The notes beneath the pieces are model-generated. The model ran no database searches, was not told the DNA's origin, and worked only from the letters and a program-made list of their open reading frames with translations. A DNA stretch of 64,000 nt from Ailanthus altissimus (Eukaryota; Streptophyta; Magnoliopsida; Sapindales; Simaroubaceae): assembly GCA_946807835.1 (NCBI GenBank), contig OX327695.1, forward strand, positions 21,496,501-21,560,500, given 5' to 3'. Position numbers and translations under genes: made by a program. Shown here piece after piece: positions 1-64,000 of this stretch (positions are counted from its first letter, which is position 1; the number at the start of each line of letters is the position of its first letter).

Positions 1-1070
1 TAGTTGGCATGCCAATAGGTATTATAGTAATACTGCACAGTTTGCTTGTCTAATGACACTGCTCTGTGTATCTGATATGTTATTTGTTCTGATTTGTTTT
101 GGATCCGATGGGTAGTTACCGAGTGACAAATGCCGAATCACTATCTGATATCTGTTAGCCCATTAGCCAATTCATGGTATCATGTCAGTGTTTATTTTGG
201 GCGCCTACAAGGATTAATTGTAATTTATTAAAATATTTAATAAATAGATTAATTACATTATAAATATGATATGTGTATATATATTTTTGATTAATTGAAA
301 TGAGAAATTGAATAATATTTTAGTTTAAAGAATTGATTAGTTGATAAATTTTGATTTATTATGATATATGGCGAAATTTGTTATTATTAAAAAATTCATT
401 ATTTATATATATGGTTTATCTGCAAAAAGGTAATAAAATATTATTATATTATTTCAACTTTTGTGTACACCCACTAAGCCGTTGTGTTTAGCGCGTTGAA
501 TTTACCATGCGCTGGTAGTAAAGTTGTAGTCCCTAAAGACTGAAGAGTGAATCTTTCTGTAGTAACTCAGAGTTGCTCACATCCTCTATATACATATATT
601 TATATTTGGTAGATATTGTATTTGTCTATAAACTGTTGTATATTATATTAAGGACGTTAATTGTATGTAGGTGTATATATGAATTTCCTCATAATTGTTT
701 TCTTTAAAACTATGATGATATATGATATTTGTTTTGATAATATGTTGGATTTGAATTAATTTGGTGAAGGTTTGATGTATTTAAATTGCAATATGAGTTG
801 TGGATATTTGTTGGAAAATGAGAAGTTGGTTGAGAATTGAAAATAAGATTGGGAGTGTTTTCTTTTGTCACAGGTAGGGTAAAGTTCAACTTTTAGGGGA
901 GACTCTGCTAGTTTTTTTCGGTAAATGTTTATTTCATAAAAAAAATTAAAAGAAAATTTATGTGCATTTTTGGTAAGTTTGAATAATTGCTTATTATTAT
1001 TTGTGTTCGATGCTATGTAGCATTCCCTGATCTCGTGTCTCAATGAGAGGCGGGTGATGAGAGTGTTACA
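1..1070 (+). repeat. 5' LTR (right part only) of the Tekay-like element
   Basis: This stretch matches 11638-12710 of the 3' LTR closely and ends in GTGTTACA at 1070, just before the primer-binding site. About 1.45 kb of the LTR must lie left of the window. The two LTRs differ by many substitutions and small indels, so the insertion is old. Confidence 0.88.
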
Positions 1071-1077
1071 TTTTTAG

Positions 1078-1089
1078 TGGTATCAGAGC
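1078..1089 (+). other. Primer-binding site, initiator tRNA-Met type
   Basis: The sequence TGGTATCAGAGC begins a few bases after the LTR end. This is the standard plant retrotransposon primer site complementary to the 3' end of initiator tRNA-Met. It fixes the inner edge of the 5' LTR. Confidence 0.9.
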
Positions 1090-1248
1090 CCAAGTTTAGG
1101 CGTTCCTAAACCTAGATGTGTGTAGCATTTTACGTGTGCATGCACTGAACAATATATAAATATGTATATATATATATATATATATATGTTCGTAAAAGGA
1201 TGTGACTCTAGCCTGTAGATTTCTCTTCTGTCTTATATAGGATAACAA

Positions 1249-2371
1249 ATGGAACCCTTTGACATCCGAAGAGCTGAGGGTGCTGATAAGAGTGTTAGTA
1301 ACAGCCCAGTCAGTGTAGCTAAAGAAGTTTCACATAGGTTCTCAAGCCCAAGGATGCCTGCACAGGCTGAGCAGGGCCAGCCAGGGTTTATGCAGCAAAT
1401 GACCGAGTTCTTTTAGCATATGGCTTGAGCTGCACCTCAGAAATCAGCAATAGAAAGGTTGGAAAAATATCGACCCACTGATTTTCATGGAAGGCATGAC
1501 GAGGATGCATCCACTGCTGAGTATTGGTTTGAACGCACAGAGAGAATTTTACAGCAACTTCATTGCACACCAAAGGAAATCTTAGAGTGTCAGTTTCTCT
1601 TTTACAAGAAGATGCCTACTAGAGGTGGACCTCAGTATCACAAATGGTACGGCCTGAGGAGCAGACCTGGGATTTCTTTCAGAAATAATTTTGAAGGAAT
1701 TACATTTGCCGTATTTATATTGATAATATGAAGAGGGAATTTATTAATCTGAAGTAACGACAGATAACTGTTACTGAATATGAGTGAGAATTTATAAAGT
1801 TGAGTAAGTATGCTCCAGAGATTGTGGCTTCGGAGGCAGACAGATGTAGGCAATTTTAAGATGGCCTGAATGATTACATACGCCTTCAGATTATAGCACT
1901 TCAGATCAAAGAATTTTATAGACTAGTTTCTGCAGCGCTTAATGTAGAAAGGGTGAAGAAAAAAGAACAGACCAGAAAAGATAAAAGTCAGCTAAAAAAG
2001 GTCCAGGACAATCTAGTGTGTCTCAGCAATCGAGAAAGAAATTTAAGGGACCTCAGACTAGTGGCCAACTGTACGTGTTGAGGTAGGGATAGGGATCCTC
2101 TATTAAGTCAGGGTACTCGACAGTTTCTGTGGCCAGTAACCCAAGGAGCACAGCGACAGGACCAGCCTCCATATGTGAGCACTGTGGTAGAAAGCATTTA
2201 AGGGAATGCTGGAAGTTGACAAAAGCGTGCTTTAAATGTAGATTACATGATCATTTTTTGAAAGATTGCCCGAGAAACAAGGGTAATTGTATTCCACCGA
2301 ATGAAAGATCAGCTACCACGGGTCAGAAAGGCAGGAGGCCCAGCCAGGTAAATGTAACAGAAAGCAATTAG
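1249..2371 (+). pseudogene. gag (capsid and zinc knuckle) of the Tekay-like element
   Basis: The frame opens with an ATG at 1249 (MEPFDIRR) and soon meets stops at the FF*HMA* segment. The capsid part resumes at about 1459 with ERLEKYRPTDFHGRHDEDA and WFERTERILQQL, typical of the Retrotrans_gag domain. After frameshifts, a zinc-knuckle part appears at 2129-2371 with CEHCGRKH..ECW and CFKCRLHDHFLKDC, the second being CX2CX4HX4C. Gag would form the virus-like particle and bind element RNA. Multiple stops and frame changes make this non-functional. The order fits the flanking primer site and protease. Confidence 0.85.
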
Positions 2372-2398
2372 AAATAAGTACGTGCACCAGTGGAAAGA

Positions 2399-2870
2399 TA
2401 AGATACTCGGACCCTCGTACGTACTTATGCCATTAAGGCTCAAGAAGAGCAGGAAGCACCTGATGTTATCGTGGGTACAGTTTCTATCTTTGACACCTCA
2501 GCTTATGCATTAATAGATCCAGGGTTCACTCATTCATATATTTGTATTGCCATCCCTAGGAAGAGAAACATACAGGCTGGCATGATTGAGCATGAGGTGT
2601 TAGTTAGTAATCTCTTAGGTCACAATGTGATCATGAATGGGGTATATCGAGGATGTCCAATCCAGATACAGGGGTATGAATTTTCAGGAGATTTAATGGA
2701 ATTGCCTTTACAGGACTTTGATGTGATTTTAAGTATGGATTAGTTGTTATAGCATCGAGTTGTAATTGATTGTCATCTAAAAAGAATTACTCTTCAAACT
2801 ATAGATGGAAATGAGATAACTATGGTAGGAAAAAGGTTAGACTATCTCTCCAATGTCATCTAAGCTACTA
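2399..2870 (+). pseudogene. aspartic protease domain relic
   Basis: The readable frame at 2471-2743 begins VGTVSIFDTSAYALIDPGFTHSYI. It corresponds to the retropepsin active site, where Asp-x-Gly is followed by Ser or Thr; here that position is Phe, an active-site lesion. It continues with typical downstream text (GHNVIMNGVYRGCPIQIQG, LPLQDFDVILSMD) and then stops where the family normally continues WL..H. The protease would have cleaved Gag-Pol. It lies between the gag zinc knuckle and RT as expected. Confidence 0.8.
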
Positions 2871-2989
2871 CTACTAGAAGATTAATCAGGAAAGGGTGTG
2901 AAGCTTATCTGGCACACATACTTGATTCGAAGAGAGATGGATATTTAGTCTTTAGGATATACCCATTGTGTGTCACTTTCCAAATGTAT

Positions 2990-4430
2990 TTTTGGATGAT
3001 TTACCTGGCTTGCCACCAGAAAAGAAGATAGAATTTGTTATAGATGTTATGACGAGTACTACCCCATTATCTATTTCTCCTTATAGAATGACACCTGTAG
3101 AGCTATAGGAATTGAAGATACAATTGTAAGATTTACTAGCAAAGGGATTTATACGACTCAGTGTATCTCTGTGAGGCACACCGATGTTGTTTGTAAAAAA
3201 GAAGGATGAGCCAACTAGATTGTGTGTAGATTACAAACAGTTGAACAAGGTTACAGTCAATAATTAATATCCTTTGCCTAGAATTAATGATTTATTTGAC
3301 CAGTTGAGAAGAACTAATGTCTTCTCCAAGATAGATTTGAGATCGGGGTATCATTAGTTAAGAGTGAAAGAGTATGACATTCTAAAAATAGCCTTTCGAA
3401 CTCAATACAGACATTATGAGTTTGTTGTAATGCCTTTTAGGCTGACGAATGTATCTGTAGCCTTTATGAATTTGATGAACCGTATTTTTCGTCTGTACCT
3501 TGATCAGTTCATAGTGGTGTTTATTGATGATATTCTAATTTACTCTAAGACCCCAAAAGAGCATAATAGCCATCTCCAAACTGTATTGCAGACTTTGAGA
3601 GAGTAACAACTATATGTTAAGTTGAGTAAGTGTGAATTTTGGCTGAACGAAATTTGTTTTCTAGGGTATGTTATGTCTGCTGAAGGCATTAGAATTAATC
3701 CTAATAAGATATAAGCAATCTTGGAGTGGAAGCCACCAAGGAACGTTACGAAAGTCAGGAGATTTCTTGGCTTAGCTGGTTATTACAAACGACTTGTGAA
3801 ATGGTTCTTCTCAATAACAGCTCTATTGACTAAGGTACTCCAGAAGAATGCTAAGTTTGAATGGATGAGGAGTGCCAAGTAAGTTTTGAGCAGCTTAAGG
3901 CATTGTTGATTGAAGCTCCAATTCTGACTCAGCCAGTGTCTGGAAAGGATTTTATAATCTACAGTGATGTCTCACATAATGGCATTAGCTGTGCATTGAT
4001 GCAAGAAAGAAAAATGGTTGCTTATGCTTCTAGACAGCACAAAACTCATGAGAAGAATTATCCGACACATGATCTGGAACTAGCAGCCATAGTATTTGCT
4101 TTTAAAATATGAAGGCATTACTTGTATGGGAAAAGATGTTACATTTATACTAATCATAAGAGCCTTAAGTATTTACCCACTCAGAAAGAGATTAATTTTA
4201 GACAGAGAATGTGGATGGAGTTGCTTAAAGATTATGATTGTGTCATTTACTATCATTTAAGAAAAGCGAATGTAGTAGCTGATGCTTTGAGTAGGAAATC
4301 CTTGGTTGCATTAAGGGCTTTGAATGCTTTTCTGAAGATGGCAGCTGATGGTGCAATAATAGCAGAATTGAAAGTCCAGCCTAGTTTGATCCAGCAGATA
4401 CGAGAAAAGCAGAAACAAGATGAAAAGTAA
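2990..4430 (+). pseudogene. reverse transcriptase and RNase H relic
   Basis: RT motifs are legible across several frames: [12 protein letters not shown] near 3220, FSKIDLRSGYH near 3330, a finger/palm block at 3364-3606 with the catalytic [11 protein letters not shown] (FxDD version of YxDD), and [15 protein letters not shown] near 3670. RNase H follows at 3861-4430, with [47 protein letters not shown] and the terminal [12 protein letters not shown]. Stops (for example after SGYH, and at the end of TLRE) and frameshifts disable it. It is the central part of the Tekay-like pol. Confidence 0.9.
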
Positions 4431-4689
4431 TGATCATCCGTAGGCAAGTCTAAAAGGGGAAGGAAGCCGATTTTGTAATAAAAAATGATGATTGTTTAGA
4501 CTTTAGAGAAAGACTATGTGTACCTCAAGATGATGATTTGAAGAAGACTATTTTAAAGAAAGCACATAGTAGTTCTTATGCTATGCACTCAGGTAGCACG
4601 AAGATGTACCAAGATGTGAAGACTTCATTACTGGTGGCTTGGTATAAATAGGGATGTAGTAGATTATGTAACTAAGTGTATGACGTGTC
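4431..4689 (+). pseudogene. integrase N-terminal zinc finger (HHCC), first half of the split integrase
   Basis: After RNase H, the text KAHSSSYAMHSGSTKMYQD and then DYVTKCMTC gives the HHCC zinc finger of a Ty3/gypsy integrase. The frame is cut immediately after the last cysteines by the solo LTR that begins at 4690. The bases GTGTC at 4685-4689 are the left target-site duplication. The protein text resumes at 9018 with CQQVKAEHQ, so the two halves join exactly when the insert and one GTGTC are ignored. Confidence 0.88.
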
Positions 4690-5797
4690 TGTTGTCGAGG
4701 GTCTAATACATATAGGTGTATACATGTGCTATTGTGTCAGTTGCCTAAAATACGTATCTTATACATATTCTATGCGGCGAAAGTGTGTAAATTATAATAA
4801 ACACAATAAATGAATATATTAATTACATTAATATATTAATAAAGGTTGAGAACTCACCTCAACGTGTAATGTTATACACGTATATTCCTACAGTCCACAT
4901 AGAGACAAACTCGTGTACAGTTCTAGTCACCAACACGATAGGCTTGGTGAGCTAGAACAGCAGCTCGATATCTACCACGAGATTAACTCTTAAACCCCAA
5001 AATGACCGGGTATATGTTTATATTATTTTCTCCAAAAGGATAAGAAATTGAGAGTTTGAAATAATCTATCATTACTTGAATTGGATCCATAGAAAAAAAT
5101 GAAACAATTTCATTTTTCTATATTTTTCTTCTTTTTCTTCATCTTCTCTTTCTTTTCTTTCTTCATTTCTTCTCCACCTCTCGGCCAACACACCCACACC
5201 CACCATTCCACTTCTCTCTCTCTTTCTCTTTATATATATATATATATAATATAATAGGTGCCAACTATTTGGCACCCAAATATAATAATAATATTATATA
5301 ATATAATAATAAAAGAGAATGATTATTTAACAATTAAATAATTATAGTATGAAATAACCATTTTGCCCCTCATAAATAGTTACCAAGTCTACCCCTTAGT
5401 GGATCCCACCAAATTTCACACTTAGGTAAACTCAACCAAGGGTTCACAATGCACTACGTGTTATAATACAATTAGTAAATAATAATTATTAATTAATTGT
5501 TGTATTTAACACTTAAATATAGACACGCATGTATTTCCGTGGTAGTGCTGAATATTGCTGAATTAAACACTTTAATTAGGTACGCTACCCCAATGCACAA
5601 CGAGTACACTCCATATCGCAGGACTCCCTAGGTCCTATGCCTGATTCGTCACATAGAACTATTCTATGATTCCGTGAGCAATGCCTCATGCATACGTAAC
5701 GGATATACAAATCAGCGCGTTGAACCATACAAGTTGAGGTTACAACGCATATGTATAGTCCTTCCGTTATAATATCCTAGATGTACGGGGATATAGA

Positions 5798-7854
5798 TAT
5801 TAGGGTTAGTGCCTACGTGCCATCCTTGAATGTACATATACTTGTGTATTAATACAGTGTACATTCCCATTAAATCGATAATACCTATTTATATGGTATT
5901 ACGCATATAATGTTATAAACATTGTAGATCTGAAAGAGTTTAGATCAGATCTAAAGGAATTTAGATAAGGGCTCATAGTTAGTCATGCTAAGACATATAA
6001 TTGCTAAATATTAGCACAGCTAAGTGTTAGCTGGTTATAATACTCAACATATTCAAGAGTTAGAGCATTGTCTATAATGTGACATAAACTTAGAAAAATA
6101 TTAGTAATTGCATAGTTGCAAGAGTTGCAATCGGGTGCCAGAAAATGCTAGTTGCACAAGTATGTTCTCAAATAATTGTCCATGATCTATTTCTGCCGAT
6201 GCGGGTTTGTCGGTAGATACATTTCTATATAGATCAGCATATGTCGTACCTATGCGACTGTGAGTTTGGAGCTCATATTGACATATGGGTATCTAGTTAA
6301 GACTAGATATGAGACAGACTCAAAAGGGCCTCTGATAAACACTTTACTGTAAGCTGTCAACGGAGGGTTCTCTCGAGTTGAGTAATATACATGGTTATTT
6401 GACCTGAGTGTCACGGTAGGCTTGTAAGTGATTCATCATACTTTGGTTCCATGCATGTCATGGACCTTTCATAGTGTGACCGCTGGGTATGTTCTGATGC
6501 TTATAGAGTCCAGTGTGTATAGATATGGGATCTGTCAGCTTCCATATGGAGTTAGATATCCAGATACTTCGAGACTGTATCTCAGAACGTCTTGTGGCCA
6601 CAAGCAATCATCTCGGGAAAGAGTTCCGCTAAAGTGGAATAATATGGCAAAGGAGTTTGCACATATTGTTCAGTGAGATATAAGTCTGAAGATAAGACAT
6701 TGATGAACACTGAAAATTTGACAGTGATAATCTATATCCCCGCACATCCAAGATATCATGACAAAAGGATTATATGTATGCGTTATAACCTCAACTTGCA
6801 TGGTTCAACGCGCTAATTTGTATATCTATGACGTATGTGTGGGGCATTACTCACGGACTTATGGAATAGTTCCATTTGACGAATCGGGCGTAGGACCTAA
6901 GAAGTCCCACGATATAAAGTGTACACATTGTGCACTAGTGCAGCGTGCCAGATTAAATTGTTTAATCGAGTAATATTTAGCACTACTACAGGAATGCGTG
7001 CGTGTCTGTATTTAAGTGTTAAATACAACAATTAATTAATTAATTAATTATTATTTACTAATTGTATAATGACACATAGCGTATTGTGGACCCTCGGTTA
7101 AGTTTACCCAAATGTGAAATTTAGTGGGACCCACTAGGGGGTAGACTTGGTAACTATTCATGAGGGGCAAAATAGTCATTTCACATTATAATTATTTAAT
7201 TATTAAATAATAATTCTCTTTCTTATTATATTATATTATATATATTATTATTATATTTTGGTGCCAGATAGTTGGCACTCATTATATTATTATATTATTA
7301 TTTATATTATATAATATATTATTATTATATATATATATAAAGAAAGAGAGAGAGGGAGAAGGTATGTGCAATTGAGGCCAATTTGTCTGAGAGAATGGAA
7401 AAAAGAAATGGAGATAAAGAAGAAGAAGAAGGAAAAAAAATATGAAAAAATAAATTTGTTTCATTTTTCTCTATGCGTCCAATTGAAGTAATGGTAGATT
7501 TCTTTAAATTCTCTTTTTTTTTTTATCCTTTTGGAGAAAATGATGAAAAACACACACCGGCTAGTTTGGGGATTAAGAGTTAATCCTGTACTGGATATTA
7601 GGATGCTGTTCTAGCTCACCAAGCCCACCGTATTGGTGACTAGAACTGCACACGAGTTGGTCTGCAAGCAGACTCTGAGAAAATACGTGTATAATGTTAC
7701 ACTTTGAGGTGAGTTTTCTACCCTATTAATATATTAATGTGATTATAATATTTTATTTATTATGTTTATTACTGTTTTTACGCTTCCACCGTATTTAGGC
7801 AATAGACACACTTACACATGCATATACTCACGTGTATTAAGATCTCCATTAACA
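5798..7854 (-). mobile_element. Solo LTR (inner copy, family A) nested in opposite orientation inside the same family
   Basis: From 5798 the sequence is the reverse complement of the family-A LTR end (TATTAGGGTTAGTGCC matches TGTTAGGGTCGGTGCT). It runs through the whole LTR to its start at about 7854 (TCTCCATTAACA). The 5 bp ATAGA occurs just before (5793-5797) and just after (7855-7859). Without the insert, the outer LTR reads GGGGATATAGATTATCAC, which is exactly the text at the same point in the third copy near 26330. Length is about 2057 bp. Orientation is minus relative to the outer LTR. Confidence 0.9.
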
Positions 7855-8152
7855 ATAGATTATCACTATTAAATCCCCTAATGCTCATCTATGTCTTATC
7901 TCCAGATTTGTATCTCACTGAACAATATGTGCAAACTCTTTTGCTATATTACTGTTTTTACGCTTCCGCCGCGTTAGAATTCGTATATGATACGTATTTA
8001 GGCAATAGACACACTTGCACATACATATACTCACGTGTATTAAGATCTCCATCAACAATAGATTATCACTATTAAATCCCCTAATGCTCATCCATGTTTT
8101 ATCTCCAGACTTGTATCTCACTGAACATTATGTGCAAACTCTTTTGCTATAT
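7771..8152. repeat. Tandem duplication of about 180-200 bp across the nested-LTR junction
   Basis: The block beginning ACTGTTTTTACGCTTCC at 7771 recurs at 7951 in the same orientation. Each copy contains the last about 85 bp of the inner (reversed) LTR, one ATAGA duplication and about 90 bp of the outer LTR. The second copy keeps about 23 bp (from GCGTTAGAATTC) that the first lacks, and that extra text is present in the related LTR. The first copy is therefore the deleted one. Confidence 0.85.
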
Positions 8153-9017
8153 TGTTCCACTCTGTTGGAACTCTTTCCCGAGATGATTGCTTATGGCCAC
8201 AAGACTTTCTGAGATACAATCTCGAAGCATCTGAATATCTAACTCTATATGGGAGCTGACGGATCCTATATCTGTACACGCCAGACTTCATAAGCATTGG
8301 ACCATACCAAACAGCACCTAACGGTCACACCATGAAAGGTCTGTGACATGCGTGGAACCAAAGTATGGTGGATCACTTATAAGCCCACCGTGGCACTCAG
8401 GTCAAAGGACCACGTATACTACTCAACTTAAGAAGACCCTCTATTGACGGCTTACATTAGGGTGTCTATTAGGGGCCCTCATGAGTCTGTCCTATATACA
8501 GTCCTAACTGGATACCCATATGTCAATACGAGCTCCAAGCTCACAGATAGCTAAGAACGACCATTTATACCCTATAGGTACGATATATGCTGATATATAG
8601 AGAAAAGTATCCACCGACAGACCCGTATCGATAAAAATAGACCATGGACAATTATTCGTGAATATACTTATGCAACTAGCATTTTCTGGCACTCGATTGC
8701 AACTCTTTTAACTATGCAGTTACTAGTATATTCCCAGGTCTATGTCTCATTACAGAAAAAGTTCTAACTCTTGGATCTGTTGAGTATTATAACCAGTTAA
8801 CACTTAACTGTGCTAACATTTAGCATTTATATTTCTCAGCGTGGCTTACTTTGAGCCCTTATCTAAACTCCTTTAGATCTGATTTGAACTCCTTCACATC
8901 GTACAATATTTGTAATGTTATATATATAGTACCATATAAATGGGTATTAGCAATTTAATGGGAATGTTCACTTGTATATGTACATTCAGGGATGGCACGT
9001 AAGCACCGACCCTAACA

Positions 9018-10150
9018 GTGTCAACAAGTGAAAGCTGAACATCAGGTTCCATCAAGTTTATTACAGCCCATCTTGGTACCAAAATAAAAGTGGGACCATA
9101 TTACTATAGATTTTGTTAGTGGTCTACCTCTCACTCGGAGTAGACATGATGCCATTTGGGTGATTGTAGATAGGTTGACTAAGTCAGCGTATTTTCTATC
9201 AGTCAGGACTGACTACTCATTGGATAAACTGGCAGAATTGTATGTTAAGGAGATAGTCAGGTTACATGGTGTGCCTACATCTATTATATCAGATAAAGAT
9301 TCGAGGTTTACATCTAAATTTTGGAAGAAATTACAAAAAGCCTTGGGTACTCGATTGAATTTCAGTACGTCCTTCCATCTACAGACAGATGGACAATCAG
9401 ATAAGGTAATTCAGATGTTAGAAGATATGCTTAGAAGCTGTGTTATTGACTTTGAAGGAAGTTGGGTTGACCATCTTCCATTAATAGAATTTGTTAATAA
9501 TAACAGCTATCAGTCAAGCATCGGTGGGCACCTTATAAAGCACTGTATGGAAGGAGATGTAGGACACCTCTATGCTGGATAGAACTTAGCGAGAATAAGC
9601 TGGTAGGTCCAGATTTGATAAGACAAACTGAAGAGAAGGTGAAGATGATCAAGAAAAGACTAGAGGTCACAACGTCACGACAGAAAGCTTATGCAGACCT
9701 GAAAAGGAAAGATATTGAGTATGATGTTGGGGATAAGGTCTTTCTGAAGGTATCTCCATGGAAGAAAGTATTGAGATTCGAAAAAAAAAGGTAAGTTAAG
9801 TCCTAGGTTTATCGATCCGTATGAGATTATTGAGCGTGTAAGTTCGATAGCCTACAGACTAGCATTACCACATGGATTAGAGAAGATACATAATGTGTTT
9901 CATGTATTTATACTGAAGAGATATCAATCAGATCCTTCTCACGTTATCGCAGCTAAGAGCATTGGTGTGCAACCTGATTTAACATATGAAGAGGAATCGG
10001 TGAAGATATTGGATCGAGAAATCAAGGAGTTGCGGAATAAAAAGGTTCCATTGGTTAAGGTATTGTGGAGAAATCATAAGATTGAATAGGCCACCTGGGA
10101 AAGCGAGGAAATAGTACGACATCAATACCATCACTTGTTTGGATCAGGTA
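9018..10150 (+). pseudogene. integrase core and C-terminal chromodomain-like tail, second half
   Basis: The text resumes with CQQVKAEHQVPSSLLQPI after the solo LTR. The catalytic core shows [11 protein letters not shown] (first Asp), a frame at 9160-9582 with [27 protein letters not shown] (second Asp) and [10 protein letters not shown]. The usual catalytic Glu after GQS(E/D) is replaced by Asp. After a frameshift the C-terminal frame at 9895-10089 reads HVFILKRYQSDPSHVI, DLTYEEESVKILDREIKELRN and VKVLWRNHKIE-stop-ATWESEE. That last part is the Tekay-type chromodomain-like tail that ends pol. Integrase would have inserted element cDNA; several stops and frame changes prevent this. Confidence 0.88.
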
Positions 10151-10167
10151 AATTTCGAGGATGAAAT

Positions 10168-10186
10168 TTCTTAAGAAGTGAAGAAT
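10168..10186 (+). other. Polypurine tract before the 3' LTR
   Basis: The purine-rich run TTCTTAAGAAGTGAAGAAT lies directly before the TG that opens the 3' LTR at 10187. It stands where plus-strand DNA synthesis is primed in this family, after the conserved GAGGATGAAATTTC stretch. The tract has lost some of the G-run normally seen. Confidence 0.7.
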
Positions 10187-12710
10187 TGTAATACCCCAAA
10201 ATTTAATTTATTTTGATTAAATTTATTAGTCAAAGAAATGAAAGAATTTGATTGGTTGAAAAAGTGTTAGTATAGTATAAGTGTTTTGCATGGATTAAAA
10301 CCTATGCTATTAAAACTTTTTCAACACTTGGACCAATGATATTGTGCCAACAATTTAAATGAAATTTACTAGAATTAGTTCGATTTGAATTAGATTTTTT
10401 ATTTAGTTTAGTTATGAATAATTCTTAGAATTTTTGGACCAATCAAATGCCACCATTTCTAACTAATGACCTTTTTGTAATTTTGAATTTAGTTGGGGGT
10501 ATTTTTAGAAAGAAAAATAAATGCTATAAAAGGGAGAATAGTATTGAAAAATGAGACATTTGAGACACTTTGGTCGTCCCCCCTTTTTGTTTTATCATCA
10601 AATTTTCAATTGTTATCCTTTAAAATCTAGCCAAATTCTAATTTTCCTTCACAAATTAAGCCCCCAGACCCCATAATTAAACCATTATCCATCAAGTTTC
10701 AAGGATCAATTTTAAGTTCTAAGGTGTTATTCAAGGTGAGTTAATGCTAAAAATTCTATTGAATATGAATTTAGGGTTTTAAGGGTTAATAGATGAAATA
10801 ACCATGTAGAATTAGGGATTTGTACATTTAATTTGGTAAATTAGAATTTTATTCATTATTTGTGTATTTTGGTAAAAATTAAGCTGAAAGCTTGGCCAAG
10901 GATAGCCAAGGGAAGGGGAAGGAGAAGAAGTGAGTCACAATTGGAGGAATTGAGCATTTAAGGTTGGTGTACATTTTAGATTGAAACTTAAATTTTTACT
11001 TTAGAAAATTTAGTGTATATTTATGTGATTCAATAATATGATAGATGAGTATGTTGAACTATGACATTGAGTTTATAATTATATTATTTCTAAATGAATT
11101 AAATACGTTTTGAATATTGGATATTAAATGATGGTCAAAATTGAAAAAAATTGGGCATAAATATGAATTTTGAGAAAAATATGACTTGTATGAGAATTCT
11201 GGAAAACAATATGGACTAATGCATAAATATTTAAAAAATTTAGGTCTTTATGTGAATTATTATGAAATTAGAACTTATATATGACTTTTTGAAGAAATTT
11301 GGGTCTATAAGTAAAAAATGAGAAAATTTTAGGCTTAATTGTTAAATCTGTAAAATTTGAAACTTATTTGGGTATTTTGAATATTTTGGATCTATATGAA
11401 ACTTTTGAAACATTTGAGCTCATGTGTAAAATTTTGAAAAAATTTGGGCACAAAAGTAAATAGTTAAAAAATTTGGGCCTATTTATAATCAAAAAAATTG
11501 AGTAAATGTGAATTTGTATAATAATGATAATAATAATAATAATAAATTTGTGTTAGAATGAATTTAAAAGAATTTAATGTATTAATAATATTATCGAGAC
11601 GCCTTAAGTAAACGTGAACATTGGTAGGGGAGGATTGATAGTTGGCATGTTAATAGGGTATTATAGCAGTGGTGTCCTATTTGCTTGTTTGATGACACTG
11701 CTTTGTGTATCTGATCTATTATCTGTTCTGATCTGTTTTGAATTTGGTAGGTAGTCACTGAGTGGCCGATGCCGAATTACTATCTAATATCTGTTAACCC
11801 ATTAACCAATTCATGGTATGGTGTCAATGTTTATTTTGGGCGCCTACTTGAATTAATTGTAATTTATTAAAATATTTAATAAATGAATTAATTAAATTAT
11901 AAATATAATATGTGTATATATATTTTTTAATTAATTGAAATGAGAAATTGAATAATATTTTGATTTAATGAATTGATTAATTGATAAATTTTGATTTATT
12001 ATGATATATGGCGAAATTGGTTATTATTAAAAATTTCATTGTTTATATATATGGTTTGTTTGCAAAAAGGTAATAAAATATTATTATACTGTTTTAACTT
12101 TTGTGTACACCCACTAAATCGTTGTGTTTAGCACGTTAAATTTATTATGCGCTAATAGTAGAGTTACCGTCCCTAAAGACTGAAAAGTGAATCTTTCTAT
12201 AGCAACTCAGAGTCGCTCATATTCTCTATATACATATATTTATATTTGATAGATATTTTATTTGTTTATAAACTGTTGTATATTATATTATTGACATTAA
12301 TTGTATGTAAGTGTATATATATATTTCCTTAGAATTGTTTTCTTTAAAATTATGATGATATATGATATTTGTTTTGATAATGTGTTAGATTTGAATTAGT
12401 TTGGTGAAGGCTTGATGTATTTAAATTGCAATATAGGTTGTCGATATTTGTTTAAAAAAAAAAAAGTTAGTTGAGAATTGAAAATAAGATTGAGAATATT
12501 TTCTTTTATCATAGATAGTGAAAAATCTAATTTTTAAAGGAGACTTTGTCAATTTTTTCCTATAAATGTTTATTTCATAAAAAAGAATTAAAAAAATTTA
12601 AGTGTATTTTTGATAAGTTTGAATAATTGTTTATTATTGTTTATGCTAAAGGCTATCGTAGCATCTTATGATCTCGTGTCTCAATGAGAAACGGGTAATG
12701 AAGTGTTATA
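10187..12710 (+). repeat. 3' LTR of the Tekay-like element
   Basis: It starts TGTAATACCCC at 10187 and ends AAGTGTTATA at 12710, opposite GAGTGTTACA at 1070 in the left LTR. Length is about 2.52 kb. Positions 11638-12710 match 1-1070. The final CA has decayed to TA. The left flank is outside the window, so the target duplication cannot be checked. Confidence 0.9.
11140..11500. repeat. Degenerate 30-40 bp minisatellite inside the 3' LTR
   Basis: About ten diverged units share the pattern AAAATTTGGG(C/T)CTAT followed by A(T/A)GTGAATTTTGA. They follow one another through the LTR middle. The corresponding part of the left LTR is outside the window. I see no coding capacity. Confidence 0.55.
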
Positions 12711-12716
12711 TTTATA

Positions 12717-13115
12717 ATGAACATTGATACAACCATTAATACAAAGACACAATTTATTAGACTATGGCTTATCATTAGGCCTTACAAATACTGGGGGGAT
12801 GTAAAAATTGTTGAGGTAGAGGCCATCGGGGTAGGATTGCAAGTGGTTAAAGAGCTTAAATTGCAGTTAGTTTCAGTAAAGTGTAATACAAAAACTATAG
12901 TCAAACTGGTACGAGGGGTCTTTGTAATATTGTAAGAAAATTAAATGGGTGGTAGAAGATATAAAATAACAACTTTTGGACATACGCTAATGTAGAATCA
13001 GCTTTGCTTTAAGAACTTGTAATATAATAGCTCACCAATTAGCCAAATTGGCACTACAAAGCTCACATGTAAAATTTGGTTGAAAAGTTTTAGAGCTCTC
13101 TAATTTAATGAATAT
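12717..13115 (+). pseudogene. RVT_3 (RNase-H-like) domain relic
   Basis: The short frame contains VEVEAIGVGLQVVKELKLQLVSV, which resembles the 'E..A...GL..A..LGL..V.VE.DS' heart of the plant RVT_3 domain. Downstream, in broken frame, is FRTCNIIAHQLAKLAL, like the domain's 'R.CN.VAH.LAK.A' C-terminal motif, then text like the usual tail. This domain ends LINE pol proteins and also occurs in many plant 'putative ribonuclease H' genes. Stops and the loss of the first catalytic half make it a fragment. The host element or gene cannot be told from what remains. Confidence 0.6.
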
Positions 13116-13474
13116 TCCATTTCAAAAAAAAAAAACTGTTTTCTCATTTAAAAGCTTAAAATTTATGTAATAAATTGTTATAAAAATAGATAATATCAAG
13201 AATATTTTCAAGGTAAGACTTCATTTTACTAATATCCACTAATTTAAAAAATATGTAATAATACCTATTTGTTAAAGAATATTTTGTTAAAGTTAACAAA
13301 AAAATAGTAATATTGTCATTTTAATCCAAACACCTCTTATTTTATATTCAAACACTCTGATCTCAGTATCCAAACACCCTTTTTCTTATATCTTGATAAC
13401 TTTATCCATGTATCCAATCACTCTTATCCATGTATTTAAATATATCTTAAAAATCTTTAAAAAATTTCTTTTAA
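13116..13474. other. AT-rich spacer, no gene seen
   Basis: The stretch has poly-A, AT-rich sequence and several imperfect copies of a CCATGTATCCAA-like phrase at 13370-13440. About 45 bp at 13130-13175 (CTCATTTAAAAGCTTAAA) match the start of the BAHD upstream block at about 58212. Confidence 0.5.
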
Positions 13475-13835
13475 AAAGAAATACTGATAGATTTCTTTAA
13501 TTTAACTTAATTATTAAAATATCCTCTTATTTTAAAAAATACTTTGAAAATCCTCGTTTGTTAGTGTTTACTCTTTTTTTTAGAGAATTTTTTTAATAGT
13601 CTAAAATTATAATTTTACCCATGTATCATTACACGTGTATTTAATAATATATTTAATAAATTATAAAAATTCTATTTTATCCTTATTTATTTATAAAATA
13701 AAAAATCCAAAATACCCTCACCTCCTTCTTTAATCTCTATTCTTCCCTCTAAAAAAAAAAAAAAAAACTGTTCGTTAGGCCAGGAAAAGGCTGCTCTATT
13801 GAGAACTAAATATGTGCTCTTTTTCTTCTTGTGGG
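13475..13835 (+). repeat. Left terminal inverted repeat of the Pack-MULE-like element
   Basis: It aligns base by base, with gaps, to the reverse complement of 14640-14926. The outer limit is uncertain by about 20 bp because similarity fades gradually. Confidence 0.7.
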
Positions 13836-13879
13836 ACTTGCATCAACTTGTTTATACCAAAACCACTTATATCAAAACT

Positions 13880-14038
13880 ACATGCACCATCAACAGGAGG
13901 CTTCGACGGGTGTTTGATATAATCAAAGACATAGACCTGTGCACTATCAGTCTTGGTTGCAATAATAAAAAGGATTTGAGGCATATAAGGAGTTCGGTTG
14001 ACCTCTCCATCACGGTTTATTTGTTGAATTATTTGGAC
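13880..14038 (-). pseudogene. MSI1-like: Captured fragment of an MSI1-type WD40 histone chaperone gene
   Basis: The minus-strand frame reads VQIIQQINRDGEVNR, PYMPQ, FIIATKT, VYVFDYIKHPSKPP and DGAC. This matches the N-terminal WD40 region of plant MSI1 (RbAp46/48 family), a subunit of CAF-1 and PRC2. Only about 53 residues of a roughly 420-residue protein are present. The codons before VQIIQQ look like an intron end (acceptor TTGCAAG), so the capture was from genomic DNA, not cDNA. After DGAC the family text (normally a proline-leucine rich stretch and the next WD repeat) is lost. It lies between the inverted arms of a transposon and should have no WD40 function; an antisense transcript effect is only conceivable. 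Confidence 0.85.
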
Positions 14039-14639
14039 TTGCAATGGAAGACATACTTTGACAATTGTCAAAGGTTCCTTACTAACATGTATGAATCAAG
14101 AATCGTTTCTATTATATAAATTCAACAATTAGGTGCAACAAATTTAAACTATAATCTTGGATTAGAAAAAGTGATAAAAAAAAAAAAACATTATAATGCA
14201 ATAAATTTATGCAAACCTATTAGTAAAGGCAACTCTAATTAAAGTAGGCCAATATTGTTATTCTTCGAGAAACTAAGAGGGGGGTCCATTGATAGAAAAA
14301 TAGTGAGTACTTTGTGGGGTTATAAACATAAAGAAAGGATACGTTTTCCTTCTCTTGGGAGATTTGGGGGAACTGTTATTAATGTGAAATATTAAAGTAG
14401 TTAGGATTGTTGATGCTATAGGAGGAGAGTTCTCAATCTGTATCAGAGTAAATGAAGATATTAATTGATGGCTTTTCAGGTGTTTATGGCCCCTAATTAT
14501 CTGTATGTGAGAGAGAGAGAGAGAGAGAGCTTTTTTGGAGGAACTAGCAGGTATGTATGGTCTTTGTGCTCTACGTTGGTGTGTAAGAGGAGATTTCAAT
14601 CCAGTCCGTTTTGTTTCAAAAAATCAAGTGGGGCGGAGA

Positions 14640-14926
14640 GACAAGAAGAAAAAGAGCACAAATTTGGTTCTAATTGGAGCAGTCTTTTCCTGGTCTAATT
14701 TTGAGAATTTTTTAAGAAAGAATAATAGATATTAAAAAAAGGAGGTGAGAGTATTTTTAATTTTTTTTATAAATAAATAAGGATAAAATAAAATTTTTAA
14801 TTAATTAAATATTTTATTAAATACATGCATAACGATAAACACTAACGATAGGTCTTTAAAATATTTTTAAAAATAAAAAAATATTTTAAATACTTAAATC
14901 AAATTGAAGGTCCATAAGTAATTTTT
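14640..14926 (-). repeat. Right terminal inverted repeat of the Pack-MULE-like element
   Basis: The inner part (AAGAAAAAGAGCACAAATTT, then TTGGAGCAGTCTTTTCCTGG) mirrors 13785-13835, and the outer part mirrors 13475-13745. The two arms have diverged by small indels and poly-A/T length changes. Confidence 0.7.
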
Positions 14927-16420
14927 TTTATTATTATTATTCTTCAAACCCTAATATACTTCATGAGTTCTCCATCTCACGCATCATCTCTTCACCATAT
15001 CACACAGTTTCTATCTCCATACTAAAATGCTTCCTAGATCGGCCATAAATTCTTTGCTTTTGTGCAAACGACCAAGTGGGACTTGAGATGGACCACACGA
15101 CTTACTTCCTACCATCAGTGAAAAATAAAAATTTAAGCCCATCATGCCACAATGGAAAGATTTGCTCACGGGTACAATGGTAATAATCCCATCGATTCTT
15201 GTTTGCTTAAAATTTTCAGCATAATATTGCGAATTGGAATTTCTTTTCTTCGTATAATACTCTTTCATTTAAAAGAAATTCCAGCTCTTGCCTTTAAATT
15301 AAAGGTGGGTTAAAAAAAAAAGGGTAATTGAAACACAAAATCGAACTAGTCGATTTAGTTCGATTCGATTTAATTTTTTTTAAAAAAAAATTAATTAGTC
15401 TAATTGTGTTTCAATTCAATTTTTTTTAAAAAAATTAAAAAATCAAAAAAATTAAATTAAAAAAATTTATAATTTAAAATAAAAATATTAAACTAGACCG
15501 AATAAAAAAAAATTAATTTAATTTTTTAATAAAAAATTAATTTTAATTTTATTTATTAAAAAAATTGATCGTGTCCACCCCAATTTAAAACCATGTCCGC
15601 TTCATTCCCGGCATTTTTAAATCAGTTCCCTGGTCTCATCACGCGATCTCCACAAAAGCAATGGCAAATTTAAATAGAAAAATATAAGCCCCAAACTTCT
15701 TAGACCGTGCAATTGCTTTCAAAAGTGTCGATTGCATCATCGAGGACACTACAACTTCAGAATTGAAGTGGAAAATTACAGTCTGCAATAAATTAGATAA
15801 TTTGTATTCATGTTAATGAGCATGGAAATTCGTTTTAAGCTTGCTGACAGCCAAAAAAATTTAAAATAAAATTTCACTTTTATTTTTTAATTTATTTTTT
15901 ATTTAAAATTAATTGGTTAATGTGTTGGATTAATATACCTATGCTAAATGAACCAAAAAAATATTATTGACTTCTAAAAAAAAAGTTAAAAAAATTTAAA
16001 GGCATTTTTGTAATATAATATTAATTTACTCAAAAATATATATAAGCTAAATAATTTAACTGCTGAAAAAATCAGTTTTTTTTAATAGGAAATGATGCAT
16101 CTAATATGCCGTGTCAGAATAAAATAATCATATTATTGTTTTTCGTGATTTAATAAAAATTATGTTATCTCTTACGAGTATTATTTACTTATTTTACATA
16201 TTAATTAATATTAAATATTACCTTAAAAAAAATTCCAGATAATATCCTGAAGAAAAAGGTGCCCGATTCTGTCTCATATCAACAAGTTTATTTGTCCCAA
16301 AAATGAAAGTTCTGAATATTTAAAATAAACGATTGAGCAAAGATTAAAGTTAACAAAAATTTTAATTCTTTTATTGTTAAGGTATGATAACCTCTCATTC
16401 TTAAAAAAAAAAAAATTGTA
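14927..16420. other. AT-rich intergenic region, no gene recognised
   Basis: It has long poly-A/poly-T runs and no coding similarity that I can name on either strand. At 16243-16275 the phrase AAAAAGGTGCCCGATTCTGT matches the BAHD upstream block near 58253. A short complex-sequence island at 14990-15290 is unrecognised. Confidence 0.5.
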
Positions 16421-16424
16421 GAAA

Positions 16425-18893
16425 TTATATTAAAAAAATTAGATGATTACGACTTGGGAAAAGAGATGTTATTACAATTCAAAAATATTTTTTAAAAATG
16501 CAAACAAAACATATAAGATTTTTCTTTAGTATAAAATTGGATGAAGAAGGTAGATTAAAAAGTATTTTTTTGAGAAGATTCAAGAAGTAGGGCAATTTAT
16601 AAAGATTTTGAAGATGTTATTATATTTGATACCACATATCTAACAAATAAATATGACATTCTATTCACTCCTTTTTTAAGAGTTAATTATTATAGTCAAT
16701 CAAAATTGTTAGAATGTGGCTTGATTTCATGCGAAGATATTGAGACATTTGAAGAAGGTTGGTATGACATGATTTTTAAATATAATCTAATCGACAATAA
16801 TTGGTTGACTAGTTTGTACGATGAGAGATATTATTGATTATCATATTTTGTGAAAAGTGATTTTTATGCAAAAATGTCAACTACTCAACATAGTGAGAGT
16901 ATCAATGCATTTTTTTATGGATATGTTAACTCATAAACAACTTTGAAATAATTTGTAAAACAATATGATAGTGCATTGTGAAGTAAAGTTGAAAAAGAAA
17001 GTATAGTAGATGCAAAGTTTTTTTTCAAGAACTTTCATGTGTAATAATATATAAGATAGAAAAACAAATTCGAAAGATTTACACAATTATCAAGTTTTAA
17101 AAATTTCAACCAAAGTTAATAAGTAAAATATATTGTGAATTACTTCATCTCGTGGATTTAGAATATGAAATTAGAGAAGATGTCGTAATTGGAGAAGGTA
17201 AAATAAAATTTTATTTTAAAGTTTCATTACAAAAAGAAAATTGTGAAGTTAGTTGTAGTTATAAAATATTTGAATTTAAAGGAATACTTTGTAGACATGC
17301 TATTACAGTGTTAATATGTGTGAGAATATTGATTAAAATTATCGGGATATGATTTAGAGAGCAAGTTAAATGTGTAGGGTATGCAAGGATCGAAGACGGA
17401 CGTGAAAAGAGACGAAAGACACAAGGGTCGGTGCCCAAGTGTGGGCGCCATGGCCCTAGAACAGAACTTAAGAGCTGCGACGCCTAAACGGGAGCCCCAA
17501 TGCCACAGCGCCCAGTGTGAGGAGGGTTTTCTCATTTTGAATCAACTTATTTCGTTTCCCAATATTTTCAGGACTCCCTAATACGATTATCACACTTTAG
17601 AGTAAATCTATGACATTTTAAAGTCTATATAAAGACTCTCTATTAACTTATAACTTAGTAATCTTTGAAGAAATTTTTATGATTAAAAATATATTTTATG
17701 ATTTTTAGTGAGAGAAAATTCCTTAATTGTAAGAGAGAGTGTTTTCTTTGTGATGCTTTCTTATAAAAGACATACTTTTGTGAGTATCTTCTGATTCAAT
17801 AATAAAAGTGAGTGATCTTGATTCGCTGTAAATGTAGGCAAGTTGCTGAATCACGTAAATTCTCTGTGTTCTTCTTCTACCTTTTTTTCTTTAGTTCCTT
17901 AATTACTTATTTTGTACTATATTACTTGAATTATATTACTTGTTTGTGTACTTCCGCTTCAACAATACGCAATGATATAATTTTAATTTTAGAGAAGTAT
18001 ATTTTACGAAGATGGAGAAAAGATGTGCGAAGGTGTCATATTAAAATGAAAATCAGTTATGATGCATGGAGTTCTATAGTTGAACAAATGTGATATGAAA
18101 AAATGTGTAGTACTTTTACTAAGATTACAAATATGGTTCAAGAGAACGAAAAAAATTGTAATAATGTATTGAATTTGATTTATAGTGCGTTAGAAGAATT
18201 GCCAAAGAATGTAAGTAATCAAAGTTGTAACACTAATTTTGATGGTACAATAATTAAGACCCCAAATATAATTGATCAAATAACAACCGGAGGTAAAGGT
18301 CGTCCACTTTATAAAAGAAAGCACTTTATAATTTAAAAAAAAATCAAGACCAAAGAAAAAGAAAGTTTTATCTTATAAAAATATAGAAGTAAGTAAAAAA
18401 ATACTTAAGTGTATTACCTTTCAAACTATTTATACATTTTTAAATTTTTTTACTAAATTTATAGAAAATACAAACAAGTGGTCCATCATCTTTTGAAGTG
18501 CCTAATGAAATTTCAACACAAAAGAGCAATACCATGATGGTATGTGTCTTGTGTAATTAAACCTATTACTATTTTGTTATAGTTTAAATTACATTTATTG
18601 TTTGGGATATGATTTACTATCTTCATAGGTATATTCTTACCTGAATCAATTGTTTAGGTATATTCTTATTCGAATCAATTGTCTGGTAGTGGTATTTATC
18701 CTTTTTGGAGTTATGATTCTTATATGGTAAATGTAATTAAATTTATTAATTTATTTATGTCTATCTATTTTTTATTTTCATGCATCTTGATAATATTTTT
18801 TTCACAACAGCAACAACAAACAATCTATCAACGTGTTAATAATGTGTCTTATATTTCATTAAGAATTACTTATAAAAGATTTTCATTATAAGT
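16425..18893 (+). pseudogene. FAR1/FRS-like (MULE-derived transcription factor) pseudogene 1
   Basis: Readable pieces, in order: YFLKMQ-type entry near 16470, LDEEGRLKSIF, FDTTYLTNKYDI, RVNYYSQSKLLECGLISCEDIETF, then WYDMIFKYNLIDNNWLTSLYDERYY, STTQHSESINAFF, and at 17152-17316 a SWIM zinc-finger end (CSYKIFEFKGILCRHAITVL). After a solo LTR, the text goes on with RNDIILILEKYILRRWRKDV and, with introns kept, KGRPLYKRKHF, QTSGPSSFEVPNEIS, YSYSNQLSGSGIYPFW and QQQTIYQRVNN. FAR1/FHY3 proteins are transcription factors derived from MULE transposases. The central part between ETFEEG and WYDMIF, where the family has the rest of the transposase core, is deleted. No N-terminal FAR1 DNA-binding domain is seen. 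Several stops are present. Confidence 0.85.
17317..17964 (+). mobile_element. Solo LTR, Ty1/copia-like, inside FAR1 pseudogene 1
   Basis: The paralogue at 28016-28040 reads straight through (ACAGTGTTAATACGCAACGA), whereas here about 648 bp intervene. The insert starts TGTGTGAGAATATTG, ends CTTCCGCTTCAACA, and is bordered by AATA on both sides (17313-17316 and 17964-17967 by overlap), so the duplication is short or partly decayed. It has a TATA box (TATATAAA near 17626) and the CTTCCGCTTCAACA ending common in copia LTRs. No internal retrotransposon sequence is present. Confidence 0.75.
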
Positions 18894-19169
18894 TTTTGAT
18901 AATTATTTCAACAAAATAGTAGAGATATTGATCATAGTGTGATCAGAAGGAACAAAACAAATATAACGAAGTGGATTTGATTATTTTAATTGATTATATT
19001 TTTAATTTTTTTGAAAGAATAATTTTAATAATTTAAATTTAGACTATTTATACCTATTTTGTGTTGATGATGTTATTAATTTTTTTCTTATAAAATTTAA
19101 ATACGTTAATATTTATATCATTATTGATAATACATAACTTGTTATAACCACTCAATTTAATACCAAAAT

Positions 19170-19566
19170 ATGAACAGAAAGCTATCAGACAAGAAGACCA
19201 AGTCATGTTATGTCTGACATGCTGTATAATAATTGTAAACAGGCCAACTCATCACCCAATACCAAACCTGGAATTAGATCCACATGTTTAAATTGTGGCA
19301 ACAGCAGCTTCACTGGCACCTCAAAATATCCAGAAGCAGAGTGGAAAATCTGAGACTACCAGTTGCAAAGGAAATTGAGAAATTCGAAGTAAAATAACCT
19401 CGCTTGCTTATTAAACCATTCCCATACTACAAATTGTCCTAGGATACTCGTTGTAAGTATTTTTTATTTTCATTTATATTTTAGTTATTAAATCATTATT
19501 TAGTTCATTTTTTGACAATCATACATATAGGTTTTAAAGGCGTCTAAAGTAATAAAGAATTTTACT
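19170..19566 (+). promoter_or_regulatory. Upstream region and leader of the BAHD gene, shared by three loci
   Basis: The block from GAACAGAAAGCTATC (19171) through CCAACTCATCACCCAATACC to the start codon is repeated at 29664-29795 (no gene follows) and 58335-58710 (before the BAHD pseudogene). Near 19410 the text CTTATTAAACCATTCCC stands where the pseudogene copy has CTATATATTAAACC, so a TATA box may be degraded here. A possible 5'-UTR intron runs from GTAAGTATTT (about 19452) to CATATAG before GTTTTAAAGG (about 19530). These promoter readings are inference. Confidence 0.55.
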
Positions 19567-20871
19567 ATGGCAAGCTTTCGCATCATCTCAAGCAGTACAG
19601 TCTATGCAGCAGCAAATCACAAGGAACCAAAGCTCAAGATTGACTTAACCCCATGGGATCTTCAGCTTCTCCAAGTGGATTACATCCAGAAAGGACTTCT
19701 CTTCCACAAACCTCCAGTCCAGGACAACTTCATCCACCACCTTAAGACCTCCCTTTCGCGTACGCTGGACTTTTTTCCCCCACTTGTTGGTCGCCTAGCT
19801 GTCACTGAACACGAGGATAACTCAATCTCCTTCTTTATCAACTGCAACAATGATGGAGCCGAGTTTGTTCATGCTGCTGCAGAAGGAGTTTCTGTTGCTG
19901 ATATCACTGAACCTCTTTATGTTCCTAAAATTGTTTACTCCTTTTTCCCACTCGATGGAATTAGGAACTATGAGGGTACCTCTAAGCCATTGCTTTCAGT
20001 GCAAGTGACTGAGCTTGTAGATGGCATCTTCATTGCTTGCTCCATAAATCATTCAGTTGTTGATGGCTCGTCTTTTTGGCATTTCTTCAATTCTTGGTCT
20101 GAAATCTCCCAAGGTTTTGATTCTATATCCAAACTTCCTGTTCTTCAACGTTGGTTTCTTCATGATTCTGATTGCCCCACTCACATTCCTCCATTGAAGC
20201 AACTCTCCTATACGTTTACTCCACCACCTTTGCAACAAAGATTTTTTCACTTTACAAAGGAAAACATTGGGAAACTCAAAGCCAAAGCCAGTGATGAAAC
20301 TGGCAACAACAAAATCTCCTCCCTTCAAGCACTCTTATCTCATATTTGGCGATCTGCTATTCGTAATAAATCTCTTGATTCTAATGAAGAAATCAAATAC
20401 CTACTCCTAATAGGTACTCGGCCAAGATTGCAGCCACCTCTGCCGCAAGAATATTTTGGAAATGCAGTTCAAACTGGGACTGTGACAATGAAAGCAAAAG
20501 ACCAACTTGAGGAAGGGTTAGGTTATGTGGCATTGCAAATGAACAAGATGATTGCTATGTACACAGAAGAAAAGATAAGGAACTTCTTAGAGTCCTGGAG
20601 AGAAAGCCCTCGTCTGCTAACAATGGAAGGCATGATAAGGAATAGTTTCACTACAGGCAGTTCGCCGAGATTCAATGTTTATGGTAATGATTTTGGGTGG
20701 GGAAAACCTATTACTGTAAGAAGTGGTCCAGGTAATAAGTTTGATGGGAAGATTACTGTATTCTCTGGCGTGGAACAAGGAAGTATTGACATTGAAGCTT
20801 GTCTTTTGCCCGAGACATTACAGGCTATGGGAAATGATGCTGAGTTCATGGATGCTGTCAGCAATATTTAG
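19567..20871 (+). CDS. BAHD (HXXXD-type) acyltransferase, At3g50280-like
   Basis: An uninterrupted 434-residue frame without introns. The catalytic HSVVD motif lies at residues 162-166 and the structural DFGWG motif at 375-379. Length fits the family (about 430-460). The start MASFRIISSSTVYAA and the early KIDLTPWDLQLL are typical of the plant 'uncharacterized acetyltransferase At3g50280' branch. BAHD enzymes are cytosolic and move an acyl group from acyl-CoA to an alcohol or amine of specialised metabolites; His162 would be the general base. The substrate cannot be told. There is no signal peptide or membrane segment. It is the only intact host gene in the window. A pseudogene paralogue is at 58711-60039, and its upstream block is duplicated twice more. 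The 'acetyltransferase' label in databases is by homology only. Confidence 0.95.
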   Translation: MASFRIISSSTVYAAANHKEPKLKIDLTPWDLQLLQVDYIQKGLLFHKPPVQDNFIHHLKTSLSRTLDFFPPLVGRLAVTEHEDNSISFFINCNNDGAEFVHAAAEGVSVADITEPLYVPKIVYSFFPLDGIRNYEGTSKPLLSVQVTELVDGIFIACSINHSVVDGSSFWHFFNSWSEISQGFDSISKLPVLQRWFLHDSDCPTHIPPLKQLSYTFTPPPLQQRFFHFTKENIGKLKAKASDETGNNKISSLQALLSHIWRSAIRNKSLDSNEEIKYLLLIGTRPRLQPPLPQEYFGNAVQTGTVTMKAKDQLEEGLGYVALQMNKMIAMYTEEKIRNFLESWRESPRLLTMEGMIRNSFTTGSSPRFNVYGNDFGWGKPITVRSGPGNKFDGKITVFSGVEQGSIDIEACLLPETLQAMGNDAEFMDAVSNI

Positions 20872-23800
20872 CCGGTCTTAGTCCCAAACTAGTTTATTAG
20901 GTCTTTCATAGATTATTTATTATGATTCGAAGCATGTTTAATTTGCTACTTGCTAATTACCATTATGCTTTGGCGAAGTTAATGGTAATCTTATGACATT
21001 ATTTTATAATATTAATGTATTCGTGACTTAGTCATCCTCGGCTATCTTTTTATGGTAATCAATCTGTTAGTAACTTATTTATCCTCAAGTATCTTTCTTG
21101 TAAACTATTCATCTAGTGATAGTGAATGTTAATTTGGTTTTTGATTAAAATTGAGAAATTTGGTGCTTGATATCCAACCAATTGTTTACGAAGAACAATT
21201 CGGCTTGGTTATCAGGAAAAAGTCGGAGGTAGTACAATTATTCTGTGACATTATAATATGTGTATTTGAATGTATTACAACTATTAATTTGTCATAAATT
21301 TTTCACATAAATACATACATCTTTTACTTAATTGATTTGCTATACGAATGATATTGTTATACCTCTAATGTATAAGGACTTTCTCGATTAGTGGATATTG
21401 AATAGAGCTCGAATGCACTAAAGACGGCATTTATATTAAAGTAGTGCTAACAGCCTCCGCCATTTTTTTTTTTTTTTAAATCTTTTCTATTGTTCAGTCC
21501 AATCTTGAGTCTAAAAGAATAATTAGTTGTACAATCTATTATGCTATAACAAGAATTTAGGTTTTTACTGATGTGATTCAAGGAGGATCCTTTTCTTAAA
21601 GATATACTATAATGTCAAAATTTTATTTTAACTGCACATGTTATAGGGAAGAAAATTAAAATCAAATCTAGACAAGTAAGAGTGTTATTGTACGAACGAA
21701 AATATTTAGGGGCTGAGCCCACACACATACTTAAGGATGTATAACGAGGTAAGTCATATAAGATCAAACTATTTTACAGAGTTTTATTTCTAGGTCGTGA
21801 TTTAGTATACATAGGGTTAATTAAGACTAAAAAAATGTAACCTTATGGCTAAGCCCTACATGGAGGGTATTTAGCCAAAAATGAATGTAAGTGTGTTAGT
21901 AAGACTAATGGAGTAATACAAATTCATACCCTTAAAGTCCTTCTAGAATTAGAAAATTGGTAATTTATTTATTTTATTTGGTAACTAAAATTGTCTTTTA
22001 TTTAAAATAAAATTTATATTTTACCCTTCTTATTTAATAAAATCATTTTTTCATTTTAATAAGATTACAACTCATTAAGTATATAGGATTGCATGAGGAT
22101 AAGGGGTTAAATAGCGTGTTTTAACCTAATACAAACTCTAAACCCTATAAAAAGTCATGCATTACATGTAAAATGCATTATTGAACATCATTTAATAGTT
22201 ATTATTCACTGTTTATTGTTACATAGGCACAATTATTGAGCACAATTCTCTATATATCCATCATCTATAACCTACAAACCATTCATTATTGTTGAACCTC
22301 AATTATAGTCCATCTTCTTGATCTCTCTTGCATCTTGCATTGCACGTAAAATATCTTAAACTATCCAAACATAATTCTTTGTTTTATTTGCCATAGCTTA
22401 CGACTTGAAACCTAAGGGAGCACAAACCCTCATTTTGCATTAATTCATCTTTGGCAAATATGGCATCACAACTTTAACTGTCTTCCCTATTGTTTCATAA
22501 AAATTCAATCATAGTAATAGCTACACATCTGCTCTAGGGCCTCACATTCATACAAATGCATTGCCAACCTATAGGCACAAGATTCAAGAAGATGTTTCCT
22601 TTGACCTTTCAAACTAGGGTTCTTACGACCGAAAACTCTAAATGTTCCTCATATAGAAAAAGAATATATTTCATTGATCTACATTGCTCATATACACACA
22701 CATATCACCCTCTAGACACGTGTTTCTCCACTATTTATTGTGCAAGTCCAACTCTCACATCTCTCATAGTTTAAAGTTGTGGTTTATGAAAAATCCTCTT
22801 TTTTCTAATATAATTGAAGCAAATTCACAACATCAAACTTATTAGACTCCAAGAGCTCTTTAGAGATTTAGTGAACCTTATTCTTAAACTCACAGGGATT
22901 AGGAGGCTGAGATCCACTTTTAGGTCCATATTGTATCTCTATATGATATGTCATGTTAGCATGAGAACCACTACAACCAATAGAGTTTTTCCATATCACG
23001 ATTTCTTAATACTGCCCTAAACAAAGAGGTTGCCAAATATTTAAAAGATACTTTCTAAAATAATGTTTTATATTTCCATAATTTAAATTAGTTTTAAAAT
23101 TATCATTCTAAATTTTTAAAAAAGTGATTCTACGGATTATATTAAATTTTTGGAATTGATTCTTTTTCACTCATTATAACAATTTTTGAATAGTATAATA
23201 GAGTATTAGATTTTTCAAATCTCGAATTTAAATCAAAGATCTTTTCTCTAAGAGTATAATTTGGCTTAATCTTATTTGTAATCATTTTTAGTTTATATTT
23301 ATATACCAAATGACCATTTTTGTTTGACACCTATCGTGTTTTTATATAAAAATTTATTTTCAATGAGAAGGGAAATCTTTTGATTAAGAGAAGAGTATTG
23401 TGATTTATTAAATATTTATGTCATATTTTCTTACTATTGAGGGTGGTTTTGGAGACCATACATGGCAGAATCATACCAATTTTAGTGATTTTGCATGATG
23501 TGGTGAATTGTACGAAAGACACAGCCTGGGCATGAATGATGAATCTCAACTTCTTTACTCCTATGAGTTTAGGAGTAAGCCTTACCAGGCTTTTGAAGAG
23601 CTTCTGGAGTCTAAAAAACTCAGTGTTATAAATTTACTTTGGCAATCTTAAGTGAAATGGATTTTTATAAATAAACTCAGTTTCAAACTGTAAGAGGTAT
23701 ATGAGTTATACTTGCATAACAAATAATAGAGAAACATATATTATTATGGTATATTTAAGAGTTGAAATGTATATATAAATCTACTATAAGGTGCTTGAGG

Positions 23801-24329
23801 GCTTCTATTGGGACTAAATCTTGCTAGTCCAACAAGAGTATGCCGCCTCTCCACTTTCTTAACTTAAAAGAAAAATTTTCATGGTAAATAGCACATGAAA
23901 TCATAGGTCATAGAGTTAGCAAGTACTGACCAAGTCCACATAGAATATCCATCAGCTGGGCTACTAACTTAGAATATCAAAAGAAAGTGAACAATTGAAG
24001 CCGATTGAACAAATAGAAAGGAATTCGAGAAAGACCATTCTTTCCCTCTAAATTCCACTTATAAGAAGAGAAGTTTTCTCATTTTAATTAATTTGATTCA
24101 ATCTTGAAATTCTCTGAACTTTCATTCATAAATTGAAAATACAATTTTTCTTTGAACACAATTGATTTTTCTTTAAAATTATCTGAAAGTCAAAAAGGAT
24201 TTACGAATGGCACTTTAAGAGATGGGTGAATTGGGTATTTAAAAAATAATGCACTTACTAATAATATATATAAACTAAAGTATAAGTAAATGCAGTAAAT
24301 AAGAGAGTAGGGAAAGTAAAAGCTAACAC
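20872..24329. other. Intergenic region downstream of the BAHD gene, no gene recognised
   Basis: AT-rich sequence with short frames only. A more complex island lies at about 22200-23000 (frames at 22556-22774 and 22814-23020, no recognised family) and another at 23400-23660. Neither shows start, splice or domain signals that I can support. They may be old repeat relics. Confidence 0.5.
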
Positions 24330-25030
24330 TGGATGTTTATGTGGTTCGGCCCTTATCCCGGCTTATGTCCGCCCTTCGAAGCTAACCGTATTTGAGGATT
24401 CCACTAGTTTGGTCTATCTTTCAAGACCCTTTAATTAACTTCTCAGGTGTTAATCAAGCATTTACAAATTAGCTTCCCCAGGTACCTATCACACCTTAAT
24501 TAGTTTTCTAGGCACTAATCAATTCCTCATAGTATGTTGGCTTTACCAGGTACCAACTAGACCTTTACAAAGATTAACTTTGGATTCAATTAAACGCTTA
24601 CAATTTAAACTCTCTTAAAGAGTAGATACAATAATTTTAACACAAATATGAATATTTATTTTCTTCTCAAATAATATGAAGATTATACAATACTTTCTTA
24701 TTGTTGTTGAGCTTGAATGAGACTTGTATTTATAGAGATGGAGAAACTAGCCATTTTTTGTCGTTGCTACAGTATCCTTCTCATTGCTACAGTTCAGCTA
24801 TAGTGTCTTGACCATTACAACCATTAACACAGTAACTAGCTATTTGCGTAGTGATTTAACCGTTATGAAAAAGTATCATTGCTACAGGACCATAGTACAA
24901 TACGCGCTACGGTAACAAAAGTTTTAAAATTTTTTCATTTTGATCCATTTTCTTTAACTTTTAAAACTTTGCACTTTAGTCCATGAACATGTTTTTTTCT
25001 ATTGTTTGAAATTTTCAAAATTTTCAAAAT
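24330..25030. repeat. Repeat block, copy 1 (pair with 29815-30580)
   Basis: It begins near ATGTTTATGTGGTTCGGCCC and contains GCTACAGTTCAGCTATAGTG and the end phrase TTCAAAATCATCTAGGCC. The part from about 24410 onward recurs, more decayed, at 29815-30580. The GTGGTTCGGCC phrase is one I associate with plant LTR-type repeats, but I cannot assign the family. Confidence 0.6.
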
Positions 25031-28000
25031 CATCTAGGCCAACATTATTTTGAAAAAATTAGACGATTAAAACTTGAGGAAGGAGATGTTATTCTAATTC
25101 AAAAATATTTTTTGAAGATGCAAACAGAATATATAGGATTTTTTTTAGTATGAACTTGGATAGAGAAGGTAGATTGAAAAATATTTTTTGGGAAGATCTA
25201 AGAAGTAAGGCAGCCTACAAAGATTTTGGAGATGTTATTGTTGGATCTAATATACGTATGGGTGTATACATGTGCAATTGTGTCTATTGCCTAAATACAT
25301 ATCATATACAAATTTAAATCCAACGAAAGCGTGTAACATGCAATAAATAAATATATTAATCACATTAATATATTAGAAAGGTTAGAGAGCTCACCACAAC
25401 GTGTAATGTTATACAAGGTATTTCCTCGGAGTCCGCATGGAGACCAATTCGTGTGCAGTTCTAGTCACCAACTCGGTGGGCTTAGTGAGCTAGAATAACA
25501 ACCCGATATTCAGCCTCGGATTAACTCTTAATCCATAAAATGGCCGGTGTGTGTTTTTCATCATTTTAGAGAAAATAATAAGAAATAGAGAGTTTGAAGC
25601 AATCTAGCATTGCTTCAATTGGAAGCATAGAAAAAAATGAAACAATTTCATTTTTTTTCCTTTTTTTCTTCTTTTTCTCTTTTTTTTTTCTTTTTCTTTC
25701 TTCGTTCTCTTTCTCTCCATTTCGGCTCTTTTCTCTCTCGGGCATCAAATGCCCAAATCACACACCTTGCACACACCCACTTTCTATCTTTCTTTCTTTA
25801 TATATATATATATATAATATAATAATATATTACATAATATAAAAAGAGAGATATTTGATTATTTAATAATTAAATAATTAAAATAAGAAATGACCATTTT
25901 GCCCCTCATAAATAGTGACCAAGTTCACCCCCTAGTGGGTCCCACTAAATTTCACACTTGGATAAACTCAACTAAGCGTCCACAATACGTTACGTGCCAT
26001 TATACAATTAGTAAATAATAATTATTGACTAATTTTTGTATTTAACACTTAAATACAAATACGCACGTATTCCCGGAGTAGTGCTGAATATTGCTAGATT
26101 AAACAATTTAATCTGACATGCTGCCCCAATGCACAACGAGTACACTCCATATCGCGAGACTCCTTAAGTCTTATGTCCAATTCGTCAAATGGAACTATTT
26201 CAAGAGTCCGTGAGCAATGCTCTACACACGTGTCATGAATATACAAATCAATGCGTTAAACCATGCAAGTTGAGGTTACAACGCATACGTATAGTCCTTC
26301 TATCATGATATCCTGGATGTATGGGGATATAGATTATCACCGTCAAATCTCCTAGTGCTCATCTATATCTTATCGCCAGACTCGTATCTCATTGAATAAT
26401 ATGCGTAAACTCTTTTTCTATATTGTTCTACCCTGACGAACGCCTTCCTGAGATAGATACTTGTGGCCACAAGATTTTTTTAGATACAGTCTTGAAGCAT
26501 CTGGATATCAAACTCCCTATACGAACTGACGGATCCCGTATCTGTACACATTAAATTCCATAAGTATCGAACCATATCCAGCGACATCCAGTGACACCCA
26601 GCGGTCACACTATAAAAGGTCTGTGACATGCGTGGAACCAAAGATGGTGGATCACTTACAAGCCCACCGTGGCACTCAGGTCGAAGGACCACGTATACTA
26701 CTCAACTTGAGAGGACCTTCCATTGACAGCTTATATAAGATGTCTATCGGAGGCTTTCATGAGTCTGTCTCATATCCAGTCCTAACTGGATACCCATATG
26801 TCAATACGAGTTCTAATCTCACAGTTGGCTAGGAACGACTATCTATACCCTATAGGTACAATATATGCTGATCTATATAAAAAGATATCTACCGACAGAC
26901 CCGCATTGATAGAAATAGATCAGGGACAATTATTTGAGAACATACTTATGCAACTAGTATTTTCTAGTACCCGATTGTAACATTGTAACTATACAGTTAC
27001 TAATATACTCTCAGGTCTATGTCCCATTACAAACAAGGCTCCAACTCTTAGATCTGCTGAGTATTATAACCAGCTAACATTTAACTGTGCTAATATTTAG
27101 CATTTATATCTCTCAATTTGGCTAACTATGAGTCCTTATCTAAACTCCTTCAAATCTAATCCGAACTCATTCAGATCTACCATGTCTACAACATTACATG
27201 CATAATACCATATTAATGGGTATTAACGATTTAATAAGAATATACTCTTGTATAAATACACAAGTATATGTATATTCAAGGATGGCACGTAAGCATCGAC
27301 CCTAACAGTTATTACATTTGATACCACATATCTAACAAAGAAATATGACATGCCATTCACTTTTTTTGTAGGAGTTAATTATCATGGCCAGTCAATTTTG
27401 TTGGGATGTAGCTTGATTTCATGCAAGGATACTGAGACATTTAAAGAAGGTTGACATGACATAATTTTTAAATATAATCTAATTGACAATGATTGGTTGA
27501 CTAATTTGTACAATGAGAGATATCATTAGGTACCATATTTTGTGAAAAGTGATTTTTAAGTAAGAATGTCAATTACTCAGCGTAGTGAGAGTATTAATGT
27601 ATTTTTTTATGGATATGTTAACTCAAAAATAACTTTGAAGCAATTTGTAGAACAATATGATAATGCATCCCAACAATATGTTAACTCAACAGCGAAGTAA
27701 AGTTGAAAAAGAAAGTATAAGAGATGTTAAGTCTTTTTCCAAGAACTTCCATGTTTAACAGCATATAAGATAAAAAAAAAAAGCAAATTCGAGAGATTTA
27801 CACAATTACAAAGTTTTATGAATTTCAACAAAAGTAAATAAGTAAAATATATTATGAATTACTTCATTTTGTGGGTTCAAAATATGAAATTAAAGAAGAT
27901 GTCGTCATTGGAGAAGGTAAAAGAAGAACTTATTTTAAAGTTTCATTACAAAAAGAAAAGTATGAAGTTAGTTTTAGTTATAAAAGATTTGAATTTAAAG

Positions 28001-28930
28001 GAATACTTTGTAGACATGCTATTACAGTGTTAATACGCAACGATATAATTTTAATTTTAGAGAAGTATATTTTACGAAGATGGAGAAAAGATGTGCGAAG
28101 ATGTCATATTAAGATGAAAATTAATTATGATGCATGGAATTCTACAATTGAACAAACGCGATATGAACAAAATGTGTACTGCTTTTACTAAGGTTACAGA
28201 TATGGCTTAAAAGAACGAAGAAATTTATAAAAATGTATTGAATTTGATCTATAATGCCTTGGAAGAATTGCCAGAGAATGTGAGTAATAAAGGTAACCAG
28301 CCAACTTCTCTTATTCTTCGAAGTTGTAACATTAATATTGATGATACAACAACTAAGACCCAAAACATAATTGATCCAATAATAACTCGAGGTAAAAGTC
28401 GTCCACCTTATAGAAGAAAGCACTCTACAATTTTCAAAAAATCAAGGCTAAAGAAAAAAAAAATTATCTTATAAGTAAGAAAATACTTAAATATGTTACC
28501 TTTCAAACTATTTATACATTTTTTTATTATTTTTTTTAAATTTGTAGAATCTACAAACAAGTGGTCCATCATCTTTTAAAGTGCGTAATGAAATTTCAAC
28601 ACAGGAGAGCAATACCATGATGGTATGTGTCTTGTGTAACTAAACCTACTATTCTTTTGTTATAATTTAAACTACATTTATTATTTGAGATATGATTTAC
28701 TATCTTCATAAGTCCATTCTTATTTGAATCAATTGTCTGATAGTGGTATTTATCCTCTTTAAAGTTATGATTCTTACACAGTAAATGTGATTAAATTTAT
28801 TAATTTATTTATGTTCGTATTTTTATTTTCAAGCATCTTAATAATATTTTTTTCACAACAGCAACAACAAATAATCTCTCGACATGCTAATAATGTGCCT
28901 TATATTTTATTAAAAATTACTTTTACTTCA
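25031..28930 (+). pseudogene. FAR1/FRS-like pseudogene 2
   Basis: It is the paralogue of 16425-18893. Pieces: VILIQKYFLKMQTEYIGFF, SMNLDREGRLKNIFWEDL, YKDFGDVI, then after the solo LTR FDTTYLTKKYDMPFTFFVGVNYHGQS, LGCSLISCKDTETF, HDIIFKYNLIDNDWLTNLY, TQRSESINVFF, and a SWIM region at 27871-28190 running through IRNDIILILEKYILRRWRKDV without the copia LTR found in copy 1. The 3' exon-like pieces (SRPPYRRKHS, TSGPSSFKVRNEIS) follow to about 28930. It shares with copy 1 the same deletion between ETF and the (W)YDMIF/HDIIF block, so that loss predates the duplication. It has several stops of its own. Confidence 0.85.
25239..27307 (+). mobile_element. Solo LTR, family A, in FAR1 pseudogene 2
   Basis: It starts TGTTGGATCTAATATACG and ends CATCGACCCTAACA, and is bordered by GTTAT at 25234-25238 and 27308-27312. 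The uninterrupted paralogue near 16612 reads GATGTTATTATATTTGATACC, which is the pre-insertion site. The 2069 bp sequence aligns with the LTRs at 4690-9017 and 5798-7854. There are no internal coding regions. The family's internal part is nowhere in this window, so its superfamily is unknown. Confidence 0.92.
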
Positions 28931-29663
28931 ATAAAATAGTAGAGATATTAATCTTGGTGTGCTTAGAAGGAAAAAAAACAAATATAATGAAGTGGATTTG
29001 ATTATTTTAGTTGATTATATTTTTCATTCTTTTTTTAAAAGAATATTTTTAATTCTTTTAATAATTTAAATTTAGATTATTTATGCCTATTTTGTGTTGA
29101 CAATGTTATTAAATTTTTTTCTTATGAAATTTAAATACGTTAATATTTATACCATTATTAAGAATCCATAACTTGTTATAACCACCCAATTTAGTACCAA
29201 AATCACCTTTTTAAACCTATCCTAACATGAAGTAATGCATTAACAAACAATAGACCTTTTATTCAATTTTTTTTTTATTAAATGCAACAATATCAATATC
29301 TGTTCAATTAAAACCTTTTAGATATTGATTATCGTTCAAACAAATCACAAATAACAATAAGTTAAAAAAGTAATAAAATAATAAAAAGTGTAAAATTATA
29401 AAGGCTTTAAGAAAAAGAAAAAACCATCACAAATGAAAAAAGAGGGGCATTATCTTTTTTTAATACAGTAAGTCTATTCGTATAGACTATTACTTTTTTT
29501 GGTTATAAATATTAATACAACTAGCACGTGTTGTTAATTCAGGATACATATTTTCGGAACAAATAAACTTATTGGTCTCATATATATATATATATCATAT
29601 CTTTTGTAATCTAATCGTACCACTTATTTAATATTATAGACAACATTTCTCTAATATCGAGGG

Positions 29664-29795
29664 ATATGAACAGAAAGCTATCCGACAAGAAGACCAAGTC
29701 ATGTCATGTCTGACATGTTGTAAAATAAGTGTAAACAGGCCAACTCATCACCCAATACCAAACTAGGAATTAGATCCACACATCCACCCACCAAA
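29664..29795 (+). promoter_or_regulatory. Orphan copy of the BAHD upstream block
   Basis: GAACAGAAAGCTATCCGACAAG through CAACTCATCACCCAATACC and GGAATTAGATCCACA matches 19171-19290 and 58337-58450. After GATCCACACATCCACCC the similarity stops and a repeat block begins. No BAHD coding sequence follows, so this copy is a promoter remnant. Confidence 0.85.
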
Positions 29796-29814
29796 GTTAA
29801 CTGTATTGAAAATT

Positions 29815-30580
29815 TCATTGGGTAAGTCTATCTTTTAAAATTTTTTAATTAATTTTATAAGTGTTAATTAAATTTTTATAAATTAATTTTCTCAAATACT
29901 TATTACACTTTAATTTTTTAAATATTAATCAAACTCTTATAATATATTAATTTTATTGGGTATCAATTAAATTTTTATAAAGATTAACTTTAAATTCAAT
30001 TAAACATTTTTTTTTAAAAGAGGGATTACAACAATTATCAACAATTTCGTACCACTTAAGGGGAGGAAAAGTCGAACTCAGGTGGGGATGTGAGGCCTTG
30101 GGGGACTCAGCCATGTCTCTAAATTCAATTAAACACTTATAATTTAAATTCTTTTAAAAAATAGATATAACAATTTTAACGTAAATATAAATTTTTTTCT
30201 TCTCAAATGATATGAAGATTATACAATGTTTTTCTTATTTTTATTGAACTTGAATAAGATTTATATTTATAGAGACGGAGAAACTAACCGTTTATTGCCG
30301 TTGCTATAGTTCAGCTACAGTGCCTTGACCATTACAATCATTAACACAGTAACTAGTCGTTTGTACAGTGATTTAATCGTTATGAAAAAATGTCGTTGCT
30401 ATAGGATTATAGTACAATACGTGTTACAGTAACTAAAGTTGTGAACTTTTGTATTTTGATCCATTTTTTTTAACTTTTAAAACTTTGTACTTTAATCTAT
30501 TAACATATTTTTTTTTTATTTTTTTAAATTATTAAAATCTTCAAAATCGTCTAGATCAATATTACCTTATAATTTTCTTA
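29815..30580. repeat. Repeat block, copy 2, strongly C-to-T/G-to-A decayed
   Basis: It aligns with about 24410-25040 throughout, for example GAAGATTATACAAT, GTTCAGCTACAGTG and TTCAAAATCGTCTAG. Most differences replace C by T or G by A. A SINE with its own target duplication interrupts it at 30007-30119. Confidence 0.75.
30007..30119 (-). mobile_element. SINE, minus strand, with 16 bp target-site duplication
   Basis: The direct repeat TAAATTCAATTAAACA lies at 29991-30006 and 30120-30135. The copy-1 block near 24590 has this phrase once, so it is the empty site. Read on the minus strand, the insert opens GAGACATGGCTGAGTCCCC (A-box-like), has GAGTTCGAC (B-box-like) and ends in an A run (T run at 30007 on the plus strand). 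That is a short tRNA-derived SINE layout of about 113 bp. Confidence 0.8.
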
Positions 30581-31699
30581 AATTTATTCAAATAATGATT
30601 TGAGCATCAGAATATCTTTAATTAGTATTTGAGAGATTATTTTTAATATTTGAAAGTTAAAGAAAGAAAAGGAGCGATGGATTAAAAAGGACATTTTATC
30701 CTTGGATACGTTACTTTAGTGGTATTTGAATATCAATTTCATCTCTTCTCAACCCTTAAAATTTATCTCATCCATGTATTTTATTTACAAATAGAATGTA
30801 TTGATAGGAATTAGAGAGAGGTTTTAGGGCAAAAATGTATCTTATTAACTAATTAGTGTAATCATATACAAAATGTCTTGACAAGGTTCAAAGAGAGGTT
30901 CTAAGATGAATTAGTATTGATAAAAGAATATGATAACGTAAAAATTGACTTGTATGTCAATTCGTTTTTTTCCCTTTGTAATAGAGCATGTGCAATGCAT
31001 ATTAGATTTGATTCGGGCTTCATCTAGTCAAACAAGCTTAGGCCCAATAACATCACTGTGTATAAAAACAAAATGTAGTTGAAAGAAAAAAAAAAGGCTA
31101 GTTGTCTTACGAAAGAACATCTTGAGCACATTTTTACTTGACACATTTAATTAAAATATTTAAAAAATTAAATATAACTCTACATGATATGAATGGAATA
31201 AAAAAATAGTTAAAAAATAAAAAAGACAAAGGAGTGAATTATTAAAAGAGAAGGAATTCATTCAAAAACTAAAATTATACCAATTACAAATGGGCATATA
31301 CATATTTATAGTGTTTACGAGTCCTTTAATGGCTACACTTGCTAACCAATACAATTTTTCCAAGATATGAACCATTAAAAATGTTGACTATTTATTGACT
31401 TTTAATAGTGATTACATCGATGGTCTTCTCAACATGTGCCACATTGTTGGTATAATAGAATCCACCATTCATGACACTTTTTTATATTTTATTTTATCAC
31501 TTTAGTTGTATTTTAAATTGCCAAGAAAAAAAGATTGGGAGAAAAAACTTAAGTAAAACAGATCTAACTCCATAATATAAAGTGGTCGTGTATAATATTA
31601 TCTCATTAAAAATCTTACTAGAAAAATCGAATAGGATAAAACTTGGTTAAAAGAAAAAAGAGTATAGTGTATGTTTATAGTTGTTGAAGTTCTTTCTTT
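30581..31699. other. AT-rich region, no gene recognised
   Basis: No frame or motif I can name. It may include the 3' LTR side of the copia relic that follows on the minus strand, but I could not find a matching LTR pair. Confidence 0.4.
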
Positions 31700-34000
31700 T
31701 AAGGAATATGCACTATTTAACTAAATGTTCTCTCTCAAAGTAACATCTATTAATTTGACAATTTGTTGAGCCGGTGCATGCCATCTTGTAAACTAATTTT
31801 TTAAAAATTAATGCTAACAAAGATTTTGGTGAACAGATCTACAAAAATATCATTGGAGCATATATGTCTAACATCAATATTTTTGCTTTGCTATAACTCA
31901 TGGGTGTAAAAGAATTCTAGATAAATATGTTTGGTTTAATCTCCTTTGATGATCGTAGCCATATGCATTTTCTACTTATTTCATGTAGTGTAAGATCTTA
32001 GAGTGAATGGATGAGGTGGCAACAAGAGTCTATTTTATAATTCGCAATGAGATGTTGTATTATTATAAGTAAAAACGTATCTCGTATGCAAGCAGGCTTT
32101 ATAAGGATCAGATAAGTACTCAGCATTGGCATAATTAACTAAACCTAAAGTTTCGTAGGTTTATTAGAATAAAATAGTCCTAAAAAACCTATTATTTTAT
32201 AAAGGTAATATAATATATGTTTGATATTATTCTAATGATACGGAGTTGGTACAAAACTAAATCTTGCTAATAAGTTTATCACAAATGCTATATTCGATTT
32301 GGTTTATTATGTTAGATATAGTAAAGCACCAATTTCATTGAGATATAGTATTTCTGGCCAAGAATGTTCTTATCATATTCTTTGGAGTGAAATGAATCAT
32401 TTTTTAAGGTCAAGAGACTAAACAATTATAGGGATAGTAAATGATGAGTTTTATCTATATTGAATCTTCTCAAAATATTTTCAATATAGGTATATTAATA
32501 TATAAAGATTTTGTTTGATTTATGTTCAATCTGCAAGTTGGGACAATATTTTGTGTTCCCTAAGTCTTTCATTTTAAATTCTCTTTTTAAGCATTTTGTA
32601 GTATTTAAGAGCTCTCCAAGAGTTTTAATTATATTTATGTCATCTACATATATAGCCATAATGACAAATCTAGAATTTGACTTCTTTATAAATGTATATA
32701 GACATATTAGGTAATTAATATATCATTATTTTATCAAATACTTGCTTAAGTGGTTGTACCACATACGCCTAAATTATTGTACTAAATATTTTAGGAATTT
32801 TTATATAATTATCTATATTATGTGACCCATATAAATAAATTGTCACGACATTTATAATATATATATATATATATCAATATTTTAGAAGCTCCAAAGCATA
32901 TCAAAAATCAATATATAATTGTATCTATTATAAGGAATAAGTTTCATGATAATCAATACTGAATCTTTGTGGAAAACTTGGGCAACGAGTATTGCTTGGT
33001 ATCCAGTGACCTCGTTGTTTCATTACTTTTTCATACAAAATCTCATTTATGTCATACAGGTTTAACATCTTTAGGTGTTTGGACTACAAGTCTAAATACT
33101 TCGTGCTTGACTAAATAAAATTAATTCTATATGAATTATAGCTAGTCATACCTTTGTCTGCTTTCATCAACTTTTTGTAGCTCAAATTCATCATTCATAA
33201 TAGTAACTATTGCAAATAAAAACACATTGTGAATAATTAATTCATAACATTTTTACGTTTCTCTAGTATAAGCATAATTTAAAGATTTTTCTTTAATTTT
33301 AAACTCTTGTGCCTCTTATATGGCTAATGTTTCTTCTGAATTTTTCTCTTTTCAAGGATTCTTGATGTTGGTGATTTAGATAATGTGGATTTAGCTTAAA
33401 CATAATTTTCAGCAAGATTTTGATTTTTCACTTCTTTTCGTTTTTGCAAAATAACATTATTTTTAACAAGTAATCTGCTACGCTTCTAACGTGCAACAGA
33501 TGATTCATTTTCTACAATTTGATTAGATTTTTCTACAAGAACAATCACCTGGATTAATGTACTAGAAGCTAGCATATATAACTTAGTTACATTTAATGCG
33601 TCTACAAATGTGTTTAGTAATTTGTTGAAAATGAAGAATCCTTTACACCTCATTTTCACATTGATTTATGAAAGAATTTAAAAGACATGGTGGTCATTTT
33701 TTAGGAAAGTTTATGCCTTACTTTAAAAGGTATTATTCTTTCACTTCATTGTAGGAATATTGTCTCATCAAAATAGCAATTCACAAATTATGTAGTAAAT
33801 AAAATACTTATCCAGGGGTTCAAGATACTGTATAATTTATGGTGAGTTAAAACTAACACAAATCCTTTAGCGACATTGAGATCCTATTTTAGTGCATTGT
33901 GGAGGTGGTATAGATACATATACAACACAATCAAAAGTACAAAAATGAAATATATTAGGTTAATGGAGAAGTACAATTTGTAATGGAGAATGTTAATGAT
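31700..34000 (-). pseudogene. Ty1/copia pol relic (integrase end, RT, RNase H)
   Basis: Read on the minus strand from right to left: text like the integrase end and linker (near 33900-33800, IIQYLEPL), the RT entry KHEVFRLVVQTPKDVKPVW near 33080, RYQAILVAQVF near 32980, an RT palm end near 32650-32500 (KTLGELLNTTKCLKREFKMKDLGNTKY, here read in several frames), and the RNase H end with FFYTHEL near 31900 and RHICSNDIFVDLFTK near 31840. These match copia pol text. Stops and frameshifts are frequent and the usual YVDD box is not legible. It is an old, dead copy. Confidence 0.75.
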
Positions 34001-35094
34001 ATACAATGAGTCTAAAATGAATTAATGTTATAACATGAAGAATAACGTGATCCCATGCAGAAATTAGTAATTATGCATACATCAATAAAATACATGTAAT
34101 TACCTAGAATTGTTTAATTAATGATTCTACTAATCTATTTTATATGAAATATATGGCACAAGATGTTCAACATTAATCCCTAATTATGTATAATAGTCAT
34201 CAAATATTTTAGTTGTAAACTCATCAATATTGGCTAAACGTCTGATTAATTAGGTAGTCTAGAAATTATGAAACAAATTACCTCACAGTATACTACAAAC
34301 TTTCTGGATCTAAAATTGCTATCCTGTGATACTTATATACTTTTACTACATAAGAAATTCTCTATTGAAATTTCTGCAGAATTTTTCATATTTTTCAAAT
34401 ATACCTAAACTTGCAATCTAAAAAAAAACAACACTTTTATATGTTTCATGCATGTCCTCTTACTCTCAAACTTCTTATCTATTATCAACAACATAAAATC
34501 ATCATTAGTTACACCTATGTAATCTATCCATCTATAAATTCTAGGAATCTAAGGAAATATTAACATCATTGATGGCATTAAATGTTCAAATGGTATAATA
34601 CATATCCAAAATTAAATACTCTCATACAACTCAAAATTAAAAAAAAAAAATCCACGGATCTTGAACTTTATTAATTGAAAATCATACAATGTACCAACTC
34701 AAAAATAAATGACTTCTTGCCCTATCACCTATCTTATTTTCAAGAAAAAATGATTGTTGGACCCCCTTAGTTTTTTTCAAGTGCCTTAAACACCTTATAG
34801 TTTCAAAACTACCTGAAAGACCCCCGTCCATCAGTTTCTTCCATTTCTTTTGACAGAGATAAAGGAAAATGGTTTTTAACCTCTATGGTTTGTGATGTGA
34901 TGTTGATATTTATTATGTCAATCAATCAATTATACTATTGTTAATAATTTTTATTTCTTTTTTTAAAGTTTCATGCACTTGTTCTTCTTCTATTTTCTTC
35001 TTTTGATTTTTTTTTGTTGTCCTAAAAAAAATAAGAAATGGCCATGGTGACCATTTCTTAGTTGCTACTAGAAGCCAAGAAATGGCCATGGTGA
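34001..35094. other. AT-rich region, no gene; a possible transposon terminus near 34745
   Basis: The phrase GACCCCCTTAGTTTTTTTCA and the following ACCTGAAAGACCCCCGTCC at 34755-34830 are of the type seen at ends of plant DNA transposons. I found no matching inverted end. The rest is AT-rich without frames. Confidence 0.35.
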
Positions 35095-35690
35095 ATCATT
35101 ATATAAAGCTTGAGAGTGATTCAATGACATGCTTAGAAAATGCCCATACCTCGGAGTCTCTAAGTGGCTACTTATGCAGATATTCTCTAATGGACTTATA
35201 GGGCGCTTAAGGACTATAGTTGATCCTGCAGTAGGAGTTACTTTAATGAACAAGTCAACCAAACAAAGTTTATAACCTACTTAAAGAGATGATTTCCAAT
35301 AACTATAAATAATTTGCAGAGAGAATAAATTCAAGAAAAGTTGTTGGTGTACATGATCTAGATACCTTGACCATATTGAAAACTCGGGTCAGCCTCTTAT
35401 CCAAGAAAGTTGATGCTTTGGGGGTAAATTGAGTCAAAAGCCAACTGACAACCTGTGACTTATGTGGAAATAATCACCTTAATCGACAATGCATGGAACA
35501 ACAAAATATATGGGGAATTTCAATCACAGTCAGCACAACTCTAGTTCCAACTACTGTAATTTAAGTTAAAGGAATTACTTGAACTTCTTTTGAAGTAACA
35601 ATTAAAGGCAATAAATCCACTCAAATTTCCTACCCAACTAGCTCAACATCAACAAAAGAGCAACTTAGCTTTGGAAGATTTATTAATACA
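35095..35690 (+). pseudogene. Ty3/gypsy gag relic with zinc knuckle
   Basis: Read in shifting frames, the text LIGRLRTIVDPAVGVTLMN corresponds to the 'L...LR..VDA.AGG.LM.K' region of Athila/Tat-type gag. CDLCGNNHLNRQC near 35455 is a degenerate zinc knuckle (one residue short of CX2CX4HX4C). No pol follows. It is a fragment of another gypsy copy, on the plus strand, outside the MULE that begins at 36251. Confidence 0.6.
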
Positions 35691-36250
35691 ATACATAAAT
35701 AAGACGGACCATCTATTTTAAAGTCAAGCAACTTCTATCAAAGCCTTTTTATTAGTGCAATATATGATAATTTCAAATTTTAAATTAACAATTAATGTAT
35801 TATTAATACATATACACAAATGTAGTCTTTCTTTTCTTCATTTCACCCTCTAGAGTGCCTTTTTTTTATTTAGGAATGATTTATTACTAATAAAATTCTT
35901 ACAGGTTTTAACTTTTAAGTTGATGTACTTTTAAGTCAATGAATTTATGAAAATTTTAAGAAAATCTTGAGTATGACTCTAAAGCATATGTATAAGACTT
36001 ACAACATAACAAAGTGGTGTTTTTAATCATCTTAGTGCAAAGATTGGAGACAAAATTTAGCATTTACTTGTGTATTCACTACTTTTTTATATATAAATTA
36101 AGGTTTAGGTAATGTAGTTCCTACTTGATGATTGTAGTAAAGGAGTCATTTTTCTTCATTTTATTATTACTTTTTTTTAGAAAGATTTTATTTTGTTTTT
36201 CAACACGTTGAGTTAATAGAGGTTTTCATTTAAACTAACGAAATTTATTA
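35691..36250. other. AT-rich spacer up to the MULE terminus
   Basis: No gene or repeat recognised. Its last nine bases (AATTTATTA, 36242-36250) are the left target-site duplication of the MULE. Confidence 0.5.
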
Positions 36251-36370
36251 GGGATATTATCATGAATACGCTTGAGTTTTGACCAAATAAAATCAGTACC
36301 CATAACTTTGAGAAATAGGCAATAATGCCCAGCTGTTAGGGAATCTTCTGTTAAGTTTAATAGAATCATG
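36251..36370 (+). repeat. Left TIR of the MULE
   Basis: It aligns with the reverse complement of 55470-55586, with substitutions and short gaps. The terminal GGGATATTAT is adjacent to the 9 bp target duplication. Confidence 0.85.
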
Positions 36371-37196
36371 TTAAAAGTCTGAAATGCCTTCTTAATTTTG
36401 AAAAGGTAATAAAATAACAATTTAATCCTTGCACAAAAAAAAAACACAAATTCACGTGCAAATAAAAAGCTATTGATTAGTACTTAGTGTACTTATGAAA
36501 ACTGACTTTAATAAATAAATATAATAAAATTTACCAAAATGCCTTTATTATCATGGTCTTTTTTTACACGGTACTATATAGTATTTTAACAATAGTTTAA
36601 GTATGTGTTTAATATTGAGAGGTGTATTTTATACATGAATTTCTGCTACATATAAGTGACTATAAAAGGCTGTTTAGAAAAGTTGTGAATGTGCCATATT
36701 GCAGTTGTTACTATTGCAAAAGCAACAGTAAAAAGTTTTTGCTATAAAAAGCTACACGTGGCCATTTTATTTTGTACTTGTAACTTTCAAATTCGTCATA
36801 CAACTCTAAAATTTGTTTATAACCCAACCTCACTCCTTCTCTTCTTTAATAACCCCATAACACTCCTCTCATTCTTCAACAACCTCACAAGGCACAATTA
36901 TTTTCTTCATGTCAATATCTATAAATGTGAGTGAGGTTAATGGCAAAATTATCAAATTTAGAAACAAAACTTGTTTGTGTGGAAGGAAGGCAGGTGTGAA
37001 GATATTAGAGTAAGAAAATAATCCCTATACATTATACTTCTATTGTGAAGGAAGAAAATGCAACTATTATAGATTTTGGGAACCTATGGAAGAAGATTTA
37101 AACATTTGGATGCAAAGTGTAGATTCAAAAATGAGTTCTTTGGTAGAAGTTATGCAAAGTGTAGATGGAGAAGTTTCCAGGTTAACTATCGGTTAT

Positions 37197-38635
37197 TGAC
37201 ACGTCCAGAATATAGAAGTTATTCCCAAGTGCAGGATTGTCGAAGTAATAAATAACCCGATGAGAACGGGGTCGATCCACAGGGAAGTAGAATTAAAATT
37301 ACAAATTATAAACACTTTAAAGATAATTAATGTAGTATAAGATGTTTGTAAATATTATTTCAATTAATCAATTCAAATAAAAAGCTAAGATTACGGAGAT
37401 TCACTCTTGGCATAAGAAGTAAGAATATATTTAACTTTTTATTTTTTTTATAACTCAATTGGAATCCTCACACAAAGGAGGTTCCAACCGAAAAATATAG
37501 CAATTAAAGTTCATTATCATTTATATATTGATTAGTATTTATTTCTTTCAATTATTATACACCAAAACTTATAAATGGGTTCAAGTATTTATTATGCCAA
37601 TCTTTATATTTGTCTACAATAAATCAAGACTCCCACTTTACAAGAAATGTTATATAAACTAAATCTTGTAAATGGTTTCAAGAATTTATTGTGCCAAGTA
37701 TTAAGTTTGTCAATAATAAATCAAGAATCACCACTTTAGAAGAAAGGGTATTAATTTTACAAACAAAATAAATACATCGTATATAAATTTGCATAACTTA
37801 AAAATGAAGCATTAAATTCATGAATAAATATTAAACATATTTTATTACCTTGCCAAGAGCTTCACCCTTTCACCTTAGCTTAAACAAAATTATTTGGACA
37901 TAATAAAACTAAATGAAAAGAAAAGAAATGGAAGAAGAAATAACATGACTTAATAGTAAACAAGAGAAATAATAGTACAAGGAAATGGATACAAAGGAAA
38001 AGTATTTTGAACTAAATTCTAACTTTCTAATTACATTCCTTAGGCATAAACAAGCCACCTATTTATAGAAAAACATGGATAAATCGAGACAAATTTGGAG
38101 GGAACCACTTGGTTGATGAAAGTCAAGAATTGTGGCAAAATAATTTGCATTCATTATCACTTGGGCACCCACTTGATTATCCAATTTGGAATTGATGTGA
38201 TCCGAATTAGCTGTCACTCAAAACATAAAAGTTGTAGATAAGTCTCTTATATTTCCAAATTGAGTGATCTCATACCTATTAGATACGTATTTCTATAGTT
38301 ATGGGCCAAATACTGATAACTGTTCAAACTAGGCCTGTACTGCAAATCAATTCTGTTCTAGGCCAATTTTCACCCTCTAAACACTCGAATTTCCAATGCT
38401 TTGTGAAATACAATATGTTAGCCCATTGAGTCAGCTCTATACAAGATCAAGAATCACCTCAATTGAGTCTTTAGGTAGAAAGTTATGCCCATTTTACCGA
38501 ACCTGCTACAAAACAGTTATACGATAATTAAGTACAATATTGTAAACATACTTAAGTTAAGAAAATTAAATACACTAGTAATACAAAACAATAATGTAAA
38601 ACTCTTTTTAAATGTGTAATTTCAAGTGTTCATCA
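37197..38635 (-). repeat. 3' LTR of the Athila-like element
   Basis: It begins TGACACGTCCAGAATATAG on the plus strand and ends AAGTGTTCATCA. It is the same length as the other LTR and about 98-99% identical by eye. On the minus strand it is the downstream (3') LTR. Confidence 0.95.
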
Positions 38636-38646
38636 CACCCCCCAAC
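38636..38646 (-). other. Polypurine tract of the Athila-like element
   Basis: CACCCCCCAAC on the plus strand is GTTGGGGGGTG on the minus strand, directly upstream of the 3' LTR in element sense. This is the expected plus-strand primer position. Confidence 0.85.
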
Positions 38647-40066
38647 TGGCTTATTGCTAGTCCCTAGCAATTCGAGCATAAATAAAATTTGAACACTACC
38701 TAAGTATTTCAAACAAAACGTCAGTTTTAAAATCACAATCGCTATAAAGGTTATTTCAATCATAACTTCCAAAAATATTTTTGTGTGTGTGTGAATTAAG
38801 CCAAAGCCTTCTTACCACAAACCACAACATATATAGCCTTAAAAATGTTCCAAGTAAAAGCCTCAACTCCATATCCTTACAGGTGAATAACTTGTTTAAT
38901 GACTTAGGATTTCACTCATGGAGTTGGAAAACAGATAATCGCTCAAGAAAAAGTTACATTTAAGGACAGACAGACAAACTTACATTGATCCAAAGATAGA
39001 AAAATCAAATATTTAGAGTCAAACCATTATTGTCAAATGCCAGCTTCAAGACTTTAATTATTTAATGCGAATCTTACGAATATAGAATTCAGTGATAAGA
39101 TTGCTTCCTAATGACTTTAGTCTTCTAAAATTGAATGAAGACTTTATTGAACTGAATTGACTTCTTTTTTTTTTAATTTTTTTTTTACTCTTTTTTTTAA
39201 AGACATAAGAAATCATTACAACATAAGAGCAATTTATCACCATAATACTTTTTCAATTTTGTTTTTTTTTATCCTTCAGCTAAGCAACCAAATTATTCAT
39301 CATCCCAAATAATGTCATTCCAAATAAAAATTAACCATTTCAAAGGATCAATGAAAGTTCGTAAGCTGTTATCTCAAACCTCTCCACTCACTCACAAAAG
39401 ATATGTGAGTTTAGAAAATAATATGTATACTTAAACATGGAAATTCTCTTGGCTATATATATTGAATCATCCATCTTACCACAAGGCTTAGTATTGTTGT
39501 CAAGAAATAATTTCAAAAGTTATTCTTTAGTACCCTAAATAGAGAAAGTGATTTAAACTAAACAATTTTGAAATCATACATCGATAGTAAAGCAAATTTA
39601 TTTACGCAAGAGTTACCAAAAACTTAAGCAACAAACAATTATACATAAAATGCATTAAAAATAAACCAATTAGAATGTGTTTCAAAAGTTTATAATGTAC
39701 TCTTTACTCTGCCATTCTAGAACTAGAATGCGTCTCAAGAATACATAAATGAACATTTTACTCACGCCATTCATGATAATTTTTTTTTTTTACATAACAA
39801 AGTGATAACAACAACAAAATAAAATAATTAACACTAACATTATATATCAACTATCCTCCCCCCAACCAGATTGAGACATTGTCCTCAATGTCAAAATATA
39901 GAAAGAGTAAAATATAGAAGATATCACCTGAAACATCTTTTATTGAAAATTAAACCTGCAACAAAATAAAACAAGCCACACAAAAAAAAAAATAAAACAA
40001 GCCACAAAAAAAAAAATAAAACAAGTCACACAAAAAAAAGCTTAAAAATACATAGAAATAGATAGG
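38647..40066 (-). other. Non-coding 3' region of the Athila-like element
   Basis: It lies between the LOG-like gene and the polypurine tract. No frame of note. It has long T/A runs and includes an A-rich tandem repeat (39962-40040) and a G/T-poor stretch. Long non-coding 3' regions are usual in Athila-type elements. Confidence 0.6.
39962..40040. repeat. Three tandem units of about 27 bp, A-rich
   Basis: The unit AAAACAAG(C/T)CACA followed by an A run and T occurs three times in a row just past the stop of the LOG-like gene. In element sense it is T-rich. Confidence 0.7.
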
Positions 40067-40720
40067 CTACAGACGAAGCGTCAAATCTATCCTGCGTTTC
40101 TTTTCACTGTTATCAGTATACCAATCTATCTGACTCATTGTTGGATCAGATAGAGGTGTAAAAGCTTGTAATTCATCGAGTAACTGATCAACAGTTGAAG
40201 TAGAAATGAGGATCTGTCGTGCTGCAGATAAGACGAATTGTTTTTCCACCGCATAGTCAAGAAAGATAACAACCCATTATAAAAACCATCAACGTTTAAC
40301 AAACCAATGAGTTTTTTTATGGATTTACAATTGTGCCCATGAGACAATTTGAAAAATTTCCTCTAATGTTCCGAAACCTCCAGGTAGAGCTATGAAGGCA
40401 TCAGCATTACGAAGCATAAAAGAAATTCGTTCATGCATTGATGATACCTGTAACTCATCCCCAATTATTTTTTCTACAATGTCTCCAACAGCGAGAGCTT
40501 TTGGTATGATACCCAAAACTTGACTGCCATTATTTTGTGCAGCGGTTGCCACACGTCCCATTAATCCAAGACTACCTCCTCCATATACTAAATGAATATT
40601 GCGCTCAGCTAACATCTTACCAAGGGTTTCTGCTGCTTCTATAAACTCACTAGTTTTTCCAGGGCTGGATCCACAAAAGACACAAATTTTTGTAAATTTA
40701 CGAGTTGATGATCCTTCCAT
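40067..40720 (-). pseudogene. LOG-like: LOG-like cytokinin riboside 5'-monophosphate phosphoribohydrolase carried by the retroelement
   Basis: The frame starts at an ATG at 40720 (MEGSSTRKFTK) and is open for 131 codons. It shows ICVFCGSSPGK, VYGGGSLGLMG (46-55), GIIPKAL, MHER (95-98) and the family signature PGGFGTLEE (113-121). LOG enzymes release active cytokinin bases from their riboside monophosphates in one step, in the cytosol. After WAQL comes a stop (40325-40327). The rest of a LOG (IHKK, IGLLNVDGFYNGLLSF, EKQFVLSAARQILIST) is still legible to 40067 but needs two more frame changes, one at an A7 run. LOGs are about 210-220 residues; the full trace here is similar. Plant LOG genes have several introns; none are seen here, suggesting capture of an mRNA. 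After MHER the usual KAxM text reads ISFM, an odd change. The sense is the same as gag-pol. Confidence 0.9.
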
Positions 40721-41077
40721 GATTACACTCACCCTCTCTCTTGAATGATTTTGAGTTTGTACAAAGATGCAGAAATAATGCAATGTATTTATAGAGCCAA
40801 AAGGTATTGCAAAGTTAAATCACATGGCTATTGGCTTGAAATATAAGATTCAACACCTTTTACCAATTTTCAATTTGTTAGCTGAAAAAGTCACATGGGT
40901 TGTCGGCTTAAAATGCAAAATTTTCAAAAAGAATTATAGGTGGTTGATTATTGAAAAGATATTTGAGTTTGAAATGAAACATTTAAAAATAACAGCTATA
41001 GTAAATATATACAAGTAGTTGTGATTGTGGCTCACATCTTCCTCTGATTTTACGTCCAGTAACGGCTTAAACGCCCT

Positions 41078-41626
41078 CTATGGGTCGGGGATAGGCTTCC
41101 CATCCAATTTTCTTATAAATTGGCAAACAGGGTCTTTTAAAGTCAGATTCCCGAGACTGTACCGCTCATATTCTTTTAGGAATATGTGCCATAATTCATG
41201 AATTGCAATATGCACATATCTACTAGGATGCGTCTCAAGAGTCGATAAGATATTATCTAAAGACTCCTTACTCAGGCCATCCTTAATGAACTTAATTTTA
41301 TCTTCACGATTTACAGACACCATTCCTAAAGTGCGGCAACGTGTGTTGCAAGTCGTGCGTGCACACTTGTAACAAACATTTAATCGTTTTGATCTTCGTT
41401 TTTTTGAAAAAGAGCTTTTACCTAAGCCAGGCATGTAGGAAATTAATGAGTCTGAAAATTCACCTGTCAATCTAACTTTGGCTTCAATTAACCAACGTAA
41501 ATCAACAGGTATATTCATAATCATTAATAACCTTAATCTTTCACATCTTGCTTGGTAAATTTTCTTCAAGGAATTTTGAGGCAATGAGGGAAAACGGTTT
41601 TTCAAATTTTTTAGAATGTCATCCAT
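41078..41626 (-). CDS. Unknown 182-residue ORF of the retroelement, basic and cysteine-rich with HELWH
   Basis: I do not recognise this protein. It is open from MDDILKNLKNRF to DGKPIPDP, starts 216 bp after the pol stop and precedes the LOG-like gene in the same sense. Visible features: an N-terminal helical, charged part (1-50); a basic run KKRRSKR (75-81) that could be a nuclear or RNA-binding signal; cysteines 85, 88, 93 and 97, a compact possible zinc site; and HELWH at 143-147, which fits the HExxH pattern of zinc peptidases but could be chance. No signal peptide or membrane span is evident, so it does not look like the env-like ORF3 of Athila elements. Basic-plus-cysteine layouts occur in small nucleic-acid-binding proteins of some plant viruses, but that is only an outline resemblance. 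It is undamaged, unlike gag-pol and LOG. Confidence 0.75.
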   Translation of the reverse strand: MDDILKNLKNRFPSLPQNSLKKIYQARCERLRLLMIMNIPVDLRWLIEAKVRLTGEFSDSLISYMPGLGKSSFSKKRRSKRLNVCYKCARTTCNTRCRTLGMVSVNREDKIKFIKDGLSKESLDNILSTLETHPSRYVHIAIHELWHIFLKEYERYSLGNLTLKDPVCQFIRKLDGKPIPDP

Positions 41627-41841
41627 TTTTTTTTTTTTAAGAAAAGGGGGAAGAAGAGAAGATATCAGTAATTATGGGAAACTGACAAAACCGATTTGAA
41701 ATATCACGGAGTACCGTTATCCGCCGCTTAACCGGGGTGCAAAACAAAACTTTAACAAAACTACTAAATTAACCTGCAAGTAAAAAAAAATGTTAGAAGA
41801 AGAATAAATATATATAAATATGTAAATATATAAAACAAAGA

Positions 41842-44800
41842 TTAATTGGTCTCGTAACAAGGATCCGACAGGAACGTAAATTCTTCATGAAAAGCTTGGT
41901 TTTCTAGAAACGGCTTGAGTCTTTGCCCATTTACCTTAAACACATTCCCATTTCTAGGATTTTCAATGTCAATTGTTCCATAAGGGTACACATGTTTCAC
42001 AATAAAAGGGCCACTCCATCTTGATCTTAATTTTCCAGGGAATATGTGAAGTCGAGAATTATAAAGAAAAACCTTCTGACCAGTGTCAAATGTTTTTCTC
42101 TGAATTTTTTTATCATGAAAGGCTTTAATTTTAGCTTTATGAATTTTTGAATTCTCATATGCATCATTTCTCAATTCTTCAAGTTCATTTATTTGTAATT
42201 TACGTATGTGTTCAGCAGAATCAAGATTTTCATTAAAAGTTTTAATAGCCCAGTAGCCTTTATGCTCAAGTTCCACAGGTAAGTGACAAGGTTTTTCATA
42301 AACTATCCTATAGGGAGACATACCCAATGAAGTTTTAAAAGCAGTTCTATAAGCCCACAGTGCATCAATTAGTCTTAAAGACCAATCTTTGCGATTTGGG
42401 TTTACAGTTTTTTCTAAAATTTGTTTTATCTCCCTATTTGCTAATTCAACTTGTCCACTTGTCTGAGGATGATAAGGGGTGGCAACTTTATGAGTAATAC
42501 CATATTTTTTCACTAATGTTTCAAATGGTCTATTACAAAAATGCTTACCCCCATCACTTATAATGGCTCGAGGGATTCCAAATCGACTTAAGATATTTTC
42601 TTTCAAAAATTTCATGACTGTTTTATGGTCATTATGTCGACATGGAATAGCCTCAATCCATTTTGAGACATAATCTACTGCAACTAAGATATACGTAAAT
42701 CCAAATGATAACGGAAATGGTCCCATGAAATCTATCCCCCAACAATCAAAGATTTCAATAACAAGAATGGGGTTCAAAGGCATCATGTTTCGTTTTGAAA
42801 TTGATCCCAACTTTTGACAATTTTCACAAGTTATACAAAATGCATGTGTATCTTTAAATAAAGTGGGCCAATAAAATCCACACTGCAAGATTTTTGCAGT
42901 TGTTTTCTTTGATGAGAAATGTCCCACACATGCTTCAGAATGACAAAATTCAATAACTTTATTTACCTCATTGTCGGGTATGCATCTTCGAAATATTTGA
43001 TCACGACAATATTTAAAGAGATAAGGATCATCCCAATAAAACTTTCTCACCTCCGTTAAAAATTTTCTTTTGTCTTGAGCATTCCATTGAGGTGGCATTT
43101 CTCCTGTTACAAGAAAATTAACAATATTAGCATACCAGGGCATTGTAACAGTAGAAAATAAAAATTCATCGGGAAAAGAATCATTAATAGGTGTTATTTC
43201 TGTTGATGAATCTGGTGTGAGTCTTGATAAGTGATCTGCAACAACATTCTCAGCTCTCTTCTTATCCTTGATAGTGATAATAAATTTTTGTAGCAATAGA
43301 ATCCATCGAATTAGCCTTGGTTTTGCATCCTGTTTTGACATTAAGTACCTTACAGCAGCATGGTCAGTAAATACAATAGTTGAAGAACCAATTAAGTAAG
43401 AACGAAATTTGTCTAATGCAAATATTACAGCAAGTAATTCTTTTTCAGTTGTTGTGTAATTCATTTGTGCACTGTTTAAAGTTCTACTTGCGTAATAAAT
43501 TACATAAGATTTACCTTCCTTTCTTTGTCCTAATACAGCACCAACAGCGTAGTCACTAGCATCACACATGAGCTTAAAAGGTAAAGACCAGTCAGGAGAT
43601 TGTATGATAAGAGCAGATGTTAAGAGGCCAATTAATTTTTCAAACGAATTTTGACACTCTTGAGTCCACTTAAATGATACATCTTTTGCTAAGAGGTTAC
43701 AAAGAGGTTTAGATATAGCACTAAAGTTTTTTATGAACCTCCTATAGAATCCAGCATGTCCTAAAAAGGATCGGACTTCTCTGACTGTTTTTGGTGGAGG
43801 CAAATGTGTAATGAGTTCGACTTTTGCCTTATCCACTTCAATTCCTTTAGAAGATACTATATGTCCCAAAATAATTCCAGAAGTAACCATGTAGTGACAT
43901 TTTTCCCAGTTCAATACAAGACTCTTTTCTTCACATCTTTTTAAGACCTTTTCTAAGTTTTCAAGACAATTATCAAAAGAATTTCCAAACACAGTTAAAT
44001 CATCCATGAAAACTTCTAAATAATGCTCAATCATGTCACTAAAAATGCTTAACATACATCTCTGAAATGTTGCTGGGGCATTACAAAGTCCAAAGGGTAT
44101 TCTTCTAAAAGCAAAGGTTCCAAAAGGACATGTGAATGTAGTCTTTTCTTGGTCCTCTAATGCTATAGGAATTTGATAATAGCCAGAGTAACCATCTAGA
44201 AAGCAATAGTAGGGATGTCCTACTACTCTTTCTATAATCTGATCAAGGAATGGTAAAGGAAAATGGTCTTTTCTAGTGGCCAAGTTCAATTTTCTATAAT
44301 CTATGCACATCCTCCAACTAGATGAGACTCGAGTTGGTATTAACTCACCTTTTTCATTTTCAATGACTGTGATTCCAAATTGTTTTGGTACTACCTGAGT
44401 AGGACTTACCCACTTACTATCTGAGATCGGATAGATGATTCATACTTCAAGTAATTTGAGAACTTCAGCTCTCACTACCTCTTTCATATGTGGATTTAAT
44501 CTTCTTTGAGGTTGTTGGGAAGTTTTGGCATTATCCTCTAGGTGTATTCTATGTGTGCAAATCAAAGGATTAATACCATTTATGTCTTTTAAAGTCCACC
44601 CAATTGCATTTTTATGCATTTTCAATAATTCAATCAACTTATCTTCTTGTTCACTTGTGAGTGTAGAAGCGATTACCACCGGGTAAGTTTGTTTCTCTCC
44701 AAGAAATGCATATTTCAGTCCTTCAGGCAGAGGTTTTAACTCCAACTTTGATTTTCGTTCTTTTTATCCTCATTTTCTCCCAATTCTTCAAACTTTAGTT

Positions 44801-45065
44801 TCCATCTTTTATTTTCAATCACCTGTGCACAGTCAAGTAAAGAACATATGTCAGAGATTTCAGGATCTAATTGTATATTTGACTCAAATTAATTTATTAA
44901 ACACATTTCTAAGGGATCGGTAGAACTCCCTTTTTGAATATGATCCTCCACAATCGTTTCAATCATGTCACCTTCTTCACTTTCATCCTCCTCTTCATAT
45001 GGTTGCTTACACATATTAAAAACATTGAGTTTAAGTGTCATGTTTCCAAATGAAAGCTTCATTAC
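41842..45065 (-). pseudogene. pol of the Athila-like element: RT, RNase H, integrase
   Basis: The main open part is 822 codons (44310-41842): RT with [43 protein letters not shown] and the catalytic [10 protein letters not shown]; RNase H with [46 protein letters not shown] and ADHLSRL; integrase with [10 protein letters not shown]..., CENCQKLG (HHCC), [11 protein letters not shown] (Asp), IISDGGKHF (Asp), [14 protein letters not shown] (Glu), then a C-terminal [11 protein letters not shown]...WSGPF. Upstream, 44745-44440 holds the RT N-terminus (LKPLPEGLKYAFLG...). A TGA at 44440-44442 falls where [16 protein letters not shown] would read on. Further up are a TAA near 44889 and a frameshift near 44750. 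These lesions make this copy unable to make full Pol. Confidence 0.9.
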
Positions 45066-47273
45066 TCAATTCCTGCAATTAATCAAAGCGTTAGAAGTTG
45101 CTAAAAATGGACGACCTAAAATAACAGGTATCGGATTACATCCTTTGACAGGTTCTGTGTCCAAGACGATAAAATCCACAGGATATATGAATTTATCAAC
45201 TTGAACTAAGACATCCTCCACTGTCCCTCTTGGTACTTTTATTGATCTATCAGCAAGTAAAAGAGTTACAGATGTTGATTTTAACTCCCCGAGATTGAGC
45301 TGCTGATAAACTGAATACGGCAATAAATTCACACTAGCACCAAGATCAAGTAAGGCTTGTTCAATTTTATGACTTCCAATAATACATGAAATTTTAGGAC
45401 AACCAGGGTCTTTATATTTCAAAGAATTATTGTTCTGAAGAATGGCACTTACTTGTTCAGCTAAAAATGCTTTCTTTTTCACATTCAGTTTTCTTTTTAC
45501 TGTGCATAAGTCTTTCAAAAATTTTGCATAAGATGGAACCTGTTTAATAGCATCCAGTAAAGGAATATTAACTTTTACCTGTTTGAAGATTTCAAAAATT
45601 TCAGGATTGTGATTCATCTTCTTAGTATTACGTAATGCATGAGGAAATGGGGGTGGAGGTGAAGGTTTGGTGTTTTCTTCATTAAGTGTAGGTTCAACAC
45701 TTTCCTTGCCCTTAGAGATTGATTCATCGCTCTCATGAGGTTCAGGAATTTCTTTTTCAACAATTTTACCACTCCGAAGAGTGATAACTGCTTTAACTTG
45801 ATCCATGTGTTGGCTTCCTGAACTACATGCATTTGAGTTATGTTGTCCTTTGGGGTTTGGCTGTGGTTGAGAAGGAAATTTTCCTTTCTCATGAATGTTC
45901 AGTGCAGATGCAAATTTAGCAAGAGTATCTTTCAAATCAGCAAATGTTTGAGCATTTTGAGAATTAACAGACTCTTGTTTTTCAATGAATGTATGCAAGG
46001 TTTCTTCAAGATTTTTCCTAGGAGGTGGGACATATGGTGCATAACCTTGATGATTTTGAAAGTTTTGGTGTGGTTGGAAAGGTGGTTGCGAAGCCTGTGC
46101 TTGAGTGTCATTCCTCCAACTAAAATTCGGGTGATTTCGCCATCCAGGATTATAGTTTTGTGAATATGGGTTATTGTTTGACCGTTTGAACGTGTTTAAA
46201 ACATTGGCTTGTTCATGGAGACATTCCCTAAATGCAGGCAAAGTTGGGCAATCATTGGTAGGGTGATCATGGGTTTCACAAATGTGACACACAATTTCTT
46301 GAACAGATTTTATTTGACCACTCTTTTTCATTTCTAAGGTTTCGACTTTTCTAGCAAGGGATGCTAATTTGGCTTGAAGGTCATGGTCTTCCTTAAGATG
46401 ATAAATACCCCCACTAGATGTAGTGGTTTGATTTTTGCTAGGTGCCTCACAGGTACCAGCAGTGTCCCAATTTTGAGCATTTTCTGCTAGTAAGTCAAGA
46501 TAGTTCATTGCCTCTTCTGGGTCTTTTTCCTCAAATGTTCCATTACACATCATTTCTACCATTTGCCTAATTTGGGGTGTTAAGCCCTCATAGAAATTTG
46601 AGACTACTCTCCATGTTTCAAAACCATGATGGGGACAGGTATTCAGTAATTCTTTATACCTTTCCCAACATTGGTAAAGGGTCTCTCCTGGTTTTTGGGC
46701 AAAAGTGGTGATTTGTCTTTTGAAAGAATTTGTTCTATGGGAGGGAAAAAACTTTTTCAGGAATTGTTGTTGCATCTCATCCCATAAAGAAATGGATCCT
46801 GGCCTAAGGTTTTGTAGCCATGATTTAGCTTTATCTTTTAAAGAAAAAGGGAAAAGCTTAAGTCGAATTGTGTTCATGCTACAATTTTGATCATTATACG
46901 TGTTACACACTTCTTCAAATTCTCTTAGATGTAGATAAGGGTTCTCTGCATCTAAGCCATGAAAAGTGGGTAAAAGTTGGATAATGCCTGGCTTAAAATT
47001 AAAATTCGTTGCATCCGGTGGAAAAATTAAGCAAGATGGTGCACCGGTTCGTGTAGGGTTCATATAGTCTCTAAGTGTCCTAGGTCGGTTATGGTCATTA
47101 TGTTGGGACTGATTGTCCCCTGGGTCTATGAGGCCCTCAATTTGATTTTCGCTCATGGTGTTACTTGGTAAAGAATGAGAAGATGAAGGAGAATCTAACA
47201 AATTATCAAAGGAAGTTTTGAAATTACCTTTTACTAAACGATGAGAATTAGGATCTCGAAACCAACCGCTCAT
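45066..47273 (-). CDS. gag-protease of the Athila-like element
   Basis: The reading frame is open for 735 codons from MSGWFRDPNSHRL, which I prefer to an upstream ATG because the extra codons are a translated AT-rich leader. The capsid part has RTLRDYMNPTRTGAPSC, LLPTFHGLDAENPYLHLREF, LFPFSLKDKAKSWLQNL and WERYKELLNTCPHHGF. A CX2CX4HX4C zinc knuckle (CHICETHDHPTNDC) follows. The protease has ALLDLGASVNLLPYSVY, with the catalytic Asp in LDLGAS. The frame ends at NCRN-TGA (45066-45068), where relatives continue with a Gly codon, so a GGA-to-TGA change probably separates it from pol. The capsid forms the particle and the protease processes it. The frame up to the stop is undamaged. Confidence 0.9.
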   Translation of the reverse strand: MSGWFRDPNSHRLVKGNFKTSFDNLLDSPSSSHSLPSNTMSENQIEGLIDPGDNQSQHNDHNRPRTLRDYMNPTRTGAPSCLIFPPDATNFNFKPGIIQLLPTFHGLDAENPYLHLREFEEVCNTYNDQNCSMNTIRLKLFPFSLKDKAKSWLQNLRPGSISLWDEMQQQFLKKFFPSHRTNSFKRQITTFAQKPGETLYQCWERYKELLNTCPHHGFETWRVVSNFYEGLTPQIRQMVEMMCNGTFEEKDPEEAMNYLDLLAENAQNWDTAGTCEAPSKNQTTTSSGGIYHLKEDHDLQAKLASLARKVETLEMKKSGQIKSVQEIVCHICETHDHPTNDCPTLPAFRECLHEQANVLNTFKRSNNNPYSQNYNPGWRNHPNFSWRNDTQAQASQPPFQPHQNFQNHQGYAPYVPPPRKNLEETLHTFIEKQESVNSQNAQTFADLKDTLAKFASALNIHEKGKFPSQPQPNPKGQHNSNACSSGSQHMDQVKAVITLRSGKIVEKEIPEPHESDESISKGKESVEPTLNEENTKPSPPPPFPHALRNTKKMNHNPEIFEIFKQVKVNIPLLDAIKQVPSYAKFLKDLCTVKRKLNVKKKAFLAEQVSAILQNNNSLKYKDPGCPKISCIIGSHKIEQALLDLGASVNLLPYSVYQQLNLGELKSTSVTLLLADRSIKVPRGTVEDVLVQVDKFIYPVDFIVLDTEPVKGCNPIPVILGRPFLATSNALINCRN

Positions 47274-47787
47274 AAAAAGAAACAAAACAAAATACAATAA
47301 TAATACAAATAAAATATTAAACACAGGTAAATAAAATAAAATATTAAACACAAGTAAATAAAATATATAAAACTAAAAGCAAAATAAAGATAAATAATTA
47401 GGAGTTAGATTAGTGATGTTAGATTATATAATAAAAAGTTAATAAATAAATAGTATGAGGCTTAGCCTTTCATTAAAATAAAAAGCGAAAATAAAAGGCG
47501 AATAATAAATAAATTAAAGTACGTTAGGAGGCTCGGCCTTCCATGAAAATTAAAAAAAAAAAACTAAAATAAAAAGTAAAAAATAATAAATAAACGAAAT
47601 AAAGAGTAGGAGGCTCAGCCTTCCGCGAAAATAAAAATAGAATAATAATAAAGTACGTTAGGAGGCTCGGCCTTCCATGAAAATAAAAAAATAAAAAACG
47701 AATAATAAATAACGAGTAGGAGGCTCAGCCTTCCATGAAAATAAAATAAACAAACAAACAATAACAAAACAAAATATTAACGTTACC
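47274..47787 (-). other. Leader (5' UTR) of the Athila-like element with hairpin repeats
   Basis: Between the primer site and gag. Five imperfect copies of TAGGAGGCTC(G/A)GCCTTCC followed by ATGAAAATAAA occur near 47456, 47526, 47607, 47659 and 47717, separated by A-rich spacers. In element sense each reads GGAAGGCCGAGCCTCC, which can fold into a stem of six G/C-rich pairs with one bulge. Confidence 0.75.
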
Positions 47788-47805
47788 TCCCCGGCAACGG
47801 CGCCA
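47788..47805 (-). other. Primer-binding site, tRNA-Asp type
   Basis: On the minus strand TGGCGCCGTTGCCGGGGA begins six bases after the 5' LTR. It is complementary to the 3' end of plant tRNA-Asp, the primer known for Athila-type elements. It confirms element orientation. Confidence 0.9.
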
Positions 47806-47811
47806 AAAACT

Positions 47812-49250
47812 TGACACGTCCAGAATATAGAAGTTATTCCCAAGTGCAGGATTGTCGAAGTAATAAATAACCCGATGAGAACGGGGTCGATCCACAGGGA
47901 AGTAGAATTAAAATTACAAATTATAAACACTTTAAAGATAATTAATGTAGTATAAGATGTTTGTAAATATTATTTCAATTAACCAATTCAAATAAAAAGC
48001 TAAGATTACGGGGATTCACTCTTGGCATAAGAAGTAAGAATATATTTAACTTTTTATTTTTTTTATAACTCAATTGGAATCCTCACACAAAGGAGGTTCC
48101 AACCGGAAAATATAGCAATTAAAGTTCATTATCATTTATATATTGATTAGTATTTATTTCTTTCAATTATTATACACCAAATCTTATAAATGGGTTCAAG
48201 TATTTATTATGCCAATCTTTATATTTGTCTACAATAAATCAAGACTCCCACTTTACAAGAAATGTTATATAAACCAAATCTTGTAAATGGTTTCAAGAAT
48301 TTATTGTGCCAAGTATTAAGTTTGTCAATAATAAATCAAGAATCACCACTTTAGAAGAAAGGGTATTAATTTTACAAACAAAATAAATACATCATATATA
48401 AATTTGCATAACTTAAAAATGAAGCATTAAATTCATGAATAAATATTAAACATATTTTATTACCTTGTCAAGAGCTTCACCCTTTCACCTTAGCTTAAAC
48501 AAAATTATTTGGACATAATAAAACTAAATGAAAAGAAAAGAAATGGAAGAAGAAATAACATGACTTAATAGTAAACAAGAGAAATAATAGTACAAGGAAA
48601 TGGATACAAAGGAAAAGTATTTTGAACTAAATTCTAACTTTCTAATTACATTCCTTAGGCATAAACAAGCCACCTATTTATAGAAAAACATGGATAAATC
48701 GAGACAAATTTGGAGGGAACCACTTGGTTGATGAAAGTCAAGAATTGTGGCAAAATAATTTGCATTCATTATCACTTGGGCACCCACTTGATTATCCAAT
48801 TTGGAATTGATGTGATCCGAATTATCTGTCACTCAAAACATAAAAGTTTTAGATAAGTCTCTTATCTTTCCAAATTGAGTGATCTCATACGTATTAGATA
48901 CGTATTTCTATAGTTATGGGCCAAATACTGATAACTGTTCAAACTAGGCCTGTACTGCAAATCAATTCTGTTCTAGGCCAATTTTCACCCTTTAAACACT
49001 CGAATTTCCAATGCTTTTTGAAATACAATATGTTAGCCCATTGAGTCAGCTCTGCACAGGATCAAGAATCACCTCAATTAAATCTTTAGGTAGAAAGTTA
49101 TGCCCATTTTACCGAACCTGCTACAAAACAGTTATATGATAATTAAGTACAATATTGTAAACATACTTAAGTTAAGAAAATTAAATACACTAGTAATACA
49201 AAACAATCATGTAAAACTCTTTTTAAATGTGTAATTTCAAGTGTTCATCA
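47812..49250 (-). repeat. 5' LTR of the Athila-like element
   Basis: Same ends and length as 37197-38635. By eye, differences include GGAGATT/GGGGATT, ACCGAAA/ACCGGAA and TCTATACAAGA/TCTGCACAGGA, about 20 in all. The target duplication GTTAT follows at 49251-49255. Confidence 0.95.
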
Positions 49251-49372
49251 GTTATGTAGAAATTTGGAAAAAAGTTGATGAACTAAAGAAACTAATGCGT
49301 ATTTTTTTTCTTATTTTGGTGGGTGTAATGTTGTCATATGTATGGGAAAAAAAAAATGAAATGGCTACATGA

Positions 49373-50229
49373 TCTAGTATTCATAATTCAGACTCAAAAA
49401 TGGAAAAATGAAATGTTTGCTATAAAATAATGCATGGTTACTACTGCTATAAAGTATATTAATAACTTACCATAATCTAGTATTCCTAATTAAAAAACAA
49501 ATGTAAACTGAAGCTTGCATAATGCTTCTAAATACTACAATTACCACCCAATGATAGATTAATATAACATCCATATCAGTATAGCAGTGCTTGCAAAAAG
49601 TAAATAAAACATCCTAACATTCATAATGGATCAATAATAGTGCATAACATGAAGACAATTTTAAATCCATAAGTAACATTACAAAAAGTACCACATTCAT
49701 TCTTGGTCAGATTACTTGGAGTTTCCTAGGCTTATCAGCCCTCATTCTTCTATTACCTAAATTGATCCATAGTAAAAAATAAAAAACTTTTGACACCATA
49801 AAGAAGAAAATTAAAAACTCATAACATCCATAAGTGTATTACCTGACACTGCACTTTCACTTATTGAGGATGTAGATCCAACTTCACTAATCGATCCCCT
49901 CCCTTACAAGTTAAGTTAAATAGAAATTAATGAAGTTAAAGCATTTACTAAAGTTATTATAGTATAAAATTTTCTTATCATAACTCTTGTTGGCCTATTC
50001 ATTGCCTTGGTAATGTATGATCTTGCTCCCATTCTCTTATTTTTTTGTCCCCATATTAGATGAACTTGATGCACTTGAACTAGTCCCCTACATGACAAAT
50101 AATTGGACAAAATAACAAAAAAGGTAAAATAATTAGATCAGATGAAAATAAAAATCAGTTATAATTACACTTATAGAATAACTCTTGGTCAGTGCACAGG
50201 TCATAGTATTATACCCTAAGCTTCCACAA
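49373..50229 (-). other. 3' region of the MULE transposase gene, decayed
   Basis: It lies between the stops of the convergent GRF and transposase genes. Minus-strand frames at 49916-50110 (GTSSS-like and MGTKK text near CRGLVQVHQVHLIWGQK) may be the transposase C-terminus after introns. Nothing else is recognised. Confidence 0.45.
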
Positions 50230-53200
50230 GTTTTACATTTCACAGCAAGTGATCTTTGTGACTTGGGAGGTCAGTTGGCTCCCTCATTCTTTGCACTTTA
50301 GGCCTCCCAATAGATCTTTCTACTTGTGGAGGATTTAAGGTAGGTAAGTTGACATCATCCCATACACATTTGTCAGGTATTGGCCTAATCATACCCTCAT
50401 AAGTTGACAAAAAACATTGTGACACAGCAGCTTATCCACATACTATTATGGGTTATTCCTCAAGTCAATAATTACCCCAATTTCATGTTTGCATAGCACA
50501 CCATTGATAAGTTCTAGCATTCATATCCACTAAATAAGCTCTCTTAGGGTTCAAAATTTCAAGAAACCCATTCTTAGCATTTAGTATTCTCAATTGTCTA
50601 TCTTGTTCACCTACCTTCTCGATTTTTTTCCTAATAAATGAGGCTATCACTCCTTCCTATGATTGACCATATATGTACTTTTCTTCTATTCTTACCATAA
50701 TCTTTCTTCTATACGGCTCCAGCAAAGTAAAAATGGGTGTTGCCCTCTCTTTCAATAACTAACTATTAAAAGCCTCAATGAAATTGTTTGTGATATGGTC
50801 AAATTTGACACTGGGATTAACCTCATGTCTTGACATTTGTCAGGTGTCAGCTTATCTAGGTAATCATATGCTTGAATGCTAATTTTTTTTAAAAATTTTG
50901 AAGGTGAATTTTGAACTGATATTTGTCTGTCTCTTTTACTGCACAACAAAATAATTTTTTCAAATTCAAACTAGGTCACTGACTTCTAAAATTGGCATAT
51001 AAATGCTGGGCACACCATCTAGTATTAGAATTTGGTCAATATACTTAAAGGGCTGTTTACGTTCAAACTATAACGCGGCTATCGCAGTATAAATTGAGGT
51101 GTCGATCCCACGAGGAAGCTCTTAGTAAAATAGGTTGGTGAAGTAAAATATTAAAGAAGTAACAAAGGATAAAATTAATTGATGAGATATAATTATCTAT
51201 GAATTGAGAAAAATATCTTATATTGATTTAAGCAAGGTTTTGAGAATCACAATTATGCTTTATAAATCTACTCTACACTTTGATTCAATGTTTATAACTC
51301 AATTGAAAGTTTCACATCCCAAACAATCAATCGGAAGATATGTAAAATATAGCACATTTGATAACACATGTATTTGGTGTGACTAAACTCTTTTGCAAAT
51401 ATCAACACAAATCATGTTCATATATACAAGTTATCTAAGATCGACAATATATCATTTTGACAATATTGTAGGAAAAGATTAACTTGAATATCAAATATTT
51501 ATTGTCTTTATATGCTATCCAAGATCGACAATATATCAATTTAACAATACTGCAGTAAAAGATTAACATATAAAACAATGTAACCAATAACAATTATAAT
51601 TCAACAAAAATCACATAAGAAAAGCATAACTGAACATATATGAGATATGAGAATTATAACCTCTGGATTATAGAAAATAAAATAGATAAGAGTTTATTCA
51701 AAACCAAACTTACAAATATTTGTAGATCTTGACAACAAATCAAAGCATAGAAGTAGATTTATTACACATAAAAGTTCATCTCTTAGCCTTGCCAAGAACT
51801 CTAGCCTAAATTACAATACATGTTAATGAGAAGAAAAGAAGAGAGAATTATCTAATGTTGAAAATGTCCTAAGAGTCTCATATATAGGCAATGAATGGAA
51901 ATATGTCATGGGTGACATCAATCTTCAATAATTTTAGACCAATAACTCGTTCATCCGCTTGCAGCACATTTTTGATAATGTAAATGACCAATGTAGCCTC
52001 TATGGCCGATATGAAAGTTGTAGTATTTTGTCTATTATTTTCATAGGCACCGCGTTCATGCAAATTGGATGAGTATCCAATGAGATATGAGCCAAATTCC
52101 AAAGATACATCAGATTTCGGCCAACAACCATTTTACCCACTTGCAATGCAATTTGGTCCATGATAACGGCTGATTTGGACTTTACCATCAACATAAGAGT
52201 TGTTGATAATTAAGTCAGTATTTTATATCTTTAAGAATTATACCAATTGAGTACATATTTTGTGAGATACGGTCCAAATACGTGAGTTGGGTCAAGCTGG
52301 GCAGAAGTTGTAGCCCGATTCTATTGTATCTCAATTTTTGGCCTATAAAATGTTGGATTTGGCTTTTCCACTATTCTTTAAGTTTGTGTAATATTGAGTC
52401 ATGTTACACCAAGTTTAAGAATTTCTTCATTGCGATTTCTACGTTGAGAGTTATATCAATTTTACCTAAACTTGTGCAAATAAGATTCATTAACCACAAT
52501 TTAAGGAGAACACTTTATTTCAAGCTAAAATACAAAAAAAAAATGCTAAAATTAGTGACATTAAATAGCGACTGAATCTCTTAATAAATATGTATTTTTA
52601 TGTGCTCATCAATGGCATCCAACAAGCCTTTTTGTTTATCACTAATAAATGTCAATACCCTTATTTCCTCATAACCAATTAAATAAAACAACTTTTTTAG
52701 AAAACAAACACCAACTCTCTGTGCACTTAGCTTCCCAAACACCAACTGTTAATGGAAATATGCAATTATTGGCATCTAGAGCCACAACAGATAGCAGGAT
52801 ACCACTGAATTTTTCTTTAAGATGACAAATATCTAACCCTATAAATGGTCTACATCCATTCAAAAAACTTAATTTCTATGCAAGAAAGGTCAAATACAAA
52901 TTGTCTTAAACGATAGGTTTGTGGGAATACTATCTATACTGAGAATTATTTCTTATTGAATGGTTACAACTACACCAAGGCTAGTTTTCATAACCATATA
53001 GGCATATTTGTGCAACTGAGCATAAGATTCAGCATGATCCTCATCTATCATATCTAATACTTTTTTCTTAGCTTTATATATTCTAAGCCTAGGGACTATC
53101 ACACTATACCTTTGTAATATTTCTTGTTCAATAACATCAGGTTTGACATCAGGAGCTACTTTAACCAGATTCTCAAACTCCTTGGCAATTCATCTTGATT

Positions 53201-54180
53201 TATCTCATCTTGATTTATCCTCTAATATGTTGAAACATTTTAGACATGTATGCTTAGGGTTGCGAGTTTTAACTATGAAGGACACTTCATCTGGCAACCT
53301 ACCACTATGTATCTTCCAAGGACAACCCTCCGAAGCACACTTAATAAAGGTGTGACCAACTTCAAAGCACACTAGCTCTCTAGGTTTTTCTACCTACATT
53401 TTTCCATAGATCTTCCCTGATATCTACGCTAGGTCCTCATCCTCAGATGAACTAATGATAAATTATCATCATTTGACTGATATTGTTCCATATTATCATT
53501 AACCAAAGTTTTAGATGGAAACTCTATAGGACCCTGAACATTTTCCTCTTCACTTTCTTTCTATCTGAGAAATCAAACAGCTCATCTACATCCTCATTAA
53601 AAAAAACCCAGGTGTACTAGGCTTAGGTGGGTGTGTTTCAGGTTCAAATAGGTGTGTCTCAAGTTCAGGTGGGTGTGTTTTAGGCTCAGGTGGGTGTGTT
53701 TCAGGTCGTTGTGTTTCTTGTTCAGGTGTTTGTCTATAGCATTGAGTGATGCATGAATTTTGATTCAATATGTTATCTAGAGGCACAGATTTATGTGGGT
53801 GTATTTCAGGTTTGAGGTGGGTGCATATCCTCTCAATGTTTTGAATTTCTAAGGTTAGACCCTCTAGTAATGGAATGTGTATCATATCCAGAGGCACTGC
53901 TTCTTTGTTAATATCTATTTTTTTAATTCTTTCATACTAAAATAACTCAAACATTAGTTCTACATTAGCGTCATCCTCTAATTGTAGCCTACCCCCCAAA
54001 CCAAGGTAAGAGAGATTCTACTTTATATTTCTCATTATGATAAACTACCCCATTGTTCAAAGTCTGCATAACATGATTCAACAAGCATACTTTACTAAAT
54101 TCAAAATCAGGAAATACATTTATCAAATTTAATCTCTCACCAAAAATATTTATATTCAAAGTAAACGGTAACATCCTGAA
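50230..54180 (-). pseudogene. mudrA-like: mudrA-type MULE transposase, broken and split by a solo LTR
   Basis: Read on the minus strand from the right: an N-terminal LPFTLNINIFGERL near 54170, a low-complexity THPPE-type repeat at about 53620-53710, the MuDR zinc-ribbon domain near 53380-53250 (GHTFIKCASEGCPWKIHSGRLPDEVSF..TRNPKHTC), and the transposase core at 52863-52615 (GCRPFIGLDICHLKEKF with the first catalytic Asp, then VLTFISDKQKGLLDAI with the second). After a solo LTR it continues RWCAQHLYANF, and ends near 50420-50240 with the SWIM-adjacent tail (YEGMIRPIPD..W.., RSIGRPKVQRMREP). Length and order fit MURA. Stops, frameshifts and the LTR disable it. It would have bound the TIRs and cut the element out. 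Confidence 0.88.
51054..52611. mobile_element. Solo LTR inside the MULE transposase gene
   Basis: It starts TGTTTACGTTCAAACTATAACG and ends TATGTGCTCATCA (TG...CA). Flanks AGGGC (51049-51053) and ATGGC (52612-52616) match at 4 of 5 bases. The transposase text joins across it (SDKQKGLLDAI to RWCAQHLYANF). The ending CTCATCA and the start region with GTCGATCCCACGAGGAAG resemble the LTR of the Athila-like element (GTCGATCCACAGGGAAG), so it probably comes from a related family. Length is 1558 bp and no internal region is present. Confidence 0.8.
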
Positions 54181-54390
54181 ATGAAATAAAAATAAATAAC
54201 TAACTGCAATATTCAAATATTCAAATTAAACAACAATAAGTGCAATATACAATATTCAAATATATAATTAAACATACAATTTTTACTAATACAATTCTAG
54301 TCAACTTAGAAATGTTTACTTTTATAAGTTGTAATCAACTCAGAACCACCACAGAAATGCAAACTAATACAAAAATATTTACATCATATA

Positions 54391-54870
54391 AAAATAATAC
54401 CAATATTTACATCATTTCATCAAATCAAAACTACCTAATATATGGAAACATACATATGTTATCAGCAAAAAACAAAATTAAAAAAAATATCATCTTTACA
54501 TTTAATACAAAAATTGAAAGTTTTTACATTATCACACAATACCAATATTTACATGCAATTATTTAACTAAAAAACACCACACACGACAAACATATTATGA
54601 AAATAATACAAATATTTGCATCATTTCGTCAAATCAAAACCATCTAATATATGGAAACGTACATATGTTATCAACAAAAAAATATATCATTTTTACACTT
54701 AATACAAAATTTTAAAGCTTTTACATTACCACACAATACAAATATTTACATGCAATTATTTAACTAAAAAACACCACACATGGCAAACATATTATGAAAA
54801 TAATACCAATATTTATATCATTTCATCAAATCAAAACCATCTAATATATGAAAACGTACATATATTTTAA
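54391..54870. repeat. About 2.4 tandem copies of a 200 bp unit upstream of mudrA
   Basis: AAAATAATAC(C/A)AATATTT recurs at 54391, 54600 and 54797, followed each time by CATCATTTC(A/G)TCAAATCAAAAC and, in the first two, by AAAACACCACACA(C/T)G. Periods are 209 and 197 bp. It lies between the transposase start and the right TIR. Confidence 0.85.
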
Positions 54871-55469
54871 CATAACGTAGAAGTTCAGAAATATTTTACC
54901 AATGTTAAACAATATCTTATTGTCTAAAAAAATACTTATGGTTTAAGATTTTAGTGCTAAAAAACTAACCCATTAAACCCACAACACTAAAAAATATGAC
55001 CACCAAAAACTAAAACTGACCTTTAAAATCGACATGCAAACCCTAAAAAGTTATTCGCGTAAAAATAACTAACTCGCTATGCTTCTTGTAGAATTTGGCG
55101 TCGTTTTACTTTAACCGTTCAATGACCTTTGGTCTCACTATTATGGTGCCAGTGCTTCAATAAAAGAGTTTATGAGTAGTGTGTGAGAAAAAGAAAGGGT
55201 TTCTAAGTAGTTTTTGGAGTGTAAAAAAATTCAGAATGTAAGAGAAAATTCTGTGGGTTTTTGAACAGTAAAGTGAAGTCTTTTCAAGTTACGAGAACGT
55301 CTTTTGGTTTTTCAAAATGACTTTAAGTGTTGGATCAATAATTGAGTTGTTTAGGTGCAATATTTAATGCATCCCTTGGCTGGATAAAAATTTTAATCAT
55401 TTAAAACTTCCACATGCCAAATTTGCCGTCATTGAGTCAGAGATAGTATAAAAAGATGAATGTGCCCTT

Positions 55470-55586
55470 CAACACGTTAAACTTAATAAAAGATTCTCTA
55501 ACAGTTGTACATTACTATCTATTTTTTAAAGTTAAGGATATTAATGATATTAAGCCAAAACTCAAGGGTATTTATAATAATATCTC
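55470..55586 (-). repeat. Right TIR of the MULE
   Basis: Reverse complement of the left TIR; the last bases AATAATATCTC abut the duplication AATTTATTG. The internal limit is uncertain because the match fades. Confidence 0.85.
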
Positions 55587-55595
55587 AATTTATTG

Positions 55596-56153
55596 ACATT
55601 GGGAGGTATAGATAGGTATTTTAAAATTGTCTGAAGTCTAGTTAATTATTAGGTCAAACTACACTGTCTAGTTGTCCTTTTTTCTATAAATTATTAAAAA
55701 TTTAATATATTTAGAATAAAATTATCAATAATGCTAGATTTACAATTTATATGGTATATGATGTATCAATTATATGATTCATGTTGAATAATTATTAAAT
55801 TAGTAATGTAATAAATCTAACAACTATCTAATACATGATATTCTCCAATTAATAATATAATAGATGAAATACAAATTTTATATATATGTGAATTTTGTAA
55901 GTTTATTTTATATTAAACTAAGTACAAGATAATATTAAATATAATCTAATTCAATCATATATAGATAAGGGTAGGATTAACAACCCCATGTCTTTTACAC
56001 AATTTATTGCACAAGTTTTAAGCTCATGATGAGAAAACTAATAATAAAAGTAATGTTACTCATCTCAAGTCATATCTTAAATTGTATTTTAAGTATTAAT
56101 ATGTCAAGCAATTATTAGATAAAAATTAAATAATATGAAACAATAATTCATTA
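55596..56153. other. AT-rich spacer, no gene
   Basis: Only short AT-rich sequence. No frames, repeats or motifs of note. Confidence 0.5.
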
Positions 56154-56169
56154 ATATTTACTTTCTCTC

Positions 56170-56320
56170 AAGTTTGGGGTGCTTGCCGAGTTGGCAAGCC
56201 ACCTTTTTGTAAAAGCTCACTCTCCAACCATCAGGTCGGGGGTTCGATCCCTCCCCCATGTAGTTGGTAGATTGTGTGTGTGAGTGTAGTGTAAACATGA
56301 TAAAATATATATTTATATAT
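56170..56320 (+). mobile_element. tRNA-derived SINE
   Basis: An A-box-like GCTTGCCGAGTTGGC and a B box GGGGTTCGATCCC lie about 50 bp apart, as in an RNA polymerase III promoter. The 3' part is GTGTGTGTGAGTGTAG and then AT-rich. Flanks ATATTTACTTTCTCTC (56154-56169) and ATATTTACTTTCTTTC (56321-56336) form a 16 bp duplication with one difference. The layout is that of a plant SINE of about 150 bp. Confidence 0.88.
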
Positions 56321-56453
56321 ATATTTACTTTCTTTCTCCTCTCTCTTCTCTTTCTATTCAACAAATTTTTTTTAAAGAATTCTATTCAACATTTACTATT
56401 GGGATAAGTATAATTTTACTTTTACATTTTAAGTTAATTAATAACTTTACCCT

Positions 56454-57455
56454 CGTTATATATAAAATACTCAATTTTGTCATAATTCATTAATTTTTAC
56501 CGTCAATTTGAATGAAAAATTTACATTTAATATACTTTTACCATTTTACTCCCAATATGTAAATGAACACGTATTATTGTATGATTTGTTACAAATGATA
56601 CGTGTCATCGTATAATTGGTTATATTATTAATAAAATAAATTAAAAAAATAAAAAATAAAAACTGACACTATCGCCGAAAACGACTACCGACCACCATTT
56701 TTTGGCGACAACAAAAATGTATCAAATTTATATCATTGACTCTATTTTTTTTAATCTACACAATGGTGAGATCATTTTTGATAAAAACAAAATGACCAAA
56801 AAATAGTAGAGAGTAGCAGCGGCCACCGCCGCCCGCCGTTAAACGGTTGGGCATTGACTTGCACCGCCACCACAGGTTGACTGATCTATCCACCTGTGTT
56901 GGCAGTGCAAGTCACTGTCCCACCGTTTAACGGCTGCTGGCGGTGGCCGCCGCCATTCTCTACTATTTTTGACCATTTTTTGATCTTTTTTTACAAAAAA
57001 AATGATCTCACCACTGTATAAATTAAGAAAAATAGAGTCAAATAATATAAATTTGATAAATTGTTGTTGTTAGTGTGTCGCCGAAAAAGGTGGCCGGCGG
57101 TTGGCCTGCCGCTGTTTCCAGCGACAGTGCCAATTTTTATTTTAATTTATTTTTGTATAATTTAATTTATTTACAAATTATTTAAAAAAAAACTAATTAC
57201 ATAGTGACACGTGTCTAAAAGTACTAATTATATTTTAACACGTGTCATATTATTAAAGTTTATTTTTGAAATTATATTAAATTAATTAAATAAATGAGAT
57301 TATGCCATGTATTCGAAAAGACAATAAATAGATAAGATTGTATCACGTGTTTAATGAATAATTTATTTATATAGTTAGATTATATTTTTATCTTTTCACT
57401 ATTAAAATTAATAATAAAAATTAACGAATTAAAATAAAATTAAATGTTTGAAAGC
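56454..57455. mobile_element. Foldback (palindromic) element of about 1 kb
   Basis: The left half is repeated as an inverted copy in the right half: CTCAATTTTGTCATAATTC against the far right end, TGTCGCCGAAAA near 57073 against the left GACACTATCGCC near 56665, GATCATTTTT/AAAAATGATC, AGTAGAGA/TCTCTACT, GCGGCCACCGCC/GGCGGTGGCCGC and CCGTTAAACGG on both sides of the centre near 56895. The centre is GC-rich in an AT-rich surround. The arms are about 450-500 bp. No coding frame. Exact ends and target duplication are not determined. Confidence 0.8.
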
Positions 57456-58204
57456 CAAAAGGAACGAAACACGATTTTGGATGTTTATGGCTAAGCATTC
57501 ACAAATACATTATTTGAAAGCGAATTCCCTAAGCACTAAAACAATCGAGATCTAATAAAATTAGCTGACTGAGGAACTGAGATAGCACCAAATCCTAGAA
57601 TTATTGAAGGATTTGGTCTGAGTTTAGCTAAGTTTCAGAATTTGATTTTAAATTTAATCATAATGCTGGGATAACGTCTGCATTTATCGAGGTTAGCTGT
57701 TCTATTTTATATTGTTGAGACATCAAAAATCACCAAAACTTTTATTAGTAATTTACCTATAAACAAGAAAGTTAACAATTCAAAAATAAATAAATAAATA
57801 AATAAAAGAGAGAACAGATAAGAGAGGAGAGAATTGTGAAAGGGGAACAAATTGATAAAGAAGAGCGATAAATTATTGAACATAAAGAGGAGGAAAGAAA
57901 AATATAAATATAGATCATATTAACACCGTCTAGTAGGCAGGTCCTTACAAATTACATTTTTATTATAGTTTTAATTTTAATTATATTATTATTATCTTTA
58001 TTTAATTAAAAAAATAAATATATTTTTATTTTTTAAAATTGTTTAATCATTTATATTATAAAATTATAAAAAAAAAAATTTTAAATAAATAAAAAATAAA
58101 AATATATTATAACTAAAATTTATACAACCTTAAAAAATGACAGTGTTAATACCCTAAATAAATATTAATAAAAGTAATATTGCATGTGTGATATAATCAT
58201 TCAC
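57456..58204. other. AT-rich region, no gene recognised
   Basis: No recognisable family. A purine-rich stretch at 57790-57910 and AT-rich runs to 58130 are the only features. Confidence 0.5.
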
Positions 58205-58710
58205 CGTCAACTGTTTTTTCTCATTTAAAAGCTTAAAAATTAAATTGTTGAGAAAAAAGGAGCCCGATTCTGTCCAATATATTTTATATCATTATCTTTA
58301 TATTATTAACAACATTTCTCCAATCTCGAGGGACATGAACAGAAACCTATCCGACAAGAAGACCGAGTCATGTCACATCTGATATGTTGTATAGTAAGTG
58401 TAAACAGGCCAACTCATCATCCAATACCAAACCTGGAATTAGATCCACATGTTCAAATTGTGGCAACAGAGGCTTGGAAAATCTCAGGCTCTCAGTTGCA
58501 AAGGAAATTGAGAAACTCGTAGCAAAATAACCTCGCTTTTCTATATATTAAACCATTCCCATGCTCCAAATTGTTCTAGGATACTCATTGTAAGTATTTC
58601 TATTTTAGTTGTTAAATTTATTTTGTCCATTTTTTCACAATCATACGTATGAACACTACGTTTTATAGGTTTCTAAAGGATCATGGCCATTTTTTTAACT
58701 AAGAACTAAC
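58205..58710 (+). promoter_or_regulatory. Upstream block and leader of the BAHD pseudogene
   Basis: From GAACAGAAACCTATCCGAC (58337) it matches 19171-19566 and the orphan block at 29664. It keeps a TATA-like CTATATATTAAACC near 58540, which the intact gene's copy lacks. The same 5'-UTR features follow: GTAAGTATTT near 58590 and TATAG before GTTTCTAAAGG. Its first part (58205-58275) matches pieces at 13130 and 16243. Confidence 0.6.
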
Positions 58711-60039
58711 ATGGCAAGCTCTCGGATCATCTCAAGCAGTACAGTCTATGCAGCAGCAAATGACAAGGAACCAAGTCTTAAGATTGACTTAACCCCATGG
58801 GATCTTCAGCTCCTCCAAGTTGATTACATCCAGAAAGGACTTCTCTTCCACAAACCTCCAGTACAGAACACCTTCATCCACCACCTTAAGACCTCCCTTT
58901 CGCGTACGCCGGACTTTTTTCCCCCCACTTGCTGGTCGCTTAGCCATCACCGAACATGAGGATAACTCAATCTCCTTCATTATCAATTGCAACAATGATG
59001 GAGCCGAGTTTGTTCATGCTGCTGCAGAAGGAGTTTTTGTTGCTGATATAATTGAACCTATATACGTTCCTGATGTTGTTTATTCTTTCTTCCCGCTAAA
59101 TGGGATTAGGAACCATGAGGGTACCTCAAAGCCATTGCTTGCAGTGCAAGTGACTGAGCTGGCTGATGGCATTTTTATCGGTTGCACCATAAACCATACA
59201 GTTGTTGATGGCTCATCATTTTGGCATTTCTTCAATTCTTGGTCTGAAATCTCAAGAGGTTTAGTTTTGCTATCTAATCCTCCTGTTCTTCGTCGTTGGT
59301 TTCTTCATGATACTGATTGTCCCATTCACATACCTTACTTGAGCAGCAAACAACTTTATAGTAGTTTCATTCCACCACAGTTGCAACAAAGAGTTTTCAT
59401 TTTACAAAGGAAAACATAGGAAAACTCAAAGCAAAAGCCAATGCTGAGATTGGCACCAACAAATCTCATCCCTTCAAGCACTCTTATCCCATCTCTGGCG
59501 ATCAGTTATTCGCAGTAAATGTCTTGATCCCGATCAAGAGATTTATTATCGGCTACTAATAGGTGTCAGACCAAGATTGAACCCACCATTATCCCCACAT
59601 TATTTTGGAAATGAAGTTCAAGCTGGAAGCATAAGAATGAAAGCCAAAGATGTAATTGAGCAGGGACTTGGCTATGTGGCATGGCAAATGAACAAAATGG
59701 TTGCTGTGCACACAGAAGAAAAGTTAAAGAACTTCTTGGAGTCCTGGAGAGAAAACCCTCAACTACTAACAATGGACAGCATGGTAACAAATGCTTTGGT
59801 CGCAAGTAGCTCTCCGAGGTTTAATGTCTACGGTAATGATTTTGGGTGGGGAAAACCTATTGCTGTAAGAAGTGGTCCGGGGAACAAATCTGACGGGAAG
59901 GTAAACTCTGTTTCCTGGAGTACAAGAAGGAAGTGTTGACATTGAAGCCTGCTTTTCGCCCGATACATTGCAAGGCATTGGACATGATACTGAATTTGTG
60001 GATGCTGCCACCACACACCATGAATTCTCAATGTCATAA
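58711..60039 (+). pseudogene. BAHD acyltransferase pseudogene, paralogue of 19567-20871
   Basis: It starts MASSRIISSSTVYAA and stays close to the intact paralogue along its length, ending IEACFSP.. and TEFVDA. Four single-base indels break the frame. One is an extra C in a C6 run at 58921-58926 (C5 in the paralogue). Two are losses, near 59391 and near 59462. The fourth is an extra base near 59910-59930. The HXXXD motif (HTVVD, codons at 59194-59208) and DFGWG (near 59838) are still legible. The last residues differ and a TAA closes at 60037-60039. Because the lesions are single-base and some lie in homopolymers, a sequence error cannot be excluded, but four in one gene favours a pseudogene. 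Confidence 0.85.
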
Positions 60040-60239
60040 TATATATGTAAATCAAATTCTACACCTCCCTCTTGATAATAAAGAGCTGGTTATAAGACTA
60101 AATATGAGCATTATTTATATGAAAATCCTTAACATGCAAAAGTTCGCTCTTTATATTGTTTTTCTTCCCTCGAGACTTCTATTTTTATGTGTACATTCAT
60201 CCAGCAAACTCATTTATCCTAAAATCAAATTTTAAAATC
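60040..60239. other. Junction between the BAHD pseudogene and the copia relic
   Basis: No gene seen. The copia text begins soon after on the minus strand without a visible LTR, so the element is truncated here. Confidence 0.4.
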
Positions 60240-63121
60240 ACTTTATCAAATTTCTCATACTATTGCTTTAGAGCTTACTTAGGATCAAAAAGAGATTTTA
60301 CGAACTTACAAACTTTATGTTCTTGATGCTTCACTATAAAACCTTTTGGGCGTTTCATATATATTTCTTTTTCTAAATCTTTATTCAAGAAATTAATTTT
60401 TATATTCATGTGATAAATGACTAAGTTATGAATTAATGTTAAAGCAATAATATCCTAGTTGTTGTAATACTAGTGATGGGTAAATACGTGTCAAAATTAT
60501 CTTTTTCTTCTTTTTGTGTAAAATCATTAGCTAATAACCTTATTTTATACTTATCTATAGTATATCGGGTTTAAACTTTTTTAAATATCCACTTGCAGTC
60601 TATTGTCTTATTTCTAAGAAGAAGATCTATTAAAATCCAAATATTGTTTTGAACAATAGAATCAAACTCACAATTAGTGGCTTCTTTTCAAATAAGTGCT
60701 TCTATAGAAATCATAGCTTCTTTATAAGACGTGGGATCTCCTTCTACAAGAAAAGTATAAAAATCTTCTCCAAACTTCTTAGGTCTTTTACTTCTCCTAA
60801 ATTTGACTTGTAATTCACTAATAGTTACACTAGTAGATGGTTGATCACTAGTTGAAGTTCAGTTATAATTTATAGGCTTATTGACTTCATTTTTTAAAGA
60901 AAATATATGTTCAAAAAAAGACTCTTCTCTAGATTCTATTATTGAGTTTTTGGAAATTCCACTAACTTTAAAATTTAAAACTATAAATTTATTAGCACTA
61001 TTATTTTAAGCATAGTGTATTAAAATATTATCTATAGTTTTAGGGTCTATTTTCTTTCTCTTGGAATTGGGAATACCAACTTTTTTTAAGCATCTCTTCA
61101 CTTTAAGAATCTAAGATTAGTAGCTCTACCCTTTTAAGCCTCATAAGGAGTCTTTTCTCAATTCTTTATTGTTACTATTTTAAGTATAAAACATGCCGAT
61201 AGCATTGTTCGCGCCCCCTCGATGTAAAGTTCTTGAGTAAATTGAAACTTTACGATATTGAATTCACCAATTCATTAAAATCTATTTCAACAACACCATT
61301 GAATTATGGTGAATATGGAGGGATTACTCATTTATAATTCCATTCCCTTCATAGAAATTATTAAAAGTACTAAGTGTATATTCTCCTTCTCTAATTTTTC
61401 TCTAATTGATTCTCTATCTCATTCTTATACACTTTGAATTTATCAATACAACTCTTTTTTTTTTAATCAAATACACATAACAATATTTTGAACAATCATC
61501 AATAAAAGTTATAAAATATTTATTACCACCTTTAGTGAGTATTCTATTAGAATCACAAACAATACTATTTATAAGTTCTAAAAACTTGAGTATTTATTTC
61601 TACAAGCTTAAAAGGCTTTTTAGATTGTTTGGCTTGTACACAAATTTCACAGGTATGTCTAAAATCAATTTCTATCTTAGGTAATAAACTAAGATCTATC
61701 ATTCCTTTAATCTTCTTTAAATTCACATGACCAAGCCTCTCATGCCATGTATTAATAATTTCAACACTAAGAACTTCATAAATTTTATTAAAACTTGAAG
61801 CATTATTCGACTTAAAACAAACTATCACAAACATATCATTTACTCATAAATATATTGTTTTTGGAAATCATTACTCTTTTTGCCTCTAACATAATTTTGT
61901 ATCCTTGTTGGACTAAAAGAGAACTACTAATAAGATTTTTCCTCACTTTAGATACATGCCTCACATCCTTGAAAGTCAAAATCTTTTCAAAGGTCATCTT
62001 CAATTCAATATCTCCAACACCAAGTACTTGTATGATAGAATTACTACCTAAAGTCACACTTCCTCCACTTGAGTGCTGATAATTTTTAAAACAAACTCAG
62101 TCAATACAAACATGTACATTTTGCACCCGAATCAAATCATCATTCATTATTTTCAAAAGCAAAATTAACACTTAGGAGATTAGGATTATAGCTAATAATG
62201 GATTCCACTAAAAACATCCTTATCTTCTAGCACATTAACTTGATCCTTTTGTCATTTTCTAAATACTTAGACTTAAACTTGTGAACCTTAGTCTTCTTGA
62301 AATAACAGTCCTTAGTCATATGGTTAGTCCTTTTACAAACATAGCATGGCATATCCTTCTTGCCTTTAGAAATCTAAGGATCGTTATGGTGAGAATTTTT
62401 GTTAATCTTAGCCTTAAAGATTTTTATATTGGAACCATAACCATTGTATTTCTTATTATTCTTTGAGGTTTATATTAGGTTTACCTTAGTAGTCTCATTT
62501 TCACTCACATCATTAGACCTATTTTCTCTTCAATTCTAAGTGAAGTAATCACTTGTACCATGGTAAGTTATTATTTTCTATGCTTAAGAGGCTTTGCAAA
62601 ATCAGACCAATTGGTGAATAACTAACTTATCAAACTAGATATCTTATAATTTTCACTAAGTTTGGTGTCACTTTATTCAACCTTTCTCAAAAGTTCTTGA
62701 AACTCGAGACTTTAATCATTCATGGGTTTTGAGTCTATCGTCCTATAATTGTTAAAACTAGACATAATAAATCTATACATACCAATGTCTTCTACCCCAT
62801 AAATAACTTTTTAAAAGTATTTTATAAATCTAAAGCATTCTTAGTAGCCTAGTAAATATCATAGAGATGGTTCGAAAAAGTACTCAAATTTTGATTATTA
62901 TAATAATAATCAATGTCCTCTTTCAAAAGTTGAGTAGTGGAAGTTGTTGAAGAACAAGAACTAGAACTAAAGGTTTGTTGAGCTGTTAGGCTATTTGGTT
63001 CAATGACCGAAACTAGTCCTAAAATAGTAAGCCAATATTTCACTTGTCTTTGCCATCTCTTGAAATTTTGACCATTAAACTTTTTAGGCTTAATACTGCA
63101 TGTTTCTTTTGAACTATTCAT
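60240..63121 (-). pseudogene. Ty1/copia element, gag to RT, truncated and decayed
   Basis: Read on the minus strand from the right: gag starts at 63121 (MNSSKETCSIKPKKFNGQNF, KRWQRQVKYWL). A zinc-knuckle area is decayed near 62330. The protease-to-integrase linker at 62057-61836 reads GSNSIIQVLGVGDIEL, LTFKDVRHVSKVRKNLIS. The GAG-pre-integrase part at 61834-61565 reads NTWHERLGHVNLKKI and CEICVQAKQSKKPF. Then come integrase core text (GGNKYFITFIDDCSKYCYVYL near 61520) and the RT entry near 60740-60500 (SYKEAMISIEA, NCEFDSIVQNNIWILIDL, KWIFKK, ITSITTTRILL). It stops inside RT near 60240. Many stops. No 5' LTR or primer site is recognised to 64000. Confidence 0.85.
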
Positions 63122-64000
63122 TTTCTTAAAGAATTCTAAAAGCTAAGGAATTGCAATGAATATATAGCACAATTTGTTAAAATAAAAATAACTAGAAAAA
63201 ATTAAATTATAAAATTAAATGCAATATAGTAAATAACAATTCAAATTAAAGAAATTATAAAGTACCAACAAATTATTTTAATAAATGAATTAAATATACA
63301 TGAATACTTAAGAGGGTCATTTTTTCCTTATAAAATTAAATATAGATAAAATACAAAAGTTATTTTATAAAAACAAATTGTAAAAATTTTGATTGTTAAA
63401 AGTTATTACGAAAACACAAAATATAGATAAACAAATCGAATTTATTCTTTTAAAATGAACTCTAAAGATTTATGTTCCTTAAATTTGTAAAACAAAATTT
63501 TATTGTTTGAGCAATAAATAGTTCAAACTAAACACAAAATCTCTTTCTAATAAGTTTTTTAAAAAATAGTATTCGTTAAAATAATTTATGACTAGAGAAC
63601 TGTTTTTATCTATAAAAAACAATCCATGTTTATAACTCTCAAAATTTGTAAGAAATATTTTTATAAATTTATTTATTATAATATGTAACGGACTTGAGAA
63701 AATAAAACTCAATACAAGAATTTAACTCTTTTAAAAAAATTCTATGTTTTATTTCTAGTTGTATAATAAGATGTAAACAAAATTAATAAAGCAAAGTGCC
63801 TAACAAATTGCTAATAACAAATATCTCAAATCAAGCAAAACAATGAACATATCAATTTAAGAAATCAACACAATAATAAACCATAATTTTACATATAAGA
63901 TATTAGGATTCTCTTTGACTTTAGAATGTAAGTCACGTATATATATTATATATTTCTTTTTTAGGCATGTTATAAAATCATGTAACATAGAAAATGTAAT
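63122..64000. other. AT-rich region upstream of the copia gag, no feature recognised
   Basis: By position this should be the copia leader and 5' LTR. I find no TGGTATCAGA-type primer site on the minus strand and no LTR mate in the window. Confidence 0.4.

Follow-up and report, generated by a model that had tools for sequence, protein, structure and literature searches.

In the Ailanthus genome, a family of Ty3/gypsy retrotransposons carries a LOG-like gene as a regular accessory gene. Comparison of protein sequences shows, moreover, that the element-type LOG forms one clade present in several eudicots, which is separate from the sampled host LOGs and has conserved features of its own. The starting point was one copy of this element in a stretch of 64,000 nucleotides, which as a whole is called the window in the following. 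The explanation that we consider best combines anatomy, history and mechanism, and as a whole we give it a probability of about 0.5. Anatomy and history are very probably correct. The mechanistic part, in which a repurposed nuclear nucleotide hydrolase would engage host co-repressors, is our favoured reading and a tentative one, rather unlikely to hold.

The LOG-bearing LTR element lies on the minus strand of the window and shows the hallmarks of Ty3/gypsy elements: a pair of LTRs, a target site duplication, a primer binding site, a polypurine tract, gag and the order protease, reverse transcriptase (RT), RNase H and integrase.

37192-37196, no strand: target site duplication GTTAT, left side; the identical 5-mer stands outside both LTRs
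37197-38635, minus strand: 3' LTR (TG...CA), 1439 bp
38636-38646, minus strand: polypurine tract GTTGGGGGGTG (element sense), adjoining the 3' LTR; direct reading
41842-44310, minus strand: pol with RT, RNase H and integrase; Pfam
44440-44745, minus strand: upstream piece of pol in the frame of the main pol, separated from it by a stop codon; frame coordinates
45066-47351, minus strand: gag and protease; Pfam Retrotrans_gag (1e-20) and Asp_protease_2 (1e-5)
47788-47805, minus strand: primer binding site TGGCGCCGTTGCCGGGGA, after the 5' LTR; direct reading
47812-49250, minus strand: 5' LTR, 1439 bp
49251-49255, no strand: target site duplication GTTAT, right side, the same 5-mer as on the left

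Thus, the LTRs, target duplications, primer site and polypurine tract that an earlier, sequence-only reading had described could all be located, with an LTR pair of 1439 bp and GTTAT on both sides. The two LTRs differ at 20 positions in a gapless alignment (K2P 0.0140); at a substitution rate of 1.3e-8 per site per year, this divergence corresponds to an insertion age of about half a million years. The primer binding site TGGCGCCGTTGCCGGGGA is presumably of the tRNA-Asp type. Between the primer site and gag, at 47418-47768, tandem units of ~58 bp with AGGAGGCTCAGCCTTCC were observed. The pol of the window copy is interrupted by the stop codon between the upstream piece and the main frame, and in the main frame the Pfam match to RT begins at profile position 16. 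In this 822-aa frame the Pfam scan detected no domains beyond RT, one RNase H region and integrase; neither a chromodomain nor a second RNase H was found, an absence that counts as a weak sign. An archaeal-type second RNase H is a mark of Tat, and the absence of both domains would weakly place the element in the OTA/Athila clade. Elsewhere in the window, an intact 434-aa frame at 19567-20871 (plus strand), which from its motifs looks like a BAHD acyltransferase, has a broken relative ~38 kb away at 58820-59939 (plus strand).

After pol, the gene order is integrase, then a frame of 182 aa (41078-41626), then the LOG-like frame (40067-40720).

40067-40720, minus strand: LOG-like frame, identified by Pfam, PDB match and frames; ATG at 40720, open for 131 codons, then broken
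40070-40102, minus strand: codons of the C-terminal basic and LxLxL tail (KKRRIDLTLRL), downstream of the breaks in the window copy
40785-40794, minus strand: TATA-like CTATAAATAC, ~65 bp before the LOG ATG; direct reading, candidate internal promoter
41078-41626, minus strand: 182-aa frame; match to Viral_NABP, PF05515 (E 7e-7; 29.9 bits, cut-off 23)
41774-41804, minus strand: polypyrimidine tract ending TTGCAG/GT, putative splice acceptor before the NABP frame; direct reading

The LOG-type motifs that had been named before are all present on the minus strand from the ATG at 40720, and the frame was confirmed to be intronless and in gag-pol sense. The claim that it lies between integrase and the 3' LTR is correct as to position, but integrase is not directly adjacent to the LOG frame, as the 182-aa frame, which that reading did not mention, intervenes. 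The LOG homology of the window copy was upheld, but the frame is not intact: a stop follows codon 131 (...SWAQL, then stop), and the remaining homology is split over two frames. Over the 131 translated residues, matches were obtained to Lysine_decarbox (PF03641, E 4e-22), to SLOG cluster4 (PF18306) and, among structures, to AtLOG3 (PDB 2a33, E 6e-40). Regarding expression, the exact 10-mer CTATAAATAC occurs in 18 of the 20 loci fetched from the host genome (each whole 5.6-kb locus was searched), and the LOG protein could possibly be made from a TATA-box transcript of its own.

Copies of the element were searched in the host genome (37 scaffolds, 939,062,666 bp), and the 20 best after the window's own, out of at least 39 others, were fetched. 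In all 20 the order integrase, NABP, LOG, 3' LTR was the same. The LOG gene therefore recurs at one place within the element, as had been proposed for element cargo. A one-off insertion of LOG is ruled out by this recurrence at the same site in 20 of 20 fetched copies. It had also been supposed that other copies might be intact, and this is the case for six of the 20, in which the LOG frame is full-length (217-218 codons); it is broken in the other 14 and in the window copy. A protein search with a 217-residue LOG query gave 6112 first-look candidates, of which the 150 best-scoring were scored. Within these best 150, every match spans at least query residues 9-216, and by hand count the matched stretch is free of stops in 118 and contains stops in 32. 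It is important to add that a stop-free match is not equal to an intact frame, as one fetched copy (L020) is free of stops in the matched stretch and has a stop at codon 4, and that the copy counts are lower bounds biased towards good copies. One identical score is common to 30 of the best 150 scored copies, as expected if the copies stem from an intact source element. When a Xanthoceras query was used to look for a second element family in Ailanthus, the 150 matches scored looked like the same family.

To describe relatives, the LOG protein of an intact fetched copy (L027) was used as a query. At least 7934 matches at E <= 1e-10 were obtained among 7997 candidates scored, and the 120 listed include Xanthoceras, Populus, Reevesia (29 of the 120), Paulownia and Diplodiscus. 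Outside Ailanthus, 'element-type' refers to sequence kinship; the element context was seen directly only in Xanthoceras, in a chimeric LOG protein that includes a piece of gag with 24 of 35 residues identical to the gag of the Ailanthus element. In a tree of 45 rows, the 25 element-type LOGs form one clade (support 98/94), host LOGs together with AtLOG8 and a conifer protein form a separate one (99/97), and both together stand apart from two bacterial LOGs (99/94). The tree that had been suggested as a check thus separates element-type LOGs from the sampled host LOGs, where the host rows comprise LOG1/3/4-type proteins and AtLOG8 only and the host control set comes from species other than Ailanthus. 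In a tree of 27 rows the host rows stay together (98/96), and placing the element clade with AtLOG8 (p-AU 0.18) or with the LOG1/3 group (p-AU 0.17) is rejected in neither case.

A bacterial origin or contamination is ruled out, as the tree groups the protein with plant LOGs and the scaffold is a plant chromosome. Because relatives from several eudicots form one clade, the capture of LOG looks old by sequence comparison. As the protein is of plant type and the gene is intronless, the proposed capture via a LOG mRNA is a reasonable, putative route. In the history that we prefer, an Athila-like lineage would have captured a plant LOG on a single occasion and via an intronless intermediate, having acquired its virus-type nucleic-acid-binding gene either before or after this event. 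As separate observations, three Populus proteins annotated as LOGL10 (P0139, P0169, P0214) have the element-type tail and are without the host Lys/Glu pair described below; here the names of host hormone genes may have been given to genes of elements. An IMG/VR viral contig (L029, 8001-8528) carries a LOG-type gene with 41% to the element LOG, and a further scan of viral contigs gave no match.

Next to its descent, the protein can be characterized by its fold and by individual residues. The LOG fold and PF03641 with PGGxGTxxE assign it to the LOG family. The AF2 model of the intact L027 protein (mean pLDDT 83) shows the LOG fold with good confidence and has low confidence in the tail, and its best PDB match is AtLOG3 (2a33; TM-score (target) 0.94, rmsd 1.3). 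We treat the product as a LOG-fold protein and, in view of the prenyl-site residues given below, do not assume cytokinin specificity. In the case of CgLOG, Arg99 and Glu122 were proposed as catalytic residues and Met96, His97, Lys100, Glu125 and Trp129 as the prenyl site (PMC4979012). We aligned 116 element-type proteins (four of 120 were dropped for length) with 95 host LOGs. The catalytic residues R98 and E121 are present in 109 and 113 of the 116, respectively, and both in L027; like this pair, the phosphate-loop Thr is kept in more than 90% of element-type LOGs. The prenyl site shows a different picture, with Trp in 116/116, Met in 94/116, His in 49/116 and Lys and Glu in only 4/116 each; the five positions of L027 read M, H, I, Q, W. 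Lys and Glu are found together in the same four proteins, are both replaced in the other 112 and are never lost singly, and both are present in 95 of 95 host LOGs. Two of the four keepers are named Xanthoceras. A cruder count, which includes the long proteins dropped from the alignment, finds the Lys in 7 of 98 readable proteins out of 120. In the 27-row tree the loss of the pair is one change, and it falls after the branching of P0198, P0172, P0122 and P0157 seen in the 45-row tree. As a whole, 61 of the 119 columns that are invariant in host LOGs are unchanged in element-type LOGs and 22 have changed, in one case to a missing residue.

These residues bear directly on the proposal that the element raises cytokinin in its own favour. 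According to this alternative, LOG would be a working cargo that makes active cytokinin and thereby favours dividing, meristem-like cells that pass the element on. The preserved fold, catalytic Arg and Glu, PGGxGTLEE and prenyl-site Trp are in line with it, as are the many copies without a stop in the matched stretch (118 of the best 150) and the four members, two named Xanthoceras, that retain the host-like Lys and Glu. However, the Lys, which contacts both adenine and the prenyl group, and the Glu, which contacts the prenyl group, are replaced in 112 of 116 proteins and in L027 while being fixed in all 95 hosts. Alanine mutants of the AMP-site and catalytic residues of CgLOG were nearly inactive except S19A (PMC4979012; the mutants are not listed there individually), which also speaks against this alternative, and the nuclear, EAR-like tail would be left unexplained by it. 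Because two proposed prenyl-binding residues changed together in the element's clade, cytokinin production by the element LOG is doubtful; the earlier proposal is weakened, and we consider such a cargo unlikely. In our preferred reading, by comparison, the element LOG would still cleave nucleoside 5'-monophosphate, since the catalytic Arg and Glu, the phosphate loop and the fold are kept, and the changed base/prenyl pocket suggests another substrate or a low cytokinin activity.

A further feature of the element-type LOGs is their C-terminal tail. Of 120 element-type LOGs, 101 have a basic run with an LxLxL ending, as against none of 120 host LOGs (the best 120 listed in each case). LxLxL at the end or one residue before it is found in 103/120 versus 0/120, and anywhere in the sequence it occurs in 6 of the 120 host LOGs. 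This contrast is somewhat flattered, as the order of the element-type set reflects similarity to a query with the tail, which favours tail-bearing matches, and the host set, retrieved with an AtLOG3 stretch ending before the tail, includes some odd extended ends. Of the 120 listed element-type proteins, 106 have 213-219 residues, and 101 of these 106 end exactly in LxLxL. To describe conservation, 23 representatives less than 80% identical were taken from 113 proteins of 205-220 residues. Their mean majority was 0.747 for the last 11 columns, 0.391 for the six preceding columns and 0.745 for the whole protein. The LxLxL end is present in 19 of the 23, the exceptions being P0124, P0172, P0198 and P0239, which include a Xanthoceras protein.

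At the sequence level, the tail carries the LxLxL pattern of the EAR repressor motif, and we infer that it may combine a nuclear signal with an EAR motif. In the preferred mechanism, the KKRK-LDLTLxL tail would lead to nuclear entry and, as an EAR motif, to binding of TOPLESS-type co-repressors, which would disturb host transcriptional repression wherever the element is expressed. A precedent for such recruitment is the downy mildew effector HaRxL21, in which a C-terminal EAR motif can recruit TOPLESS; a results heading of the same source reads 'An EAR motif is not sufficient to mediate interaction with TPL' (PMC7446885). A C-terminal LxLxL in a LOG tail can thus also be unrelated to TOPLESS. 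The tail could also be the only reason for keeping the gene, so that LOG would be a regulatory decoy without enzyme function, with no role other than to hold the nuclear, EAR-like tail. This would agree with a tail conserved to the protein average next to a linker that is not, and with the changed substrate pocket, but a pure scaffold has no need of the catalytic pair and phosphate-loop Thr kept in more than 90% of members, and we regard the decoy as quite improbable.

The second extra gene of the element is the 182-aa frame. Its match to PF05515 is confined to residues 39-125, and the frame shows a CxxCx(4)CxxxC cluster following a basic stretch; no Pfam family reaches the gathering score over the remainder of its conserved C-terminal half. 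There are 490 relatives at E <= 0.01, the 120 listed including Xanthoceras, Acer, Populus and Rhamnella; of 19 relatives, 16 match PF05515 and 16 match PF01623, in each case at E <= 0.01. The AF2 model of the frame is poor (pLDDT 54). One NABP relative and one LOG relative each have a longest contig of 8723 bases, and these are perhaps the same contig. A scan of genome contigs for NABP gave the retroelement contig described below and a weak match to the NABP family (32% over 72 residues, E 5e-5) at 8001-8225 of a Flavobacteriaceae MAG chromosome (L061), and a tblastn search of an NABP relative in phages gave no match.

The arrangement of both genes can be compared with that in a contig of 3330 bp (DAIEQH010000041.1, here L060) that is filed in a Candidatus Nomurabacteria MAG, has the content of a plant retroelement and is probably a contaminant. 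It encodes an integrase and an intact NABP relative, and in three forward frames no LOG was seen. Its alignment with the window defines the following features.

39858-39933, minus strand: right flank of the LOG cassette, TTGAGGACAATG...GGTTGGGGGG; aligns with L060 2533-2608 (75% identity, E 2e-7)
39934-41003, minus strand: LOG cassette, 1070 bp versus 111 bp in L060; L060 2421 aligns with 41004 and L060 2533 with 39933

Because only 111 bp of L060 stand between the aligned flanks that are 1070 bp apart in the window, LOG is an optional module among related elements. The right edge of the cassette is uncertain by ~90 bp and may lie nearer to 40024, since a T-rich stretch at 39985-40024 also aligns weakly (L060 2459-2495, E 1e-4). 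Just past the LOG stop, near the 3' edge of the cassette, three tandem units of 24-26 bp were observed at 39963-40039. Further downstream, the stretch 39722-39775 resembles by eye a part of the NABP frame, 41228-41296 (ATGCGTCTCAAGA...CTCA.GCCAT), and L060 2185-2203, within the L060 NABP frame, matches this stretch at 18 of 19 bases; it is possibly a duplicated NABP fragment. Regarding selection, dN/dS between the NABP frames of copy L027 and L060 is 0.205 (dS 0.79), which indicates purifying selection on NABP, and dN/dS of the integrase between the window and L060 is 0.118 (dS 1.40, 200 codons). In our reading the NABP-like protein would bind small RNA or the RNA of the element and so counter silencing. 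Taken together with the tail, this could amount to a eudicot Ty3/gypsy lineage with a module of two genes for handling the host, a silencing-blunting NABP and a nuclear, TOPLESS-recruiting LOG hydrolase, a speculative picture that we consider unlikely on the present sequences. If true, the element would act on host silencing and transcription in the manner of a set of pathogen effectors.

Within the Ailanthus family, variants were counted in 48 rows (51 less three duplicates), with 30 of the loci chosen for high score. For LOG, nonsynonymous and synonymous variants numbered 11/6 (shared) and 42/20 (single) at an opportunity of 1821/672; for NABP, the numbers were 17/11 and 48/16 at 1538/539. 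In this young family both show little constraint, and the counts carry little information on selection. Selection on LOG therefore rests on the conservation of frame and residues between species and not on DNA: frame, tail and pocket are preserved between element-type LOGs that are 61-74% identical. An alternative is that the captured LOG is a passenger, carried by an otherwise successful element without benefit to it. Such a passenger would account for the frames broken in 14 of 20 fetched copies and in the window copy, for variant counts without clear constraint within the family and for the related element L060 without LOG at the same site. On the other hand, relatives 61-74% identical have kept a frame of 213-219 aa (106 of the 120 listed), the tail and 22 consistently changed positions, where drifting frames would have broken, and the identical score of 30 of the best 150 scored copies is as from an intact source copy. 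A mere passenger thus appears improbable to us. Finally, it is very improbable that the element-type LOGs belong to a normal host LOG subfamily that is amplified by retroelements or situated near them, despite the public annotation of some Populus members as LOGL10 and the fact that just one LOG outside Ailanthus was tied to element sequence here, since in Ailanthus all 20 fetched copies have the gene at the same internal site, between integrase and NABP on one side and the LTR on the other, Reevesia accounts for 29 of the 120 matches listed, a Xanthoceras member is fused with gag, and consensus sequences of Citrus and Populus elements contain the domain (PMC9289625). For Ailanthus, the same-site recurrence in 20/20 fetched copies contradicts such a subfamily.

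Compared with known systems, LOG cargo as such is already known, since Gypsy consensus sequences from two Citrus species, and from Populus trichocarpa with a filter off, were reported to contain a YgdH domain, in agreement with Steinbauerova et al. 2011 (PMC9289625, 2022). The sequence-only reading had called it an unusual case of a hormone gene as retroelement cargo, a claim that this earlier print overtakes. Like these Citrus and Populus elements, the Ailanthus element is a Gypsy-type element of a rosid with an internal LOG (YgdH) domain; the passages on the domain in that source give its presence only and have no tail, pocket change, tree of host and element proteins, NABP or Ailanthus family. 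In the open-licence literature, which was queried without naming tail or pocket, no report of the tail, the paired pocket change, the separate clade, the NABP partner or the LOG-less relative was found.

Plant LOGs such as AtLOG3 (2a33) and AtLOG8 (1ydh) share the fold, PGGxGTLEE and the catalytic Arg and Glu with the element LOG, which is 54-55% identical to AtLOG3 over the structure match. The element LOG differs in 22 of 119 host-invariant positions, in the loss of the Lys/Glu pair, in its tail and in having no introns. Some annotated cytokinin LOGs, e.g. Populus 'LOGL10', are similar to element genes, and cytokinin may not be their product. With HaRxL21, the element LOG shares an LxLxL at the C-terminus (PMC7446885); HaRxL21 binds TOPLESS, whereas here there is a sequence resemblance only and the carrier is an element-encoded LOG. 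With the carlavirus-type families Viral_NABP (PF05515) and Carla_C4 (PF01623), the 182-aa frame has in common a basic stretch followed by a Cys cluster, and its score is above the PF05515 cut-off; it differs in sitting in a retroelement and in matching over residues 39-125 only.

The element can also be compared to Athila/OTA elements. It resembles them in having no chromodomain, a primer site presumed to be of the tRNA-Asp type, a 5-bp duplication and extra sense frames between pol and the 3' LTR (PMC6317226). In contrast to the env-like frames there, the extra frames here are LOG and NABP, both of which are below the minimum of 250 codons for extra frames in that survey, where the function of frames after pol is called 'rather speculative' (PMC6317226). 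In the Ailanthus element, both extra frames belong to known families with relatives conserved across species, and they yield predictions for single proteins: a change of substrate, a nuclear TOPLESS-binding tail and suppression of silencing.
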